Position numbers and translations under genes: made by a program | Notes under the pieces: generated by a model | The model's database searches: none | Seen by the model: only the letters and a program-made list of their open reading frames with translations | Told to the model about the DNA's origin: nothing | Shown here: positions 1-64,000 of the stretch, in pieces | Layout: each line of letters starts with the position of its first letter | How positions within the stretch are numbered: position 1 is the stretch's first letter | NCBI GenBank assembly: GCA_027310825.1 | Contig: DAIDAC010000005.1 | Span: forward strand, 1 to 64,000 | Direction: 5' to 3' | From: Candidatus Micrarchaeaceae archaeon | Lineage (GTDB): Archaea > Micrarchaeota > Micrarchaeia > Micrarchaeales > Micrarchaeaceae | DNA: 64,000 nucleotides

Positions 1-9
1 CTACTACAC

Positions 10-82
10 GCCTTGGTAGTCTAGTGGTCTAGGATGCGAGCCTGTCACGCTTGCGACCCGGGTTCGAATCCCGGCCAAGGCG
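10..82 (+). tRNA. tRNA-Asp (GTC anticodon)
   Basis: The 7-bp acceptor stem GCCTTGG (10-16) pairs with CCAAGGC (75-81), and base 82 is the G discriminator. The anticodon arm is CGAGC (37-41), loop CTGTCAC, GCTTG (49-53), which gives anticodon GTC at 44-46 (aspartate). The T arm CCGGG-TTCGAAT-CCCGG is canonical. There is no intron and no encoded CCA. T-runs directly after it can end transcription. Its promoter would lie before the window. Confidence 0.96.
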
Positions 83-89
83 TTTTCTT

Positions 90-98
90 TTTATACTT
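90..98 (+). promoter_or_regulatory. TATA box of the 118-1029 gene
   Basis: TTTATACTT is centred about 25 nt before the ATG at 118, and there is no Shine-Dalgarno sequence before that ATG. This is the spacing of a leaderless archaeal transcript. Confidence 0.5.
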
Positions 99-117
99 AA
101 TTTACTAATCTAAATCG

Positions 118-1029
118 ATGTCTAATGGTACACTCGTAGCAATAGGGATCGTACTGATAGTGATTGTCGCAGTTTTGGGGCTTTTGCAGTATCTACATCA
201 GAACAACTTAGTAAGCACATCGTACCCTGGTCAACAGGGAGGAAGTGGGCAGAACCAATCAACAAGCGACCGGAGCACGGCTGGCACTACAACAACTCAG
301 CAAAGTGGAAACTCTGGCAATGCCACATTCGGCTACTACAGTTTCTCTGAAGTGGCGCTGAATGCAACAATCGTTACTGCAAGCCCTGCAAACCTTTCGC
401 AGATATCCCAGATATCGAAATTCCGCAGTTGCGCTGGACACGACTTCAGCGGATACGACTTTAACGGCACGCTCGAATCTGCAAGATCGATGAAGCACTA
501 TTTCGCAACTCTTTCTTCTGAAATCGGGCTGAGCCACACAGTACAGATGTTTGCCCCGTTCAATGGAACGCTTATCTATGATAACAAAACGCTCGACTAC
601 CCGAATGGTGATCAGATAGTGGTGAAATCTGCTGTCGATCCTGTGATAGGGGTCGAACTGTTCCACATAGACCTGCTGCCAGGCATAACTGTAGGAACAA
701 CTGTGAGATCTGGGCAATTGATCGGATACAAAAATGCCAGCGAGTACAGCGGCTTTGATGTTGCTTATGGGCCCTTGAACTCGCAATACCCGTGCGGCGG
801 CCGTTGCCAAACGCCGATGACAGGAATTTGGGATTCGATATTCAACCATATGACAAAGCAGGTTTTGAATGAGTATGCAAACGTTGGAGTTACTCAGAGC
901 AACGTTATCGTGCCAGAAGCTTATAGGAATGCCAACCCTTGCATTTACCCAAACGAAACTAACTACGGAAGCAGCGGAGTGAATGCGATAGAGTGGTCTG
1001 ATCCGAAAAACTGGGTCAACGTAACATAA
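118..1029 (+). CDS. Secreted or membrane-anchored protein of unknown function
   Basis: I do not recognise a family. The 303-residue protein starts with a hydrophobic helix (about residues 6-25), then a Ser/Thr/Gln/Gly-rich linker (about 35-70) of the kind found on archaeal surface proteins, then an outward-facing globular part with several NxT/NxS sequons. Cysteines appear in small groups (RSCAG, YPCGGRC, NPCIYP) and may form disulfides outside the cell. The helix has no clear cleavage site, so it is more likely an anchor than a cleaved signal. It follows tRNA-Asp and has its own TATA box. The next gene starts 40 nt later and may be cotranscribed. Confidence 0.75.
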   Translation: MSNGTLVAIGIVLIVIVAVLGLLQYLHQNNLVSTSYPGQQGGSGQNQSTSDRSTAGTTTTQQSGNSGNATFGYYSFSEVALNATIVTASPANLSQISQISKFRSCAGHDFSGYDFNGTLESARSMKHYFATLSSEIGLSHTVQMFAPFNGTLIYDNKTLDYPNGDQIVVKSAVDPVIGVELFHIDLLPGITVGTTVRSGQLIGYKNASEYSGFDVAYGPLNSQYPCGGRCQTPMTGIWDSIFNHMTKQVLNEYANVGVTQSNVIVPEAYRNANPCIYPNETNYGSSGVNAIEWSDPKNWVNVT

Positions 1030-1069
1030 TTAGCTATTGCTGCAAATAAGAGATAAGATAGGTGAATGA

Positions 1070-1657
1070 ATGGCAGAACAACTCAACATTGACAAAACAA
1101 AGACTGCTCTTGTGATAATTGACCTCCAGAAAGGCATTGCTGCAAGAGAGTTTCAGCCGAACGATTCGAAGATAGTAATCGCAAACGCGGCCAAACTCGC
1201 AGACGCGTTCAGGAAAAATGGGATGCCTGTGTTTCCAGTCCATGTAGTTTCATCAGAAAAAGACAGACTGAACGTAGCAGTAGATGATAACCCATGGGCA
1301 CAAATGCGACAGCAGCAACAAATGCCTGCAGATTGGGCAGACTTCGTCCCTGAACTAAAGAAAGCTAATTCGGATGTCGTGATAACGAAGAAACAGTGGG
1401 GAGCTTTCTACGGAACAGATCTTGATCTCCAGCTTAGGAGAAGAGGGATAACAACAATTGTACTCTGCGGAATAGCGACGAACTATGGGGTTGAAAGCAC
1501 TGCAAGGTTTGCCTACGAATACGGCTTCAACCAGATATTTGCAGAAGATGCAATGGCGTCTATGACAAAGGAGATGCACGATTCGTCTGTCAACTATGCA
1601 CTGAAGAGGATGGGAAGAGTCAGAAAAACCGATGAGATACTGAAGGAATTGATGTGA
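1070..1657 (+). CDS. Isochorismatase-family hydrolase (YecD-like)
   Basis: This 195-residue protein has the family fold markers: IIDLQKG with Asp18, KKQWGAF with Lys108, and ATNYGVESTAR near residue 140, followed by FAEDAMAS. In nicotinamidases the last motif carries the nucleophilic Cys (DxCVxxTA). Here that position is Gly140, as in true isochorismatases and in E. coli YecD, which the C-terminal half resembles. A Cys-dependent amidase reaction is therefore unlikely, and the substrate cannot be named. Start: ATG at 1070, with AGGTGAATGA just before it giving a GGTGA site. Confidence 0.88.
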   Translation: MAEQLNIDKTKTALVIIDLQKGIAAREFQPNDSKIVIANAAKLADAFRKNGMPVFPVHVVSSEKDRLNVAVDDNPWAQMRQQQQMPADWADFVPELKKANSDVVITKKQWGAFYGTDLDLQLRRRGITTIVLCGIATNYGVESTARFAYEYGFNQIFAEDAMASMTKEMHDSSVNYALKRMGRVRKTDEILKELM

Positions 1658-1693
1658 CCAGAATCTTTAATTACTTATCCCGGTATCGAGCGC

Positions 1694-1700
1694 TATATAA
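1694..1700 (+). promoter_or_regulatory. TATA box before the Nudix gene
   Basis: TATATAA lies 33-39 nt before the GTG start at 1733, just after the end of the previous gene, and suggests a new transcript beginning near 1722. Confidence 0.45.
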
Positions 1701-1732
1701 ATGTGGAAGTTAAAATGCAATAAAGTGATTTT

Positions 1733-2203
1733 GTGGCAGAGGGCTGGAAAACGCACAGGGCATCGTCAATGATCACTGTTAGAAAGATCGATGACGAGCC
1801 GCATTTGCTCCTTCTAAAGCGAAGCCCGACAGCAGGCACATACCCAAACAAGTGGGGAAACATATCCGGACACATTGAGAAAGATGAAACTCCTCTGAAA
1901 GCAATACGAAGAGAAGCACAAGAAGAAACAGGCCTTGTCTTCGGCAGAGGCGCAATTACGCAGGTTGCAGACGGCACCTTTGCAGACAATGGACACGTTT
2001 TCGAGATCCATCTTTTCCTTGCGCATCTTACTTCGAAGCATGAACCTATGATAAAGCTGAGCAGCGAGCACACCGCATTCGGCTATTGGCAGTGGAGGCC
2101 TCTGATAGACGACCTTGAAGCTGCGCAGGAATCCGGATTGAGCCCGCTGTCGGCGAGGATCGCCAAAAAGTGGAGGAGCGAGATAAGCGGATTGATACCA
2201 TGA
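1733..2203 (+). CDS. Nudix hydrolase
   Basis: A 156-residue Nudix protein with a complete box: Gly-x5-Glu-x7-Arg-Glu-x-x-Glu-Glu-x-Gly, seen as GHIEKDE, then AIRREAQEETGL. These residues bind the metal and cleave a nucleoside diphosphate linked to another group. The remainder is one Nudix fold with no extra domain, so the substrate is open (damaged nucleotides, sugar nucleotides or IPP-isomerase-like chemistry). It starts with GTG at 1733. Its stop overlaps the start of the next gene (ATGA at 2200-2203), which indicates translational coupling. It is one of four Nudix genes in the window. Confidence 0.9.
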   Translation: MAEGWKTHRASSMITVRKIDDEPHLLLLKRSPTAGTYPNKWGNISGHIEKDETPLKAIRREAQEETGLVFGRGAITQVADGTFADNGHVFEIHLFLAHLTSKHEPMIKLSSEHTAFGYWQWRPLIDDLEAAQESGLSPLSARIAKKWRSEISGLIP

Positions 2204-2739
2204 TAATCTGCATAACAGGCATGCCAGGTTCAGGAAAGACCATTGTCTCTGAGTATCTCAAACGGAAAGGCTTCGAGATTGCAGAGATGGGCGACGTTGC
2301 GCGGAAAAAGATGTTGGCAGAAGGGTTTAAGACCGACAGCGCAATACGGGAGTGGGCTACAAAGCAAAGAGAAATCCATGGAAAGGACATATTTGCAAGA
2401 TGGACTGTTGAGCATATAAAGAAAACTGGAAAGAACGTTGTGCTTTCTGGAGTCAGAAGCGTCCACGAAGTCGAACATTTCAAAAAGCATCTGCATGACC
2501 TTTCCATAGTTGCGATAGTGTCGCCGAAAGAAGAGAGATTCGGCAGGCTTAAGACACGCGGCAGGGAAGATGATCCGAAGGAAATGGCAGAACTAGAATG
2601 GCGTGATGAAAAAGAGAAGAAGTGGGGACTCCAGGAAGTGATAGACAGTGCGGAACATGTGATATTCAACACGGGCACGTTGGAAGAGCTCGAAAAAGAT
2701 GTGCTGCAGGTTCTGGAGAAGATAGAAGCTATTTCTTAG
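2200..2739 (+). CDS. UPF0200 family P-loop kinase-like protein
   Basis: The protein opens with a Walker A loop, GMPGSGKT (about residues 6-13), followed by a conserved EMGDVARKK segment and, near residue 85, LSGVRSVHEVE. This layout is typical of the archaeal UPF0200 family, P-loop proteins resembling dephospho-CoA and adenylate kinases. Role inferred: nucleoside or nucleotide phosphotransferase; no substrate is established here. An upstream in-frame ATG at 2170 lies inside the Nudix gene, so the start at 2200, which overlaps its stop as ATGA, is preferred and gives 179 residues. Confidence 0.85.
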   Translation: MIICITGMPGSGKTIVSEYLKRKGFEIAEMGDVARKKMLAEGFKTDSAIREWATKQREIHGKDIFARWTVEHIKKTGKNVVLSGVRSVHEVEHFKKHLHDLSIVAIVSPKEERFGRLKTRGREDDPKEMAELEWRDEKEKKWGLQEVIDSAEHVIFNTGTLEELEKDVLQVLEKIEAIS

Positions 2740-2742
2740 ACG

Positions 2743-2931
2743 TTATTCGCTTGTTGGCAAACTGGTTTCTTCCTTGACCTTCCTTAAAATATTTCTCGCC
2801 TCTGATAGGAAGCTCGTGGCAGTCGGATGGTTGCCCGACTGGCTGGAAAGCAATTCCCAGTTGTGAACAATCATGCTTGCGTTTATCAAACGTGTTTTCT
2901 GCTCTGGCGTGAGTTCCTTGAATGTTGTCAT
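2743..2931 (-). CDS. Small hypothetical helical protein (62 aa)
   Basis: Not recognised. A 62-residue polar, probably all-helical protein rich in Lys, Glu and Ser with no membrane segment and no cysteines. It fills the space between two + strand genes and is convergent with the UPF0200 gene, ending only 3 nt from it. ATG at 2931 lies in a short AT-rich divergent gap shared with the methyltransferase gene. Support is moderate: the ORF accounts for nearly all of the gap, but there is no family match to confirm it. Confidence 0.5.
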   Translation of the reverse strand: MTTFKELTPEQKTRLINASMIVHNWELLSSQSGNHPTATSFLSEARNILRKVKEETSLPTSE

Positions 2932-2981
2932 AGCTTGGCTTCTTCGTTCAGATATTTAAGGCATGGCATCCAGATTATTTT

Positions 2982-3575
2982 ATGAAGGATTATTACCTCA
3001 GCGGCGAGGAACGATTCGGACCAATCACTTCTCTGCTTTATTTAGTATTTGTAAAGCTTTGGGGAAGGGCGTTCTACAAATTCGTAGTAGATGACCTTGA
3101 TGAGACAACAGGGGGACGGCTTCTCGACGTCGGTACTGGACCTGGGGATGTGCCGATAGCCCTTGCAAAGAAACAGAAGTTCAGCAAGATTTACTCTGTC
3201 GACCCGTCAAAGCAGATGGTTTCCTTGGCGGAGTACCGCGCCGGTGGAGATAAAAAACTGGTCTTCGAACTCGGCGCTAGCAGGCACATACCGTTCGACA
3301 AGAAATTCGATATAATATATAGCGCACTTTCTTACCACCACTGGAAGGCGAAGCAGTATTCTCTCCGTTACATGAGCCACTTCCTAAAAGATGGTGGAGA
3401 AATACGCATCTATGAATATGACAAAGAGCGACTTGCAGCGGCACACAGATTCCTTGCTCCTACTCATGCTATTGCTATCGCAAAGCTTGAAAGAGATGCA
3501 GACAGCGCAGGCCTCAAAGTGAAAGATGTGAAACGGAAGGGTATGCTGATCAGGGCAACGCTTGTGAAACGTTGA
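2982..3575 (+). CDS. Class I SAM-dependent methyltransferase
   Basis: A 197-residue Rossmann-type methyltransferase. Motif I is LLDVGTGPGD (about residues 47-56), the SAM adenosine acidic residue sits in YSVDPS, and motif IV-like DIIYSALSYHHW follows. The N-terminal ~40 residues form a short helical cap with hydrophobic stretches but no clear transmembrane helix. The substrate is unknown; the fold is shared by small-molecule, quinone, tRNA and protein methyltransferases. It is transcribed alone, divergent from the 62-residue gene. Confidence 0.85.
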   Translation: MKDYYLSGEERFGPITSLLYLVFVKLWGRAFYKFVVDDLDETTGGRLLDVGTGPGDVPIALAKKQKFSKIYSVDPSKQMVSLAEYRAGGDKKLVFELGASRHIPFDKKFDIIYSALSYHHWKAKQYSLRYMSHFLKDGGEIRIYEYDKERLAAAHRFLAPTHAIAIAKLERDADSAGLKVKDVKRKGMLIRATLVKR

Positions 3576-3615
3576 AAGGGATTATAAAACTTGCCAGATT
3601 AGATTAATTCTTGGT

Positions 3616-4326
3616 GTGCGCTTGGACATAATCAACTTCCACGAAAAGCATTCGAAGCGAGGTCTTCTCTCCGACTTCATACTCGGAGGACAAGACGGAC
3701 TTGTGAACGTGCTTGGAGTAATACTTGGAGTGTCGGCCGCAACTAGCGACATCAGGCTTATTCTTGTCGCGGCGTTCGCTGCCCTTGGTGCGGAGTCGAT
3801 ATCCATGGGTGCTGTTGCCTACACGTCCACACTTGCGCGCCGAAGGCAATATCTCAAGGAAGTGGAGCGCGAGAAACGCGAGATGAAAGAAGTTCCGAAA
3901 ATGGAACGCAAAGAAGTCTGGGAGGTCTTCAAGGAATGGGGCTACAAAGGCAAGGAGCTTGAGCGCATGACCGACGGGATAATCGCAAATCCAAAGGCGT
4001 GGCTAGAATTCATGATGGCGTTCGAACTGAAACTGCAGCCGGTCGAAAAGGAGGCTCCAAAGAACAGTTTCTTCGTTGTGCTTGCAGCGACAATTCTTGG
4101 ATCGGTGATTCCAGTCATACCATTCCTGCTTACTGGAAATATTTTCGATGCGCAGATTTCTGCTATTGCGGTCAGCGCAATCTTCCTCTTCGCAATCGGA
4201 TACTACGAAGCCAAGGCAACAGTCGGTTCTCTTTGGAAGAGCGGGCTCGAGATGCTAATCATAGGAATAGCGGCAGGAATAGCTGGCTATCTGATAGGAA
4301 AGTTCTTCGGAGCTTCCCCAATATGA
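3616..4326 (+). CDS. VIT1/CCC1-family metal transporter
   Basis: A 236-residue membrane protein matching the VIT/CCC1 family, which moves Fe2+ or Mn2+ across membranes. The first helix pair shows the family markers GGQDGLVNVLGVILGVS and ALGAESISMGAVAYTS. A charged cytosolic segment rich in Glu/Lys (about 75-140) follows, corresponding to the metal-binding helical domain of VIT1, then three further hydrophobic helices. Likely start GTG at 3616. The metal is not decided by sequence. It is flanked by unrelated genes and has no evident regulator. Confidence 0.88.
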   Translation: MRLDIINFHEKHSKRGLLSDFILGGQDGLVNVLGVILGVSAATSDIRLILVAAFAALGAESISMGAVAYTSTLARRRQYLKEVEREKREMKEVPKMERKEVWEVFKEWGYKGKELERMTDGIIANPKAWLEFMMAFELKLQPVEKEAPKNSFFVVLAATILGSVIPVIPFLLTGNIFDAQISAIAVSAIFLFAIGYYEAKATVGSLWKSGLEMLIIGIAAGIAGYLIGKFFGASPI

Positions 4327-4344
4327 CCGCTCGACTCCTAAAGC

Positions 4345-4352
4345 TATATATA
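4345..4352 (+). promoter_or_regulatory. TATA box of the UPF0147-DNA polymerase D operon
   Basis: TATATATA lies about 65 nt before the ATG at 4417. A small palindrome, CCCGA-CCTTAA-TCGGG (4381-4396), lies in the resulting 5' leader and could fold as a short hairpin upstream of the TGGTGG ribosome binding site. Confidence 0.45.
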
Positions 4353-4416
4353 GATTGCCTGAGCTTAACATGCATAACAACCCGACCTTAATCGGGATTC
4401 TAAATTTGGTGGTCGC

Positions 4417-4680
4417 ATGGACGACAAAAAAGTGGCTGAAATGATAGAGGGCATCGTCAAGAAGATGGATGCACTTATCGCTGATACAAGCGTTCCAAAG
4501 AACGTGAGAAGCGCCGTGAGCGAGGCTAGGAACAAGCTGAGCGGAAGCGGCGACTATACTGTGCGCATTTCTGGCGCTATCTACAACATAGACGAGGTGA
4601 GCAGCGACATAAACCTGCCACCACAGGCGCGCACGGAGATTTGGAACATATTGAGCATGCTTGAATCAGTGAAAGAGTAA
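4417..4680 (+). CDS. UPF0147 family protein
   Basis: An 87-residue all-helical protein matching the archaeal UPF0147 family, recognisable by the VPKNVR..VSEA and LPPQARTEIW..LSMLE segments. The family is widespread in archaea and its function is not established. It ends 1 nt before DP1, so it heads a UPF0147-DP1-DP2 operon. That position hints at a role near the replisome, which is inference only. A TGGTGG site precedes the ATG. Confidence 0.88.
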   Translation: MDDKKVAEMIEGIVKKMDALIADTSVPKNVRSAVSEARNKLSGSGDYTVRISGAIYNIDEVSSDINLPPQARTEIWNILSMLESVKE

Positions 4681-4681
4681 C

Positions 4682-6190
4682 ATGCCAAACGAACAAGTGC
4701 AGGAATTAGTCCGAATCCTATCGCTTTCGAGGGTGGTGCTGTCCGGTGACGTGAAGCCGGAGCTGCTTGAGGGCATAGACATAGATGTTCTTGCCAACAG
4801 GATTATATCTTCAAAGAAGGAGAGCGCAGCCCTTCTCGTTATCAAGAGCGACGACATAATAAAAGAGCTGGAGGAGATGGGAAAAGTGGACAAGGCTCCG
4901 CTCCCTATAGAGGTGATAAGGTCGTCGGACTTCAAGCCGTTTGCAATGGAGATGGATGCGAACTATTCTATAAACAACAGGCAGACAGAGCGAACAGAAG
5001 GAACTGCTTCAGACTTCGTGAATTATTTCAGGAGCAGGCTTGCTAAGATAAAAACGATTCTTGAGAGTCACGCGGCTGCAGCCGGTCTTCTCAGAAACCT
5101 TGAGGCGCTGAAAGGGCTAACCGATGGAAGAGAAGTTTCGATAGTAGGAATCGTTGCAGACAAGTTTGTAACGAAGAAAGGAAACGTGATGCTCGTTCTT
5201 GAAGACGAAACAGGAGAGGCAAAGGTCATGTTCATGAATGGAACAGGGCAGAAGGCAAAAGAGCTCTTCGAAAACGGGGGAAAGATAATCAACGACGAAG
5301 TAGTCGCGATAACTGGAAAGATATCGGGCCCTTTTGTCATCGCAAACCAGGTTCTGTGGCCAGACATTCCGATCAGGACAAAGAAAAACATAGAAGACGA
5401 CATTGCAATAGCATTCATGTCTGACATCCACGTTGGCAGCAAGAGATTCATGCAGAAAAACTTCGAAAGCATGATAAAATGGCTGAACGGAAATGGAGAA
5501 CAGAGACACAAAGAGCTTGCAGGAAAGGTAAAGTACATAGTAATGGCAGGCGACGTCGCAGACGGAGTTGGAATATATCCTGGCCAGGATCGCGACCTTG
5601 CGATACTCGACCTTTATGCACAGTATCAAGAGCTCTTCAACTACATAGATGCAATTCCCGATTACATTCACGTGTTCCTTCTTCCTGGAAACCACGACGC
5701 CGTGCAGAGGGCAGAGCCGCAGCCGCCGCTCGGCAGTGATATACTCAAGGGCTTCAAGCGTGACAACGTTCACATCATTTCGAATCCGAGTTATGTGACA
5801 GCGCACGGGCTAGACATACTTGCTTATCATGGAACTGCTCTTGATTCTGTAATCGCGGCGATACCGGGAATGAGCTATGCGCATCCGGAAAAAGTAATGA
5901 TAGAGATGCTGAAGCGAAGGCACCTCAGCCCTGTTTACGGTGGCAATGTTATTGTGCCGAGCAGAGAAGACAATCTTGTCATTGACAAAGTGCCAGACAT
6001 ACTCCACATGGGCCACATACACAAGAATGGAATATCGTCTTACCACGGAGTAGAGATAGTGAACAGCGGAACGTGGCAGGCGAGGACTGATTATCAGATA
6101 ATGCAAGGGCACATACCAACGCCTTGCGTGCTTCCTGTGTACGAAGCGAAAAGCAAGAACTTCACATCGATAAGTTTTGGTGAACAATGA
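4682..6190 (+). CDS. polB: DNA polymerase D small subunit DP1
   Basis: The 502-residue exonuclease subunit of archaeal replicative polymerase D. An N-terminal helical region and a linker are followed by an OB fold (about 150-230) and a calcineurin-like phosphoesterase domain. The metal ligands are visible in order: SDIH (Asp248/His250), AGDVADG (Asp291), PGNHD (Asn337/His338), YHGT (His383) and MGHIH (His445/His447). All are present, so 3'-5' proofreading should be active. The gene follows UPF0147 by 1 nt and its stop overlaps the DP2 start (ATGA, 6187-6190), fitting production of the two subunits together. Length is normal for the family. Confidence 0.97.
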   Translation: MPNEQVQELVRILSLSRVVLSGDVKPELLEGIDIDVLANRIISSKKESAALLVIKSDDIIKELEEMGKVDKAPLPIEVIRSSDFKPFAMEMDANYSINNRQTERTEGTASDFVNYFRSRLAKIKTILESHAAAAGLLRNLEALKGLTDGREVSIVGIVADKFVTKKGNVMLVLEDETGEAKVMFMNGTGQKAKELFENGGKIINDEVVAITGKISGPFVIANQVLWPDIPIRTKKNIEDDIAIAFMSDIHVGSKRFMQKNFESMIKWLNGNGEQRHKELAGKVKYIVMAGDVADGVGIYPGQDRDLAILDLYAQYQELFNYIDAIPDYIHVFLLPGNHDAVQRAEPQPPLGSDILKGFKRDNVHIISNPSYVTAHGLDILAYHGTALDSVIAAIPGMSYAHPEKVMIEMLKRRHLSPVYGGNVIVPSREDNLVIDKVPDILHMGHIHKNGISSYHGVEIVNSGTWQARTDYQIMQGHIPTPCVLPVYEAKSKNFTSISFGEQ

Positions 6191-9100
6191 TGGAGAATCC
6201 GGAGTACTTTGAAATCCTTTCGAAAAAGTTCCACGATGCTAACGATGTTGCTACAAAAGCGAGAGAGAAGGGATTCGATCCAGAGATGTTTGTTGAGATA
6301 AAAGCCGCGCCGGACCTTGCATCTCGAGTAGAAGGGCTTATCGGCATTGAAGGAATAGCGGAAACCATAAGAAAGAAATCAGAAAGCAGCAAATCCAGGT
6401 CGGAACTTGCATTTGAAGTAGTAAGAGAGATCTGCACAAACAAAAAGTATGAGATGGAGCTCGATAAGAGGCTTACACTTGCTTCAAGAGTAGCGATGTC
6501 GATACACACCGAAGGAGTTCTTGTCGCGCCTACAGAAGGGCTGCAAGGCATAGAGCTGCACAAGAACCCCGATGGCACCGACTACATAGCAGTTGTCTAC
6601 GCCGGCCCAATCAGAGGTGCAGGAGGAACTAGCGCCGCGTTGTCGGTTGCGTTTGCAGACCTAGCCAGAAGAATTCTTGGAGTTGGTGACTACAGAGCAA
6701 GCAAAAGCGAAGTTGAACGATGCATAGAAGAGATGCACATCTACGACAAGCGCTGCGCTCGTCTTCAATATCTTCCGCCAGAAGAGGACATGAGGCTCAT
6801 ACTTGAGAACTGTCCTGTGTGCGTTGACGGAATTTCTACAGAAGATATCGAGGTAAGCGTGCACAGGAACATAAAGAGGCTTGACGCCCAGGGAAAAGAG
6901 CAGATGATAACGAACAAGATAAGAGGAGGAGTTGGCCTAGTTGTCTGTGAAGGAATAGCGCAGAAGGCAAAGTCCGTCCTCAAGAACACAAAAGCTGCCG
7001 GACTTGACTGGAGCTGGCTCAATAATATAATAAAAGTCGATAAGGCTGCGCCATCTGCAGCGCAGAAAGAGGAGAAGAGCGCTGTGTTCCTGCAAGAGCT
7101 TGTCGCCGGAAGACCTGTTCTCGCATATCCAGGCTATCCTGGAAGTTTCAGACTGCGCTATGGAAGATCTAGGCTTACCGGAATCGCAGCAAAGGGATTC
7201 AGCCCAGCAACAATGCACATACTTGATGAATTCATAGCGACAGGAACGCAGGTGAAAGTCGAGAAACCTGGAAAGGGGTGCATAGCCTCGCCTGTTGACA
7301 GCATTGAAGGGCCTTTTGTCAAGCTGAAATCCGGTGAAGCGCTAAGAGTCAACAGCTCCGAGCAGGCGAAGGCGCTGAAGGGAGAGGTGGCAAAGATCCT
7401 TTCTGTCGGCGATATACTGATAACTTATGGAGACTTCAAGAAAACAAACACACCGCTGCAACCGACAAGCTACGTAGAAGAGTATTGGTATGAACAGCTG
7501 AAAGCCGCAGGATACAACGGCGAAATAATTGGCGTTCTATCGTTCTATGATGCATACAACCTCTCGAAAACCCACGGAGTGCCCATGCACCCACGCTACA
7601 TATACGATTATTCCGACGTTCGGGCAGGAGCGCTTGGGCTCCTTGCAAAAGAGGTGCTCAACGGAAACATCGGGAGAACAGGAGAAGGGATTTTTGACGT
7701 CGCGCAAATCGAGATAAGCGTTCCAGGAGAGGAGATAAGGGATGCCGTGGAACGAATGTGCATACCGCACCATGACAACGGCACAACTATTGTGATAAAG
7801 AATGATGATGCGCAGAGCCTCATCGCGTCGCTCGGTTTCACAAAAAACGAAGTCCTGAATCTTGATGCGAAGGTGATTGAAAAATATGATGCATCTGCGG
7901 ATCCGCTTACATCCGTTAACGAAGTCGCACCATTCAAGATAATGAAGCGCTCATCCAGGATAGGCGCAAGAATCGGAAGGCCTGAAAAGGCGAGGGAGCG
8001 TTTGATGAAGCCTGCCCCGCACGTGCTGTTCCCTATCGGAGAATACGGGGGGAAGGAGCGCAACATATACAAGGCGTATGCCGAGGACAAAAGGCGGTTT
8101 GGTTCTCCATATGTAGAGATAGAAATCGCAAGATATCGCTGCAAAGTTGGCAAGGAATTCGTTGCATCGCCGTTCTGCGCTCTCCACGACTCTAGAAGCG
8201 TGCTGGAAAGGGTGTGCAAGGCATGCGGAAGAGCGACACTAGCTGACCAATGTCCAGTTTGCGGGAGCAAGACTTCTGGCTACGACACGATAAAGGTCCA
8301 GCTCGGCGACAGAGTAGATCGCGCTATGAAAAGTGTTGGTGTGCAGAGCCTGCCGAAAGTCATGAAAGGGGTAAAGGGACTTGTCAGCAAAGACAAAATA
8401 TCAGAGCCGCTTGAGAAAGGAATACTGAGAGCAGTAAATGGAATCTACATATTCAAGGACGGAACAAGCAGGTTCGACGCTACAGATGCACCTATGACTC
8501 ATTTCTATCCGCGAGAGGTAGGAGTAAGCATCGAGAAGCTGAAGGAAATAGGATATACTCACGATTATCTTGGCAAACCGCTGGATAAGGACGACCAGCT
8601 GCTTGAACTGCACCACCAAGATCTCGTAATCAACAGGCGTGGCGCAGAGTACATGCTGAAAATCGCGAAATACGTCGACGACCTTCTAGTCAAGTTCTAC
8701 AAGATGGAGCCATATTACAAAGTCAACAGCATAGATGAGCTGATAGGGCACTGTGTGATAACGCTTTCGCCACACACGTCTTGCGGAGTGCTGGGAAGAA
8801 TAGTGGGCTTCACAACCGCAAGCGTTGGGTTCGCGCATCCTTACACAGTATGTGCAAGAAGGCGAAACTGCGACGGTGACGAAGACACCACGATGCTTCT
8901 TCTTGACGCACTCATCAACTTCTCAAAGAAATATCTTCCAATAACTGTTGGCGGAACGATGGATGCACCTCTCATCATGACAGTCAACGTGAATCCTGAC
9001 GAGGTTGACGATGAAGTGCACGCTATGGAAGTTGTAGAAGGATACGGATTGGATTTCTACAACAAAACTATGAACTACCCGACTCCGAGCGAGGTGCAGG

Positions 9101-9642
9101 TGGCGCTTGTCGGCAACAGGCTAGGCAAGAATGAAGTATACTCAAAACTTTTGTTTACTCACAGCTCCGGAGTTGATTCGGTTACAGGCGCACCGATGAG
9201 AAGCGTGTACACAAAATTGAAAACTATGCAGGAAAAGATCGACCTTCAGTTCTCGCTGATGGACAGACTGTGCACGATCGACAAGCCGGACACTGCAAGA
9301 AGATTGATAATAAGCCACTTCATCCCAGACCTTATCGGAAACCTCCACTCTTTCTCGAAGCAGACGTTCAGGTGCGTCTCGTGCAATGCAAAATACAGAA
9401 GAGTGCCGCTCATTGGGAAATGCAAGCGGACAAACTGCGGGGGAAAGCTCGTATTGACGATATCAAAAGGTGGCATAGAGAAATATCTCAACATCGCAAC
9501 TACTCTTGCAAACAGATACAACTTGGAGCCCTACATAAAACAGAGGATACAGCTTGTTAGAGAAGAGATAGAAACAGTGTTTGGAGGAGTAGGCGGAGGG
9601 CAGATACCGATAAAGCAGTTCAACCTTTCAAACTTCATGTGA
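6187..9642 (+). CDS. polC: DNA polymerase D large subunit DP2
   Basis: The 1151-residue catalytic subunit of polymerase D, with an RNA-polymerase-like two-barrel active site. The acidic catalytic loop NCDGDED is at residues 894-900. Zinc clusters are visible as CKAC..CPVC (about 680-705) and a C-terminal CVSC...CKRTNC ribbon. No intein interrupts the gene, unlike in several other archaea. The final residues QFNLSNFM fit a PCNA-interacting PIP box. Together with DP1 it forms the replicative polymerase. Two adjacent ATGs (6187, 6190) could both serve as start; the first overlaps the DP1 stop. Confidence 0.97.
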   Translation: MMENPEYFEILSKKFHDANDVATKAREKGFDPEMFVEIKAAPDLASRVEGLIGIEGIAETIRKKSESSKSRSELAFEVVREICTNKKYEMELDKRLTLASRVAMSIHTEGVLVAPTEGLQGIELHKNPDGTDYIAVVYAGPIRGAGGTSAALSVAFADLARRILGVGDYRASKSEVERCIEEMHIYDKRCARLQYLPPEEDMRLILENCPVCVDGISTEDIEVSVHRNIKRLDAQGKEQMITNKIRGGVGLVVCEGIAQKAKSVLKNTKAAGLDWSWLNNIIKVDKAAPSAAQKEEKSAVFLQELVAGRPVLAYPGYPGSFRLRYGRSRLTGIAAKGFSPATMHILDEFIATGTQVKVEKPGKGCIASPVDSIEGPFVKLKSGEALRVNSSEQAKALKGEVAKILSVGDILITYGDFKKTNTPLQPTSYVEEYWYEQLKAAGYNGEIIGVLSFYDAYNLSKTHGVPMHPRYIYDYSDVRAGALGLLAKEVLNGNIGRTGEGIFDVAQIEISVPGEEIRDAVERMCIPHHDNGTTIVIKNDDAQSLIASLGFTKNEVLNLDAKVIEKYDASADPLTSVNEVAPFKIMKRSSRIGARIGRPEKARERLMKPAPHVLFPIGEYGGKERNIYKAYAEDKRRFGSPYVEIEIARYRCKVGKEFVASPFCALHDSRSVLERVCKACGRATLADQCPVCGSKTSGYDTIKVQLGDRVDRAMKSVGVQSLPKVMKGVKGLVSKDKISEPLEKGILRAVNGIYIFKDGTSRFDATDAPMTHFYPREVGVSIEKLKEIGYTHDYLGKPLDKDDQLLELHHQDLVINRRGAEYMLKIAKYVDDLLVKFYKMEPYYKVNSIDELIGHCVITLSPHTSCGVLGRIVGFTTASVGFAHPYTVCARRRNCDGDEDTTMLLLDALINFSKKYLPITVGGTMDAPLIMTVNVNPDEVDDEVHAMEVVEGYGLDFYNKTMNYPTPSEVQVALVGNRLGKNEVYSKLLFTHSSGVDSVTGAPMRSVYTKLKTMQEKIDLQFSLMDRLCTIDKPDTARRLIISHFIPDLIGNLHSFSKQTFRCVSCNAKYRRVPLIGKCKRTNCGGKLVLTISKGGIEKYLNIATTLANRYNLEPYIKQRIQLVREEIETVFGGVGGGQIPIKQFNLSNFM

Positions 9643-9709
9643 CTGTGGATCTTGCGTTATCTTGTAGCGCTCTTTCTATCAAATTTACGGATTTTGGAAA
9701 TAGTTATGC

Positions 9710-11440
9710 TTATCTAGAAAGCTTTTTTATGAGCTTATCCAACGGGAGAGCATTGAGCACTCTGTCCTTAGTGAGCCAGCCTCTGCGTGCAGTTCCAATT
9801 CCATACCTAATGTTGAAAAAGTCCTGTGTCCTATGCGCATCGGTATCTATTGCAAATAATATTTTGTACTTTGAAACGAGCATTATGTTTGTATCATTGA
9901 TATCCATTCTGTCAGTCGCATTTACTTCCAACGCAACATTGTTGCGTTCTGCAGCCTCTGCAACTTTTTCCAGATCGACTTGGTACGCCTGTCGCTCATT
10001 AACTTTTCTTCCTGTTGGGTGTGCCAGCACATGAATGAGGCCGGTGTCCAGCGCCTTTATTATCCGGTCAGTCATCTCCTTCTTCGGCATTGTTGTGTTC
10101 ATGTGGACTGCTCCTACTGCGCAATCCATCTGCTTCAAAGTAGAGTCTTTTAGGTCTAGTGCGCCGTTCTTCAGAATGTCGACCTCTGCGCCCTTGAGAA
10201 CTCTGAACTTTCCTTTCAGCGTTTCGTTGAGCTTGTCGACTTTTTTGAATATCTGCTCGAACTCCTTGTCGCTCTTTCCGTTTGCAATCGGAAGATTTGG
10301 CGTGTGGTCAGTGTTGGCGATGTATTCATAACCAAGTTTCATTGCAGCCTCTGCCATTTCTTCCAGAGTGTTTGCACCGTCGCTCTGCTTTGTGTGGGAA
10401 TGAAGATCTCCCTTTATGTCGTTTACGTCGACAAGTTTTGGGATCTTGTGCTCCTGCGCAAGCTTCACTTCTCCGCGAGCCTCTCTCATCTCTGGCGGCA
10501 TCCACTGCATCCCCAACGCTTCGTAAATGCTTTCCTCTTCAGAGCCTCCGACGTTCTTCCCTTTTTTGTTGAACAGGCCGTATTCGTTGAGTTTGTATCC
10601 CTTTCCTACAGCAATTGTTCGTACCTGTATGTTGTGGTCTTTGCTTCCGGTGAAGTATTGAACCGATGCACCGAAACTCTCCGGCTCTAGAACACGGATG
10701 TCGCAGTTGAGCCCTATATTTAGCCGGACCGCAGATCTTGTCGGACCTTTCGCGATGATGGCTTCTACGTTGCTCATCTTTGTGAAGAAATCCATTACCT
10801 TTTCAGGTTTGTTCGATATTACAAGGATGTCGAGGTCGCCTACTGTTTCTCTCATTCTGCGTGCAGAGCCCGCCAGCATAGCTTTTTCAACAAGTCCGCT
10901 TTCATTAAGTTTTTTTATCATCTCGTCTGCAGTTGGCAGCGCGTCTTGGATTCGCATTCTTCCGCCTCCAGAAGCCATGAAACCAAGCCCTGTCTTTATC
11001 AGCTCCTCGCTTTTCTCTCCGAATCCCTCTAGCTTTGCAATCTTGTGCTGCTCTATCGCTTTTTTGAGGTCGTCTATGTTCTTGATCTTCAGTTCTTGAT
11101 ACAGCCTAAGCGCCTTCTTTGCACCAAGCCCTTGTATTGCAGTTAGAGAAGCGATGTCGAACGGATATTTCTTCTTCAGCATCTCGTATTTCTTCGATTT
11201 TCCTGTCTTGAGGTACTCTTCGATGAGAGCTGCGATGCTTTTCCCGACGCCCGGAAGCTCCATCAGCGCCTCTACTCCGCCTTTTTGATAAACTTCCTCG
11301 ATCGGCTCCTGCAATGTGCCCACAGTGAGCGCAGCCTTCTGGTAAGCCCGCACCTCAAACCTTGCAGTTGCAAAATCCTCTAGGCTTAGCATCGTCGCAA
11401 TTTCGTTGATGATGTCAGCTATTTCCTTGTTCTTCATCAA
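9710..11440 (-). CDS. polX: Family X DNA polymerase with PHP domain
   Basis: A 576-residue bacterial/archaeal-type PolX used in gap-filling repair. The N-terminal helix-hairpin-helix region contains LPGVGKSIA and IQGLGAKKA. The nucleotidyltransferase centre is AGSARRMRETVGDLDIL, with a third acidic residue in NCDIRVL. The C-terminal PHP domain starts at DLHSHTKQSDG and continues with NTDHTPN, EVDIL and LAHPTG, giving the metal site for 3'-5' exonuclease and AP-endonuclease activity in this family. It is convergent with DP2 (67-nt gap) and lies 37 nt downstream of a co-oriented unknown gene. Confidence 0.95.
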   Translation of the reverse strand: MMKNKEIADIINEIATMLSLEDFATARFEVRAYQKAALTVGTLQEPIEEVYQKGGVEALMELPGVGKSIAALIEEYLKTGKSKKYEMLKKKYPFDIASLTAIQGLGAKKALRLYQELKIKNIDDLKKAIEQHKIAKLEGFGEKSEELIKTGLGFMASGGGRMRIQDALPTADEMIKKLNESGLVEKAMLAGSARRMRETVGDLDILVISNKPEKVMDFFTKMSNVEAIIAKGPTRSAVRLNIGLNCDIRVLEPESFGASVQYFTGSKDHNIQVRTIAVGKGYKLNEYGLFNKKGKNVGGSEEESIYEALGMQWMPPEMREARGEVKLAQEHKIPKLVDVNDIKGDLHSHTKQSDGANTLEEMAEAAMKLGYEYIANTDHTPNLPIANGKSDKEFEQIFKKVDKLNETLKGKFRVLKGAEVDILKNGALDLKDSTLKQMDCAVGAVHMNTTMPKKEMTDRIIKALDTGLIHVLAHPTGRKVNERQAYQVDLEKVAEAAERNNVALEVNATDRMDINDTNIMLVSKYKILFAIDTDAHRTQDFFNIRYGIGTARRGWLTKDRVLNALPLDKLIKKLSR

Positions 11441-11477
11441 TAAAAGAGCGAAGTATAAGAATAAATTCTTGTGTGTA

Positions 11478-11852
11478 TCAATCGTCGTTTCTCCTTAGTG
11501 CGTCGGGAGGCTGTGGGGTAGGGGCAGGCAGACATTTAGGGTCGTACAGAACAAACCAGACGGAAAGCTCCCCATAGGCTTTGCGTTCAGAGTCGGAAAG
11601 CTTGAGCCCCGGCATATCTTCGATGAATTTGTATTCAATTTTGCCTGCGTATTTCCTTACCTGCAGTGCAGTCGTAACCTGGTATGGAGCGCCGAATCCC
11701 ATGTCCCTATGCAATGTGTCTGAAAAAATCCTGAACTCGGGCGCTGCTATCCTGCCGTCAGGAAGCTCGATTGATTGTGGCTTGCTCTTCGCAATACTGG
11801 CGTAGGCTCCGGACACGCCTGCATCCACCATGTGCTTCGCTGATGCCAACAT
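11478..11852 (-). CDS. Hypothetical protein upstream of polX
   Basis: Not recognised. A 124-residue soluble protein with a mixed helix/strand pattern, a single cysteine near the C-terminus and a short proline-rich tail (PAPTPQPP). No signal peptide or membrane segment. It lies 37 nt upstream of polX on the same strand and may share its transcript. That is the only hint of function. ATG at 11852 is the first available start. Confidence 0.6.
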   Translation of the reverse strand: MLASAKHMVDAGVSGAYASIAKSKPQSIELPDGRIAAPEFRIFSDTLHRDMGFGAPYQVTTALQVRKYAGKIEYKFIEDMPGLKLSDSERKAYGELSVWFVLYDPKCLPAPTPQPPDALRRNDD

Positions 11853-11929
11853 TTTGGTCCCTAAACTGAAGAGTTAATAACGTTGAGGGTTCTTAAAGAT
11901 TATGTACAGGGTTAAAGGTGGTGCCTATC

Positions 11930-12508
11930 GTGGATGAAAAGGCACTCGAGAGGGAGCTTAGGCTGAACCAGATTTACCTGGCCATAATCTCGAGATACAA
12001 GGATTACATAGAAGAGAAGGAACACATCTCGGTAGCAGAGCTTCCGTCGCTTGTGACTCCGAAGAACGAACTTGTAATGAAGAAAGCTGACGAGATAAAG
12101 AGCTCGTTCGGGATCTTCAGCTTCAAGAGCAACTTCTACGAAGCGAGCGTCGACTCCTTTTATTATGTGAAGAACAACGTAGAGGACGTGGCACTTCCTT
12201 TGGAGTTCTGGCTGGCGCCTGCTGACACGATAAAGTATGGAATAGGTGATGTACTCGACAAAAACATACTCCTATGCAGCATACTCATCGCGCTCGGAAA
12301 CCCGGCATCTAAGGTCCTCGTGTCGGTGAACGACGGGAACAGGAAGGTTCTCACATATTACGAGCTTGACGGAAAGGCTTACGCTCTAGACTTTGCAAAC
12401 GGATTCAAGAAATTCGAGAGCAAGGAGCTTCTTCTCAAGTCGCTTGGCATGACAGACGACACCATAGCATACGAGTTCAACGACAGCCTCTATGTAGACA
12501 TCAGCTAA
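11930..12508 (+). CDS. Transglutaminase-like fold protein, probably catalytically dead
   Basis: A 192-residue protein whose middle aligns by eye with the transglutaminase core: GDVLDKNILLCSILIALGNPA corresponds to the family's GxCxDxAxLLxALLRxxGIPA, LTYYELDGK to HAWVEVxxxG, and ALDFANG to the Asp segment. At the catalytic positions the Cys is Val108 and the His is Thr143; only Asp154 remains. It therefore looks like a non-enzymatic relative, perhaps a binding protein. Start choice: AAAGGTG at 11914-11920 lies 9 nt before GTG 11930; GTGs at 11918 and 11921 overlap the site itself. The fold assignment is inference. Confidence 0.6.
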   Translation: MDEKALERELRLNQIYLAIISRYKDYIEEKEHISVAELPSLVTPKNELVMKKADEIKSSFGIFSFKSNFYEASVDSFYYVKNNVEDVALPLEFWLAPADTIKYGIGDVLDKNILLCSILIALGNPASKVLVSVNDGNRKVLTYYELDGKAYALDFANGFKKFESKELLLKSLGMTDDTIAYEFNDSLYVDIS

Positions 12509-12511
12509 GAG

Positions 12512-12637
12512 TCAGCGTCGTCTCGTCGGCGATTTGAAGATTTTCCTGTGGAATTTCTTCAGCTTCTTGCGCTTTATCTTCTTCCTGTACACCTTTCCTA
12601 GTTTTCTGTTGTGCCGTGAAACGGTTTTCTGTACCAA
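12512..12637 (-). CDS. Small highly basic protein (41 aa, TTG start)
   Basis: A 41-codon reading frame too short for ordinary gene calling. About half of its residues are Lys or Arg (for example KVYRKKIKRKKLKK), and it ends SPTRRR. The TTG start at 12637 has an AGGTGA ribosome binding site 4 nt upstream (12642-12647), and the stop TGA is at 12512-12514, just past the convergent gene. The composition suggests an RNA-binding or ribosome-associated peptide like the tiny archaeal ribosomal proteins (L39e, L41e), but it matches none that I can recall. Confidence 0.5.
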   Translation of the reverse strand: MVQKTVSRHNRKLGKVYRKKIKRKKLKKFHRKIFKSPTRRR

Positions 12638-12679
12638 ATGCTCACCTTATGATTATGTAGAGGATTAGACGGAAAGGTA

Positions 12680-13204
12680 TTAATCAGTAATGGTTATGAT
12701 CGATGGACGTGTGTGCGAAGACGACTTTGCGAAAACCAGCTCTAGAACCCCATTGTGGAACTTTGCGCTCTTTGCGTTGGGATTGACCGTTCCGGAAAGC
12801 TTTACCTTTTTGTTGTAGTTGTGGCCATGATCCCTTGCTTCGAGAGTTATCTCGCCAGGATATGCAGTTATCCTTATGGCGCGTTTCTCCACACCAGGAA
12901 GCTCTGCAATTATCGTGACGTCCTTATCTTTGTCTAGAATGTCGACGAGCGGCTCTCTATCGTCTCCGTATTTGACTTTTGGCTCAGCCGGACGCACATT
13001 GCCGAAGCTTGTTATCTGCGGCATGCCGTCTTTTGCCACTCTCACGTTGAAACCATAGATAAGCGGGTCGCTGACTGCTTTGATATCTGAGAATTCGGAA
13101 AAATCTTTGGCTACGTCTTCAAGGAAACGCGCGATCAGTTTGTTGATTTCTGGCGGGCTATCAAATTTTATCGGTTCGCTGCCAGATCGCCTTTTTCTGG
13201 GCAT
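12680..13204 (-). CDS. Hsp20/alpha-crystallin-type small heat shock protein
   Basis: A 174-residue protein with a ~85-residue helical, charged N-terminal part and a C-terminal alpha-crystallin domain: PLVDILDKDKDVTIIAELPG, ITLEARDHG and GVLELVFAK are the typical beta strands, with the ELPGV motif intact. The family prevents aggregation of unfolded proteins in the cytoplasm. The usual C-terminal IxI oligomerisation motif is represented by IITI at the end. It stands in its own unit, 42 nt upstream of and co-oriented with the 41-residue basic gene. Confidence 0.85.
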   Translation of the reverse strand: MPRKRRSGSEPIKFDSPPEINKLIARFLEDVAKDFSEFSDIKAVSDPLIYGFNVRVAKDGMPQITSFGNVRPAEPKVKYGDDREPLVDILDKDKDVTIIAELPGVEKRAIRITAYPGEITLEARDHGHNYNKKVKLSGTVNPNAKSAKFHNGVLELVFAKSSSHTRPSIITITD

Positions 13205-13245
13205 ACCTCATCCACTTTACTTTGGTAACATAAGAATATAAAGAC

Positions 13246-13746
13246 CTACTGCAACTCGAGCACTAGTCGTAGATCTTTGTCGGCGCCAGGAACAATATCA
13301 TAGTTATCTATTTCATTCGGTTTTATCCACTTGAACTCTGTGTGCTCATAGTCGATCTTGACGTCTGGTTTGCGTTTCAGTTTCACAAGAACAGGAGCGA
13401 CGAGCCATGTCATGTCGAGGGTTTTATCTTATTCTTCGTGGGCATCAGCCAGTTTTATCGACCCTATGTTATCTTCGTGCACATCAATCTCTTCGCTGAG
13501 CTCTTCAAGCACTTTCTCCTTTATCGGATGCATCTCGTCAAGATATCCGGCAACAGTATTCCACTTGCCTTGGTATGTTCGGACCTTGCCGCTTCTTTTC
13601 AGAAGTAGTATCTTTCCGTCGTACATTATGAAAATAAGTACCACTGGTGCATATTTTGTTCCAGAATAGTTGATGCGGCCGTCTTCAAACTTCGGCAGCG
13701 TCCTTTCGAACTCTTTTATCTTTTCAAGAACGTCTTTTTCTTTCAC
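13246..13746 (-). pseudogene. Nudix-like gene interrupted by an in-frame TAA
   Basis: The frame runs as one Nudix-like protein of about 165 residues except for a single TAA at 13429-13431. Before it: KYAPVVLIFIMYDGKILLLKR, GKWNTVAGYLDE and EELSEEIDV. Immediately after it, in the same frame: MTWLVAPVLVKLKRK and FKWIKPNEIDNYDIVPG, the usual last strands of a Nudix fold, ending at TAG 13246. A start at GTG 13746 overlaps the FEN1 stop (GTGA). The Nudix box is also degenerate (the Glu and Arg of G-x5-E-x7-RE are His and Glu). It could be a decaying gene, a sequencing error (GAA to TAA) or a readthrough product. Confidence 0.75.
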
Positions 13747-14795
13747 TTGAACCACTGACCAATGCTCTTCTGTTTTCCTTCTCCGCGCATTTCCGTGAGT
13801 TTGTCGGAGAATTTCTCTATTCTTTCTCTGCTGAAGTCGTGCTGATCGCACATGAACTTGATCATTTCGTCTTTATTCGGGAATGCCTCGAGCATTACAG
13901 AGAGATCGCCTTCGCTGATCTCTTTCGCCTCTGGCTTCAGGAACAGATCTTCCACCTCTGAAATGTCTAGCTCGAACTCTGTGTTGTACTTTTCCTTTAC
14001 GTATCGTTTTATGTCGCCGATTGTCTTTGCCTCCTTCGTGATTTTGAGCGCCGTCTTTGGACCGACCTTCGGTATTCCCTCGTTGAAGTCTGTACCCAGG
14101 AGTATGCCGAGCCAAATGAGCTGCTTCTGGTTTATTCCCAGTTCTTTCAAAGTGTCGTCGAGGCTCATCAGCTCTGGCTCGATGTTGATGTAGACATTCT
14201 TGCTCGGAAGTTTCCTCCGGCCGCTTAGTGTCATGTTCCTTACAACTTTTGGTGCACCAAACAGCATGGTGTCGTAGTCTTGGCTCGCCACTGCGTAAGC
14301 AAGCCCGTTTTTGCACATGTATGATGCCTGTCCTTCTCCTTCGCTCGGAGCCATTATGCAAGGTATGCCCATATGCTGGAGAAGCTTCTTCCCGCTCTCG
14401 ACAATTTCCTTCGTGATTCGCGTGCTCCCCTGTGCCCTGATCTTCGCCTCTTCCAGGTTGCCCTCCTTCTTTGCTTCTTCCCAAGCCTGTTTCTGCTCCT
14501 CTCTATGTCTTATCCTGGCATTGATCGTTCGCTGCTTAAGTGTAGATGGAATCCCATCAAACACATAAACTGGCTTTACACCGTAACCTATGAGTTCGAT
14601 ATTTCTGTAGAAAAGCCCGGAAAGATGGCTTGTCACATTGCCATGACTGTCCATAAGCGGAGTGCCATCGGGGCCTCTTATTATCGACAGGAATTGGTAG
14701 AATACGTTGTACGCGTCAATCGCGACTACTCTGTTGCGGAGTTCTTCTAGGGAGAGCTTCCTCTTTGAGACCAGCTTCCCCAGATCGACTGCCAC
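13743..14795 (-). CDS. fen: Flap endonuclease FEN1
   Basis: A 350-residue structure-specific nuclease that removes 5' flaps during Okazaki fragment maturation and repair. The N-terminal nuclease motif has VVAIDAYN (Asp27), the internal block has APSEGEGQA and ASQDYDTM, and LLGTDFNEGIPKVGPKTAL is the metal site plus helix-hairpin-helix. The extreme C-terminus, QKSIGQWF, is a PCNA-interacting PIP box. GTG start at 14795, with GGAGG about 9 nt upstream inside the end of MBF1, so the two genes are coupled. Confidence 0.96.
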   Translation of the reverse strand: MAVDLGKLVSKRKLSLEELRNRVVAIDAYNVFYQFLSIIRGPDGTPLMDSHGNVTSHLSGLFYRNIELIGYGVKPVYVFDGIPSTLKQRTINARIRHREEQKQAWEEAKKEGNLEEAKIRAQGSTRITKEIVESGKKLLQHMGIPCIMAPSEGEGQASYMCKNGLAYAVASQDYDTMLFGAPKVVRNMTLSGRRKLPSKNVYINIEPELMSLDDTLKELGINQKQLIWLGILLGTDFNEGIPKVGPKTALKITKEAKTIGDIKRYVKEKYNTEFELDISEVEDLFLKPEAKEISEGDLSVMLEAFPNKDEMIKFMCDQHDFSRERIEKFSDKLTEMRGEGKQKSIGQWFK

Positions 14796-14801
14796 GCCAC
14801 A

Positions 14802-15254
14802 TCAACCTCCTATGAAGTCGCCGATTGTTGCTCCTTTTGATTGGCCTTTCGATGAAGCCACAGCCTTCGCCTCTTCGACGTCCTGGGTCAGCTTTATGCT
14901 CAATGCGCGCTCGAGCTTCTTTGTAAGTTCAAGAGTTGGCCTTGTCTCCTCTTCTTCCACTCTGACAAGATAGTGCTCTTTCTCACTAAGCATCTCTGCG
15001 AGCACTTTTATCGGAAGCTTCATTCGTTCTCTCGCTGCTCTTATTTTTACGCCGTATCCCTCGACAAGCTCGCGGTCTTCATCACTCTTTGGTTTTATGT
15101 AGTTAGGGTTTCTGTTTACCAACGGCTTCTCGATTTCAGTCCTTATGACCTTCTTTCCCTTTGCACACTTCGCGCATGCCCTTATCTCGACATTCTCAAC
15201 ATCAAGAACGTAGATATCCTTTGTTTGTCGCCCGCATAATTCGCATTCCTCCAT
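14802..15254 (-). CDS. MBF1-family zinc ribbon and HTH protein
   Basis: The archaeal multiprotein bridging factor 1 homologue, 150 residues. The N-terminus is a zinc ribbon with CELCGRQ and CAKCAKG. The C-terminal half is a Cro/C1-type HTH: GVKIRAARERMKLPIKVLAEML followed by EHYLVRVEEEETRPTLE. Known MBF1 proteins act in transcription and on the ribosome; the precise archaeal role is debated. It leads an operon with FEN1, 6 nt downstream. Confidence 0.92.
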   Translation of the reverse strand: MEECELCGRQTKDIYVLDVENVEIRACAKCAKGKKVIRTEIEKPLVNRNPNYIKPKSDEDRELVEGYGVKIRAARERMKLPIKVLAEMLSEKEHYLVRVEEEETRPTLELTKKLERALSIKLTQDVEEAKAVASSKGQSKGATIGDFIGG

Positions 15255-15306
15255 TTAACCACCAAAGGTTTAGCGTAGTCTAAACTTATAATACTTTTGT
15301 GGCGCA

Positions 15307-16170
15307 TTAGGCAATTGCCATTATTGCCGCTCCGCCAACTGCGATTAGTATGCCGATTGCCTGATTTCTTGTCAATCTCTCTCCGAGTCCCAAGTGGGAA
15401 AACGCCACCACTATCAGCGGGCTCATCGCAAAGATTATGCTGCCCTGAGCGAGCGCTGCGATGAGGACGAGATTGCTGTAGAGTACGTTGCCAATTCCAT
15501 CAGCGATGCCTGCAATGCTGCCTCCGAGCACCCTGTGCGGCGCCATTGTCCTGAAGTTTCTCTTTCTCGGCGCTTTGCTCCCGTAGAACATTTTGTAGAA
15601 AAGAATGAACACTGCGAATGATGTGATCCTTGCAACCATCAGCGGAACCGCAGAGTTGCCGGCGCTCAATATCGCCAGCGAAAGGAGTATCCAGTAGAAA
15701 GCCCAGATCGCCTGGCCCATGAATGCAGGTATCAGCTTTAAGTTGAATTTTATACCTCCGGCCTTCGATGCGACAAGAGACGCGCCGATTACTATCATTA
15801 TTCCTCCGGCTATGTCGGCGGTGGTGAGCAGCTCTCCGAGAATCAACACGCTGAAAAGCAAGATAAGCACGGGCTGAATCGGCTGTGCGCCTATCGCATT
15901 CGAAACCTGCTCCGTCTCAAGAGCCTTGTAGAATAGAAGCCCTGCGATCGCCCATGCTGCTCCTGCAAGCAGAGCCAGCCCCAGCTCCCAGAGTGTTATT
16001 ACTGCTGGTGCGTAGACCGCGTAAGCCATTATTGGAATTAGGCCGAATCCGGCGATAAGAAGCCCGGTCTTTATGCTGCCGACAATTTCTGATACGTATC
16101 TGTTGAGAGTTGTCGAAAACGACCACAATATTATCGCTGCCAGGGCAACCTCTACGCCGAAACTCACCAT
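15307..16170 (-). CDS. EamA/DMT-family transporter
   Basis: A 287-residue membrane protein with about ten hydrophobic helices in two similar halves, the hallmark of EamA-type drug/metabolite exporters. Family-like motifs include LALLAGAAWAIAGLLFYKALE, QPVLILLFSVLILGE near the end of half one, and the matching SPLIVVAFSHLGLGERL in half two. Substrate unknown. The start at ATG 16170 is chosen because GGTGA lies 4 nt upstream; an extension to 16209 would add a region overlapping the divergent promoter. It is divergent from the site-2 protease gene. Confidence 0.88.
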   Translation of the reverse strand: MVSFGVEVALAAIILWSFSTTLNRYVSEIVGSIKTGLLIAGFGLIPIMAYAVYAPAVITLWELGLALLAGAAWAIAGLLFYKALETEQVSNAIGAQPIQPVLILLFSVLILGELLTTADIAGGIMIVIGASLVASKAGGIKFNLKLIPAFMGQAIWAFYWILLSLAILSAGNSAVPLMVARITSFAVFILFYKMFYGSKAPRKRNFRTMAPHRVLGGSIAGIADGIGNVLYSNLVLIAALAQGSIIFAMSPLIVVAFSHLGLGERLTRNQAIGILIAVGGAAIMAIA

Positions 16171-16241
16171 AACTTCACCAGCCGCAAACCAAAATGTTAG
16201 GCAGTGCATTTATAGCTTCCCTTTCAAAATAAATCGAGCGT

Positions 16242-17747
16242 ATGAAAAGAAAGGACAGTGGAACTAGGCGACAATTGAAACTCACAGGCAGTGTAAAAGC
16301 GGCGACAAACGTGATTTTGTTCCTGCTTGCAGTTTTCGCCATATATGTAGCGCTAGTTTCGACTTACGTTGGGGTGCTGGTCCAATGGCTGCTTGCGCTT
16401 TCATCGCTTTTCTTCATAGGTACAATAATCGCAAAGGTAAATTCCCTGCAGACAGGTTTCGGAATGTATCTTCTTGGGACAAAGCACGGGCTTGCGTTCA
16501 TAGACAGAATTTCTAAAAGCGGAAAATGGTTCTGGCAGCACATGTCGATATGGGGACTTGTGCTAGGGCTTGGAATTTTCTCGTATCCTCTTTTGAAAGG
16601 AAGGATAAGCAAGTGGGATTACATTTTCGGGCTTGTTTCTCTGTTGGTTGTGCTGTTCTACATACTCCCTGCATTGGCAATATCGCTTCAGTTCATAAAC
16701 CTCCCACAGCTGCAGAACGCTGTCGCAAACAGGCCGGCTGCGTATTCACAGTCGATAACACAGAGCATTCTTCCATGGATATTCTACGGAGTCGCCGTAG
16801 CGACTGGGCTTGCAGGCTATGTTGTGACACTGCTTGTGTATAACGCAGGCGCTATAGTAATTGGAATAGCGCAGTTTGTTGTCAGCTCTGCTTCAGGATC
16901 TCCACAAACCAGCTCTCTTACAAATCAGCTGCCAGGAGCTGCGCCGATAATTCCAGGAATAGACATACCATTGTTTGCAGGGATAATATCTTTGGCGATT
17001 CTGCTCATCGTCCACGAAACTTCGCACGGAATACTTGCTAGGATTGAGAAGATCAAACTAAAGGGGCTTGGCCTTGTCGTCTTTGGAATTATACCTATGG
17101 GCGCCTACGTCGAGCCTGACGAGAAAGCTGTGATGAAGCTCGATCCGATAAAGCAAACCCGCATACTCGCAGCAGGGATTTCTTCGAACTTTGTGCTTAT
17201 GTTCCTGTTCTTCCTTCTGTTGTTTGGGACGTACCAATATCTGCTTCCTGGAATCTACGCAAATCAAGTGCTGATAAGCCAAGTCGGAGCAAACACGCCG
17301 GCATACGGTGTGCTGAAACCTGGAATGGAGATAATGTACTGGAATGGCTACAAGATCAACAATCTCAGCAGCTTTACTGTTGCGGCTGCGAATGATTTGC
17401 CAGGGCATATAGTAACGATAGCAACAAATACAGGGAACTATTCGCTTACGGCCAAGGCAATCGGCAACGCTACAAGAGGAATAATCGGCATAAACGTCTA
17501 TCAGCCGATGAAAACCGACATAATATCATCGTTGATTTACTTTCTCTTCACGTTGTTCTCGCTCTCGTTCTTGCTGAACTTCGCCGTCGCAGTTGGAAAC
17601 CTTCTGCCTGTGCCGGCCTTTGACGGCTGGAGGATATACAAGGCGAATGTGAAGAACGAGAAGATAATCAGATTATTTGCATACATAATAGTAGTTGCTC
17701 TCGTCATCAACATACTGCCGCTGCTGTTCTATGCAGCGTTGGGCTAA
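16242..17747 (+). CDS. Site-2 protease (M50) family membrane metalloprotease
   Basis: A 501-residue polytopic membrane protein with the zinc protease signature VHETSHGI (His258, Glu259, His262) in one helix, and the third ligand in PVPAFDGWR (Asp461) in a late helix. A PDZ-like segment lies between them (about 345-410), with ANTPAYGVLKPG resembling a PDZ substrate loop. Members cut substrates inside the membrane, often to release transcription factors. No substrate candidate is adjacent. The ATG at 16242 follows an AT-rich region with a TATA-like AAAATAAAT. Confidence 0.93.
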   Translation: MKRKDSGTRRQLKLTGSVKAATNVILFLLAVFAIYVALVSTYVGVLVQWLLALSSLFFIGTIIAKVNSLQTGFGMYLLGTKHGLAFIDRISKSGKWFWQHMSIWGLVLGLGIFSYPLLKGRISKWDYIFGLVSLLVVLFYILPALAISLQFINLPQLQNAVANRPAAYSQSITQSILPWIFYGVAVATGLAGYVVTLLVYNAGAIVIGIAQFVVSSASGSPQTSSLTNQLPGAAPIIPGIDIPLFAGIISLAILLIVHETSHGILARIEKIKLKGLGLVVFGIIPMGAYVEPDEKAVMKLDPIKQTRILAAGISSNFVLMFLFFLLLFGTYQYLLPGIYANQVLISQVGANTPAYGVLKPGMEIMYWNGYKINNLSSFTVAAANDLPGHIVTIATNTGNYSLTAKAIGNATRGIIGINVYQPMKTDIISSLIYFLFTLFSLSFLLNFAVAVGNLLPVPAFDGWRIYKANVKNEKIIRLFAYIIVVALVINILPLLFYAALG

Positions 17748-17789
17748 TGCTATCGGAAACAATAAATATCTCGCCGCTTAGACGAGATT

Positions 17790-18302
17790 ATGCAAAGTAT
17801 GTGTGTAGGCGTAATCGGCAGCAAGAGAATGCATGATGATCTGCATAAGTTGCTCACAGAACGTGTAGTAGTGACAACTAGAGATGGCGGAATGACAGGA
17901 AACATGGTGAAAGAATTAACGTGGATGGCGAGATTCAAGGAAATACGGACTATCTCATTTGCAATCTCAAAAAGGGGAGGAACATACTTTTTCCGAGACT
18001 GCTTTACTGGAATCGAATCTAACGAAAGAGTGTTCTTCTGGCAGTTTAATGATGATGTCGCAGCGTGGTTTGCAGAACGCCTAAAAGGTCCGTTCGGCTT
18101 TGGGCTGCTGCATGCACAATCATATTACCTGAAAGCATTCGGCTTTAGCGAACGTGAACGTAAAGCAATATTTGCAAAAAGATATCCAGAATACAGAGGC
18201 GGCAACGAAATCCTGAAACGGTTGAAGCGTTCTAGCGAAGAAGGACCTGTGCCGATTTTAGAGATTCCTAAGAGAACCGATTGGACCAAAGTCGATAGTT
18301 GA
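17790..18302 (+). CDS. Hypothetical protein
   Basis: Not recognised. 170 residues, soluble, rich in Phe, Arg and Lys. The start, CVGVIGSKRMHDDLHKLL then RVVVTTRDGGMTGNM, looks like a small alpha/beta fold with a Gly-rich turn. No membrane segments. A TATA-like AATAAATAT about 25 nt before the ATG suggests a leaderless transcript; a second in-frame ATG three codons later is also possible. Its 3' end overlaps the convergent phosphoesterase gene by 45 nt. Confidence 0.7.
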   Translation: MQSMCVGVIGSKRMHDDLHKLLTERVVVTTRDGGMTGNMVKELTWMARFKEIRTISFAISKRGGTYFFRDCFTGIESNERVFFWQFNDDVAAWFAERLKGPFGFGLLHAQSYYLKAFGFSERERKAIFAKRYPEYRGGNEILKRLKRSSEEGPVPILEIPKRTDWTKVDS

Positions 18303-18995
18303 TCCATAGCCAACGACTATCGCATGCATCTTGTCTACGTTTGTCTTCTTGAAAACCGGTGACAGAAGATCGTTTCTCGCGTGGAAGTTGATGTCTGTGC
18401 CTGCTGCATAGTAGTTCATAGCCGGAAGGACAAGTATTGGCGTGCGTCCATACTTGCCATGAAGGAAACATCCAAGTTTCTCCTTCGAGCCGGCGGCGTT
18501 GATAACGCCTATTGCAGGGTGCTCGTGGCCCATTATCATCATCGATACACCTTTTGTTTCGTGAGGAAGCTCTTCTCCGTGGAAGAACAGATAATCGCCG
18601 ATCTTTGTCTCTTGCCTGTGGACAACGAGCTTGAACGGTTCCTTATATCGTTCGACAAAGTTGTCGTGGTTCCCCTTTATCAGGACCAGCTGGACCTTTT
18701 TCTGCTTTGCGAAGTTTATGAAATCGAAAAGCTCATTGAACTCTGCTTCATCTACTGTGGAAAACTCGTTCTTGATGTCTCCATCGACTATTATCTGCTT
18801 GGCGTCGGTTTTGTCGAGAGCTTTGGTCAACATCTCGATTATCTTGTTGTAGTTGACCTTTGGAAGCGCTGAGCCCCTCTTCGCCATCACTCCTTCGTAG
18901 CCAAGATGCAGATCCGCGACAATCAGGGCGTTCAGGCTCTTTATGTAGGCTATTGGCAGACCGTCAAGAAGCTCTATGTCTTTTGTGAGGATCAT
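18258..18995 (-). CDS. Metallophosphoesterase, archaeal SbcD-related (ICC-like)
   Basis: A 245-residue calcineurin-like phosphoesterase of the archaeal SbcD-related/ICC group. Metal-binding blocks in order: VADLHLGYEG, VDGDIKNEF, IKGNHDNFV, LFFHGEE and MIMGHEHPA. Substrate unestablished; nucleic acids or cyclic nucleotides are possible. Its start overlaps the stop of the Lhr helicase (ATGA, 18992-18995). An Lhr-family helicase beside this kind of phosphoesterase recurs in archaea and bacteria, suggesting a helicase-nuclease partnership in repair. Confidence 0.92.
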   Translation of the reverse strand: MILTKDIELLDGLPIAYIKSLNALIVADLHLGYEGVMAKRGSALPKVNYNKIIEMLTKALDKTDAKQIIVDGDIKNEFSTVDEAEFNELFDFINFAKQKKVQLVLIKGNHDNFVERYKEPFKLVVHRQETKIGDYLFFHGEELPHETKGVSMMIMGHEHPAIGVINAAGSKEKLGCFLHGKYGRTPILVLPAMNYYAAGTDINFHARNDLLSPVFKKTNVDKMHAIVVGYGSTIDFGPIGSLRNL

Positions 18996-21670
18996 TTTCT
19001 CGCCGATATCTTCTTCATTACTCTCTTGTGCAGTTCTCGTAGATAATCTTGGCGGTCTTTCATCATTATTACGTCTGCGTGGCCGAATGTTATCAGGTTG
19101 TGGGCGAAAGGACTTGGAAAATGTGTCTCAATCATCTTGATTTTTATCTCGCCTTTCCTTATTTTCGAGAGAGTGATCTCTGCACGGGGCATATCCATGG
19201 TGTCGTTGAGTATTTCGCGGTAGGTTTCCTTGATGATTGGGAAATTCGGGTCGATTTCTTCTGCTGCCTTGAGAACAAGCTGTGAATTTATCTGCTGCTT
19301 GCTCACGCCAATCTTCCAGCCTTTGTAATTCCTAAGTATCATGAAGCTTCTTCCGGCAACGTGCCTGAACTTCCTTCTCATCAGCTCCGTATTTCTGATG
19401 TTTCTCTTGAGCATTGTGAATATCCCATCTTTTGCAAGTTCCAGCGCAATGTTGTTGATCATCTTCTCATTCAGAAGCCGTGGTCTGTCCTCGAACGAGA
19501 AAACGAATCCGTTGTCGCTGATGTTTACGCCGATATCTGTGCCGAGCTCTTCTGCAAGCTTTACTCCGAATGCTCTTGACAGTGCGTCGTTCACCCTGCG
19601 GCCTAGAAGAGAGTGGAATATCAGCACATATCGCTCTTCTGAAAGGTCTTTTGTCAGTTCGACCAGCATAAGTTCGCTTGATGGCACCTCTTTTGCATAG
19701 AGAAGCTGCTCGACGAAGTACGAATATATTGAATACTTTGAGTTGTTGTCTATCGGCAGTTTGTCGAGATAATCATTTATCGCCTTCGGTATCTTTGATT
19801 TGCTAGAGAACAGTTTGAGCTTCTTCTTTGCGATGTACTGTGAGACTAGTTTGGAAAACTCTAGTCTAAACTGGCCTATTTCGTTAGCCAACTCGTAACT
19901 GAGCGGCAATTGCTCAGAGAACCATGGAGGAATCGTAGGGGAAGTCGCCTGAGCAGGAGTCACGTACGCTTTCATCGCCTTTGAGTTCTCAAATCTATAC
20001 AATCTTCCTCCGAGCGTAAAGATGTCTCCAGGCTTCAGCTTCATCAGGAACTCTTCCTCTATGTTCCCGACCCACTTTTTCGTCCCCATGACCATTACAT
20101 TTACTGCAACTTCGTCAGGAATGGTGCCGAGATTGAGCATGTAGATTACTTTTATCATCTTTCCTCGTTTTCCGAATGTGTTTTGCGCTTCGTCGTACCA
20201 TATTTTGCCGTATACGCGCCTGCTTTCAAGGCCGACATAGTTCCCTGCGAGGTAATTTATCAGTGACATGAAGTCCTGTTTCGGAAGTTGGTGGTATGCA
20301 TAGACTTTCCTGACAAGATTGTATGCTTCGTCTATGTCCCACTTCTTTGATATCGACATTCCAACCATGTGTTGCGCAAGGACGTCGAGCGCGTTTTGTG
20401 GAACAGTGAAAGAGTCGAGGTGTTTCTTGAGTGCTGCATCAAGCATTATTGTGCATTCGACAAGATCGTCTCTGCTCAGAACAATTATTTCCCCTTTTGC
20501 TGTTGCCTTGAACGAGTGTCCTGCCCTTCCAATTCGTTGCACTGCCCTTGTTACGCTTTTCGGCGATCCAAGCTGCACAACGGTCTCGATAGAACCGATG
20601 TCTACTCCAAGTTCAAGGCTTGTAGACGATACTGCGCACTTGAGATTTCCTTTCTTGAGAAGGTCTTCCACTTCAAGTCGCGATTCTCTTGACAAAGAGC
20701 CGTGGTGAGCGGCGATGTCTTCGCCATATTTGAAGCGTCTCTTGAGGTTGAACACTACTCGCTCTGTTCCGCTCCTTGTGTTTGTGAAAATAAGCGTTGT
20801 TTTGCTCTTCTTGATTACCCTATCGAGTTCGGCGTAGGTTGCATCTTCGATTTTTCTCTGATCGGTATATATCATGTCCTTGACCGGGCTCTTGGCTATG
20901 ACGTCGAGTTTCTTGCTCCACGACCCATCGACTATCGTGCAGTCGTTAGGTTCGCTGCCGTTGTAGCCGACAAGGTGCTTCGCCGCCTCTTCGAGCGGGT
21001 AGAGCGTTGCCCCAAGCCCTATTCTTGAGAATGGGTCGTCTGTGAGATCCTGCAGTCGCTGGACTGAAAGCGCAAGGTGCACTCCGCGCTTGTTGTTTGC
21101 AAGCTCGTGCATCTCGTCTATGATTACAAACTGAACAGATTTGAGATTCTCTACAAACTTTGACGAGTTGATTAGTATTGCAAGGCTTTCCGGGGTTGTG
21201 ACAAGTATGTTCGGCGGGTGCTTCAGCATCTTCTGCCGTTCTTGCTGTGTTGTGTCTCCTGTTCGAACGCCGATTGTTACTGGCCTGATTCCTTCTTTGA
21301 TGACCTTTACCCCTTTTTCCTTCATTATCGCCGACAGAACTTCTTCTAGCGGCCTTTGAAGATTTCTGTGGATGTCATTGTTGAGCGCTCTGAGCGGTGA
21401 AATGTATATGCAATAGACCTTCTCTTCGAGTTTTCCTTGCATTGATAAGTCGAAAAGCCTGCTTATGATCGACAAAAAGCCCGACATTGTCTTTCCAGAT
21501 CCTGTCGGTGCAGTGATAAGAACGTTCTTGCTCTCGCTGATAAGCTTGAATGCATACTTTTGCGGTGGAGTCAGTTCGTCGAAGTTCTTCTCAAACCATT
21601 TTCTTACAAAGGGATTGAGGACTGCAAGGCTTTCTTCGTCGCTGAACGGCTCTTTTGCGTAATTTATCAT
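18992..21670 (-). CDS. lhr: Lhr-family superfamily 2 DNA helicase
   Basis: An 892-residue helicase of the Lhr-core type. RecA domain 1 has Walker A APTGSGKT (residues 54-61) and IIDEMHEL. Domain 2 has FTNTRSGTERV, AAHHGSLSRESR, AVSSTSLELGVDIG and QRIGRAGHS. The large C-terminal part corresponds to the winged-helix and Lhr-specific domains. Known archaeal Lhr translocates 3'-5' and unwinds forked or hybrid substrates; a repair role is inferred. It is cotranscribed with the overlapping metallophosphoesterase. A TATA-like element lies in the short upstream gap. Confidence 0.95.
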   Translation of the reverse strand: MINYAKEPFSDEESLAVLNPFVRKWFEKNFDELTPPQKYAFKLISESKNVLITAPTGSGKTMSGFLSIISRLFDLSMQGKLEEKVYCIYISPLRALNNDIHRNLQRPLEEVLSAIMKEKGVKVIKEGIRPVTIGVRTGDTTQQERQKMLKHPPNILVTTPESLAILINSSKFVENLKSVQFVIIDEMHELANNKRGVHLALSVQRLQDLTDDPFSRIGLGATLYPLEEAAKHLVGYNGSEPNDCTIVDGSWSKKLDVIAKSPVKDMIYTDQRKIEDATYAELDRVIKKSKTTLIFTNTRSGTERVVFNLKRRFKYGEDIAAHHGSLSRESRLEVEDLLKKGNLKCAVSSTSLELGVDIGSIETVVQLGSPKSVTRAVQRIGRAGHSFKATAKGEIIVLSRDDLVECTIMLDAALKKHLDSFTVPQNALDVLAQHMVGMSISKKWDIDEAYNLVRKVYAYHQLPKQDFMSLINYLAGNYVGLESRRVYGKIWYDEAQNTFGKRGKMIKVIYMLNLGTIPDEVAVNVMVMGTKKWVGNIEEEFLMKLKPGDIFTLGGRLYRFENSKAMKAYVTPAQATSPTIPPWFSEQLPLSYELANEIGQFRLEFSKLVSQYIAKKKLKLFSSKSKIPKAINDYLDKLPIDNNSKYSIYSYFVEQLLYAKEVPSSELMLVELTKDLSEERYVLIFHSLLGRRVNDALSRAFGVKLAEELGTDIGVNISDNGFVFSFEDRPRLLNEKMINNIALELAKDGIFTMLKRNIRNTELMRRKFRHVAGRSFMILRNYKGWKIGVSKQQINSQLVLKAAEEIDPNFPIIKETYREILNDTMDMPRAEITLSKIRKGEIKIKMIETHFPSPFAHNLITFGHADVIMMKDRQDYLRELHKRVMKKISARK

Positions 21671-21756
21671 GTTTGCAGATCCGGCAGCAGTTGTCGGGAT
21701 ATTAATCTGCCCTCAAAATATAAAATACCTCGTTTTTCCAATGATATACTATACTG

Positions 21757-22644
21757 TCAGGGTGCGGTGTAGCTGCTCGACCAAGAGCTATTGAATGATA
21801 TACTGTTAAGCTGGCCGTTGTTGTTATTGCCGGAGTAATCGTTGGCGTTGCCATTGAGCGGCCACCATGCAGTGATATTTTGGGGTCTTATCGGAGCGCC
21901 GCCTATGCCCTCGAGATACAATGAATTGACCTCATTTTGCGATAGTGACGTGTTGTAAACCTGAACATCGGCTATGTCACCAATAAAACAGCTGCCGCAT
22001 ATTCCATCACCACGCGTACCTATCCATGTTGGAAAGACTGCAATAGAGTTTGTAGTGTATGATGCGCTTACTGGATAGTTGTTGTTATCAGCATAAGCGG
22101 TTATTGTGCCTCCGTTAACAACGAACCCTACGAATTCCCACTGACCCAATGGGAAATTCAACACCGTAGAATAAGTGTTCCAAGCGAAGGATGCCCCATT
22201 ATAATAGAACGATGGAGATGCTCTTCCTGCTCCGTTGCCGTATGGTTCGACGAACCACGTGCATGCTCCGTTGCATTTTTGTGCTATCACGTCGCCGTGA
22301 GTATCGCCGCCGGGATTTGTGTTCGCATACACCCATGCAAAAACGCTAAATGCGTTGGTTATGCCATCTGGTGTGACAGAAGACGGCACCGATGCGTAGG
22401 AATTCCCATTAAACCTTGCTACGTATTCAGGAAGTTGCCCTTGGCATTCTCCTTCGAGTGACACTCCTGCAGAGGTCTTCTGCACCTGGCATGCTCCTGC
22501 CTGCGCCTTCGGAGTGAAATTTCCACCTGAAAAAACTCCGAGCTGGAACAAAATTGCAAGGACCACGGCAATGATTAATATAGCCCATCCGTAAGTCATC
22601 AGATACTCCATTGCAGACTGGGACTTTGGCGCTCTGCGCTCCAT
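21757..22644 (-). CDS. LamG-domain surface protein with class III (pilin-type) signal peptide
   Basis: A 295-residue exported protein. The N-terminus has a type IV pilin-like signal: a short basic head, then QSAMEYLMTYGWAILIIAVV and a hydrophobic helix, so processing by an archaeal prepilin peptidase and a membrane scaffold position are expected. After a Cys-containing linker comes a jellyroll of the LamG/concanavalin type (about 70-240): YVARFNGNSYASVPS, AFSVFAWVYAN, WEFVGFVVNGG, GDIADVQVYNTSLS and AWWPLNGNANDYSGN. Such domains bind sugars or other surface ligands. It probably decorates a pilus-like structure or the cell surface. Confidence 0.88.
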   Translation of the reverse strand: MERRAPKSQSAMEYLMTYGWAILIIAVVLAILFQLGVFSGGNFTPKAQAGACQVQKTSAGVSLEGECQGQLPEYVARFNGNSYASVPSSVTPDGITNAFSVFAWVYANTNPGGDTHGDVIAQKCNGACTWFVEPYGNGAGRASPSFYYNGASFAWNTYSTVLNFPLGQWEFVGFVVNGGTITAYADNNNYPVSASYTTNSIAVFPTWIGTRGDGICGSCFIGDIADVQVYNTSLSQNEVNSLYLEGIGGAPIRPQNITAWWPLNGNANDYSGNNNNGQLNSISFNSSWSSSYTAP

Positions 22645-22687
22645 GCATAGGGATAGACAGAATACGCTTTTATTCCTTGGCCTATCG

Positions 22688-23041
22688 TCACTTGTAAATA
22701 GACTTGTAGACTTGTCCCTGGTCGTCGGTTATGACTATGCATTCTCCTTCGCATTCGATCAGGCATGCTTGGCAGAGTATGCAAGCCGATCCGTTGACTG
22801 CTACTGACTTCTTCTTGTAGTGGTCGTGGCATTTCTGCACATCGTTGTTCCACTTTGCAAAATAAGTAGGGTTTTCCTGTCCTTTCCATTGGTCCTGTGG
22901 TGGTGCGGTGTCTGCGTTGATTACGCCCTTTGATCCGTCTGGGTCGTTTGCGATCTCACGCATCTCGAATACGGCTACTGGGCACACGTCAAAGCAGTGC
23001 GAGCACCCGGTGCAGTTCGGTTTTATTACATGGACATCCAT
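22688..23041 (-). CDS. Two-cluster ferredoxin
   Basis: A 117-residue ferredoxin with two [4Fe-4S] motifs of the CxxCxxCxxxCP type. The first is CTGCSHCFDVCPV near the N-terminus. The second is split from it by a ~50-residue insert and reads CILCQACLIECEG, where the usual Pro is replaced. An additional Cys and two His (KCHDHY) lie in the insert. The insert and cluster spacing resemble seven-iron/zinc-ferredoxin relatives. ATG 23041 has GTGGT just upstream; a TATA box (TTTTATAT, around 23070-23077) lies about 30 nt before it. Confidence 0.9.
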   Translation of the reverse strand: MDVHVIKPNCTGCSHCFDVCPVAVFEMREIANDPDGSKGVINADTAPPQDQWKGQENPTYFAKWNNDVQKCHDHYKKKSVAVNGSACILCQACLIECEGECIVITDDQGQVYKSIYK

Positions 23042-23118
23042 TGATACCACTCTTCATTTCATGCAAGTAGCATATAAAAGTGTTGCTGCCAACGGCTTTA
23101 CCGATTCAGTAAATATTG

Positions 23119-23180
23119 TCGAGCCTAGCGGCTGCTTTTTCAGCATAGGCGAAGTTGCAAGGCTCGATGCCGATGGCATT
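23119..23180 (-). other. Putative structured RNA after rpl12
   Basis: Read on the minus strand after the rpl12 stop, the sequence forms ATGCC-ATC-GGCAT (five-base arms), then an 8-base perfect stem TCGAGCCT/AGGCTCGA around a 33-nt loop holding a smaller GCTG/CAGC stem. It lies between the rpl12 stop and the ferredoxin promoter, so it would be the 3' region of the L1-L10-L12 mRNA. It may be a 3' stabilising or terminating structure, or a small RNA. Identity is unknown. Confidence 0.35.
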
Positions 23181-23193
23181 GCCACACCGGCGA

Positions 23194-23493
23194 TTAACCG
23201 AACAAACCGGCCAATCCTCCCGCTGCTTCGTCTTCGCTCTTCTTCTCTTCTTTTGGCGCTTCCTTCTTCGCTGCTGGTGCTGCTCCTGCTGCAGGTGCTG
23301 CTGCCGCGACTGGTGCACTTTGGGCGTTCTTTATGACCTCCTTTATGTTGACCTCTTTTAGAGATGCAACAGTGGCCTTTGCCATTGCTTCGTCTGGGCT
23401 CATACCCGCTGCCTTCACTACTTCCAAGAGACTCTTTTCTGTTATCTCCTTTCCTGCTGCGTCAAGCAACAGCGCCGCATATACGTATTCCAT
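23194..23493 (-). CDS. rpl12: Ribosomal protein L12 (P1 type)
   Basis: A 99-residue archaeal stalk protein. The N-terminal dimerisation domain ([19 protein letters not shown]...) is followed by an Ala/Pro hinge and a Lys/Glu-rich tail that ends GLAGLFG, the hydrophobic end that contacts translation GTPases. Several copies bind L10 (P0) to form the stalk. It is the last gene of L1-L10-L12, 15 nt after L10. Confidence 0.96.
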
Positions 23494-23508
23494 AACTTCA
23501 CCTTAGTA

Positions 23509-24378
23509 TCATTGTGCTGGTGGCGCAGCCGCGGCTTCTGCCGGCGCTGGCTTCACCATGCTATTGAGCTGCGATGCACCCATCACAGCGTTTGTCATAA
23601 GCTTTTCGATAATGCCTGGCTCTGGAATGTGTCCTTCTACGCCAACTGCAATTGCTTCTCTGTAAGCCCTTTCTATGAATATCCTGATTGTGTATCTGCT
23701 GATTATGTTTGCCTTGAGCGATATCTGAAGCGCTGCGTTGAATCCTGTCGTCACTTGCTTTAGCACGACTGCAGAATCTATTCCGAGTATGTCGCGCGTG
23801 AACATGAGCTGTCCTTGCATTAGAACAGATGGAGTGATTGATGCCGTGAATGGCATTATGTCGAGAATCTTCAGCGCCTTTGAGACAGCAGGCGTGATCT
23901 TTGCGCCCTTCTTGACAAGAACCTTGTCCTTTGCGATTACCACTTTGCCTTTTTGAATCTGGACGTCGATGCCTGCCTGCTTCAGCTCTGTTACAGTCTG
24001 TCCCGGCTGCAGTGTTGTTTCCGCTGCCTGTATTTCTATGTCGTCAGGGCTTATCTGGTGCGGCTTAGCTGCAAGTTTTATCGAGTTGGACTTGAATTCC
24101 TTGTAAATCGCGAATGGGTCGTCGTTGCTGAGAAGTATTGCAGACGTTCCCTTGAGTTCTTTTGTAAGATGCTTTGTCTTTGCGTCGCTTTCGAGGATCT
24201 TTACCAGCAGAGTCCTTCTTCCGAGTATGAATCGGACCTTGCTCCTCATTGTGTTCCTCGACTTTTGAACAAGCCTGTCAGGTATGTTTGCGAGTGGAAG
24301 CACTCCTATTACTGAGTACTTCGAGAGCTCTTTCTTGCCCTCGTTTACAAACTTTACCTTTTGATCCTTGTTCAACAT
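23509..24378 (-). CDS. rpl10: Ribosomal protein L10 (P0)
   Basis: A 289-residue archaeal P0. The N-terminal rRNA-binding domain starts with a helix and KYSVIGVLPLANIPDRLVQ and contains SKVRFILGRRTLL. A middle insertion domain (about 105-190) is the archaeal/eukaryal type, and the C-terminal helices bind L12 dimers. The end is Ala/Pro-rich, AEAAAAPPAQ, and lacks the terminal charged GLFG sequence found in many archaeal P0 proteins, so stalk factor binding would rely on L12. Confidence 0.94.
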   Translation of the reverse strand: MLNKDQKVKFVNEGKKELSKYSVIGVLPLANIPDRLVQKSRNTMRSKVRFILGRRTLLVKILESDAKTKHLTKELKGTSAILLSNDDPFAIYKEFKSNSIKLAAKPHQISPDDIEIQAAETTLQPGQTVTELKQAGIDVQIQKGKVVIAKDKVLVKKGAKITPAVSKALKILDIMPFTASITPSVLMQGQLMFTRDILGIDSAVVLKQVTTGFNAALQISLKANIISRYTIRIFIERAYREAIAVGVEGHIPEPGIIEKLMTNAVMGASQLNSMVKPAPAEAAAAPPAQ

Positions 24379-24382
24379 GATA

Positions 24383-25012
24383 TCACAGCTTGAGCGGTGC
24401 GCTCATCGTCATTTTTACAAATACTGATCGGATATGCGCCTTTCCGAACTTCTTTGAAAGCGTTCCTACCACTTCGTCGATGTTTGCGGCGAGCTGATCG
24501 GTCGGCAGTTGCTCTGTGCCGACTACGCAGTGCACAGTCGGGAGGTACTTGCCCTTGCTTCTTATGTAAATAGATTTTGTAATGTTATTGATCATTGTTC
24601 CGACGTCTGACCCGATGACCGCCTTTGGCATCTTTCCTCTCGGACCAAGGAATTGACCGAGAGCCTTTGCAATCTGAGGCATGAGCGCAGCCTGCGCAAG
24701 CATTTCGTATTCGAGCAGCTCGTTCATGCGCACTTTGTCGTTGGAGATTGTGGGAAGCTCTGCGCTTGGGATTACCTTTGCGCCTGCAGCCTCTGCCTTC
24801 GCTGCTAGGTTCTTGTCGTCTCCGAAGAATATTACCTTGCTCTCTCGCCCCCTTCCGTGTGGAAGGCGCACTTCGAGGTTGAGCCTGTTGTCCTGCTTTG
24901 TGAAATCTATGCCGGTGAAGTTGACGGTAAGGTCGACGCTCTGCGTAAACTTGCGTTTGCCCTTGTTTTCGCTAATAAAAGCGTTTAGTTTGTCTTGCTG
25001 TTCCTTGTCCAT
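24383..25012 (-). CDS. rpl1: Ribosomal protein L1
   Basis: A 209-residue L1 of archaeal length. Family markers include FTQSVDLTVNFTGID, EVRLPHGRG, FLGPRGKMP and the C-terminal IRSVFVKMTMS. It binds 23S rRNA at the E-site stalk, and archaeal L1 proteins also repress their own mRNA. The start at ATG 25012 has a GGAGGG site; a frame extension to 25030 would place that site inside the gene. L11, often next to these genes, is not here. A small hairpin (25024-25036) abuts the Shine-Dalgarno sequence. Confidence 0.95.
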   Translation of the reverse strand: MDKEQQDKLNAFISENKGKRKFTQSVDLTVNFTGIDFTKQDNRLNLEVRLPHGRGRESKVIFFGDDKNLAAKAEAAGAKVIPSAELPTISNDKVRMNELLEYEMLAQAALMPQIAKALGQFLGPRGKMPKAVIGSDVGTMINNITKSIYIRSKGKYLPTVHCVVGTEQLPTDQLAANIDEVVGTLSKKFGKAHIRSVFVKMTMSAPLKL

Positions 25013-25023
25013 CTGTATCCCTC

Positions 25024-25036
25024 CTGTCAATGACAG
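25024..25036 (-). promoter_or_regulatory. Hairpin abutting the rpl1 ribosome binding site
   Basis: CTGTC-ATT-GACAG is a perfect 5-bp hairpin on the minus strand. Its 3' arm runs directly into the GGAGGG site of rpl1. It could modulate initiation, for example as part of L1 self-repression, but the known L1 target motif is not evident to me. Confidence 0.3.
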
Positions 25037-25100
25037 TACCTGCGGGAAAAGCAGTGAATTATATTAGATGAAATGGGTTTAAATATCTATGGCTTTGGGA

Positions 25101-25108
25101 TTTAAATA
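25101..25108 (+). promoter_or_regulatory. TATA box of the cytidine deaminase gene
   Basis: TTTAAATA lies about 36 nt before the ATG at 25141. A similar element for rpl1 (ATATTTAAA on the minus strand, about 25077-25086) lies beside it, so the two divergent promoters are back to back. Confidence 0.4.
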
Positions 25109-25140
25109 ACCGAAATGTTACAGTAGTTGTAGATGAGATT

Positions 25141-25650
25141 ATGGCAAAAAGAGCTACAGCACAGAAATACCTTACCTACGACCAATTGACGCCAATACAG
25201 AAGAAACTTCTTGATGACGCAACAAAGAATATGGAGAATGCCTACAGCCCGTATTCTCATTTTAAGGTAGGCGCGTCGTTGCTCGCAAAAGAGGGTGAGA
25301 TGTTTCCTGGCTGCAACATAGAAAACGCTAATTATACAAATACGCAACATGGAGAAACTACCGCAATAGCGAGCGCTTATACAAAAGGTAAACGAGAGTT
25401 TACAGCACTCGCAATCATCGCGCGTGGAGAAGCATTTGACACAGAAATTCCGACAGCGCCATGTGGCTATTGCAGGCAAACACTTTATGAAGCAGTCCAA
25501 GTCTCTGGAAACGATATACAGTTGATATTGTCAAACACAAAAAGAGACAAAATATTGGTGACTTCAGTTGAGGAGATCTTAACCGGCGCATTTGGACCAG
25601 CAGATCTTGGTATAGATGTTTCCAAATACAGAAGGCCTGGAAAAACTTGA
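25141..25650 (+). CDS. cdd: Cytidine deaminase
   Basis: A 169-residue zinc enzyme that converts (deoxy)cytidine to (deoxy)uridine for pyrimidine salvage. Substrate-binding FKVGASLLA and GCNIENANY precede the zinc/proton-shuttle motif THAE-equivalent QHGETTA (His and Glu) and the APCGYCRQ Cys pair, so the zinc site is one His and two Cys. The third position Ala of HAE is Gly here. The C-terminal ~30 residues extend past the core as in tetrameric forms. Ends 14 nt from the convergent speD. Confidence 0.93.
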   Translation: MAKRATAQKYLTYDQLTPIQKKLLDDATKNMENAYSPYSHFKVGASLLAKEGEMFPGCNIENANYTNTQHGETTAIASAYTKGKREFTALAIIARGEAFDTEIPTAPCGYCRQTLYEAVQVSGNDIQLILSNTKRDKILVTSVEEILTGAFGPADLGIDVSKYRRPGKT

Positions 25651-25664
25651 GCGCACTACAGAAG

Positions 25665-26162
25665 TCAGTGCATCGTTGCCTTGTTCCGCTCCCTTCCGGC
25701 GATTGCGGCGGCCTTTTCTGTGCTCTTCGGATAGTGCTTTACGAATTCTCTCCCTCGCCTCTTTACGTTAGTCTCTGCCTTCGACGCCTCGAGGAGCTTT
25801 GTTATGTACTCTTCTGCGAACTTGCTGTCGAAGCTCTTGCACGAGAACACGTCAATCGATGCAAATCCCTCGCTCGGGAAGGTGTGGATTGATATGTGGC
25901 TTTCCACAAGTATCACAAAACCTGTAACTCCTCCTTGATCGAACGAATTCTCTCTAGGCGGAATGACAGAAACTATAGGATCAGAAAACTTGTGCATGCC
26001 TATTTTGCCTGGAAGTTCGTCGAGAAGAGCATAAAGCAGAACATTGTCGTTGAGCTTCTTCTTGTTACAACCGTATAGGTCAAGCGTCAAATGGGGTCCA
26101 AACATCTTACTAATCACGCCATCTTTCTTAGAATGCCGCACACGCGACATCGTAAAACACAC
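25665..26162 (-). CDS. speD: S-adenosylmethionine decarboxylase proenzyme
   Basis: A pyruvoyl enzyme that makes decarboxylated SAM for polyamine synthesis. The self-cleavage site is VESHISIHTFPSEG, where Glu-Ser is cut and Ser becomes the pyruvoyl group. His in the same segment and Cys in DVFSCKSF are the usual catalytic helpers. The basic C-terminal tail is unusually long (about 40 residues after the core). The start is uncertain: GTG 26162 and ATG 26150 are both in frame, and a TATA-like TTTAAATAA lies 40 nt before. Polyamine propyltransferases are not in the window. Confidence 0.9.
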   Translation of the reverse strand: MCFTMSRVRHSKKDGVISKMFGPHLTLDLYGCNKKKLNDNVLLYALLDELPGKIGMHKFSDPIVSVIPPRENSFDQGGVTGFVILVESHISIHTFPSEGFASIDVFSCKSFDSKFAEEYITKLLEASKAETNVKRRGREFVKHYPKSTEKAAAIAGRERNKATMH

Positions 26163-26240
26163 GATGGACCCATTAATCTCTCTTGATTGTTATTTAAAGT
26201 TTGTGTAAAGTGAATTGTATATGATTACAACCATTGAATG

Positions 26241-26957
26241 CTATGGCGCGTTTCTTATCTCCGGAATTCCGTTGACTACGAAGAGTTTTGGGACTACGTT
26301 GTACAGGTTGAGCTGGCTGACGAATTTTGTTGTCTCGTCTGTTGCAGGTTCGTTCTCGGTTAGCCAGTTGTGTCCAGAGGTCTCCTTTAGTGCTCCGTGT
26401 ATGTCGTGTTCTGCATCTTTGAATCGTAGCTCTGCCTCTTTACACGCTAGGGTCTTTTTCATTTTTGAGAAACTTGCGATTGCTCCTGCGCCGAGATAGT
26501 CCTCAAGCGCAAAAAGTTCGTTTTCTGCGCTGCGGATGTGCTCCTCGTCGGTTCTATATTTGGTTATATCATCGTTTATTTCTCCAGCAGCTATAAGAGT
26601 GGTGTCGTGGTTTTGGCTGCCGATGTAGTCGGCAGTAGCCTTGGCATTCAGTATAGATCCAAGCACAACACAGCCTGCAGAATCTAATGCTGCGTTGACA
26701 AGACGTCCGCCGTTTGATGATGTCAGTTTGACTCTCGTCGGTTCGTTTTTCAAGAATACCGAAGGCGAGTTTCTATATCCCGGAGTCCTTGTCGTTTTAT
26801 CCCCGGTCGGTTCTACCACGAACCCTTTTGAAATCGCAGTTACAATTGTGGAACTGTAGCTCATCATGTCTATGATTACTATATTGTCCTTCCGAGCCAT
26901 CGCTTTCTTTACTCCCTCTATTCCCCAGTCCAACTTCAATTCGTATGCATCTCTCAT
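26241..26957 (-). CDS. comB: ComB-family 2-phosphosulfolactate phosphatase homologue
   Basis: A 238-residue protein with the ComB pattern: VIIDMMSYSSTIVTA near residue 30, LTSSNGGRLVNAAL and VVLGSILNAKATADYI in the middle, and a late ALEDYLGAGAI. ComB removes phosphate from 2-phosphosulfolactate in coenzyme M synthesis, but homologues are widespread in organisms without methanogenesis, where the substrate is unknown. No other coenzyme M gene is in the window. ATG 26957 follows GTGAT; a GTG at 26966 is the alternative. It is divergent from priL. Confidence 0.82.
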   Translation of the reverse strand: MRDAYELKLDWGIEGVKKAMARKDNIVIIDMMSYSSTIVTAISKGFVVEPTGDKTTRTPGYRNSPSVFLKNEPTRVKLTSSNGGRLVNAALDSAGCVVLGSILNAKATADYIGSQNHDTTLIAAGEINDDITKYRTDEEHIRSAENELFALEDYLGAGAIASFSKMKKTLACKEAELRFKDAEHDIHGALKETSGHNWLTENEPATDETTKFVSQLNLYNVVPKLFVVNGIPEIRNAP

Positions 26958-26994
26958 TGCAATCACGTGCTTTCGCTATGACGTAAAACAAAGA

Positions 26995-27037
26995 AGTGTA
27001 AGGGTGCCCGGTGGGGAAGTATAAGCAACCTTACACT
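26995..27037. repeat. 9-bp inverted repeat in the comB-priL intergenic region
   Basis: AGTGTAAGG (26995-27003) and CCTTACACT (27029-27037) are exact reverse complements, separated by 25 nt. A second pair, CCCGGT (27007-27012) and ACCGGG (27055-27060), is interleaved with the first. It lies upstream of comB on the minus strand and could be an operator or a folded leader. Confidence 0.5.
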
Positions 27038-27107
27038 CTAACAGTATATCGTAAACCGGGTATAAAAAGGTTATGATTTTTAAAATAGTCGATAACAAGT
27101 CTTAGGC

Positions 27108-27116
27108 TTTTATATA
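27108..27116 (+). promoter_or_regulatory. TATA box of priL
   Basis: TTTATATAT is centred 30 nt before the ATG at 27142, with no Shine-Dalgarno sequence between, the pattern of a leaderless transcript. Confidence 0.55.
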
Positions 27117-27141
27117 TTGAATACCAAGCCAATAATTGCAC

Positions 27142-28104
27142 ATGGCAGCAAAAGACGGCCTCGAATTCGCTTACAAATACCCTTTCAGCGATGAGGCCAA
27201 GGTTGTGATAAAAGAGCTTGATCTTCGTAGCATAGCTCCTTCTCATCTTCAACTTGGAAAGGAACGGCTTGAGAAAGCACTCCAGGAAGAGAATCTTGAG
27301 TACACAAAGACTAGCTATGTCATTCCCGAATTCGTAATCAGCTATGTTTATGCAAGAATGCTCCTAAGTGCGATGAAGAACAGCACTTTCATACAGAGAT
27401 ACAGCACTGCCGAATCCAAAAGAGCAGGAGCAGCGCTTGAGATGGACAGCGATGCCAATCTCCTCAGGCTTGCGAAGGAACTGGAGCTTGAGATAATGCA
27501 CGTCGGCGACGACTACGAAGTCGCGTTCGAGACATATCTCCAGAACATCCCAAATGACGAGAGCTTCAGGCTTGCGAACCAGAGGCTCAACAAGGGTTAT
27601 GTGCTTCTTGACAGGCATAGAATGATAAGAGTGATCGAGATCGCTGCGAAGTCTTCAATAGAAAAAGGCCTTCCGATAAAATATGAGACGTTGCCGAAGG
27701 CAGTTGTAGAATGCGCAAGAGGCGTGAAAAGACCGATAATCAAAGCTGCGGCGATAATAGGAGCAGGGGAAAACATTTCTTGGATCGACAAACTGCTTTC
27801 TACACCAATCGCTGACTGCAGGCACAGGACAGTCAACCTTATTCTTGCTCCGTATCTTGTCAACATAAAGGGAATGGCGCCAGAAAAGGCGACAGAAGTA
27901 ATATCGAACTACATAACACTGTGCAAAACCGTCAATCCGGACACAAACGTCACCGATAGGTACATAAAATATCAGTGTGAATATGCAAAGAGCAAGGGCA
28001 TCAGGCCGATGTCGCTCAAGAGAGCAAGAACTGAACTTGGCGGAATCGACTTCGTTGCGATGTTCGGAGAAGATGCAGAAGAAAAGATTGTCGAAAGGGG
28101 ATGA
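27142..28104 (+). CDS. priL: DNA primase large subunit PriL
   Basis: The 320-residue regulatory subunit of archaeal primase, which couples PriS initiation to polymerase. The N-terminal helical domain is followed by a C-terminal iron-sulfur domain with four likely ligands: VECARG, IADCRHR, YITLCKT and KYQCEYAKSKGIRP. The last motif is strongly conserved in PriL. The catalytic subunit priS is not in this window. Start is ATG 27142; a TTG six bases earlier is less likely given the TATA spacing. A 45-residue zinc protein follows 1 nt after the stop. Confidence 0.93.
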   Translation: MAAKDGLEFAYKYPFSDEAKVVIKELDLRSIAPSHLQLGKERLEKALQEENLEYTKTSYVIPEFVISYVYARMLLSAMKNSTFIQRYSTAESKRAGAALEMDSDANLLRLAKELELEIMHVGDDYEVAFETYLQNIPNDESFRLANQRLNKGYVLLDRHRMIRVIEIAAKSSIEKGLPIKYETLPKAVVECARGVKRPIIKAAAIIGAGENISWIDKLLSTPIADCRHRTVNLILAPYLVNIKGMAPEKATEVISNYITLCKTVNPDTNVTDRYIKYQCEYAKSKGIRPMSLKRARTELGGIDFVAMFGEDAEEKIVERG

Positions 28105-28105
28105 A

Positions 28106-28243
28106 ATGAGCGACGTGAAAGTTTTGTGTGATTTGTGCACGAAGATTGCGAAGCACAGCTGCAAACTATGTGGAAGGCGAGTTTGTGATAACCATTTCAA
28201 CGCGAAGACTGGAATGTGCACTGAGGAGAAAAGGAAGCAATAG
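28106..28243 (+). CDS. Tiny zinc-finger protein downstream of priL (45 aa)
   Basis: A 45-residue protein that is essentially one zinc-binding module: C-x2-C-x7-C-x2-C-x4-C-x2-H-x8-C, seen as CDLCTK, CKLCGRRVC and DNHF. The spacing resembles HIT-type or B-box-like cross-brace fingers, which mediate protein contacts. The ATG at 28106 is 1 nt after the priL stop, so the two are almost certainly cotranslated. That suggests, but does not show, a role with primase. It ends immediately against the convergent gene at 28244. Confidence 0.7.
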   Translation: MSDVKVLCDLCTKIAKHSCKLCGRRVCDNHFNAKTGMCTEEKRKQ

Positions 28244-28738
28244 TCATAGTTGCAGTGCAAGATCGTTAGGTGCATAGATGCCGGTGGAGCCGTTGACTAG
28301 CCACCAAGCGTCTCTCGTTATCTTACCCAGCTCTTTGTTTTCTTCGATTGCAGTGTTTTGGAGGGTGGCATTTTTTCTGAATGGCGACAACCTTTGGCCT
28401 AGCCATTTTGCTGCGCTGAGCCTAATCTTTATGTCGACAGTACTGTCCGAATACAGTATGAATATTTCTCGCAGAATTCCATAGTGTTTTTTGTCGAGCA
28501 ACAGCTTGGCTTCTTCTCTGGTCGGCTCGTTACTCAAAAGCGCGAATGCTGCAGCCCTTAATTCAGGGTTGCAGTCCGGAATAATAATTTTCCTTTCGGG
28601 TGGCAGTTCCATAGAATTTATTTCCTCTATCGACAGCCTGAGGTGAGGAGGCTTGAGCGTTAGTGGGGCAGGAAGAGCCCAAAGCGTCCCGTCGGCAAGG
28701 TAGACAGGTTTTTGAGCTGGAAACGCTGCTGTTGTCAT
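28244..28738 (-). CDS. Hypothetical helical-repeat-like protein
   Basis: Not recognised. A 164-residue protein with an extended, Pro-rich N-terminal 50 residues and then an alternating helical region (ELRAAAFALLSNEP..., ILREIFILY, IRLSAAKWLGQRL) reminiscent of two HEAT-like repeats. No signal peptide or metal motif. ATG at 28738 is preceded by a TTTAAATAT element 25 nt upstream, fitting a leaderless transcript. Confidence 0.65.
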   Translation of the reverse strand: MTTAAFPAQKPVYLADGTLWALPAPLTLKPPHLRLSIEEINSMELPPERKIIIPDCNPELRAAAFALLSNEPTREEAKLLLDKKHYGILREIFILYSDSTVDIKIRLSAAKWLGQRLSPFRKNATLQNTAIEENKELGKITRDAWWLVNGSTGIYAPNDLALQL

Positions 28739-28797
28739 AAAACCAGAAAAGTGATGTTCGCTTAGATATTTAAACCATGTTCCGTTAAATCGGAAAC

Positions 28798-28806
28798 TAT
28801 ATAAAG
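28798..28806 (+). promoter_or_regulatory. TATA box of 5S rRNA
   Basis: TATATAAAG is centred 24 nt before the 5S rRNA 5' end, with a purine-rich GGAAAC just before it as a BRE-like element. Confidence 0.7.
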
Positions 28807-28825
28807 CTTGAAGAAAGAGCTATTC

Positions 28826-28940
28826 TGTCAAACGATAATAGGAGCAGGGAAACGCCCAAACCCGTCCGATCTTGGAAGCTAAGCCTGCTCACGACATGTG
28901 TGTACTGCCTTCGGGTGGGAAAGCATGTTGTTGTTTGGCA
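28826..28940 (+). rRNA. rrf: 5S ribosomal RNA (stand-alone)
   Basis: About 115 nt with the 5S hallmarks: closing stem GTCAAAC (28827-28833) pairing with GTTTGGC (28933-28939), the loop B/C region CCGTCCGATCTTGGAAGCTAAGCC, and the 3' half GTACTGCCTTCGGGTGGGAAAGC. No 16S or 23S gene is near, so it is an independent unit with its own TATA box and a T-run terminator. Ends are estimated from the closing stem and may shift by a few bases. Confidence 0.9.
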
Positions 28941-28943
28941 CTC

Positions 28944-28948
28944 TTTTT
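28944..28948 (+). terminator. T-run terminator after 5S rRNA
   Basis: Five T residues follow the 5S 3' end within 4 nt, the usual archaeal termination signal. Confidence 0.5.
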
Positions 28949-28991
28949 GAAAATAGCAAGCAATAAATATCAGACCAAATTGACTCAACAT

Positions 28992-29654
28992 ATGTTCAGT
29001 TACAGATCTTCAACATCATCGTCATTCTCTGGAAAGCCTGCTCCGATAGCCTTGCTCGACCTGATTAGAGTCAAGTCTGAAGAGATGACGAAAGGGGAAC
29101 TAAGCAGAAGGTCGCGATACGATGATGTACTCCATGGCGGAACGGCAGTGCTTCCGATATTTTTTGGCTCTGAGCGCGAGTGGATATTCAGCGAGAGGAT
29201 TGTAATCGTCAACGGATCCATTATTGCAATGGACAGCAAAGAGGACCGGAAGCCTGAGATGAGGAATGGTTTCATGTCAATCCCGTTCGTGCGCAAGGGT
29301 GAACCCGTAAAGGTGTTCCTTGGATGGAACCCGATCCGAAGGCACAGAAACATGCTATACATGCGCGGCGACACTTTTGGGGATTGCACTATAGTCATGG
29401 AAGACTGGATTGTCGAGAATGGAGAAAAGCCAATAGTCTACAGGGCGAAAGCCGGCGGCATTGACGTTAGCACGCTTAAACCTCAGGTCATGAGGCTTCG
29501 CGGTGTGCCGTCACTGGTGGTTACGGCGAGGGCAGGATATCTTCTTCGAGTGACGCAAGAAGACCACGGAGTCCTTTCTGTGACTTCGGGTAGAGATCTC
29601 GGAGGAACAACGAACTTCACGCTACAGGGGGAGATCACTCCTTGGCGGTCGTAG
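28992..29654 (+). CDS. Hypothetical beta-rich protein
   Basis: Not recognised. 220 residues, soluble, Ser-rich at the start and then mostly beta-strand-like and basic (WIFSERIVIVNGSIIAMD, VKVFLGWNP, YLLRVTQEDHG). No cysteine cluster, signal or membrane segment. A TATA-like AATAAATAT at 28962-28970 sits about 26 nt before ATG 28992, supporting this start; a longer frame reaching back into the 5S gene is rejected. Its 3' end overlaps the end of the convergent pop5 by 20 nt. Confidence 0.65.
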   Translation: MFSYRSSTSSSFSGKPAPIALLDLIRVKSEEMTKGELSRRSRYDDVLHGGTAVLPIFFGSEREWIFSERIVIVNGSIIAMDSKEDRKPEMRNGFMSIPFVRKGEPVKVFLGWNPIRRHRNMLYMRGDTFGDCTIVMEDWIVENGEKPIVYRAKAGGIDVSTLKPQVMRLRGVPSLVVTARAGYLLRVTQEDHGVLSVTSGRDLGGTTNFTLQGEITPWRS

Positions 29655-29952
29655 AAGAAAGCAGCGCCCTTATCGTGCCAGAGCTCTTGATGGTATAGAA
29701 GGCCATGTCCCTGTCGTTCACCCTTTTTATCAGGGCGAGCGCAAGTATCAAGTCGTTTACTCCTGAGAGGCTAGACTTTATCACGAAGTGCCGTTTGTCG
29801 ACTATTTTTGTGAGTTTCGGATTGATGTGATGGGTTCGCATCTCCCCAACGCAGCGCACTATCTCCTTTGACAGCGCAAACGAGAATGCCCTCTCGTCTT
29901 CGGAGAGTTCACCGCTTGTCTCAACCAATATGTATCGTTGCTTGTCCTTCAT
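29635..29952 (-). CDS. rnp2: RNase P protein subunit Pop5 (Rnp2)
   Basis: A 105-residue Pop5 homologue: KQRYILVETSG at the start, LSKEIVRCVGEM in the middle, and the conserved FVIKSSLSGVNDLILALALI...FYTIKSSGTIRAL at the end. With Rpp30 it activates the catalytic RNA of RNase P, which trims tRNA 5' leaders. The start ATG 29952 overlaps the Rpp30 stop (ATGA), whereas the longer frame up to 30048 lies inside Rpp30 and is not used. Confidence 0.92.
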   Translation of the reverse strand: MKDKQRYILVETSGELSEDERAFSFALSKEIVRCVGEMRTHHINPKLTKIVDKRHFVIKSSLSGVNDLILALALIKRVNDRDMAFYTIKSSGTIRALLSSTTAKE

Positions 29953-30470
29953 TCTTCCACTATCATTCTTGTTGTATCCGCGATTGCCTTTCTTGCATAA
30001 GCCTCGTCTGCACCAAGAAGCTTCGCCAGCTCTATGAGCTGCATGCACGAGTTCATGTGTGTCTTGTCCTTTGCCATGCTCACGAATGTGACGTCGACCT
30101 TCGCCTTCCTTGCGTGTGCGAAAAGCTTGCTCATCTTGTAGATGTTGCGCGTCCTCTCCACACCGTATGAAGAGGTTATAACGCTCATTGGAAAGCAGAG
30201 TATGCAGCCTTGTTCTTTTATCGCTTCCATAAGCTTTCTGTCGATGTATGAATCAGTGATCGCGACTGCTGTCGCTCCCTGCTTTACAAGATTGAGAAGT
30301 TGCCCGGTCTCTTTTCCAAGCGCGATTGTCGGCGAGTCGTTGTTTGCGATTCCTCGTGCACCGACCGCCATGACCTCTTTGTTGATCGTAAATATGTCCT
30401 TGAAGCCAAGCCTTTTCATAAAGTCGTCGTCAAACTGGCATGTTTCCGAGACTATGTCATAGAATTGCAA
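29949..30470 (-). CDS. rnp3: RNase P protein subunit Rpp30 (Rnp3)
   Basis: A 173-residue Rpp30 homologue, shorter than the ~210-residue average, with a TIM-barrel-like pattern: FKDIFTINKEV, GARGIANND, GATAVAITDSYID, GCILCFPMSVI and FAHARKAKVDVTFVSMAKDK. It pairs with Pop5 on the RNase P RNA. Its stop overlaps the Pop5 start, and it begins 12 nt after cdc6, so the three genes form one operon linking replication initiation and tRNA maturation. Confidence 0.85.
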   Translation of the reverse strand: MQFYDIVSETCQFDDDFMKRLGFKDIFTINKEVMAVGARGIANNDSPTIALGKETGQLLNLVKQGATAVAITDSYIDRKLMEAIKEQGCILCFPMSVITSSYGVERTRNIYKMSKLFAHARKAKVDVTFVSMAKDKTHMNSCMQLIELAKLLGADEAYARKAIADTTRMIVEE

Positions 30471-30482
30471 CGAAACACCAAA

Positions 30483-31709
30483 CTATTCTGCTTCCTTCTC
30501 CGGGACTGGCTCCTCCGTGCCCTTGCCGAATATCTCTTTCTCGAGAAGGTCGCACATCTTCTTTGGAGGATATAGAAGCTTTATCAGTTTTGTATGGCCG
30601 CGGATTCCCTTTCCGGATTCGTAGGAAGCGATGAGCCCCTGCATCTCGAGCTCTGACAAATATTTTCTGTACCATCTCTCGCTCTTCGCCTCTTTGTGGA
30701 CTCCTTCTGTAAGAGATTTGTACCTGTGGTAAACTTCTCCGGAAAATAGATAAGTGTCGACTCCGTCCGTTAGCTTTTTGTAAGAGCCTCCGCTCTGTGT
30801 CAGCATTGCGACAGCGTATAGGACGATTTTCTGGTGCTCCGGCAGTGTTGATATGACGTCGTAAACAATCTCGTTCTCGGCGAGCTTTGCCGCCTCCTGC
30901 GCCTCTTTCATTGTGACCTTTGGATTCTCTTTCTCTTCGGCGAGCTCTCCTGCTTTTGTAAGTATCTTCAGCGAGAACCTTGCATCGCCCCCCTCCTTTG
31001 CGGATGTCGCTGCTATGAAATGCAATACTTCGTCTTCTACAACGTCCTTCTTGAAGCCTGCGCTTACTCTGTCCTTCAATATCGCGTATAGCTCTGTTGC
31101 GTAGTAGGGAGCGAAGACAAGCTCTGTTTCATAGAGCGTCGACAAGCTCCTCGGATCGAGCTCGTCCTTGAACGAGACCTTGTTCGATATTCCGATTAGC
31201 GTGACTCCTCCCGCTTTTATGTCGCTGTTGATCCTTGTAAGCGTGTAAATCAAGTCGTCGAGGTCCTTTACAAGATCGACTTCGTCCAGCACAGCAACCA
31301 GTATCTTGTTGTCCTCTTCTATCCATGACGTCAGTTTCTCGTAGAGGTCGACGGCTCCGTAGCCCCTTTTCGCATATGTCGGCATGTGGTCGCCGATTAT
31401 TTTGTTGAGAACGCGGAATCTTGAGTTGTAAATTCTGCAGTTTATGTATGAAATTCTCGCACGTGTGTTCGGGATCCCCTTGACCTCTTCTATTACATAT
31501 TTTATGCAAGAAGTTTTCCCTGCTCCCGTCTTTCCATAAACGAAAAGGTTTCTTCCGCGGTCGCCCTTCAGCGAAGGAGCCAATGATTTTTCTATGTCGT
31601 TTATCTGCTTTTCTCTGAAGATGAGCTTGTGTGGGGTAAAGTGCGGCGAAAGGACCTCACGGTTAGCGAATATCTTTGAATCTGCAAGCATATCGCTAAG
31701 TGAACGCAT
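30483..31709 (-). CDS. cdc6: Orc1/Cdc6 replication initiator
   Basis: A 408-residue AAA+ initiator. Walker A YGKTGAGKTS is at about 58-67, Walker B VLDEVDL (Asp142, Glu143) follows, then sensor 1 LIGISNKVSF and the sensor 2 region ARFSLKILTKAGELA. A winged-helix DNA-binding domain (about 290-395) ends with ISYESGKGIRGHTK-like wing residues. It marks replication origins and loads MCM. It is the only copy seen here. The 130-bp region upstream is the usual place for an origin, but I see no clear origin recognition boxes. Confidence 0.94.
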   Translation of the reverse strand: MRSLSDMLADSKIFANREVLSPHFTPHKLIFREKQINDIEKSLAPSLKGDRGRNLFVYGKTGAGKTSCIKYVIEEVKGIPNTRARISYINCRIYNSRFRVLNKIIGDHMPTYAKRGYGAVDLYEKLTSWIEEDNKILVAVLDEVDLVKDLDDLIYTLTRINSDIKAGGVTLIGISNKVSFKDELDPRSLSTLYETELVFAPYYATELYAILKDRVSAGFKKDVVEDEVLHFIAATSAKEGGDARFSLKILTKAGELAEEKENPKVTMKEAQEAAKLAENEIVYDVISTLPEHQKIVLYAVAMLTQSGGSYKKLTDGVDTYLFSGEVYHRYKSLTEGVHKEAKSERWYRKYLSELEMQGLIASYESGKGIRGHTKLIKLLYPPKKMCDLLEKEIFGKGTEEPVPEKEAE

Positions 31710-31839
31710 AGCACCCCCTGGTCTTACGTCTATCTAATGTGCGTTCTGACTTTAAAATCCTTTGGTTTTATTGTCGGCGTTTAGGTATGGGAAGCGCAAG
31801 ACAAAACCTATTTAAGGATAGGCAAAACAATAAACCTAA

Positions 31840-32613
31840 ATGAACGCTAGATTCCTGGCATTGCTAGCACTGCTGGTTGTGCCTTTTTCGCTATTTATCC
31901 AATTAAGCAGCGCAAGCTATGCGGTGACAAACATCAACACTACGGTTGTGCTGAACCAGAACTCTAGCGCTCGTGTAAGCGAGATACTTGAAGTTGCGGT
32001 AAGCAACCAATCGGTGTCGCAGTATTCGACAGACAGGCTTGCGCTAAACCTTACTCTCAGCCAATGGCAGCTGATAATAGGGCCAAACCTGGTGCAGCAC
32101 ATAATCAACCCGCACGGCAGCATATATAACTTCAACTTTCTTCCTGGACCAATAGTCTCTTCGCCGAACGGAAGGGTGGCATACCTGCTCATGACATACT
32201 ATGTGAACAACGTCACAGTAGTAAATCAAACTGGGCCAAGAACATTCCTCTACAGCTTCAACAATGACGTTTTCAACTTCCAGCACGCTGCCAGCGGCGC
32301 AGTCTTAGGCGAAAATACAACCCTTACAGTCATAGTTCCGCAAGGGTCAAAGATAATGACAGTTGTTCCATCGCCTGATTCTCCGGCACAAAGCTTCACT
32401 CAAAACTACAAGAACGTAACAGTTATGTCGTGGTACGCAGACGAACCACTTTCAAAGTTCCAGCTAGTATACACAACACAGGAAAGCCTCCAGGATGAGG
32501 TGCTGAGCTTCTTCGCACAGCTGTACAAGACGCTTGGCGTAGGCGTGTATGTATTGATACTGGCAGTAATCGCTGCGATAATAGTCTACACCTATCTGAA
32601 GGTGGGCAAGTAG
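31840..32613 (+). CDS. Secreted protein with C-terminal membrane anchor
   Basis: Not recognised. 257 residues: N-terminal signal peptide (hydrophobic core LALLALLVVPFSLFIQL ending SSASYA), a beta-rich extracellular domain of about 200 residues with many NxT/NxS sequons, and a C-terminal transmembrane helix (about 232-252) followed by TYLKVGK. The pattern is that of a type I surface protein, possibly related to the stress-type or DUF2207-like families, without enough similarity to assign. The pheS start lies 9 nt after its stop. Confidence 0.75.
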   Translation: MNARFLALLALLVVPFSLFIQLSSASYAVTNINTTVVLNQNSSARVSEILEVAVSNQSVSQYSTDRLALNLTLSQWQLIIGPNLVQHIINPHGSIYNFNFLPGPIVSSPNGRVAYLLMTYYVNNVTVVNQTGPRTFLYSFNNDVFNFQHAASGAVLGENTTLTVIVPQGSKIMTVVPSPDSPAQSFTQNYKNVTVMSWYADEPLSKFQLVYTTQESLQDEVLSFFAQLYKTLGVGVYVLILAVIAAIIVYTYLKVGK

Positions 32614-32621
32614 GTGTCGAT

Positions 32622-34100
32622 TTGCACGATTACGAGATAAAAATCCTTGAGCAGATAAAGGGGAAGAAAGAGTCTTCGCTTGAGGAACTTGAGGAGAGCA
32701 CAGGAGTCCCCCGCGACGGAATTCTTTGGGCGATTGAAAACCTAGCGGAGAAGAATGCTGTCGACGTAAAGAGAAAGCCATCTGTAGAGATTGCGCTCAC
32801 TGAAGAGGGAAAAGCTGACACAAAGGCCTTCCCTGAAGAAAGGCTCGTCAAGAGCCTGGCAAGCGGGCCAAAAAGGATGAATGAGATAAAAGACCAAGTT
32901 GGACTGAGCTGGGCAAAGAGGAACGGATGGATAATTATAGACAAAGGGTCTGCTGCGCTTACAGAAGAAGGCAAGAAAGTGGCTTCAGGAAAGATTGAAT
33001 ATGAAGCAAAGGCTGTGCTGAACGGACTCGCTTCTGGAAAGAGTGACGTCGCCGACAAGCTCGCAAGAGAAAAGAAAGGGATAGTAGAGGCGCTGGCAAA
33101 GCGCGGAGTGATAACCCTCAGAGAAAGGTCGGCAGTTTCATCGATAACGATTACGAAAAGCGGGGAAAAACTTCTTGAGACCGCGTCAAAAGAGACAGGA
33201 GTCGGCGCACTTAGCAAAGAGGCGATAGTCGGGCAGGCTTGGAAGAAACAAGGATTCAAGCCGTATAACATCAATGCTCCAAGCGAGACAATCTACCCTG
33301 CAAGGCTGCATCCGATCCGCGAATTCATGAACTTCATCAGGCAGAAATGGCTTGAGATGGGATTCATAGAAGTGTCTGGGCCAATAATCGATTCTGCGTT
33401 CTGGAACTTCGATGCGCTTTTCTCTCCTCAAGACCACCCAACAAGAGAGATGCAGGACACTTTCTTCCTCTCCAACCCGAAACAGCTTAATGTCGAGGAC
33501 ATTGAGGCGCTAGAAAATGTAAAGAAGATGCACACCACAGGCTGGGGAGACATCTGGCGTGAAGAGCTTGCGAAGTCCGCTGTCCTCAGGACGCACACAA
33601 CAAGCGTGTCTGCGCACTACATGAGGAAGCTCGCGTCTGCAGTCAACGCAAACTTCCCGCTAAAGCTTTTCTCTATCGGCAGCGTCTTCAGAAACGAAAG
33701 CGTAGACTACAAGCACCTTGCAGAACTGCACCAAGTCGACGGCATAATAGTCGGCGACAACCTGACGCTTGCGAATCTTATAGCATCGCTCAAGGAGTTC
33801 TACGGAAAGCTCGGCATGGAGAACGTGAAATTCAGGCCATCGTACTTCCCGTTCACAGAGCCAAGCCTAGAGGCATATTACTACGACGAAGAGCACGGCG
33901 ACAGCATAGAGCTTCTCGGGGGAGGGATAATCAGAAAGGAGATAACGAAGGCCATGGGCATAGACAAGACAGTTCTTGCTTGGGGCGGCGGAATAGAACG
34001 ACCGATGCTGAATTCGAGGATATTCGGGCTCGATTCGATACTTACGCCTTACAAGAACAACATAGGATGGCTGAGAACAAGAGGAAATCTAAAGGTTTGA
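32622..34100 (+). CDS. pheS: Phenylalanyl-tRNA synthetase alpha subunit
   Basis: The 492-residue archaeal alpha subunit. The N-terminal ~200 residues form winged-helix tRNA-contacting domains of the archaeal/eukaryal type (EEGKKVASGKIEYE). The class II catalytic core has motif 2 FSIGSVFRNESVDYKHLAE and motif 3 AWGGGIERPML. TTG start at 32622 with GGTG 5 nt upstream. The stop is followed 2 nt later by pheT, as expected for subunits made in a fixed ratio. Confidence 0.96.
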   Translation: MHDYEIKILEQIKGKKESSLEELEESTGVPRDGILWAIENLAEKNAVDVKRKPSVEIALTEEGKADTKAFPEERLVKSLASGPKRMNEIKDQVGLSWAKRNGWIIIDKGSAALTEEGKKVASGKIEYEAKAVLNGLASGKSDVADKLAREKKGIVEALAKRGVITLRERSAVSSITITKSGEKLLETASKETGVGALSKEAIVGQAWKKQGFKPYNINAPSETIYPARLHPIREFMNFIRQKWLEMGFIEVSGPIIDSAFWNFDALFSPQDHPTREMQDTFFLSNPKQLNVEDIEALENVKKMHTTGWGDIWREELAKSAVLRTHTTSVSAHYMRKLASAVNANFPLKLFSIGSVFRNESVDYKHLAELHQVDGIIVGDNLTLANLIASLKEFYGKLGMENVKFRPSYFPFTEPSLEAYYYDEEHGDSIELLGGGIIRKEITKAMGIDKTVLAWGGGIERPMLNSRIFGLDSILTPYKNNIGWLRTRGNLKV

Positions 34101-34102
34101 AC

Positions 34103-35758
34103 ATGGCAATAGTTGCATTTGACATAAAGGATCTAGAAGACATGGGCTACACAGCCAAAAAGCTAGAGGACATCGGGCCAAAGATGGGAATAGAGATAGA
34201 GGAAATATCAGAAAAGGAAGTAAAGATAAATGTCACTCCTAACAGGCCAGACCTGCTTGACTTCACAGGATTCCTCAGGGCGCTCGACAACTTCACCGGT
34301 GAGAACAAGCCAAAGGAGAAGCATTATTCGATAAAGACAGAGCCTGTGCTGTCGATAAAAGTGATGCCTGAGGTGAAGAAGGTGAGGCCGTACATAGCAG
34401 GGCTTGTTGCGCAGAACCTAGACTTGAGGGGAAACAAACTAAAGTATCTGATAAATTTCACTAACAAGTTCGCAGACACCTATGGAAGAAAAAGGAGAAA
34501 GATAGGGATGGGAGTCCACAGGCTGAGTAGGATAAAGGGAGACCTTGTGTACGACGCTGCGTCAGAAGGGACGATGACGCCGCTGGAGTCGAAGAGCAAG
34601 ATGAAGTTCAGCGACATAATAAAGAAAAACGAAAAGGGCCAGGAATACGGATACATGTTTAGCGGGAAGAAGCCACTGTACCCGTTCATAAGTGATTCTG
34701 AGAAAACGCTAGTGCTTGTGCCGATTGTTCAGTGCGAAGAAAGCAAAACCACAGAGGACACAAAAGACGTATTTGTCGAGATAACCGGAACCTCGAAGAA
34801 GGCGGTCGCAGAGGCAGCGAACATAGTTGCATGCGCCTTCATAGACCTCGGCGCCGAGGTATTCCCAGTCACAATAGAGTATCCGACAGGCGGGGCAGAG
34901 ATAACGCCGCTGCTCAATTACAAAGAGATAAAGGTAAAACTTGCAGACGCCGATAGAACCATTGGCGCACCGATGGGAGAGCGCGACATAATTGGCTTGG
35001 CCAACAAGATGGGATACGTAGCTTCGCAGTACGGAAAGTCTGTGCTGGTGTACATTCCGCCGTACAGAGTAGATGTGCTCAACGAACAGGACATCATAGA
35101 GGACATCGCGATATCGTTTGGTTACGATAGAATAACCCCTATTCCAGTTTATGGAACAGCTAACGGACTCGCGAGCGAAATGGCAGAGGACGAGAACAAG
35201 ATTGCGACTATGATGGTCGGGTTAGGCTACATGGAGGCGATCAACTCGCTGCTGACAAACGAAAAGGTCAACTTCGAGAACATGTCGTGCAAATACGACA
35301 AGTCTATGTACATAACGCTGGCTGATTCTAAGACGACAAACCTGTCTATGATAAGGACCGATCTTCTTCCTGGGCTTATGCAGAACCTGGCCGGTTCAAT
35401 GAACGAGCGTATGCCGCAGAGGCTCTTCGAGATAGGAAGGGTGTTCAACATGAATGGAGAAAAGCTTGTCGAATCAGTCAGGCTTGCGTTCGCAAGTGAA
35501 CACTCGAAGGCGAATTTTGCTGAAGCGAAGAGCGTCGTTGAATCGTTCGCAAGGTTCAACGGAATCAGCAACTTTAAGATCAAGGAGCAGAAGAACAGCG
35601 CCTACATAGAGGGAAGATGCGCAAGCCTTGAAGTAAACGGGATTTCTGTCGGAGTATTCGGCGAGCTGCACCCAAGGACCATTCTTGGATTCGGGCTTGA
35701 GGAACCAGTTGTCGGCGGAGAGATAACAGTAGTAAAGGAAATAAAGTATGAGGTATGA
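34103..35758 (+). CDS. pheT: Phenylalanyl-tRNA synthetase beta subunit
   Basis: The 551-residue archaeal-type beta subunit. The B1-B4 domains include VNVTPNRPDLLDFTGFLRAL and the B5 segment DIIEDIAISFGYDRI, which helps activate the alpha subunit; the C-terminal core has FGELHPR. ATG 34103 is chosen because an in-frame extension to 33980 lies entirely within pheS. No editing-site defect is visible at this resolution. Confidence 0.95.
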   Translation: MAIVAFDIKDLEDMGYTAKKLEDIGPKMGIEIEEISEKEVKINVTPNRPDLLDFTGFLRALDNFTGENKPKEKHYSIKTEPVLSIKVMPEVKKVRPYIAGLVAQNLDLRGNKLKYLINFTNKFADTYGRKRRKIGMGVHRLSRIKGDLVYDAASEGTMTPLESKSKMKFSDIIKKNEKGQEYGYMFSGKKPLYPFISDSEKTLVLVPIVQCEESKTTEDTKDVFVEITGTSKKAVAEAANIVACAFIDLGAEVFPVTIEYPTGGAEITPLLNYKEIKVKLADADRTIGAPMGERDIIGLANKMGYVASQYGKSVLVYIPPYRVDVLNEQDIIEDIAISFGYDRITPIPVYGTANGLASEMAEDENKIATMMVGLGYMEAINSLLTNEKVNFENMSCKYDKSMYITLADSKTTNLSMIRTDLLPGLMQNLAGSMNERMPQRLFEIGRVFNMNGEKLVESVRLAFASEHSKANFAEAKSVVESFARFNGISNFKIKEQKNSAYIEGRCASLEVNGISVGVFGELHPRTILGFGLEEPVVGGEITVVKEIKYEV

Positions 35759-36547
35759 CTATTGACCCCCTCCGAAGAACCGCTTTACTCCTCCGAAGCC
35801 GCCTTTCTTTGGCTTTTCTCCCTGGCCAGGCTCGCCTGCCCTCAGTGCATAAGATCTTATCAAATCGTCGACAGCGACTGAGAATGCTGATTTTCTGTTA
35901 ATCATGTAAGCAGGAGTGTGCTTTGCCTCGCTCTCTTCGATTATCTCGTCTTCCGGGATTATCGAGTATGCGACATCTCCGTACATCTTCTCGATCTTTT
36001 CTTCATCGAGTTCATACTTGTCCTTCTTCATGCGGTTTATGATAAGCTTGTGCTGCAGATGGTTGTTTATGAACTTCTGCGAGAGCTTCTTTGCACCTAA
36101 CACCGCAGTCTCTTCAGGAGTTGTGACAATAAGCGCTTCGTCATAGTTCTTCAGCGCGCCGTCTGTTGCTGTGCCAGGCGGAGTATCTATAATTATGAAG
36201 TCGAAGTTCAGTTTTGATAGCTTCTCGAAGAACTTGTTTGTCTGCTCTGTCGTTGTGGCAAGTGCATCACCGTTCCCTCCTGCGGGGATTATGTAAAACC
36301 CATACGGTTCCACAACGACTAGCGTCTCATCTATCTTGTTCTTCCCGTCGATAATCTCTGCGTATCCTGGGCCTGAGTCTGGAAGGCCAAGAAGCGGACC
36401 AATGCTTGGGTTGGCCGTGTCGGTGTCGATAAGAAGGACATCGTAGCCTGCGCTCTTTAGCGCTGCGGCAACGTTTATCGAGACCATAGTCTTGCCCACG
36501 CCACCCTTATGCGATGCCGTGAGTATCTTGTAGCATTTCTTGTCCAT
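35759..36547 (-). CDS. minD: MinD/ParA-type ATPase
   Basis: A 262-residue deviant Walker ATPase: SHKGGVGKTMVSINVA with the signature Lys, LLIDTDTANP and FIIIDTPPG. The C-terminus, KPKKGGFGGVKRFFGGGQ, is a short basic/aromatic tail that could serve as a membrane-targeting helix like that of bacterial MinD. It likely organises a cellular structure at the membrane or poles; archaeal MinD-family proteins have roles in positioning motility and other arrays. No MinE/MinC partner is nearby. Start ATG 36547; a longer frame overlaps the divergent gene. Confidence 0.9.
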   Translation of the reverse strand: MDKKCYKILTASHKGGVGKTMVSINVAAALKSAGYDVLLIDTDTANPSIGPLLGLPDSGPGYAEIIDGKNKIDETLVVVEPYGFYIIPAGGNGDALATTTEQTNKFFEKLSKLNFDFIIIDTPPGTATDGALKNYDEALIVTTPEETAVLGAKKLSQKFINNHLQHKLIINRMKKDKYELDEEKIEKMYGDVAYSIIPEDEIIEESEAKHTPAYMINRKSAFSVAVDDLIRSYALRAGEPGQGEKPKKGGFGGVKRFFGGGQ

Positions 36548-36629
36548 GCAATTACCGTATGACCGAGTCGTATAAGTAGAGAATAAAAGATTTAATAAGG
36601 TTAGCTGAACTACCTCTGCAGGTGCATAG

Positions 36630-37397
36630 ATGCCACGTAGCATGTGGGAGTCCTACAGGCAGCTCGAAATAAGGTTCTACATAGTCGCAGCTCTGCTTGT
36701 CGTTTCAATCCTTGCGTGGGTTCTGCTCGCTTACCTCTACGGAGGAAGCCTTGCAGCATCGTCTGGGCAGCTTTACAATTATTCGCAGCTGTTTTCCAAA
36801 CTCAACAGTACTCAGAGCCAGCTCAGTGTGCTGACGGCGAAGTATGCAATAGTCGATCACAACCTTACTACACCATACACAAAGGTTCTTTTCAACGATT
36901 ACACAGTCAACATTCCGAAGAAGGTTGTCAGTGCAGCAACCACATCAACAAATAGCAGCGGTTCGATACAGACCACAAACATGACTAACGTAGTCACATA
37001 CTACTCTTACAATTTTTCGTTTAACGCGAGCTATCCGGGATACCTCCTTGTAAACGCGAGCAGCACTGGAGTGAACAGTGCATTCAATACAACATGGCAG
37101 TTCGTTGTCTCGAACCACAACATAATGCCGAACAGCACGTCGAAATACTACTTCTTCCAGTATGGAGGCTACTTCCAGAATCCATACACACCGACTGTGA
37201 CGAACAGAGGAGCTTACAAGGTCAACTTCGATCAGAACAGCCCAAGGACAGTCTACGCACCTATGCCGACACAAGGAGAACAGACTGTGATGATACCGGT
37301 TGCTCCAGGCATAGTCCATGTCTGGATAACAAACTTTAACAATCAGAGCATAACTGTGACGTTCTCAGCGAAGTACGTTGGATTCTACACGCGCTAA
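36630..37397 (+). CDS. Membrane-anchored extracellular protein
   Basis: Not recognised. 255 residues with a transmembrane helix at about 16-38, a short Ser/Gln coiled stretch (SQLFSKLNSTQSQLSVL) and a beta-rich extracellular domain with numerous NxT/NxS sequons. The arrangement matches an archaeal surface protein anchored by its N-terminus. GGTG precedes the ATG. It is divergent from minD, and both promoters fit in the 82-nt gap. A surface system linked to MinD would be pure inference. Confidence 0.75.
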   Translation: MPRSMWESYRQLEIRFYIVAALLVVSILAWVLLAYLYGGSLAASSGQLYNYSQLFSKLNSTQSQLSVLTAKYAIVDHNLTTPYTKVLFNDYTVNIPKKVVSAATTSTNSSGSIQTTNMTNVVTYYSYNFSFNASYPGYLLVNASSTGVNSAFNTTWQFVVSNHNIMPNSTSKYYFFQYGGYFQNPYTPTVTNRGAYKVNFDQNSPRTVYAPMPTQGEQTVMIPVAPGIVHVWITNFNNQSITVTFSAKYVGFYTR

Positions 37398-37426
37398 TTA
37401 TTCCAATGCAAGCCTTAGCTTGTCCC

Positions 37427-37996
37427 TTAGGGTGCTGCCGGTTGCCTGTAGATCCTGATTGTGCATGGTGTGTATCCATATTGCTGTTTTATTTCGGACT
37501 TTTCTCCGAATACACCGTAACTTGGATCCGCTATGTATGTTCTTCCGTCGACCACGACCTCTACCCATGTATGCAGCGCGTCTGGATCCGTGGTTGTCTG
37601 ATTGGTGGAGCGCCCGCCGACAAAATAGCCCACTATGCCCTTGGATTCTAGTATGACAAGAAGTGCTGCGGCCTTTTCTTTGCATTGGCCTTTCTTTGCG
37701 TGTATCGCTTTGCTTAGATTGACTACATGCTCTGTGATTTCGTAGTACCACTTTGGCTCCTTGCCAAGCTCCTCCTTTACGAACTCGTTGAACTTGCGAA
37801 CCATCTCTGTGCCTGTGGACTCGCCTGCGTATTTCCGTGCCCGCATGATGAAGCTATGTATATCGGTGTTTGCAGGACTAGTTATCCTAAGAAGCGGATT
37901 GTTGCTGAGGAGAACGTCTCCTGTCCTGAGGATGATTCTCTCTGTTTCTACTACGCCGGAGTTTGCACGTGGATGGAACATTCTATCAGATTCCAT
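37427..37996 (-). CDS. Transglutaminase-like cysteine protease-fold protein
   Basis: A 189-residue cytoplasmic protein with an intact transglutaminase-like triad: KGQCKEKAAALL (Cys105), LHTWVEVVVDG (His142) and YIADPSYG (Asp157). Proteins of this fold crosslink, cleave or deamidate. The N-terminal ~80 residues are helical and typical of the archaeal branch. It is third in a same-strand run after the radical SAM protein and the 203-residue unknown, with only 33 nt between it and the latter. No signal peptide. Confidence 0.85.
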   Translation of the reverse strand: MESDRMFHPRANSGVVETERIILRTGDVLLSNNPLLRITSPANTDIHSFIMRARKYAGESTGTEMVRKFNEFVKEELGKEPKWYYEITEHVVNLSKAIHAKKGQCKEKAAALLVILESKGIVGYFVGGRSTNQTTTDPDALHTWVEVVVDGRTYIADPSYGVFGEKSEIKQQYGYTPCTIRIYRQPAAP

Positions 37997-38029
37997 CTAG
38001 TTGTCCAGATATTTAAAAGTAGTGAATGG

Positions 38030-38641
38030 CTATGGATGCAGCTTCAGTCCGTCCTTCTTTACCTTTGGCTTGTTCTTTCCGAAAAGCTTGTCGAAGAAGG
38101 TCGGGTGCTCCATTCTGTACTTTGCTTTCTCTTGTCTAACCTTCTCTTGCTTCCATTGCTCCCTTGTCCATCCGTAAGGCGGAGCTTCCCTTATGCTTGG
38201 TGAGAAATAAGCGTATGCATAGAGCTCTTTGTAGTAATCGTAATCCTCTTCAACCATGTTCATGTCGTCTGTCTTGACGTGGACTCCCTCACCTGCCATG
38301 AAGTCGACAAGCTGCTTTCTGCCCATCTTCTCTCTGTTGTTGTCGGCTTCTGCGTGGTTGTAGATTATCCTTATGAACTTCTTGTGGTAGTCGACCTTTG
38401 CCTTGATCACTGCATCGAAAAGAAGAAGCCTGTATTGAAGGCGCGCGCAGTGAGGTATGTCGATGAGCTCTTTTTGGTCGAGATTCGAGAATGTGACCTT
38501 CTTTATCATCTTGTAAGGCATCCTGAACTTCTTTCCGTTCTCTTCTACGAAGTTCGAGTCCTTCTCTCCTTCCTTAACGTCGGTCTGAGGTCCAAATACC
38601 TGTTTTGTTGTTTCTACCTGTTGGTTGTCTCTGCGGTCCAT
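38030..38641 (-). CDS. Unknown charged protein in the radical SAM operon
   Basis: Not recognised. 203 residues, very hydrophilic, with a disordered N-terminus (DRRDNQQVETTKQVF) and a highly charged, helical body with clusters of Tyr (EEDYDYYKELYAYAYF) and a Lys-rich tail (GKNKPKVKKDG). Two conserved-looking short motifs, HCARLQYR and PPYGWTREQW, may mark a functional face. It begins 19 nt after the tetraether-synthase-like radical SAM gene and is likely translated with it. Confidence 0.7.
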   Translation of the reverse strand: MDRRDNQQVETTKQVFGPQTDVKEGEKDSNFVEENGKKFRMPYKMIKKVTFSNLDQKELIDIPHCARLQYRLLLFDAVIKAKVDYHKKFIRIIYNHAEADNNREKMGRKQLVDFMAGEGVHVKTDDMNMVEEDYDYYKELYAYAYFSPSIREAPPYGWTREQWKQEKVRQEKAKYRMEHPTFFDKLFGKNKPKVKKDGLKLHP

Positions 38642-38660
38642 TGATGTTACCGATTAGTTG

Positions 38661-40760
38661 TTAAATGGCCTTCTCTTCTACAGGGGTGGCGATCGGCTTT
38701 GCAACCGGCTTTACAGTCGGTTGAGCTGTCGGTCCATACTTTGGCTTGAACACAGGGAAGTTTGCCACTGGCTTGCCTCCGTTGATTGGCATCGCAAAGT
38801 AGTCCTGCATGTCCGCGTATGTCTTCAAGAACAGAGGATCCTGCTCAAGCTTTTTCACATCGCGTATGTATTTGTCTGCGCGGTAGTTCCAGTTCGGGTT
38901 TACCTTTGCCCATTCCTTTGCAGGTATGCTGTACTGCTTCTGGATCTTGTCACGATAGACTTCTGGGAATACGTTGAATGTGCAGAACGGAAGCACTTGC
39001 CCGTCAGGCATTGCATAGTGGATGTCGCACTTCTCTACGCGATGTATGTCGTAGGTGTGTTCATCCTGGAAGTGCATCATTCCTAGGAACAGCGACTTGC
39101 TGTGCAGTGCACCCATTGCATCGAAGTTGTTCTTTAGGAATATGTTTGTAAGCATCTTTCCGAAGTTGAGAGACTTTGGCTGCTTCTCTTTGTCTACGAG
39201 CTTTGGCAGGTTCATGAGCGCCTTCATTGCGATTGCCTTTCGTGTTAGTCTGCCCTTGCCCTGCATCTCGTCTACTGCCCTTTGCAGTGTTTCGACAAGT
39301 CCAGCTGCGTCTACGAAGTCGGTGATCGGGATTACTTCATTGTCGTCGTCGAGGAACAGGTATGTTGCTGCTCCACATGCGAAGTGTATCGACAAATCGT
39401 ACTTGTATTCTCCTGTGAGCGCTTCTATGAACTTGTTAATTCCGCCGACATACGGCACAGAGAACCAGTGTTCCTTTCTTATCTTGCCGTTTGTCTGCTG
39501 TTCGATGAGCTTTATTGCTCCGGGTATCGTGATCCTCTGCTTTTCTCTCAAGCGAGTCGGCATTCTTCCTACCAGAGACACTGGCTGGAAGTTGACTGCC
39601 CTGATCACGTCCATGTTGTTGAGTGCAAAGTCTATGAGCGCTCCCATCTCGTGCTCGTTTATTCCCCTTATTACAGTAGGAACAAGCACCACTCCGATTC
39701 CTGCTTCTCTGCAAGCATCGAGAGCGTGTGGAACTTCCCAATAGTTCTTCGGGTTTGTCCTTGGGCTTACTCCGTCGCAGCTCATGTAAAGGGTTCCGCA
39801 TCCTGCGTCCTTTATCCCCTGAGCAAGCTTTCTGTCAAAGCCAAGGTTTATTCCTGTTGTGTTAAGTTGTATTTGGTCGAAGCCTGCCTTCTTCGCCCTT
39901 CTTATTACTTCGACTATCTCCGGGTGCATTGTCGGCTCTCCTCCTGTTATCTGGAGCGCGTTCGCCGGAATAGGCTTTGCAGACTTTAGATTTCTGAATA
40001 TCTTGTCAAGCTCGTCTACAGTCGGTTCGTAAATCGGCTCCCCTTCCTTTGCATAGAAGAAGCAGTACCAGCACGATAGGTGGCATCTGTTTGTGACTAC
40101 AACGTTGGCAAGTCCAGTGTGCGTCTTGTGCCGCTCGCAGATTCCGCAGTCGAATGGGCAGTTCTGTCCCTGGCCAAGGTAGTTAGGGTTGTCGAGACCT
40201 CTTCCGAAGTAGTTGTACCTCTTCATCTTTGTGTACATGTCATAGTCTTCCCAGTATTTCTCGAGGTTCCACTTGTGTTCTGGGCAGAACTTTCTGATCA
40301 TTACATTGTCTCCGTCTTTGTAAATAGTTCCCTGGATAATGAGCTTGCACTCCGGGCAAACCGTCATGGTCTGCTCGATTACAGGCATCTTTTCTATTTC
40401 TTCAATTGTTCTGTGATAAGGAGCAAATACAGGGTCTACAGCCAGGTTTGCGTTTGGATCGTCTTTTGTCTCTGGCCTTTTGCTGTTTACCTCTTCGAAT
40501 GCCACAGTCTTCTGCGCAACCTTGCTTCCACAACCGCAGGATTCCTCTCTTTCGGCTGCGCCTTTTCCGCAGCCACATCCTTCGCTTGCCTTTCCGCCGC
40601 CGCAGCAGTCATCGTCGCCGCCAGCTGAGGCTCCTCCGCCGCATCCGCAGCCTCCGCCACCACAGCCGCACGAATCCTCTACTTCTAGAGATCCTTTCTC
40701 TGCGCTAGCTTGTCCTTTTGCTTCGTTAATGCCACCAAAGTTGTGACTCTGACCTGTCAT
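38661..40760 (-). CDS. Tetraether-lipid-synthase-like radical SAM protein with Cys/Gly-rich N-terminus
   Basis: A 699-residue radical SAM enzyme resembling Tes (MJ0619 type), which joins two archaeol lipids through their tails to form membrane-spanning tetraethers. A rubredoxin-like zinc unit (Cys135, Cys138, Cys159, His162) is followed by CPFDCGIC (201-208) and the radical SAM motif CHLSCWYC (226-233), then LQITGGEPTMHP. Later Cys residues (HFACG, VEKCDIH, LPFCTFN) can bind auxiliary clusters. Unusual: residues 31-77 hold ten Cys among Gly repeats (CGCGGGGCGCGGG, DDDCCGGG, GCGCG, SCGCG). The Pro-rich tail is also extra. Family assignment is from motif order; activity is inference. Confidence 0.8.
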   Translation of the reverse strand: MTGQSHNFGGINEAKGQASAEKGSLEVEDSCGCGGGGCGCGGGASAGGDDDCCGGGKASEGCGCGKGAAEREESCGCGSKVAQKTVAFEEVNSKRPETKDDPNANLAVDPVFAPYHRTIEEIEKMPVIEQTMTVCPECKLIIQGTIYKDGDNVMIRKFCPEHKWNLEKYWEDYDMYTKMKRYNYFGRGLDNPNYLGQGQNCPFDCGICERHKTHTGLANVVVTNRCHLSCWYCFFYAKEGEPIYEPTVDELDKIFRNLKSAKPIPANALQITGGEPTMHPEIVEVIRRAKKAGFDQIQLNTTGINLGFDRKLAQGIKDAGCGTLYMSCDGVSPRTNPKNYWEVPHALDACREAGIGVVLVPTVIRGINEHEMGALIDFALNNMDVIRAVNFQPVSLVGRMPTRLREKQRITIPGAIKLIEQQTNGKIRKEHWFSVPYVGGINKFIEALTGEYKYDLSIHFACGAATYLFLDDDNEVIPITDFVDAAGLVETLQRAVDEMQGKGRLTRKAIAMKALMNLPKLVDKEKQPKSLNFGKMLTNIFLKNNFDAMGALHSKSLFLGMMHFQDEHTYDIHRVEKCDIHYAMPDGQVLPFCTFNVFPEVYRDKIQKQYSIPAKEWAKVNPNWNYRADKYIRDVKKLEQDPLFLKTYADMQDYFAMPINGGKPVANFPVFKPKYGPTAQPTVKPVAKPIATPVEEKAI

Positions 40761-40926
40761 AATTACACCCTCTAATATCGATAAAAGGGGGTTCCGATGT
40801 ATTTATATACTTTGGTGTGTTTCGCTTTACTGGCAGTAAATTTCTGTTTTTCTTCGACGATAACCCAGTTATAGAAACAGGTTAATCTATAAATAATAGA
40901 CGCAACATAAGCCGTATGGTGAAAGC

Positions 40927-41304
40927 ATGGCAACACCGGCAGCAAGGACAAGAACACCAGTTAAGACAGGAACAATCGGAAACAGGAAGGTATCAGATGA
41001 GATTACCGACTTCATAAGGAATGGAAAGGGCCAGGAGTCATTCGCAAGGTTCGCTGGCGAGATGGCGAGCATAGCTAATGGAGGAGCCACGCAAGACAGA
41101 TTAATCGCATTGAACTACACTATCGGAATGCTTTTCGACTCCGATGTTCTAAGAAGAGGAAGGGCCGAGCAGCTTTTCAACGAAGCTGGCAGAAGAGTTC
41201 CTCCGCAGTACAGAGCAAGGTTCGACCAGATAACGACTCCTATAATAATGAGGAACAGGAATGCGCTGCAGCCGCCGCAGGTCCAGCAGATGCAGAGGCG
41301 CTAA
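40927..41304 (+). CDS. Small hypothetical protein before the repeat protein
   Basis: Not recognised. 125 residues: a Thr/Arg/Pro-rich unstructured head (TPAARTRTPVKTG), a helical centre (RKVSDEITDFIRNGKG... FARFAGEMASIANGG) and a Gln/Arg-rich tail (PPQVQQMQRR). No membrane segment or cysteine. GGTGA lies 4 nt before ATG 40927, and a TATA-like CTATAAATA about 40 nt before. It ends 42 nt before the sixteen-repeat protein on the same strand, so the two may be partners, although an AT-rich element between them could start a separate transcript. Confidence 0.65.
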   Translation: MATPAARTRTPVKTGTIGNRKVSDEITDFIRNGKGQESFARFAGEMASIANGGATQDRLIALNYTIGMLFDSDVLRRGRAEQLFNEAGRRVPPQYRARFDQITTPIIMRNRNALQPPQVQQMQRR

Positions 41305-41346
41305 CAAATAAATACCAGTCCGGCAGAGCTTATATTTCGTGGAGCT

Positions 41347-44300
41347 ATGCCGCCAGAGAACACTGTGGATGGAGTTGTGCAGCAACAGGCTAGCCCCGCA
41401 GATAAACGTTCTGATCTCGGGGAGCGTCTTCTCAGAAAGGCACAGGAGCTTAGACAGGAAAGGCCTGCACCGCAGATAAGAAGAGGGAGAAGATGGACAC
41501 AAGCTGACATAGAGGCTCTAGATGCACAAGTGTTTGAAGAAGCGATAGAAAAGATAAAAGAGTATCACCAAAGAACAGGCAAGGTACCAATACTTGGGCT
41601 GGATGCTCGTCAACTTGTTGGAGGGAAGTTATTGCACAGACTGAACGGGGGGCGATACAAAGGCCAAGGAGTCTTTGATTTTGATGACGTGCTTTTGAAG
41701 GCGGGCATAGAAACAGGTTCAAACCGCGAGAGGTGGGCTTGTAAAGAGGGTTTGGAAGAAGGAATCAGGATCGTACAGAAGTTTGCTGCGGAGCACCACA
41801 AAAATCCTCCTGGGAGGTGGGACGTACGAAAGCTCGGTCTTGGCAAATTGATTTCCTATATAGATGCTGGCTTCTTCGAGAATGATGGCGTAACAAGCCT
41901 GCCCGGCCTTGTCGCCCGGGCTCATCTGATGGTAGGAAATATACCGCATGGAGAAGGCAAAGGATTTTGGTCGAGCATCGAAGGCTTTAACGAAGGCGTC
42001 AGGCAGATTAGAGAATTCGTAAAGACACACAGTGAACCGCCTTCGCGCACAACTATGCCGTGGATGAAAGTTTTCATCTCAAACCTTGATGCTCATGCTT
42101 ACACCGGAATGGGGATAAGGAGCTACAACGACCTGCTTAGATCGCTTGGCTTTAAGCCAGAAATGAAAAAGAAAGACTGGATTACAGATGAGGGTTTTGA
42201 CGAGGCAGTAAGAAGAACCGTCTCTTTTTACAAACAGCAGGGATATCGACCATCAGAAAAGGAAGCGCGTGAGAAGTTGGAGATCGGCAGTTTCATCAGT
42301 GCAGTCTGCGGTGGTAGATTTTCGAAGATAGGCGCCGGAACCTATGACGGATTTTTGGACTATGTCGACATGGTGTTCTGGAACAGCAACGATGGCTATG
42401 CAACTGCAAGCGATCGCATCAGGAATTTCAACATAATTAATAGGAGAGCGCCGACCGTAGAGGAATGTAATATTTCACTTGGACTAACGGAGTTCTTAGA
42501 GTTGCTTGACCACGGAGCGTTCAAGCAGAAAGGTGCAATGAATTTTGATGGATTCATCAAATCGCTGTATCTACCTAAGATAAAGATGGGCTTCTGGTCC
42601 AGCGATGCAGGGCTTGAAGAAGGCGTTAAGGCAATACAGAGGTTTGCTGCCAGAAATGGAAGGCCGCCAACGACCGGAGAAGCAGTCGGAGAACTCAAAC
42701 TACAAGGTTTGCTTGCCGCAATCAGCAAAGGCAGGTTCGATGCGCTTGGGGTTACCTCTTTCACTCCGCTGATAAAACATGCGGGACTAGAACCGACTAT
42801 GAAGCAGTGGCGGTACTGGGGCACAGATGAAGGATACGAACGGGCTTGCAAAACGATACGAGACTTCCATAGGAAGAATGGTAGAGCTCCGTGGGTCACA
42901 GAACTCAGAGACGAGCTTGGACTTGGAACTTTTGTGCTTTACCAGATTTGGAGCGGCGGGCTGAGGAGCAAAGGAATCACGAGCTATGCTGATTTGCTAA
43001 AGACGCTTGGTCTTCCGATTGCAAGAATGCCATTGAGATTCTGGGAAACTGAACAAGGACTAAATGAAGCTGTCGCAAGAGTAAACAAATTCGATCAAGA
43101 AAAAGGGTACACGCCAACGATACAGGAGACGCACCATGAACTGCAACTCGGAGGTTTCTTGAGAAACGTTTATCTCGGAAAATTCGCAAAGTACCACATA
43201 AAGAGCTACCCGGCATTCTTAACCTACGCCGGCCAGCCAATCTACAAGCAAAGCATGGGGCTGTGGAGAAGAAAAGAGGGATTGGTGAAGGGTGCAAAGC
43301 TCATCAAAGAGTTCTTTGATAAAAATCAGAGAGTGCCGACTGCAAAAGAGATACACAGCGTATTGCACATCGGCGCATTGCTGTCAAACATCTACTGGCT
43401 TAAACTGAAACGTTTCGGTGTGCTGAATTACTTTGATCTTTTGAAATATGCCGGAGTACCTCTTCCTGAAAGAAATCCATTCTACACGACAAAGGAAGGT
43501 CTTGCTGAAGGAGTAAAGAAACTGCAGGAGTTCGATCGCCAACGTGGAAAACCTCCGCTAGAAAGGGAGGCGCGCGAACTGCTCAAGCTTGGGCCGCTCA
43601 TTTCTGCTGTACAGAGAGGACTTTTCAAAGATCTTGGAGTCGGCAAATATTCACAACTGCTCCTTTATGGGGGAATGAGGGCAAAGCCAAAGCACAGAAA
43701 CCATTGGGGAACAGATGCAGGTTTCGACGAAGCCATAAAAAAGATGAAAGAATTTGCAGCTGCAAACGGCAGGCCGCCGCGCTTTGTGGAAATCCAGCAT
43801 GAGCTGCATCTGTCCGGTTTTTCTAGGCATCTCTACATGGGAACATTCAAGCAGAAAGGAGTGGAAAATTACAATGAGCTTTTGGCTTCACTCGGATACA
43901 AAGCAGGGATAGGAAAGAAAGGGGATTGGAAAACGAAGAAAGGTTTGGATAGAGGAGTCCAGATATTGAAGGAGTTCAAAGCAAAGAATGGGAGAGCGCC
44001 GTTCTGGGTTGAAGCTGCTGCACTTCCAGGAATCAATGCGTTGGTTTGCCAGATAAGAGAAGGCAACCATCAAGGATTAAAGAATTATCATGACCTGCTG
44101 AAGCTTGCCGGGCTTGCAGAGCCAGTAAGAGAAACTTGGCTCAGCGAATCAAGATTTAGGGCAGGAATAGAAAAAATCAGAGAGTTTAGCGTAAAGAATA
44201 ATAGAGCTCCGAAGGGACACGAAATTGCGAAAGAGTTGAAGCTGGAAGGTTTGTTGAGAGCAGTGAACGCAGGTGCTTTCGCATCGGAAGGCATACACAA

Positions 44301-45006
44301 CCTTGCAGATCTGGTCAGCTATTCTGGTGTGCTTCCTGTTGGCACGATGGGTTTTTGGAAAACAAGCAAAGCGTATGAAGAGGCTACAAGAAGAGTAAAA
44401 GAATTTGATCAGAAAAACCATAGACCGCCGACGCACGTGGAGGCGAAAAAGGAATTGGGGCTCGATAATTTTGTAAGATGGCTCCATGCCGGGGTATTCA
44501 AAGCAAGAGGAGTGACTGGATATACCACATTCCTGAAAAATATCGGGCTAGAGCCTGGTTACATAGGCCGTGGGTTCTGGTTGACTGAAGAAGGGCTAAA
44601 TTACGGATTAGCGAAGGTCAGGGAGTTCACCCAAAAGCAGGGCAGGCCGCCAAGGCACACCGAAGCTGGCGAAGAGCTCGGCCTCGGAGGACTGCTGAAC
44701 CAAATAAAAGCAGGAGTATTCAAAGAACAAAAAGTCACGAATTACCTGGAGTTCATACAAAAAGCGACAGGCATTGTGATAAATCATGGAAAATGGAGGA
44801 CAGAGGTCGGATTGAAGGAAGGCGCGATGAAGGTTGTTGACTTCATAAAAGAGAACCGGAGACCGCCAAATTCCAGGGAAATGCAGAAGGAAATAGGGCT
44901 AAGCGGATTGATGTTTAGTATAAGCCGGGGTGTGTTCCAAGCGCAAGGAGTAACTTCTCCCGCAGGATTTATAGAATACGCACAGCGTCTTTCTGAACAG
45001 AAATAA
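41347..45006 (+). CDS. Giant tandem-repeat protein, sixteen ~72-residue repeats
   Basis: A 1219-residue protein. Residues 1-49 are disordered and basic (ERPAPQIRRGRR). Residues 50-1219 divide without remainder into sixteen repeats, starting at 50, 130, 208, 278, 345, 417, 491, 566, 640, 712, 787, 861, 931, 1004, 1078 and 1150. Each reads W-x-T-x-E-G-L, a helix ending x-E-F, then N-G-R-x-P-P, E-A-x-x-E-L-G-L-x-x-L-L, G-x-F-x-x-x-G-V, and S-Y-x-x-L-L-x-x-A-G. The repeats are diverged, with no identical DNA copies. There is no signal peptide, membrane helix or catalytic motif. The pattern resembles homing-endonuclease-associated repeats (short DNA-binding helices); DNA or RNA binding is inferred, not shown. 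Confidence 0.85.
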   Translation: MPPENTVDGVVQQQASPADKRSDLGERLLRKAQELRQERPAPQIRRGRRWTQADIEALDAQVFEEAIEKIKEYHQRTGKVPILGLDARQLVGGKLLHRLNGGRYKGQGVFDFDDVLLKAGIETGSNRERWACKEGLEEGIRIVQKFAAEHHKNPPGRWDVRKLGLGKLISYIDAGFFENDGVTSLPGLVARAHLMVGNIPHGEGKGFWSSIEGFNEGVRQIREFVKTHSEPPSRTTMPWMKVFISNLDAHAYTGMGIRSYNDLLRSLGFKPEMKKKDWITDEGFDEAVRRTVSFYKQQGYRPSEKEAREKLEIGSFISAVCGGRFSKIGAGTYDGFLDYVDMVFWNSNDGYATASDRIRNFNIINRRAPTVEECNISLGLTEFLELLDHGAFKQKGAMNFDGFIKSLYLPKIKMGFWSSDAGLEEGVKAIQRFAARNGRPPTTGEAVGELKLQGLLAAISKGRFDALGVTSFTPLIKHAGLEPTMKQWRYWGTDEGYERACKTIRDFHRKNGRAPWVTELRDELGLGTFVLYQIWSGGLRSKGITSYADLLKTLGLPIARMPLRFWETEQGLNEAVARVNKFDQEKGYTPTIQETHHELQLGGFLRNVYLGKFAKYHIKSYPAFLTYAGQPIYKQSMGLWRRKEGLVKGAKLIKEFFDKNQRVPTAKEIHSVLHIGALLSNIYWLKLKRFGVLNYFDLLKYAGVPLPERNPFYTTKEGLAEGVKKLQEFDRQRGKPPLEREARELLKLGPLISAVQRGLFKDLGVGKYSQLLLYGGMRAKPKHRNHWGTDAGFDEAIKKMKEFAAANGRPPRFVEIQHELHLSGFSRHLYMGTFKQKGVENYNELLASLGYKAGIGKKGDWKTKKGLDRGVQILKEFKAKNGRAPFWVEAAALPGINALVCQIREGNHQGLKNYHDLLKLAGLAEPVRETWLSESRFRAGIEKIREFSVKNNRAPKGHEIAKELKLEGLLRAVNAGAFASEGIHNLADLVSYSGVLPVGTMGFWKTSKAYEEATRRVKEFDQKNHRPPTHVEAKKELGLDNFVRWLHAGVFKARGVTGYTTFLKNIGLEPGYIGRGFWLTEEGLNYGLAKVREFTQKQGRPPRHTEAGEELGLGGLLNQIKAGVFKEQKVTNYLEFIQKATGIVINHGKWRTEVGLKEGAMKVVDFIKENRRPPNSREMQKEIGLSGLMFSISRGVFQAQGVTSPAGFIEYAQRLSEQK
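41494..45003 (+). repeat. Array of sixteen protein-level repeats (210-240 bp units)
   Basis: In-frame units of 67-80 codons fill the gene from residue 50 to the last residue. Most begin with Trp (the tenth with FYT). The first two are longer or looser, while 6-16 fit the consensus best. Units differ too much in DNA to be recent copies, so the array is old and maintained. Repeat twelve has an altered middle (AALPGINAL for ELGLGGL). Confidence 0.9.
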
Positions 45007-45008
45007 AA

Positions 45009-45956
45009 TTATCTTTCCCTTCTGCCCCCGGGTCTTCTTGGCCCTCGGTTTTGCCTGTTGAAGTGGCCTTGCCTTCCGCCCTCTTTTCTCTGCCCTTCTG
45101 GCCTTTGCGGTTGCTTAGGCCTGTTCGCCTTTGGATTCTTCGCCTCTTCGGTCTTTATCCTTTCGATTATCGCATCGAGTTGGTACTTGAGGGTTTTTCC
45201 GATGTCGTTCTTTGTGTAATAGTCGGCCTTGAGCGCTATGCATATCTTTGTTGCATATGCTCGCGCGACTTTTCCCCTTATGTCCCTCTGAAGCGTGTTG
45301 ATTGCAGGTAGCTTGAATAGCACTCCGTATTTTGGAGGGTTGCTTCCGAACTTCAGGTGCTTGAAAAGCGACTTCTCTGCCCCCAGAAGCTGGACTGTGC
45401 TTGCAGGCATTGTTGCAAACCTTTCCATAGAGCCTGCCTTGCTTAGCATCTCTGCCGCAATCTTCGGCTCGGTTAGGAAGGTGACATTTGGAAGTATCTT
45501 GTTCGATGCTTTGCCGATGTAGTCTTCAAGCGAGTCGAGCGTTTCCTTCATCGCTTGGCTCATCTCTGCAAACGATATAACTGCCTCTTTCTCGTCTGCG
45601 TTCGGCTTTCTTCCGATCGTTGACTTTGCCTTTTCGTAAATCTGCTTTGCCTTTGTTTCATCCTTCACCGCTTCGAATACCAAATCGTATGAGAGCGTGT
45701 CCGAGTTTACTGCCAACGCGAGCGCAGCCAGTGTAGAAGCGCTTGAAACCCTTATTTCCGGGAAATAGATCCCATACCATTCCGTTAGCCGTTCGTAAAC
45801 GAGGTTGTATGATTTTTCTGTCTCCAGATAAGCGTTTATCGACTGAATCAGCGCATACTCTTCGCTAGAGTAGGCCTCCTTTATTCCGGCCTTTGCGCTG
45901 GCGAGCATCTTCTCTCTAAGTTCTTCGAACGGGTTTCTCTTCAAGAAATCACACAA
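45009..45956 (-). CDS. nop5: Nop5 (C/D box sRNP core protein)
   Basis: A 315-residue archaeal Nop5/Nop56/58 homologue that bridges L7Ae-bound guide RNA and fibrillarin for 2'-O-methylation. The middle coiled coil (MSQAMKETLDSLEDYIGKASN) precedes the Nop domain, GSMERFATMPASTVQLLGAEKSLFKHL, PPKYGVLFKLPAI and RGKVARAYATKICIALKADYY. The C-terminal ~50 residues are Arg/Gly/Pro/Gln-rich (RPGGRRER) and probably bind RNA. Fibrillarin, usually adjacent, is not next to it. Ends 2 nt from the convergent repeat-protein gene. Confidence 0.93.
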   Translation of the reverse strand: MCDFLKRNPFEELREKMLASAKAGIKEAYSSEEYALIQSINAYLETEKSYNLVYERLTEWYGIYFPEIRVSSASTLAALALAVNSDTLSYDLVFEAVKDETKAKQIYEKAKSTIGRKPNADEKEAVISFAEMSQAMKETLDSLEDYIGKASNKILPNVTFLTEPKIAAEMLSKAGSMERFATMPASTVQLLGAEKSLFKHLKFGSNPPKYGVLFKLPAINTLQRDIRGKVARAYATKICIALKADYYTKNDIGKTLKYQLDAIIERIKTEEAKNPKANRPKQPQRPEGQRKEGGRQGHFNRQNRGPRRPGGRRER

Positions 45957-45985
45957 AGAGTACTACTACTCTGCTTTATCTGTTT

Positions 45986-47089
45986 TTATAGGTTTCTGAC
46001 CTCTGCTTTCGGCGCGTTCACCGGCCTCAGATGATCGATGTCTATCAAGGAATCGCTCTCCGCTAGAAGACGTGGGCCTGATCCTTGCCCTGAAACTATT
46101 ACTCTATTGCCATTCAGTATGTCCTTGATTGCAGAGAACACTTTGTCCTTGTAGTGACGAGTGGTTATTATGTGCGGGTTTGGCCCTGCATCGAAAGTGT
46201 AAGCAGCTATGTTTGTGCCCATGCTGTCGTTGAGTCCGTGGATTGCTTCGATGACTGCCTTTGATCTGTCGTTGAGATACATGATTGGCGGATACGATTC
46301 CATGCAAATCGCATGAAGACGATTGCTGTCCTTCATCGTTATCTCTGCAAGCGTGTTGAAATCCTTCTCGTTTATCGCCTTGATTGCACGGAATGTCCGC
46401 TCCTCGGCTATGTATGGGCTGATTGCGAAGTGTTCGCTTGTTCTGACTGTCCTTTTGTGGCCCTCCGTCGTCGGGACCCGTTTCTTTTTCTCGGATATCA
46501 ATGCAACTATGTCGATTATTTCTGGCCAGTGATTCTCATTTGCTACCTGCACCGCGATTGAATCGCTTCCGTCCTTCGCCCCTCCCTTTTCCCATGCTAC
46601 AAATCCTCCAAAAAGGCTTCTGCACCCGCTGCCGCTGACTCTTCTTGCTATTATAGACATCTCCTTTTGCGTTAAAGTGAGACCAAACGCCTTTGAAAGC
46701 GCCACCGACAATGCAGCCGCACCTGCAGCGCTCGCCGCCAACCCGGTTCCAGACGGAAAAGAGTTCTCTGACACTATTAGCACATTGGCGTCTGTGCCGG
46801 ACATCTCTCTAAGAAGAGCGAGGGCCTTGCCAACAAAAGCCACCTTTTCCTCTTTCGGATTCCTGAAATCCTCTCGAACTCCGTCTATGTAGAGTATGTC
46901 TTTGCTAATGCGATCGCTTAGCAGTACGCTTGTCCTTGTTCCGACTTGCTCGTCTAGCGTGATGCTGATTGAAGAGTTTGTAGGAAGGTTTATGCTCTCG
47001 TCGCTCTTGCCCCAATACTTTGTCAAAGCTATGTTCGAAGTTGCCATCGCAGTAGTTACCTCGTCGTAAGCCATGTTGCTGGCGCCCAT
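45986..47089 (-). CDS. mvaD: Diphosphomevalonate decarboxylase family
   Basis: A 368-residue GHMP kinase fold enzyme that completes the classical mevalonate route to isopentenyl diphosphate, the archaeal lipid precursor. Markers: ALTKYWGKSDE, the ATP loop SFPSGTGLAASAAGAAALSVAL, SGSGCRSLFGGFVAWEKG, and the catalytic Asp in YTFDAGPNPH. All key residues of the classical enzyme are present, but archaeal relatives can act on monophosphates instead, so the exact substrate is not certain. ATG 47089 is chosen over an upstream in-frame ATG (47149) because AAGGTGGGG precedes it. Confidence 0.93.
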   Translation of the reverse strand: MGASNMAYDEVTTAMATSNIALTKYWGKSDESINLPTNSSISITLDEQVGTRTSVLLSDRISKDILYIDGVREDFRNPKEEKVAFVGKALALLREMSGTDANVLIVSENSFPSGTGLAASAAGAAALSVALSKAFGLTLTQKEMSIIARRVSGSGCRSLFGGFVAWEKGGAKDGSDSIAVQVANENHWPEIIDIVALISEKKKRVPTTEGHKRTVRTSEHFAISPYIAEERTFRAIKAINEKDFNTLAEITMKDSNRLHAICMESYPPIMYLNDRSKAVIEAIHGLNDSMGTNIAAYTFDAGPNPHIITTRHYKDKVFSAIKDILNGNRVIVSGQGSGPRLLAESDSLIDIDHLRPVNAPKAEVRNL

Positions 47090-47172
47090 TTTCCCCACCT
47101 TGTAGAAGTTCGTGGCAATTGTACTTTTAAATACTTGAAACGACTTCACACGTAGACGAACCTGACCGAAAA

Positions 47173-48675
47173 TTAGTCCAAATACTTGCGTTCGAGGTAG
47201 CTCAAGAAAGGATCAGGGTTGTACGAATTGCCGAATACTTTCATCTGCAGGTCGTTTGGAGTGTAAACCGCTCCCCACTTCTGAATGTTGTCCTTGAGCC
47301 ATGTCTTAATTGGGTTGAATTGGCCCTTTTGCACTTTGCCCCACAACGCAGCGCTGCCCATGTTCTTCTCCATCTTCTGAAGCGTCATTCCTGCGATTAC
47401 ATTGCCGACGACATAAGTCGGGAAGTATCCGAACGAACCTCCGCTCCAGTGGACATCTTGAAGCACTCCGAGAGCGTCATTCTTCGGCCTTATGCCGACG
47501 AGCTTCTCCATCATGTCGTTCCAGTAGCCAGGCAGCTCCGACACTTCCAGGTCGCCGTTGATGAGCTTCTTTTCTATTTCATATCTCAAATAAACGTGGA
47601 AGTTGTATGTCACTTCGTCTGCGTCAACTCTGATCAGGCTTGGCTTTACACAGTTGAAGTATTGGTAGATGTCGTTCTTGTTGTATCTTCTTGTGAATGG
47701 CAGCTCTTTCTTTAGCAGTGGTGTTACAAGACCAGCAAATGCGTTGCTTCTTCCGATTATGTTCTCCCAGAATCGTGATTGTGATTCGTGGACTCCGACC
47801 GATGCTCCGTCGCTGAGTGGTGTTCCCTCCAATCTGCTATCATAGTTCAGCTCATAAATGGCGTGACCCATTTCGTGTATTGTTGAGAAAACTGATCTCT
47901 TGAAGTCCGTACCTTCGTACCTTGTTGTTATTCGCACGTCGTTGACATTTATGCCCATTGTGAACGGGTGTGTCGACACGTCCATTCGAAATCTGCCATT
48001 CGGCATGTCGAACAGCTTGAGTATTTTCTCGTTGACCTGGCGCATTGGCTCTGTTTTATAGGCGATCTTCTCAAGTGGATGGCTTCGCAGCACTTTTTCT
48101 TCTCGGTATATCTTTTCTGTCAGCTTCTTTAGCCTTGGAACCATCTTTCCAAACATCTTGTCTGCTTTTGCGACTGTGAATTCCTCTTCGTAAAGGTCGA
48201 GGAGCGCGTTGTATGGATGTTTTTTGTATCCCAATCTCTCTGCTTTTTCTCGCGCAAGCTTGACAATAAGCTCAAGGTCTGGCTTGAACTTCGAGAAATC
48301 CGACTTTTCCCTTGCATGACGCCACGATATGTGGCCTTTTGCAGTAGCCTTGCTGAATTTTTCGATTAGGATTGGCGGAATCTTTGTGAAGTAGTCGATA
48401 TCTCTTATTGTTGACCTGATGAATCCCTGCTCGTAGACGTTCGGGCTCTTTTCCTTCTTTGCCATCCTTAGATCTTTCTTCATCTCGAGCATGTACTTTT
48501 GAATAAGTAGTTCGAGCTGCGATTCTGCGTTCGCTCTCGCATTTGCGCCGTTCTCGGGCATGTAGACCTCTAAGTCCCAACCCATTAATCCGAGAGCTTG
48601 GCCTATGCTCCATATCCTTTTGTAAGACTCTGCGAGAGCCTTCACGCTCTTGTTCTTGAAAAGCATGAATGTCAA
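47173..48675 (-). CDS. M32-family metallocarboxypeptidase (Taq type)
   Basis: A 500-residue carboxypeptidase that trims C-terminal residues. The zinc motif is IHEMGHAIYEL (HExxH), followed by the family motif GVHESQSRFWENIIGR with the third ligand Glu. The rest matches the all-helical M32 fold (ALGLMGWDLEVYMPENGA, IRVDADEVTYNFHVYLR). Cytoplasmic, no signal peptide. Two in-frame ATGs (48675, 48666) follow a TATA-like TATTATAC about 25 nt upstream, so either may be the start. Shares the short divergent region with glyS. Confidence 0.93.
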   Translation of the reverse strand: MTFMLFKNKSVKALAESYKRIWSIGQALGLMGWDLEVYMPENGANARANAESQLELLIQKYMLEMKKDLRMAKKEKSPNVYEQGFIRSTIRDIDYFTKIPPILIEKFSKATAKGHISWRHAREKSDFSKFKPDLELIVKLAREKAERLGYKKHPYNALLDLYEEEFTVAKADKMFGKMVPRLKKLTEKIYREEKVLRSHPLEKIAYKTEPMRQVNEKILKLFDMPNGRFRMDVSTHPFTMGINVNDVRITTRYEGTDFKRSVFSTIHEMGHAIYELNYDSRLEGTPLSDGASVGVHESQSRFWENIIGRSNAFAGLVTPLLKKELPFTRRYNKNDIYQYFNCVKPSLIRVDADEVTYNFHVYLRYEIEKKLINGDLEVSELPGYWNDMMEKLVGIRPKNDALGVLQDVHWSGGSFGYFPTYVVGNVIAGMTLQKMEKNMGSAALWGKVQKGQFNPIKTWLKDNIQKWGAVYTPNDLQMKVFGNSYNPDPFLSYLERKYLD

Positions 48676-48734
48676 TGGATTGAAAGGTATAATAATCCTA
48701 CAATTCTAAGTCATCTCGACAATCAGTGCGGATT

Positions 48735-50207
48735 ATGAATATAGATGACATGCTCGCCTTTGCAAAAGCGAAGGGCTTTTTCTGGCAGAGCGCGGAGATA
48801 TATGGAAGTGCGGCTGGCCTCTTTGAGTACGGTCACCTCGGAGCACTTCTGAAACGCAGGTTCGAAGCAGTATGGCTTAACTACTTCGTAGATAGCGGAG
48901 AGGATTACTACCTGATTGAAGGGGCAACCATGATGCCCGAGAAGCCGCTTGTCGCCTCTGGCCATGCCTCACGCTTCAACGACATACTCGTAGGTTGTTC
49001 GAAGTGCCATACCTATTATAGAGCAGATGTCCTTCTCGCTGAGAACAAAGTTACTGTTTCTGAAGGTGCCAACGCCGCAGAGATGGATGAAGCGATAAAG
49101 AAGAACAATGTCAAGTGCCCGAAGGACAAAGGAACTCTTCTTCCTGCAAAGTCGTTCAACATGATGATCGATGTAAGCCTCGGGCCAGAGAAAGCAGACA
49201 CGGGTTACCTGAGACCCGAGACTGCACAGAGCGCTTATCTCAACTTCTTCAGGCAGTTCAACATATTGAGAAAGAAGCTCCCTCTCGGTCTCGCCGTTAT
49301 CGGCAAGGCCTACCGGAATGAGATATCGCCGCGGCAAGGTCTCTACAGGATGAGAGAGCTGACGCAGGCAGAACTGCAGCTCTTCTTCGATCCAGAGAAT
49401 TGGAAGCTTGACCTCAACACCGTTACAAAGAAGAAAATGACTGTGGTTCCGTATCAAACGAAGGAGGCAGAGCAGCTAACTCCAATCGAGGTGGTGGCGA
49501 AGTACAAGATTCCAGAGTTCTACGCCTACCACATGGGGCTGATATACCAATTCTACACAGAAGTTCTGAAGATTCCACACGAAAAGCTGCGCTTCCTCGA
49601 AAAGGGCGGCGACGAAAAGGCTTTCTATAACAAGGTCCACATGGACATAGAGGTAGACGTCGAAAGCTGGGGCGGCTTCAAGGAAGTCGGCGGCCTCCAT
49701 TACAGAGGCGATTACGACCTCACCTGCCACAGCAAAGGATCAAACCAGGATCTGTCTGTCAACATCGACGGCAAAAAGGTGATGCCGAACGTGCTTGAAC
49801 TCAGCTTCGGCGTAGACAGGAATGTCTGGATGCTGCTCGACATATTCTACAAAAAGGAGCAGGAGCGAAGCGTGCTTAAGCTTCCGCTTGCGCTTGCTCC
49901 ATACCAAGTTGCCGTTTTCCCGCTCCAGAAAGACGCTACAATAGAAAAGGAGTCAGAGTCGCTTTACAAACTTCTCAAAAAAAACTTCAAGACAGACTTC
50001 GACTCCTCCGGCTCAATCGGCAGAAGGTATGCGAGGATGGACGAGATAGGAACTCCATTCTGCATTACTGTTGACTATGAAACAGTAGACAGCAAAGCCA
50101 AAGGATATGGCTCTGTAACAATCAGAAAAAGGGACGACAAAACGCAAGAGAGAATCAAAGTAGATGACGTTGTCGAGTACTTTAGCAAGGCATACGGGGT
50201 TGTATGA
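48735..50207 (+). CDS. glyS: Glycyl-tRNA synthetase
   Basis: A 490-residue eukaryal/archaeal-type class II GlyRS. It begins AFAKAKGFFWQSAEIYGSAAGLFEYG and contains the insertion with CSKCHTYYRAD and CPKD, a probable zinc site, motif 2 IGKAYRNEISPRQGLYRMREL, the motif 3 region ELSFGVDRNVWMLL, and a C-terminal anticodon-binding domain (QVAVFPLQKD...RYARMDEIGTPFCITVDY). ATG 48735 is preferred over GTG 48726. It overlaps the next gene (ATGA at 50204-50207). Confidence 0.96.
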   Translation: MNIDDMLAFAKAKGFFWQSAEIYGSAAGLFEYGHLGALLKRRFEAVWLNYFVDSGEDYYLIEGATMMPEKPLVASGHASRFNDILVGCSKCHTYYRADVLLAENKVTVSEGANAAEMDEAIKKNNVKCPKDKGTLLPAKSFNMMIDVSLGPEKADTGYLRPETAQSAYLNFFRQFNILRKKLPLGLAVIGKAYRNEISPRQGLYRMRELTQAELQLFFDPENWKLDLNTVTKKKMTVVPYQTKEAEQLTPIEVVAKYKIPEFYAYHMGLIYQFYTEVLKIPHEKLRFLEKGGDEKAFYNKVHMDIEVDVESWGGFKEVGGLHYRGDYDLTCHSKGSNQDLSVNIDGKKVMPNVLELSFGVDRNVWMLLDIFYKKEQERSVLKLPLALAPYQVAVFPLQKDATIEKESESLYKLLKKNFKTDFDSSGSIGRRYARMDEIGTPFCITVDYETVDSKAKGYGSVTIRKRDDKTQERIKVDDVVEYFSKAYGVV

Positions 50208-51064
50208 GCGATTCTGTAAGTTTTTCGCTTTTTGATTTGAAACATACAGTGGAGAGCGGATGCCCACTGACATTTCATGGAAATTATGATGAAAAACACA
50301 ATCAGTTCAGCTACTCTTACGATTCTGCACTGCTGAAACTCAAGTACTCCGGAAATGTTGAGAAAGGAAAACTAGTTTTTGATTCGAAAAGCTCTGCAAA
50401 GCAAGAAATAACGAAAAGATTCCGGCTTTCAGACAATCTTGAATCGATCTACAGAAAGATAAACACCGACACGCACGTAGATTCGACGATAAAACGTTAC
50501 AGAGGTATGAGAGTTACACTCAACGATCCTTGGGAGACGACACTCTGTTTTATCATTTCGCAGTTCAACAACGTGAAACGCATTCGGCTTATTGTCAAGA
50601 AGATGATGGATGTTTATGGTGAAGACATAACCGACGACGAGGGGAATGTCGTTGCAAAATCATTCCCTACTTGTGAAGACCTTAAAACTGCAACAGTGAA
50701 GGAGATTTTTGCATGTGGAACAGGATTTAGAGCGAAATACATCGCACACGCTGCTGAATATTGCACAAACAACATGGATTTGTACAAACTTAATCCTGGA
50801 AACTACGAAAAGCTCAAAGAAGAGCTAATGGAAATACAGGGAGTTGGCGACAAAGTCGCCGATTGTATCGCACTTATGGGCTACGGAAACCTCAAAGCGT
50901 TTCCGATTGATGTGCACATCAGGCGCAGCATGGAAAGGCTTTACTTCAAAAGCAAAAAGACAAAGATTAGAGTGTTACATGAGAAGGCTGAGGAACTATG
51001 GAACGACTACAGAGGGTATGCAAATCAGTATCTGTTTCATCGCTCGCGAATGTCACAGGCATAA
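50204..51064 (+). CDS. ogg: 8-oxoguanine DNA glycosylase (OGG1-like)
   Basis: A 286-residue HhH-GPD glycosylase of the OGG1/OGG2 type that removes oxidised guanine. The N-terminal beta domain (about 1-95) is followed by RVTLNDPWETTLCFIISQFNNVKRI and the helix-hairpin-helix MEIQGVGDKVADCIALMGYG containing catalytic Lys, then FPIDVHIRR with the catalytic Asp. The C-terminus ends YLFHRSRMSQA. It overlaps glyS by 4 nt and is coupled to it. A TATA-type promoter for the next operon begins a few bases after its stop. Confidence 0.92.
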   Translation: MSDSVSFSLFDLKHTVESGCPLTFHGNYDEKHNQFSYSYDSALLKLKYSGNVEKGKLVFDSKSSAKQEITKRFRLSDNLESIYRKINTDTHVDSTIKRYRGMRVTLNDPWETTLCFIISQFNNVKRIRLIVKKMMDVYGEDITDDEGNVVAKSFPTCEDLKTATVKEIFACGTGFRAKYIAHAAEYCTNNMDLYKLNPGNYEKLKEELMEIQGVGDKVADCIALMGYGNLKAFPIDVHIRRSMERLYFKSKKTKIRVLHEKAEELWNDYRGYANQYLFHRSRMSQA

Positions 51065-51085
51065 AACAAAGACATAAATATCTTT

Positions 51086-51112
51086 GTTGTATCAATACAA
51101 CATATGTTGTAT
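51086..51112 (+). promoter_or_regulatory. Three half-site palindromic operator at the HTH-nucleotidyltransferase/HEPN promoter
   Basis: GTTGTAT-CA-ATACAAC (51086-51101) is followed by ATAT and a third half-site, so that ATACAAC-ATAT-GTTGTAT (51095-51112) is an 18-bp perfect palindrome covering the ATG at 51104. A TATA element TAAATAT (51075-51081) lies about 26 nt before that ATG. A dimeric HTH protein bound here would block start of a leaderless transcript. Confidence 0.75.
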
Positions 51113-51715
51113 AAACACCTAAATGCGACGACTCTTAGAATAATTTGGCTCTACTCTGGAGATTACAGACGAGCATTTTATACAAGAGAGATTGCCCGTT
51201 CTGTAAATGTGGATGTTAAGGCAGTGCAGATTCAGCTTAAGCGACTGGAAAGGGCAGGATTACTTAAAAGCGTTGTTCGTGGTAAAAATCTTGAGTATAG
51301 GTTGAACTTAAATAATCTAATATCAGAATATTATCTTATTCTCGCTGAGAACTTTGCGGCCCTGATGCTTCTAGACGAGGAACCTGTGATAAAGAAACTG
51401 GTCGAACATATGAAAATGCACGACTCGAGTAGTTCATTAATACTTTTCGGTAGTTATGCGAAGAGAAATGTCAAAGGAAACAGCGACATAGATTTGTTGG
51501 CGATAACAAAGAGCAGAAATTTGAAGAAAGTGGCCAGCGTGACAGGAAAGCATGTAGGGAAAGAAACAAATCTGTTGCAGATGACGGAAAAGGCCTTTGC
51601 AGACGGGATAAAAAAGCAAGATCCGCTAGTGATTGAGGTGCTATCTAACCACATAGTTCTTTGGAATGCCGATAAGTTCTGTAATATAGTATGGGATTGT
51701 TATGCCGGAAGATAA
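51104..51715 (+). CDS. HTH-nucleotidyltransferase protein (MNT-type antitoxin candidate)
   Basis: A 203-residue two-domain protein. The N-terminal winged-helix (about 8-70) shows TREIARSVNVDVKAVQIQLKRLERAGLL. The C-terminal minimal nucleotidyltransferase has LILFGSYAKRNVKGNSDIDLLAI (Gly-Ser and Asp-x-Asp intact), as in MNT antitoxins that can AMPylate a HEPN partner. It overlaps the HEPN gene by 14 nt and starts inside an exact palindrome, so autoregulation through the HTH is likely. Known HTH-NTase/HEPN pairs are toxin-antitoxin systems; toxin activity here is inference. Confidence 0.88.
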   Translation: MLYKHLNATTLRIIWLYSGDYRRAFYTREIARSVNVDVKAVQIQLKRLERAGLLKSVVRGKNLEYRLNLNNLISEYYLILAENFAALMLLDEEPVIKKLVEHMKMHDSSSSLILFGSYAKRNVKGNSDIDLLAITKSRNLKKVASVTGKHVGKETNLLQMTEKAFADGIKKQDPLVIEVLSNHIVLWNADKFCNIVWDCYAGR

Positions 51716-52202
51716 GGAACTCTCTAAAAAGTTGAAATGGTGTCTCAAAGCGAGTAATGGTATCGAACTTATAGAACCGTCTGAAAATCTGGCAAAAGCA
51801 TACATGGAGAAATCTGAGACTGCGCTTAGGTCAATGGAGGCGAATGCAAAGGCGGATATCAAGGACTGGTTTGTATCAGCAAGCTATTACGCAAAATATT
51901 TTGCAGTTTACGCACTGTTATCAAAGTTCGGCTTCAGATGTGAAAACCACGATTGCACGATTGCGCTATTCGAATATCTTTTAAAGGACAACGTGCCAAA
52001 AGATTTGGTAGATGAACTAAAAGCGTCAAAAAGTGGTAGGATAGAAGCTCAATACTACACCACAAAAATAACTGTAAATGTGGAAGGGATAGATCTACAA
52101 ACTAAAAACTTTGTTCTGGAGATGGGAAAGTTGGTTGATTCAACAACAAGAACGAAGATAGAAGGTGCAAGAGCAACAATCAAAGATTTGGTTGGTAAAT
52201 AG
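51702..52202 (+). CDS. HEPN-domain protein (UPF0332-like toxin candidate)
   Basis: A 166-residue helical HEPN protein: SEKTETALRSM-type first helix, then DWFVSASYYAKYFAVYALLSKFGFRC, matching the YYAxFHAxxALL pattern of the UPF0332 branch, with NHDCTIALFEYLL following. A clean R-x4-6-H RNase motif is not obvious; the nearest is RCENH. It is the expected partner of the overlapping HTH-nucleotidyltransferase gene. If the pair is a toxin-antitoxin module, this is the RNase-type component. The translin gene starts 7 nt later. Confidence 0.85.
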   Translation: MPEDKELSKKLKWCLKASNGIELIEPSENLAKAYMEKSETALRSMEANAKADIKDWFVSASYYAKYFAVYALLSKFGFRCENHDCTIALFEYLLKDNVPKDLVDELKASKSGRIEAQYYTTKITVNVEGIDLQTKNFVLEMGKLVDSTTRTKIEGARATIKDLVGK

Positions 52203-52209
52203 TGGTAAA

Positions 52210-52785
52210 ATGAAAAACTTGGATTCTGAAATAGATGAAGTTGCAAGGTTCCTTGAAGAGAAGCAAAAGAACTTCGACAAGGTAATGGATATGTCGAGAG
52301 CCGTAGTCAGGACTGCAGGCCAGTCGATAACATTGCTTCACAACAATGAAAAGGATTCTGCGAAAAAGAAACTTGCTGAGATGAAGAGGAGCGTTGACTC
52401 GCTCAAGAAGATAGATGGACAGTTTAGATATCAGACACTGCAAGCATATCAGGAATATACTGAAGCGTTCGCGTTCTACACGATTAAAGTGGACAAGAAG
52501 ATCCCTTGCAGAGAAGAGATTGACGTTGACTTTGATGCCTATCTTCTTGGCCTTATGGATGTTGTGGGAGAACTGAAAAGAGAAATACTGGAAGCCCTGC
52601 GAAAAGACGATATAAAGAGCGCGGAATGGTATCTCGATACAATGAAGCAGATATACGACAGCACAAGAAGCCTGAGATTCGCTGAAGCCGTGCTCCAGGG
52701 ATTCAGGAAGAAGCAGGACGTCGCTCGAATACAACTCGAAAACGCTGGAAGCGAGATACTGCAGTTCAAATCAAGCAGAAGATAA
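52210..52785 (+). CDS. Translin/TRAX-family protein
   Basis: A 191-residue all-helical protein of the translin family: DEVARFLEEKQKNF at the start, EYTEAFAFYTIKVDKKIP, and the diagnostic YLLGLMDVVGELKREILEALRK with IKSAEWYLDTMKQIYDSTRSL. Archaeal homologues assemble into octamers and act as RNA nucleases (C3PO-like). ATG 52210 follows GTGGT, and the gene lies 7 nt after the HEPN gene, so it may be cotranscribed with that pair. The 3' end overlaps the convergent HTH gene by 15 nt. Confidence 0.92.
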   Translation: MKNLDSEIDEVARFLEEKQKNFDKVMDMSRAVVRTAGQSITLLHNNEKDSAKKKLAEMKRSVDSLKKIDGQFRYQTLQAYQEYTEAFAFYTIKVDKKIPCREEIDVDFDAYLLGLMDVVGELKREILEALRKDDIKSAEWYLDTMKQIYDSTRSLRFAEAVLQGFRKKQDVARIQLENAGSEILQFKSSRR

Positions 52786-53112
52786 CTGCGAAACGATCGC
52801 CATCGTCTCTTTAACCAGCTTTTCGCTAGATGCAATTTCGTCTATTTTGCTTTTTACCGTTTTCTTGTCTGTGTTCTGCGATATCGCAGTCATCAAAGGC
52901 CCGATAAGATCGTTTTTTTCGATCACTTGTTCCGCCTTTGCTATTTCCTTCGAATATTTTCCCGTTAGGTATTTGCTGATCGCTGGCTGGACCACGCCCA
53001 GTGCTTTTGATATCGCGACCTGCCCCATGCCGCTCTTGCTTAGCCTCTTCGCCGCTGCGATTCTGACTGCAGGAATAGTTACCTTGAATATTTCGTCACA
53101 GTTGTTGTACAT
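52771..53112 (-). CDS. HTH transcriptional regulator (Xre-like)
   Basis: A 113-residue regulator whose N-terminal half is a helix-turn-helix: IPAVRIAAAKRLSKSGMGQVAISKALGVVQPAISKYLTG, similar to the archaeal HTH that heads ThiR-like proteins. The C-terminal half is a helical bundle without a recognised ligand-binding domain. It lies 5 nt after the RpiB-like gene on the same strand and shares its transcript, so it may respond to the same metabolite. Confidence 0.85.
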   Translation of the reverse strand: MYNNCDEIFKVTIPAVRIAAAKRLSKSGMGQVAISKALGVVQPAISKYLTGKYSKEIAKAEQVIEKNDLIGPLMTAISQNTDKKTVKSKIDEIASSEKLVKETMAIVSQLSSA

Positions 53113-53117
53113 AGTAT

Positions 53118-53756
53118 CTACTGTTCATCAAGCCCAAACGACTCCTTTAGCGCCTTGAGGACTCCCTTTTTCCTTACTGAGTCAACGGTATCTTTGAGGT
53201 CACTTGCAACCGTGGATTTCTCTGCTGCCCTTGCGCCCCTCGACATTTTCTGTTCTGCGCTTGCCAACTTGCCCTTTACTCCGGAAAACAGACCTGGCCC
53301 TTTTGCTACAGGCATCTGCTGCGGTGCTTGCTGCTGTTGCTGCCTTGGTTGCGTCTGTCGCGCTTTCACTGGCGCCTGTGCAGCAGAAGGTTCCTCTTCG
53401 CTCACGAGCCCTTGGACTATTGACTCTAGTTCTCGCCTTCCGGCCTTTGAAGTGTCAACAATCACGACGTTTGCCCTTGTGGAGCTCATCGACTCCATGG
53501 CGTCTTCCTGGTCTTTGCAGACAACTGCCCTTACCCCCGAAAGCTTGTTTGCAGAAATCGCCACGTCCTTTGCGCTGTGGCACATCAGAAGTATGAGGTC
53601 GAAGCCGGAATCTATGTTGTTCTTGAGGTCGGATAGAAGATCGCGCACGTCTTCGCTCTTCGTCTCGCTGATTATGCTGCCGTGTCCAGTCGCACCTATT
53701 ATGTTCGATGCAGCTACGCTGTTCCTGAAATCGTCACTTATTATATAAATCCTCAA
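53118..53756 (-). CDS. RpiB/LacAB-like domain protein with Gln/Pro-rich tail
   Basis: A 212-residue protein. Residues 1-120 follow the RpiB/LacAB pattern: MRIYIISDDF, SGFDLILLMCHSAKDVAISANKLSGVRAVVCKDQEDA and STRANVVIVD, corresponding to DGIxxCGTGIGMSIAANKVxGIRAA and HNxANVL. The catalytic motif around the Cys (CGTGIG) reads MCHSAKD here, so isomerase activity is doubtful. Residues 125-150 are a Gln/Pro linker and the C-terminus is a charged helix. It is in an operon with an HTH regulator, suggesting a sensor role. Fold assignment is inferred from pattern. Confidence 0.6.
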   Translation of the reverse strand: MRIYIISDDFRNSVAASNIIGATGHGSIISETKSEDVRDLLSDLKNNIDSGFDLILLMCHSAKDVAISANKLSGVRAVVCKDQEDAMESMSSTRANVVIVDTSKAGRRELESIVQGLVSEEEPSAAQAPVKARQTQPRQQQQQAPQQMPVAKGPGLFSGVKGKLASAEQKMSRGARAAEKSTVASDLKDTVDSVRKKGVLKALKESFGLDEQ

Positions 53757-53859
53757 AGCATCACTTCATTGGCTAGAACGCCTAAACCTATTAATATCTC
53801 GGTAGGTAGCATTAATAATCTTATCGGCGGTAATACTAACTATAAAATCAGGTGTTATA

Positions 53860-54096
53860 TTGTCAAGAGGAAAAGAAACATCAGTCCACTGCGACCAGTG
53901 CGGAAGGACAGTGCCAAGGAACAAGGGTGTAATGTTCGAGAAGCCTATCAGCTTCAACACGGGCATGCAAAACACCAATGACGTAAGATTCTTCGAAAGA
54001 AGGAAGATATGGTACTGCATAAGCTGCGCAAAGCACAGGGGAATATTCGAGAAAAAGAAACGACAGGCTATCGAACACGCTAAAAAGCAAATGTGA
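53860..54096 (+). CDS. rps26e: Ribosomal protein S26e
   Basis: A 78-residue zinc-binding ribosomal protein matching S26e: HCDQCGRTVPRNKGVM, then a variable segment and KIWYCISCAKHRGIFEKKKRQA, corresponding to the CxxC..VPxDKA and YCxxCAxHxxI of known S26e. The four Cys bind zinc near the mRNA exit of the small subunit. It is shorter than the crenarchaeal protein at the N-terminus. The TTG start at 53860 has GGTG 5 nt upstream. It overlaps the following membrane gene. Confidence 0.82.
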   Translation: MSRGKETSVHCDQCGRTVPRNKGVMFEKPISFNTGMQNTNDVRFFERRKIWYCISCAKHRGIFEKKKRQAIEHAKKQM

Positions 54097-55118
54097 CCTC
54101 CATGGTTATGAGCCCCGACGACCTGCTCATTTTCAAGTCCCGTGAAGAGGTTCAGGGGGAAAAGCAAAAGAAAGCGGAGGAGAAACAGGCCAAAAAGAAA
54201 AAGAAGGAGGCGAAGCCTCAGCCTGTTGCTCCCGAACCAGAGCCAGAACCGGTTACCGTTCCTAAACAGCCGCAGATGCCGCCGCAGCCACGGCAAATGC
54301 AGCCGCCTATAGTGAAGCCTGCTCCTGTTGTAGAGAAAGAAGAAGCTCCTGCACCCATTCCAGAAACTCTCGTCAGCACAGATCTGGAGCTCGAGGCAAA
54401 ACTTGGATACGAAGAGGCTCCGAAAGCACCAGTAGGGAATACCCAGGTTCCTGCAAGAAAAGTAAGCATACACGAGATGAAGAAGATTGCAGAGCACATG
54501 GGCTGCGAGCTGCACCCTTGGAGGAAGGCATACGCAATCTGCGACTACTGCAAAAGGCCGTTCTGCTACGAAGACATTATTGAGCATGGCGGAGTATACT
54601 ACTGCCTCGATGACATCGACAAGGTCCCACAGTCTGTGAAGCAGCAGCAGACGTTCAGGTACAACAGCCTGGGAGTCGTGAGCGCGACATTCTACATGTT
54701 TGTCTTTTTGATCTTCATGTATTATTCTTACAGCAATTTGATTGCATTGTTCAATGCATTCTCTACCCAAGGACTTTCCGCATTTTTCCAGACGCTTCTG
54801 CAGAGCCAAGAACTGCTGATGGCAGAGGCGGTGCTTGCATTGCTTTCGCTTGTGGGTGGAATAATGATAATGCTGCAGACTGAGCGCAGCTTCAAGATCG
54901 GCGCAGCCATCGGGCTTGTCACAGTAGGATTGTTCAGCTACCAGTTCCTGAACAGCTACATGTTATCCTATGCAATAGTGGCAAGCGTGTCGTCAGCCGG
55001 ACTGATTATGCTGGCTTATTCAAGGGTTGCTTACGAATCGCTGCCGACAAGTGAAGTCGACAAAGCAATGGTTTCTGCAAAAAGCGGAGTGATGGGAGTA
55101 GCAAAAGACAGCTTCTGA
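54093..55118 (+). CDS. Membrane protein with B-box-like zinc finger
   Basis: Not recognised as a family. 341 residues: a long charged/Pro-rich N-terminal region (Lys runs at about 24-41, then Pro/Gln-rich to 90), a zinc finger at 138-171 (Cys138, His141, Cys150, Cys153, Cys158, Cys171) resembling a B-box, and four transmembrane helices (about 193-220, 243-262, 268-288, 291-310). A cytosolic finger on a membrane bundle suggests recruitment to the membrane. GTG 54093 overlaps the S26e stop; ATGs at 54102 and 54108 are alternatives. Confidence 0.75.
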   Translation: MTSMVMSPDDLLIFKSREEVQGEKQKKAEEKQAKKKKKEAKPQPVAPEPEPEPVTVPKQPQMPPQPRQMQPPIVKPAPVVEKEEAPAPIPETLVSTDLELEAKLGYEEAPKAPVGNTQVPARKVSIHEMKKIAEHMGCELHPWRKAYAICDYCKRPFCYEDIIEHGGVYYCLDDIDKVPQSVKQQQTFRYNSLGVVSATFYMFVFLIFMYYSYSNLIALFNAFSTQGLSAFFQTLLQSQELLMAEAVLALLSLVGGIMIMLQTERSFKIGAAIGLVTVGLFSYQFLNSYMLSYAIVASVSSAGLIMLAYSRVAYESLPTSEVDKAMVSAKSGVMGVAKDSF

Positions 55119-55123
55119 TAGCG

Positions 55124-55816
55124 CTAAGGTATCAACGTCAGCGGCGGCATCATGCTGGCGCCGAATCGCCTCTGTGGTATGACCGTGTATAGTTCTCCAT
55201 ATACATGCAACTGCCTGAGAAGCGCCTTGTTTCTTTGCAACATATCGGGAATGGCAGGCCATGAAGCGAGATGAATCGACGGATACTGAGCCATGAGTGG
55301 CATGGTTTCCGGGCTTGCGGCGTTTGTGAGTACGATTGGCTTGCCGGCTTCTCCAAATCCTCTGGCGACCCTGACAGAATCTTCTATCTGCACGTCGACG
55401 GCTGTGCCCGCTTTCGCATTCTTGTCGCCAAGCTTGAGTATGTCAAAAAGCGGCAGGTCGTGTATACTTGAAAAACGCAATATCGCCGGCAATTGGCCTC
55501 TGCTCGCAGATAATCCGTAAGGAATGTAGTGGATGGTTTCGCCAAAACATGCTTTGCGGAGAAACTTCGGTATATCCGGATGCATCAGCTCTATAGAATC
55601 GGGGTCTCTCCACGAAGATTCTAGAACGTCGTCCATCTGCTCCTTTGTCAGTGTAGGATAAGCTTTGGATATTCCAATGCGCCTGATCGTCGGAAGGTCT
55701 ACAGATATTTTGTACTTGTCTTCGACATAGTCCCTTATGCACTTGGGAGTGTTTGCAACATTGCCGTCTATGTCGACTCCCAGTTTCCTGGTGAAAGGCG
55801 CAGTTATTTTCTGCAT
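55124..55816 (-). CDS. HAD-superfamily nucleotidase-like protein
   Basis: A 230-residue HAD-fold protein resembling 5'(3')-deoxyribonucleotidases: motif I is LGVDIDGNVAN with the two Asp, and late blocks VDVQIEDSVRVA, GKPIVLTNAAS and WPAI follow the fold. Such enzymes remove phosphate from nucleoside monophosphates. It is last in a tight three-gene set after PRTase-like and OMP-decarboxylase-like genes, separated by 9 nt from the latter, which supports a nucleotide substrate. It ends 5 nt from the convergent membrane gene. Confidence 0.75.
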   Translation of the reverse strand: MQKITAPFTRKLGVDIDGNVANTPKCIRDYVEDKYKISVDLPTIRRIGISKAYPTLTKEQMDDVLESSWRDPDSIELMHPDIPKFLRKACFGETIHYIPYGLSASRGQLPAILRFSSIHDLPLFDILKLGDKNAKAGTAVDVQIEDSVRVARGFGEAGKPIVLTNAASPETMPLMAQYPSIHLASWPAIPDMLQRNKALLRQLHVYGELYTVIPQRRFGASMMPPLTLIP

Positions 55817-55825
55817 TCGACCACG

Positions 55826-56545
55826 CTAAACTGCGTTCCTGAACAATGCTCTTACGATGTCAGGAAGCGTTTCTGGAGCAGCGACATTCTTGTGGCTTAT
55901 GACGACGTATTCGACGCCATCGATGACTCTAACAAGGTCTTCGAGCTTTGTGACTCTTCTTTGCGAGCCTGCATCCTTCGGATCGACTCTTATGCCGGTT
56001 ACAAGTTTTGGAATCTGGAGCGCCTTGATTTCAGGGACTTCAAGCATTTTTCCTTCGCAGACCATTGCTGCGCAGCCAGCCTCTTGGGCGATAGCGCCGA
56101 AGACTGCTATCTGCTGTTCCAGCGATCGGCCGTACATGCGCTGCACTTCTTCTTGCGCTATCTTGGTGTGGACTGTGAATGCCACTACGCCGGTTCCATG
56201 TTTTTTATTATCCTCGACAAAGTCGTGGAGTATCTCTCCGCCCATGCTTGCAGCCATTGTGACTAGTTCGATGTCGAGGCCTCCTTCCCTGACCCTTTCC
56301 ATGACCCTTTTTGCAGTGTCTGCACCGTGCGCAACCTTCAAATCAGCGAAGATGTGTGAGAAACCGACATAGTTTGAAGCTATCGTTCCAGTGAATGCAT
56401 CGATATTCAACTTTACGCCTATGTTAGCGGCGACAAAAGAAACGCCGAATTCTCTTTGCAACGTATTAAGCGCAGCACTTCCTTTGTCAAAGGTTTCCCT
56501 ACCAGCATTGAAGTCAAGTCCCAGATATGCTCGTTTCAAAACCAT
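55826..56545 (-). CDS. OMP-decarboxylase-like (PyrF suprafamily) protein
   Basis: A 239-residue TIM-barrel protein of the OMP decarboxylase/hexulose-phosphate synthase suprafamily: YLGLDFNAGRE and GVKLNIDAF at the start, FADLKVAHGADTAKRV for the DxKxxD motif, GIRVDPKDAGSQRRVT for the late phosphate segment, and VISHKNVA instead of the usual VVGRxI. The second Asp of DxKxxD is His73 and the phosphate-binding Arg is absent, so canonical UMP synthesis is uncertain. It sits between PyrE-like and nucleotidase genes, overlapping neither. Confidence 0.78.
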   Translation of the reverse strand: MVLKRAYLGLDFNAGRETFDKGSAALNTLQREFGVSFVAANIGVKLNIDAFTGTIASNYVGFSHIFADLKVAHGADTAKRVMERVREGGLDIELVTMAASMGGEILHDFVEDNKKHGTGVVAFTVHTKIAQEEVQRMYGRSLEQQIAVFGAIAQEAGCAAMVCEGKMLEVPEIKALQIPKLVTGIRVDPKDAGSQRRVTKLEDLVRVIDGVEYVVISHKNVAAPETLPDIVRALFRNAV

Positions 56546-56549
56546 GTTT

Positions 56550-57635
56550 TCACTTTGCTGCTATTGGTGCAGGAGCTGCCTTCGCCCTTGCAAGCGCCCT
56601 TAGATCGGGGGCAACAGATTTTGTCCATTCCCACGGTTCTGCAAGCCAGTCCGCAACTATCTGCCGCTGTTCGTGTGTTATGTATCCCTTCTCTTCCGCT
56701 ACATCGAAGAAGGTTTTTGCGCCAACTAGATGAACAAGGCTTGCTTTTCCGTCCTGCTCAAGACGTCTTATTCTTTCGACGCCGGCTGGGTGGCCGTAGT
56801 AGAATACTGCAGTGTCGATAATTTTTACGCCGTGTGCCGCATCATAGCCAAAGCTATTGTATAGGACAGTAGCATTTTGTGTTGTTTCTGCTGCTGTGAC
56901 CAACTCTTCACCGCACACGATCACAGCTGTGGCTTCTGGAGATGGCACTGGACCTTCAACGAAGTCGATGAGCCTCTTCCCTGTGTCGATCGCATTTATT
57001 TCCTTTCGCATTTCTCTTGCGTAGTTTGTGCATGGAGAGACCCTTAATCTCCTGGAGTTTATGGTATCAACATCAGATACCATGTCATCTAGCTGTCTCC
57101 TTGTTTCGTCACCTATGTAAACGCCGCCGGTCATGTTTGGTATGACGACTATATAACCGTCCTTCGAGGGAGGGTTCTCTCGGAGTTCATCGATTAGAGC
57201 AAATGCCATTTGCGAGCCGAAAAACTCTCTTATGTATTGGTGTGTGAGAAGCCCTTTTACTCTTAGATACGATGGCCCTATGTGCCTCGGGTCGTTTGGA
57301 TTGTTCTGAAGCTCGACAAGCAGGTCGTGCACTTCCTTTGGAATCAGACCTTCGTTGAGCATCGTGTTTGCCTGGCCAGAATATTTGTAGGTGCCAACTT
57401 TCTTTATCTTCTCTCTGTCTCTTACGTCGACAAGAACGTTGTTAGCTGAAACTGGACCGAGCTCTTTCGTTATATCGAAAAGCAATGTGACCAGGACTTC
57501 TGCAATCTCTCTTTCGCTGAGCCTTTCGTTATATCCTCTCTCCATAATTGGCTTTACTTTTGCAATTGCTCTGTCGATTACGTCGAATTCCATCTCTCCC
57601 TTTGCTCCGGATTCCAATTTTGCTGCTGCTGCCAT
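56550..57635 (-). CDS. Phosphoribosyltransferase-like protein (PyrE-like)
   Basis: A 361-residue protein. The N-terminal ~125 residues are a helical extension with no recognised domain. The C-terminal part follows the orotate PRTase layout: YIVVIPNMTGGVYIGDETRRQL, then TAVIVCGEELVTAAETTQNATVLYN at the PRPP-loop position (usually a hydrophobic strand with DD/ED then TTGG), and an end like PyrE, KGYITHEQRQIVADWLAEPWEW. The loop has Glu-Glu but TAAET replaces TTGG. It is 4 nt from the PyrF-like gene, mimicking a split UMP synthase. Function inferred only. Confidence 0.7.
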   Translation of the reverse strand: MAAAAKLESGAKGEMEFDVIDRAIAKVKPIMERGYNERLSEREIAEVLVTLLFDITKELGPVSANNVLVDVRDREKIKKVGTYKYSGQANTMLNEGLIPKEVHDLLVELQNNPNDPRHIGPSYLRVKGLLTHQYIREFFGSQMAFALIDELRENPPSKDGYIVVIPNMTGGVYIGDETRRQLDDMVSDVDTINSRRLRVSPCTNYAREMRKEINAIDTGKRLIDFVEGPVPSPEATAVIVCGEELVTAAETTQNATVLYNSFGYDAAHGVKIIDTAVFYYGHPAGVERIRRLEQDGKASLVHLVGAKTFFDVAEEKGYITHEQRQIVADWLAEPWEWTKSVAPDLRALARAKAAPAPIAAK

Positions 57636-57693
57636 ACCATTCACCGAATACGCTTAGTTCCAACTCCTATTTATGCGTTTCTTTGCGGATGGG

Positions 57694-58314
57694 TTACTTT
57701 ATAATGACAAGAGACCTGCTCTGATAACGCCCTCTTTTCTCTATCTTGTCGACTCTGGCAAGTATTGCCCTGCCATCTTTGGAATTAGACGAATAAGACT
57801 GCTCGAACACCTTGAAAAGCGGCTTTGCGATTGATCTTTTCATCAGAAGGACGTCAAGAGCCTTTCCTTCGATTGAGTTTGTCACTTCTCCGAGGCCGAA
57901 ATCGATAATTGAGACTTTTCCTTTTTCGAACATTATGTTTGCTGGTGTGAAATCGCCATGCACTATGTCTATGTTGTGCAGCGACGCAAGCATTTTTCCT
58001 GATTCTTTCATTATTTCCTCCAAGGTTTTCTGCGAAACGAGCTTTTCGTATAGCAGCGAGTGCAGCGGAGCGCCGCCAAGCCTCTGCATAGTCAGTCTGA
58101 ACGGCTCTACCATGAGCACGTTGGGCACGCTTATGCCGTTGGAGAATGCCCTCGCAAGTATCCTCGCTTCTGTCTTTGTCCTTGTGCTCCTTATTTCGTT
58201 GTCCAACGATTCTACTCTATAGTCTTTCCTTACACGTTCTTTTGCGATTGCCGGTGCGCCGAGAAACTCCGTTTCATACAATATGGCCTCTGCCCCTTCA
58301 GAAAATCTTTTCAT
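57694..58314 (-). CDS. bud32: Bud32 kinase of the KEOPS complex
   Basis: A 206-residue minimal kinase/ATPase: the Gly-rich start FSEGAEAILYETEFLG, the Lys in AIAKERVRKDYR, the catalytic VHGDFTPANIMF and the metal-binding IIDFGLGEV. The terminal lobe is short, as in archaeal Bud32. It works with Kae1 in the t6A tRNA modification complex. ATG 58314 overlaps the Kae1 stop (ATGA), so the pair is translationally coupled rather than fused as in several other archaea. Confidence 0.94.
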   Translation of the reverse strand: MKRFSEGAEAILYETEFLGAPAIAKERVRKDYRVESLDNEIRSTRTKTEARILARAFSNGISVPNVLMVEPFRLTMQRLGGAPLHSLLYEKLVSQKTLEEIMKESGKMLASLHNIDIVHGDFTPANIMFEKGKVSIIDFGLGEVTNSIEGKALDVLLMKRSIAKPLFKVFEQSYSSNSKDGRAILARVDKIEKRGRYQSRSLVIIK

Positions 58315-59291
58315 TGCCATCCAATCTTCACCGAATCTATTCTGTACTTCTGGTTTACGCCGCATTTTTCTGGATCTTCCTTCATCCCGTTCTTAAGCAT
58401 AAGCTCTGCAACAACAGCGATCATCGCGCCGTTGTCGGCGTTGTATTCGTTGGGTGCTGTGTATACTGCTGTCCCGTGGGGTTTTGCCATCGCCCTCAGC
58501 ATTTCGTTGAGACGTTTGCTCTGCGCAACTCCACCACATAGCAGCAGTTCCTTCTTTTTCGTCAGTAGAAGAGCTCTTTCTATAGCCTCGCACAGCATTG
58601 CGAACGACGTTTCTTGAAGGGAGTAAGCGACATCCTTTCCGCTGTTAGACTTCAGCTTATCTATCGAGTCTGTAAGAAGTCCAGTAAACGTAAAGTCCAT
58701 ACCGACTACAGTATAAGGCATCTTGATGTAACGACCGCCTTCTGCGAGTTTTGCGACACTCGATCCCCAAGCCGGATTGAGCTTTGCCTCTCTTGCAAAG
58801 TTGTCGAGCATGTTCCCGATTCCTATGTCGAATGTTTCTCCGTAGACATGATAATGACGGAATGGGTCGTCTATGAATCCGAGAATCTGTGAGTTGCCCC
58901 CGCTTACATATAATACAAGCGGATCCCTGAACTTTGCTGCCTGCCGTGCGACTTCGATGTGGCCAGCTGCGTGATTTACTGCAGCTATTGGAAGAGAAAA
59001 TTCTTTTGCAAGCGTGACTGCCATGAGCTGACCGATTCTGAGGCATGGACCCATGCCTGGCCCCTTGGTGTAACCTATGCCGTCTATATCTTTCATCGAT
59101 AATTTTGCTGCAGAAAGCGCGCGCTTCAGGACTGTTTTGCAGTTCTCTGCGTGTAGATCTGCAGCTTTCGCCGGTATCACTCCAGCATTCCCGATCGGAT
59201 ACATCTCCTTCTCGTTGGCGATGACTTTTCCATTCTCGACTATTCCGACTCCGAGAGTGTGCGCACTGCTCTCTATCCCAAGTATTGCCAT
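58311..59291 (-). CDS. kae1: Kae1, tRNA t6A threonylcarbamoyl transferase
   Basis: A 326-residue Kae1/TsaD-type ASKHA protein that transfers threonylcarbamoyl to A37 of ANN-decoding tRNAs. The N-terminal LGIESSAHTLGVG, metal-binding NHAAGHIEVAR (His-x3-His) and YVSGGNSQILGF with the late LLLCGGVAQSKRL show complete nucleotide and metal sites. It overlaps Bud32 downstream. Other KEOPS subunits are not in this window. Confidence 0.95.
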   Translation of the reverse strand: MAILGIESSAHTLGVGIVENGKVIANEKEMYPIGNAGVIPAKAADLHAENCKTVLKRALSAAKLSMKDIDGIGYTKGPGMGPCLRIGQLMAVTLAKEFSLPIAAVNHAAGHIEVARQAAKFRDPLVLYVSGGNSQILGFIDDPFRHYHVYGETFDIGIGNMLDNFAREAKLNPAWGSSVAKLAEGGRYIKMPYTVVGMDFTFTGLLTDSIDKLKSNSGKDVAYSLQETSFAMLCEAIERALLLTKKKELLLCGGVAQSKRLNEMLRAMAKPHGTAVYTAPNEYNADNGAMIAVVAELMLKNGMKEDPEKCGVNQKYRIDSVKIGWQ

Positions 59292-59302
59292 GATAAGCAG
59301 AG

Positions 59303-59716
59303 TTACTGTACTTTAAACGGATTAAAGCCTTGCTGTAGAAGGTTCTCTATTGGAAGGAACAGCGGCCTTGGCATTTCTTCCCATTTGAACCACTTCCATT
59401 CGTCTGCTTCGTCAGACGGCTTCGGCTCTCCTGATGCATATTCCGACGTCACGAAAATGGTTATGTAGTGTTTTCCCTCGTTCTTGTGGATGTCGTTGGT
59501 TACGGTCGCGATCTTTATGTTCTTTATCTCGATTCCTGATTCCTCTTTTACTTCTCGCCTTGCACAATCTTCTATCGTTTCTCCAAACTCGAGATGTCCT
59601 CCTCCAAAACTCCACGTTCCAGTTCCGTGCGACTTCTTTATCCTGTGGCCGAGAAGCACCTTGTCTCCCTTGATGACGATAACACCCACGCCCACCTTAG
59701 GAAACCTATCTTCCAT
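59303..59716 (-). CDS. Nudix hydrolase (NUDT15/MutT-like)
   Basis: A 137-residue single-domain Nudix protein with an ideal box: GGHLEFGETIEDCARREVKEESGIE. The core strands VGVGVIVIKGDKVLLGHR and the WSFGGG turn resemble NUDT15 and nucleotide-triphosphate-cleaning enzymes, and a C-terminal WKWFKWEEMP helix completes the fold. The likely role is removal of oxidised or non-canonical nucleotides. It lies between aIF1 (12 nt) and Kae1 (11 nt) in the same operon-like block. Confidence 0.92.
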   Translation of the reverse strand: MEDRFPKVGVGVIVIKGDKVLLGHRIKKSHGTGTWSFGGGHLEFGETIEDCARREVKEESGIEIKNIKIATVTNDIHKNEGKHYITIFVTSEYASGEPKPSDEADEWKWFKWEEMPRPLFLPIENLLQQGFNPFKVQ

Positions 59717-59727
59717 GATAACACGAA

Positions 59728-60042
59728 TTATCGCTTTAGCGAAACATCAATGTTTGATTCCTTGTAGCCAAGCGAAGCGAGCGTTTTCTTGACTGCGTCT
59801 TGGTGCTCGCCCTGAAGCTCTATCACGCCATCTCTCACCGTTCCACCACACGCAAGCTTCTGCTTCAGCTCCTTTGTCGTCCTCTGGATCTCGTCTGCGT
59901 TTATGCCTTCGATTATGGTCATGTACTTGTCGAACTTCGCCTTCCTGGTGTAGACCCTTATCTTGCTCTCGGTTTCTCTGTCCAGCACCTTGCATACGCA
60001 GAGTTCGAGGGGCAAACCACACTTAGGACACAGATCAGCCAT
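59728..60042 (-). CDS. Translation initiation factor aIF1 (SUI1)
   Basis: A 104-residue SUI1-fold factor that monitors start-codon pairing on the small subunit. The N-terminus has a zinc-ribbon-like CPKCGLPLELCVC, followed by the SUI1 domain: DKYMTIIEGINADEI, ELKQKLACGGTV, IELQGEHQDAVKKTLASLGY. Its ATG overlaps the L29 stop by 1 nt. In many archaea L29 and aIF1 are neighbours inside the S10/spc ribosomal cluster; here the pair is detached from that cluster. Confidence 0.95.
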   Translation of the reverse strand: MADLCPKCGLPLELCVCKVLDRETESKIRVYTRKAKFDKYMTIIEGINADEIQRTTKELKQKLACGGTVRDGVIELQGEHQDAVKKTLASLGYKESNIDVSLKR

Positions 60043-60248
60043 TACTTCTTGGCACCCCTCTCGTTGAGGATTGTTTGGATTCTTGCTATTGTTCGCTTTA
60101 TGCTCCTTGTCTTGACTACCTTGCTCGCGACTCCAGTCGAAGCTATCTTCCTCTTTTCTATCCCTAGTTCAAGGTTGAGCTCGTTCAACTTTGTCTTGAG
60201 CGCATCGTCAGGCAGTGCGCGTATCTCTTTTGCTCTTATATGTGACAC
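60042..60248 (-). CDS. rpl29: Ribosomal protein L29
   Basis: A 68-residue two-helix protein with the L29 pattern: IRAKEIRALPDDALKTKLNELNLEL, then RSIKRTIARIQTILNER. It binds 23S rRNA near the exit tunnel. It is the first gene of an eight-gene co-oriented run and shares 1 nt with aIF1. The usual upstream neighbour S3 is missing, so this is a fragment of the conventional ribosomal operon placed elsewhere. Confidence 0.95.
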   Translation of the reverse strand: MSHIRAKEIRALPDDALKTKLNELNLELGIEKRKIASTGVASKVVKTRSIKRTIARIQTILNERGAKK

Positions 60249-60377
60249 CTAATAAGTAAGATAATTGATGGTGCTTTTGATATAAAAAGCTTTCTGCAGA
60301 TTCTGCTCTGTTATAACCTCAAAGCCATGAAGCATATTTAAAGCTTAATAACGTATGATTATGGCTCTGTGATGTAA

Positions 60378-62396
60378 ATGGCAGCTTCTAAAAAGGGCAA
60401 AGCTTCTGCGCCCAAGACAGTTAATGCTGCAGCGAAGCCTGCGCACGACACAAAGCCGCTCAAGAGCGTGAAGAAGACAGACGAAGTGAAGATTCCTGAA
60501 AAGCTGATCGACCAGGTTGTCGGCCAGGGCAGCGCTGTTGATATCATAAAGAAGGCAGCGAAGCAGAGGCGTCACGTCCTTCTCATCGGAAGCCCGGGAA
60601 CAGGAAAGACAATGCTTGCCCAGGCAATGGCAGAGATGCTTCCTGTGACAGAGCTCGAAGACGTCCTCGTTTACAGGAATGTCAACGACGAGAATATGCC
60701 GATAGTAAAATCTGTAAAGACATATCCGCACCAGCAGCCAGGGGAGAAGCTCGGAGACGGCCAGGGAAGGATTCTTTTGCAAAAGGAACGGATGAAGAAC
60801 AGGATGGCGCTCAGCAAGGGAAGCTCGATGATCACTCCGATCATCATGTTCATAGTAATTGTATTGATAGCACTCGCATTCAGCGGGATTATCACAGGTT
60901 ATAATCTCATTGTGCTTGCTGCCGTGATTCTTGGTGTGATGGTCTTCGGATCGGTAGCGCTTTTCACAAGCGGCCTTACAAGGCGTGTTGGGGGCGCAGG
61001 CTTCCCAGGATTCGGCGACAACAACGAGCCGAAGCTTGTTATCGACAACACTGGAATGTCGCATGCTCCGTTCGTTGATGCTACAGGAGCAAAGGCTGGA
61101 GCGCTTTTCGGAGACGTAAGGCACGATCCATTGCAAAGCGGAGGACTTGGAACTCCTGCGCACCTGAGAGTAGAGAGCGGTGCGATCCACAAGGCAAACA
61201 AAGGAGTGCTTTTTATCGACGAAATATCGCGGCTTGATCCGAAGGCGCAGCAGGATCTTCTTACTGCACTCCAGGAACACAAATTCCCGATAACAGGACA
61301 GAGCGAGATGAGCTCTGGTGCGCTTGTCAAGACTGAACCGGTTCCATGCGACTTCGTTCTTGTAGCAGCAGGAAACCTTCAAGACATACAGAACATGCAT
61401 CCTGCGCTTCGCTCAAGAATACGCGGTTATGGTTACGAAGTGTATATGGAAGACACGATATCCGATACTTCTGCTCATGAAGACAAGCTTGTCCAGTTCA
61501 TTGCTCAAGAGGTAAACAAAGACGGCAAGATACCACACTTCGATATGAGTGCAATCGCTGAAATCGAAGAGGAGGCTCGCCGCAGAAGCGGAAGGAAGGG
61601 CAGGCTTACCCTTGTCCTCAGAGATCTCGGCGGACTTGTAAGAGCCGCAGGAGACTTGGCTGTCGAAAGGCACCACGATTATGTTACTGCTCAAGACGTC
61701 ATCGACGCAAGAAAGCTTGCAAGCTCTATCGAGGCACAGGTAGTCGGCCAGGCGCTCGAATACAGAAAGGACTACAGAGTATTCAGCGTGCACGGATTCA
61801 GCGTCGGCAAGGTCAACGGACTTGCAGTTGTCGGCGCATCGTCAACTGCTCCAGGCATTGTCATGCCAATCGTCGCAGAAGTCACGCCTGCAAGCTCAAG
61901 ATCTGAAGGAAAGTTCATTCCGACCGGAAGGCTTGGAAAGATTGCGACTGAAGCTGTCAAGAACGTCAGCGCGATTATCAAGAAGCACCTTGGCAAGGAT
62001 GTCGCTAACTACGACATGCACGTGCAGTTCGTCCAGGCTGGCGAAGGAGTAGAAGGAGACAGTGCGAGCATATCTGTTGCGATCAGTATAATATCTGCTA
62101 TGGAAAACCTTCCGGTAGACCAAACCGTAGCAATGACAGGTTCGCTCTCTGTCCGCGGAGAAGTCCTTCCTGTCGGCGGAGTGACAGGCAAGGTAGAAGC
62201 TGCGATCGAGACTGGAATAAAGACAGTCGTCCTTCCGTCAAGGAACATAGATGACGTTTACATCAGCAAGGACAAGCTCAAGAAGATAAAAATAATTCCA
62301 GTAAAGACGCTCGCAGAGGTCATACAGCATACGATAAAGCCTTCTGCTCGTCGTGACGCGATTGTGAAGGAGCTCAAGAAGTACGAGCACCATTGA
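60378..62396 (+). CDS. lonB: Membrane-anchored LonB protease
   Basis: The 672-residue archaeal membrane Lon. A Lys/Ala-rich N-terminal extension (about 1-35) precedes the AAA+ domain with Walker [10 protein letters not shown]. Two transmembrane helices follow (about 157-177 and 180-200) within the archaeal insertion. Next come Walker [14 protein letters not shown], the arginine region [17 protein letters not shown], and the protease domain with the Ser in EGDSASI and Lys in [11 protein letters not shown], forming the Ser-Lys dyad. It degrades unfolded and membrane proteins. No intein is present. The ATG follows a leader with an AT-rich promoter in the 130-nt gap. Confidence 0.96.
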
Positions 62397-62409
62397 CAGC
62401 AGTGATAAC

Positions 62410-63525
62410 ATGAAAGACGGAAAGAAAGCAGACAGCAAAGAAGTGGCGCAGCTCCTTAAGGGATTTGGGAAGGACATAGCGCGAGACATACACGCGCAAA
62501 AGAGCCCGAAGTTCAAGACAATGTCAAGGACAAAGTCGAACATCATATTCAACAAGAAGGAAGGCTACCTGACACTTGGAAAAGCGACAGAGGAAAGGAG
62601 TTTCCTCAACGTTGCGCAAACAAAGCGGTTCATGCAAACAGTTGCAATCGCATCTAAGTGCAATAAATTCCTGAGCGAGAACCTCCACACATCGATAAGA
62701 GGTCTTTTTTACCAGCTGAAGTATTCGCTTGGAGAGGACATAGACGAAAACATATTCAGCGAACAAGCGGAATCGAACCCGCTCATAGAAGATCTTGAGG
62801 CATCGCTCGGAGTGAAGAGAGAAAGCCTAAATCTTACTGCAAACAGGAAGGGTGTGCTTGCAGGCAACATGAAGGTTCTTGACAGGTATGGAGGCGAAGA
62901 GACAGAAACGAATACTGCAAAGCTGGGAAGAAGCGGATGGACGATACCAAGCGATGTCGACAATGAGATAGAATTCGTAGACGTGAAGGCGAAGTACGTG
63001 CTCGTAGTAGAGAAGGACGCGCTTTGGCAGAGGCTTAACGAAGACGGATTCTGGAAAAAAGAGAACTGCATACTCATTTCTCCCCAGGGACAGGCAGCTA
63101 GAGGAGCAAGACGCCTCATAAGAAAGCTCGCCGATAACGACCTTCCTGTTTATGTGTTCAACGATGGAGATGCATGGGGATGGTATATTTACTGGACGAT
63201 CAAGACCGGAAGCATAAACCTGGCTTATGTAGGCAGCGAGATCGCGACTCCGGAAGCCAGATTCCTTGGCGTAACTATGTCAGACCTTGAGCAGTACGAC
63301 TTTTTGAAGAAGATGACGCTTAAGGCGAGCGAAGTCGACTTGAAGCGAGCGCAGGAAATGCTAGGATATCCTTGGATTAACCAGCACAAGGAGTGGGAAG
63401 AGGAGTTGAAGCTCGTTCTAAAGCTCAAGGTAAAGCTGGAGCAGGATACACTCCAAGGGCCGAGGCTCACTTTTGTCGACGAATACATAAAGGACAAGAT
63501 AAAGAACAAGGAATGGCTGCCGTGA
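62410..63525 (+). CDS. top6A: DNA topoisomerase VI subunit A
   Basis: A 371-residue Spo11/Top6A protein that cuts DNA in type IIB topoisomerase. The catalytic Tyr lies in IRGLFYQLKYS near residue 101, in the winged-helix domain. The Toprim metal site shows VVEKDALWQRL (Glu) and FNDGDAWGWYIYW (Asp-x-Asp). Late motifs GVTMSDLEQY and LGYPWINQHKEW are typical. Top6B, usually adjacent, is not seen upstream (LonB is there) nor in the downstream fragment. It starts 13 nt after LonB, which suggests cotranscription. Confidence 0.94.
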   Translation: MKDGKKADSKEVAQLLKGFGKDIARDIHAQKSPKFKTMSRTKSNIIFNKKEGYLTLGKATEERSFLNVAQTKRFMQTVAIASKCNKFLSENLHTSIRGLFYQLKYSLGEDIDENIFSEQAESNPLIEDLEASLGVKRESLNLTANRKGVLAGNMKVLDRYGGEETETNTAKLGRSGWTIPSDVDNEIEFVDVKAKYVLVVEKDALWQRLNEDGFWKKENCILISPQGQAARGARRLIRKLADNDLPVYVFNDGDAWGWYIYWTIKTGSINLAYVGSEIATPEARFLGVTMSDLEQYDFLKKMTLKASEVDLKRAQEMLGYPWINQHKEWEEELKLVLKLKVKLEQDTLQGPRLTFVDEYIKDKIKNKEWLP

Positions 63526-63529
63526 TTAC

Positions 63530-64000
63530 ATGGTCAGCATAGCTGAATACGAAAATTCTCTTTCAAAGCCGCTCAGGAAGGCCACACTGTGCATTCTTGT
63601 CAAGAAAGGGCACGTTCTTCTCGCAATGAAAAAACGCGGCTTCGGAGTAGGAAAGTGGAACGGCTGTGGAGGCAAGCCAAAGGACGGCGAGAGCGTTGAA
63701 TCCGCAGCAATAAGAGAAACGCAGGAGGAGATCGGCGTCACCCCTACATCTATGAAGTTGGCCGCGAAGCTTGACTTTTTCTTCCCTGATGTGCCAATTG
63801 AAAAGGACTGGAACCAGCAGGTTTGGGTTTATCTTGTTGACAAATGGGCCGGAGAGCCTTCTGAAAGCGAGGAGATGAAGCCAGATTGGTTCAAGATCGA
63901 GGATATTCCCTTCGACAAGATGTGGCCTGACGACAAGCATTGGCTTCCTAAGGTTCTTTCTGGGAAATACGTGGACGGAAAATTCTCCTTTGGGAAAGAC
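63530..64000 (+). CDS. MTH1-like Nudix hydrolase (partial, runs off the window)
   Basis: The frame from ATG 63530 stays open to the last base, giving at least 157 residues without a stop. It is strikingly like animal MTH1: MKKRGFGVGKWNGCGGK, PKDGESVESAAIRETQEEIG (complete Nudix box), EMKPDWFKIEDIPFDKMWPDD. MTH1 hydrolyses oxidised purine nucleoside triphosphates such as 8-oxo-dGTP. The MTH1-like WNG(F/C)GGK and MWPDD elements are both present. It starts 4 nt after top6A, so it is probably in the LonB-Top6A transcript. Confidence 0.9.
   Translation, partial: MVSIAEYENSLSKPLRKATLCILVKKGHVLLAMKKRGFGVGKWNGCGGKPKDGESVESAAIRETQEEIGVTPTSMKLAAKLDFFFPDVPIEKDWNQQVWVYLVDKWAGEPSESEEMKPDWFKIEDIPFDKMWPDDKHWLPKVLSGKYVDGKFSFGKD

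Follow-up and report, generated by a model that had tools for sequence, protein, structure and literature searches.

A nuclease-free protein of sixteen lengthened HNH_repeat-related units, with a probable role in DNA binding, encoded by a Candidatus Micrarchaeaceae archaeon

The first 64,000 nucleotides of contig DAIDAC010000005.1 from a Candidatus Micrarchaeaceae archaeon (hereafter the window) encode a large protein, P0001, that consists almost entirely of sixteen diverged and lengthened units related to HNH_repeat (PF18780) and is devoid of any nuclease. We consider it probable that the protein binds along the DNA duplex inside the cell, as a roadblock, a regulator or an architectural protein, this being the likeliest of the roles weighed below. 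The features discussed are given here; the frame of P0001 comes from the list of open reading frames and its translation, the tail from the sequence, and all repeats from profile and leave-one-out comparisons, complemented by predicted structure for repeats 6 to 9.

40927..41304, + strand: P0009, orphan gene of 125 aa, 42 bases upstream of P0001 on the same strand, without Pfam match
41347..45006, + strand: P0001, 1219-aa repeat protein
41347..41493, + strand: residues 1-49, N-terminal tail ending in the basic stretch IRRGRR
41494..41733, + strand: repeat 1 (residues 50-129)
41734..41967, + strand: repeat 2 (130-207)
41968..42177, + strand: repeat 3 (208-277)
42178..42378, + strand: repeat 4 (278-344)
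42379..42594, + strand: repeat 5 (345-416)
42595..42816, + strand: repeat 6 (417-490)
42817..43041, + strand: repeat 7 (491-565)
43042..43263, + strand: repeat 8 (566-639)
43264..43482, + strand: repeat 9 (640-712)
43483..43704, + strand: repeat 10 (713-786)
43705..43926, + strand: repeat 11 (787-860)
43927..44136, + strand: repeat 12 (861-930)
44137..44355, + strand: repeat 13 (931-1003)
44356..44577, + strand: repeat 14 (1004-1077)
44578..44793, + strand: repeat 15 (1078-1149)
44794..45003, + strand: repeat 16 (1150-1219)

The coordinates and length of the P0001 frame are exact, and behind the 49-residue tail the sixteen units run up to the final residue. A profile of the sixteen units recovered 16 of 16 in P0001 at 68-93 bits, a circular result, the profile having been built from the same hand-cut units. 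When each repeat was instead compared with a model of the other fifteen, scores ranged from 36.5 to 78.1 bits, against a maximum of 8.1 bits for 100 residue shuffles per repeat, and the autocorrelation of the protein peaks at 74 and 147. The protein of 1219 residues and sixteen repeats proposed in an earlier note, made from the sequence alone, is thereby borne out. That note had also divided the array without remainder into units of ~72 residues; the number of units stands, but their length is not constant and varies from 67 to 80 residues (~73). Similarly, its description of the motifs holds in outline but was idealized: the initial Trp is found in 15/16 repeats, an N-x-R-x-P-like turn in 11/16 and the literal NGRxP in 4/16, the second Pro of the turn being the sole invariant one.

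Pairwise identity between repeats averages 30% (maximum 43%) and follows no gradient with distance along the array, and Tandem Repeats Finder detected no tandem repeat in the DNA of P0001, which rules out recent duplication at the DNA level as the origin of the array. Judging from these sequence comparisons, the array is old and diverged, and results from neither recent nor artefactual duplication.

Recognition of the family to which the unit is related relied on several profile comparisons. The Pfam model PF18780 scores 33.2 bits on the whole of P0001 (E 6.9e-8; curated cut-off of 26 bits), a value that sums over copies, single repeats reaching at best E 0.015 against Pfam. PF09373 and the Pfam model of the LexA DNA-binding domain likewise pass their cut-offs on P0001 by adding copies. 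Because the Pfam score of P0001 adds up weak matches, a separate profile-profile test was made, for which the paralogue P0002, encoded by the same genome, provided an entry point. P0002 scores 107.8 bits with PF18780, one of its repeats covering positions 7-53 of 54, and tblastn of P0002 leads to haloarchaeal plasmid proteins annotated as HNH endonuclease (6e-7). Thirty canonical HNH_repeats of haloarchaeal, Spirochaetaceae-MAG and Bacillus plasmid origin were assembled in an alignment (A4), drawn from the haloarchaeal plasmid proteins reached by P0002, from genomes found with A3 and from the Bacillus plasmid. The earlier note had suggested submitting the alignment of all sixteen repeats to profile-profile comparison, and this alignment alone (A1) was matched to A4 end to end by hhalign (95.0%, E 4e-8, score 38.9, 52/55 columns), whereas none of 300 column-shuffled versions of A4 scored above 15.4, and reversal of A4 gave 14.6. 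A profile of the canonical repeats alone barely finds P0001 (8.1 bits, E 0.0013).

Since the match to the canonical repeats extends over 52/55 columns, compared with 19 columns for the helix-turn-helix (HTH) array of related proteins (hhalign, 17%) and 27 for the PeiP units considered below, HNH_repeat is supported at the sequence level as the family accounting for the whole unit. Membership in a Pfam family is decided by profile and not by length; nevertheless, because the units of P0001 depart from the 54 positions of the PF18780 model, we read them as a lengthened variant or sister type of HNH_repeat, and not as canonical members.

Structure prediction is consistent with this kinship. AlphaFold2 was given four units of P0001 (residues 417-712) and predicts four helices in each, H18-H6-H8-[3]-H7 (mean pLDDT 87.8, pTM 0.48), and a canonical haloarchaeal array is predicted as H15-H7-H8-H7 (pLDDT 82.5, pTM 0.36). 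The order of helices is common to both, and the one clear difference is a G-x-F-x-x-x-G-V insert that precedes the last helix in P0001 only. The earlier note expected a regular superhelix: the helical units are predicted with confidence, but the superhelix did not emerge, the single units being confident and their mutual placement not (pTM 0.48). In BFVD, the best match of both models is the same 466-residue Siphoviridae protein (E 3.6e-4 for P0001, 1.9e-10 for the canonical array), and of the eight top matches to the canonical model, seven are also listed for P0001, for which pithovirus helicases come next (prob 0.99 and 0.96). Matches with E-values of 0.001-10 are individually weak, and what is informative is how far the two lists overlap. 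Foldseek and PDB profile searches found no significant solved structure for the P0001 repeats; the weak matches to LexA, sigma factors and DsrC that they returned are hints at most. Taken with the Pfam and hhalign scores, the shared helix order supports the kinship to homing-endonuclease-associated repeats at which the earlier note had guessed.

Long-type repeats are not confined to P0001. The genome (~0.98 Mb, 15 contigs) contains 40 matches on two contigs, in four genes that encode P0001, P0002, P0003 (384 aa) and P0004 (267 aa, three repeats). Judged by its gene content, the genome is that of a reduced archaeon, probably of the DPANN group. At a threshold of E 1e-4, a scan of the phylum returned matches in 11 of 295 genomes, two of them in the same genus. 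In relatives, the repeats stand alone in arrays of four (P0005, P0006) or seven (L055), or accompany other modules: two repeats with a P-loop ATPase (P0007), one with an SF2 helicase (ResIII, Helicase_C; L053) and one before an HTH_38 array (L054). A further match, inside a sigma-factor-like protein (L058), is probably not a genuine repeat. None of the relatives examined fuses the long-type repeat to a nuclease, and no orthologue of P0001 was found among the 60 relatives searched. No relative came to light when viral contigs were scanned with A3 and P0001, tblastn gave nothing with P0002 against phage records or with P0001 against plasmids, and PADLOC reported no defence family of note. The helicase-associated domain PF03457 is not listed for P0001 and scores 17.7 bits on P0002, below its cut-off of 28.4.

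P0001 is strongly basic (pI 9.66, net +50), in line with the earlier expectation, and Lys or Arg occupies alignment columns 12, 13, 15 and 23 in 9/16, 10/16, 10/16 and 13/16 repeats, respectively; repeats 1, 2, 4, 5 and 8 carry almost no positive charge (net -2 to +1). From here on, we infer what the protein binds, through which surfaces and to what end, with DNA binding as the probable activity suggested by sequence. Each unit is predicted to start with a long first helix ending in the conserved basic N-x-R-x-P turn, to continue with two short helices arranged like a helix-turn-helix, and to close with the lineage-specific insert followed by the last helix, SYxxLLxxAG. Consecutive units would be placed along the DNA duplex. 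Backbone contacts would come from helix 1 and the turn, through the conserved Lys/Arg patch at columns 12, 13, 15 and 23, and candidate base contacts are the residues at columns 42, 43, 45 and 46, which vary and lie around the third helix. Sixteen such units would leave a long footprint, the whole array gripping a long stretch of DNA, and the protein could act there as a barrier or in one of the regulatory or architectural capacities named above.

A more ambitious version of this mechanism is a modular DNA-reading code, in which the base preference of each unit would be set by those residues of its third helix that vary, so that the sixteen units together would recognize a single very long site, with the repeat as a targeting part shared by the helicase, ATPase, methyltransferase and HTH modules to which it is fused in the lineage. 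We regard this version as rather unlikely, and sequence-specific reading by P0001 is speculation. The presence of the long-type unit beside such modules suggests a portable targeting part that goes beyond an accessory of homing endonucleases. Unit-by-unit reading of DNA would make P0001 a new scaffold for programmable binding, whereas in the opposite case this genome of only ~1 Mb would be encoding a large protein of architectural or barrier function.

DNA is not the only conceivable partner of such a protein. Helical arrays are often scaffolds, and the repeats could bind proteins in the manner of HEAT or TPR arrays, their basic charge being incidental. Comparison with Pfam and NCBIfam revealed no catalytic domain, no HNH and no other nuclease in P0001, as the earlier note had claimed, and this lack, together with the low net charge of some repeats, would suit a scaffold. 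Yet the recurrence of Lys and Arg at fixed columns, the kinship to nuclease-associated repeats and the pattern of fusions all speak against it, and we hold a scaffold to be unlikely.

The locus bears on another candidate ligand, RNA. P0009 and P0001 are flanked by nop5 (45009-45956, minus strand) and by the radical SAM gene tes (38664-40760, minus strand), and a basic, all-helical array next to an RNA-modification gene such as nop5 might wrap RNA, whether single- or double-stranded, in the way of PPR or mTERF-like arrays of helices. In many relatives the two flanking genes are adjacent and equally oriented, with gaps, taken from listed coordinates, of ~130 (G006), 142 (G005), 241 (G010), 321 (G003), 347 (G043), 365 (G039), 840 (G008), 1519 (G012) and 1803 (G009) bases. 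In the window nop5 and tes are ~4250 bases apart, and P0009 and P0001 lie between them on the opposite strand; G012 and G009, where the gap is also wider, have other, unrelated frames there. Given that it is short or differently filled in relatives, the nop5-tes junction is a place of gene turnover, and the proximity of P0001 to nop5 is accidental, as nop5 adjoins tes in relatives without P0001. None of the neighbours in the window hints at a pathway. The fusions are ambiguous in part: an SF2 helicase and an ATPase would fit RNA as well, whereas the HTH units among the partners and the DNA nucleases of the canonical family favour DNA. Binding to RNA therefore appears quite unlikely. As for P0009, which has no match in the genomes of 40 relatives, we infer that it is probably an operon partner of P0001. 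The GC content of the insert (0.472) equals that of the window (0.475), which excludes a foreign base composition and thus gives no sign of a very recent arrival.

With DNA binding retained as the preferred reading, the origin of P0001 can be considered separately. Canonical arrays often carry a C-terminal HNH nuclease, and the patchy spread of the long-type repeat through the phylum, along with insertion at a variable junction, would suit descent from a selfish HNH homing endonuclease, with P0001 as what is left of it, decaying or domesticated, after loss of the nuclease. The frame of 1219 codons is however intact, its sixteen units are diverged, no remnant of a nuclease is left in it, and the relatives examined show no nuclease fusion either; such a descent is very improbable. 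It concerns origin, and would be compatible with DNA binding at present. Finally, a cell-surface or wall-binding array deserves hardly any credence: PF09373, the pseudomurein-binding repeat (PMBR), scores 31.5 bits on P0001, above its cut-off, and PeiP units give a weak profile match (hhalign, 57%), but in that match only the 27 columns that make up helix 1 and the N-x-R-x-P turn are aligned, the remainder of the PeiP units being different, while HNH_repeat spans the full unit, and P0001 has no membrane-like stretch (maximum 19-residue hydropathy of 1.18), as the earlier note had stated, so that PF09373 membership is rejected and surface or wall binding disfavoured.

Published work touches on these repeats sparingly. 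In the literature searched, PF18780 is mentioned by one paper, which tabulates repeat families that were modelled (PMC8078820); neither HNH nor homing repeats are named in the main text of a systematic survey devoted to tandem-repeat proteins that bind DNA (PMC11417379); and no published DNA-binding experiment was found on any HNH_repeat.

Among known systems, the closest are the haloarchaeal HNH endonucleases with HNH_repeat, such as WP_317176023.1 from a plasmid of Halomontanus rarus, in which the canonical array precedes an often C-terminal HNH nuclease. They share with P0001 the order of helices, the end-to-end profile match, the helix-1/xGRxP turn and the F-G-(x)-S-W/Y-x-x-A/L-L-x-x-A-G end. 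P0001 differs from them by its units of 67-80 residues with the extra G-x-F-x-x-x-G-V segment, by its sixteen units where they have five to seven, and by the absence of the HNH nuclease domain that characterizes an HNH homing endonuclease.

Bare arrays of HNH_repeats are already known. WP_259608181.1, encoded by a Bacillus subtilis plasmid (NZ_CP103996.1), aligns fourteen canonical repeats over ~825 residues (733 bits) and, like P0001, has no nuclease; unlike those of P0001, its units are short, canonical and much more alike, and it belongs to a bacterial plasmid. An uninterrupted array of such length, which the earlier note had placed outside known architectures, thus has a precedent. What is new is the lengthened unit, the array of sixteen and a lineage-specific family with its fusions. 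Within that family, P0002 (2128 aa, contig C9) contains ~seventeen units of the same long type, which, in contrast to P0001, are accompanied by HTH-like units at the N-terminus and by a class I methyltransferase domain at the C-terminus. Finally, TALE-likes, pTERF and MOON (PMC11417379) offer an analogy in mode of action, in that they bind DNA through a short unit repeated in long arrays, with sequences unrelated to that of P0001; the TALE-like unit consists of two helices with a base-specifying loop, whereas that of P0001 is predicted to consist of four helices.

The nop5-tes junction, which harbors P0001, the protein of sixteen long-type repeats, is a turnover spot. It is short in most relatives, is occupied by unrelated frames in the genomes G012 and G009, and holds P0009 and P0001 in the window.

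Window 40761-45008: nop5-tes junction
Window 40927-41304: P0009, orphan 125-aa gene, immediately upstream of P0001

Among the long-type repeat proteins, the most interesting is possibly P0002, a 2128-residue paralogue encoded on contig C9 of the same genome. It combines HTH-like units, approximately seventeen long-type repeats in a run broken up by linkers, and a UbiE/Methyltransf_11-like domain. Two other repeat proteins of this genome, P0003 and P0004, adjoin a Hef-like helicase gene, as does P0007, an ATPase bearing two repeats, in a genome from another family. This shared neighbor suggests that the vicinity of the Hef-like helicase is a recurrent location of repeat proteins. Fusions were found in the relative G232, where the HTH_38 units of one protein, five or six in number, are closely alike.

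L014:6528-12914: P0002
L015:11517-17009 and L018:1264-5462: repeat proteins adjoining the Hef-like helicase gene
L053:1459-3618: G232, SF2 helicase with one repeat at its C-terminal end
L054:2366-3673: G232, one repeat followed by HTH_38 units

Finally, bare HNH_repeat arrays are encoded by three genes that neighbor one another (fourteen, six and four units) on a Bacillus subtilis plasmid (L061:4722-8421 and 10621-11373). An IS256 transposase and a site-specific integrase are encoded close by.
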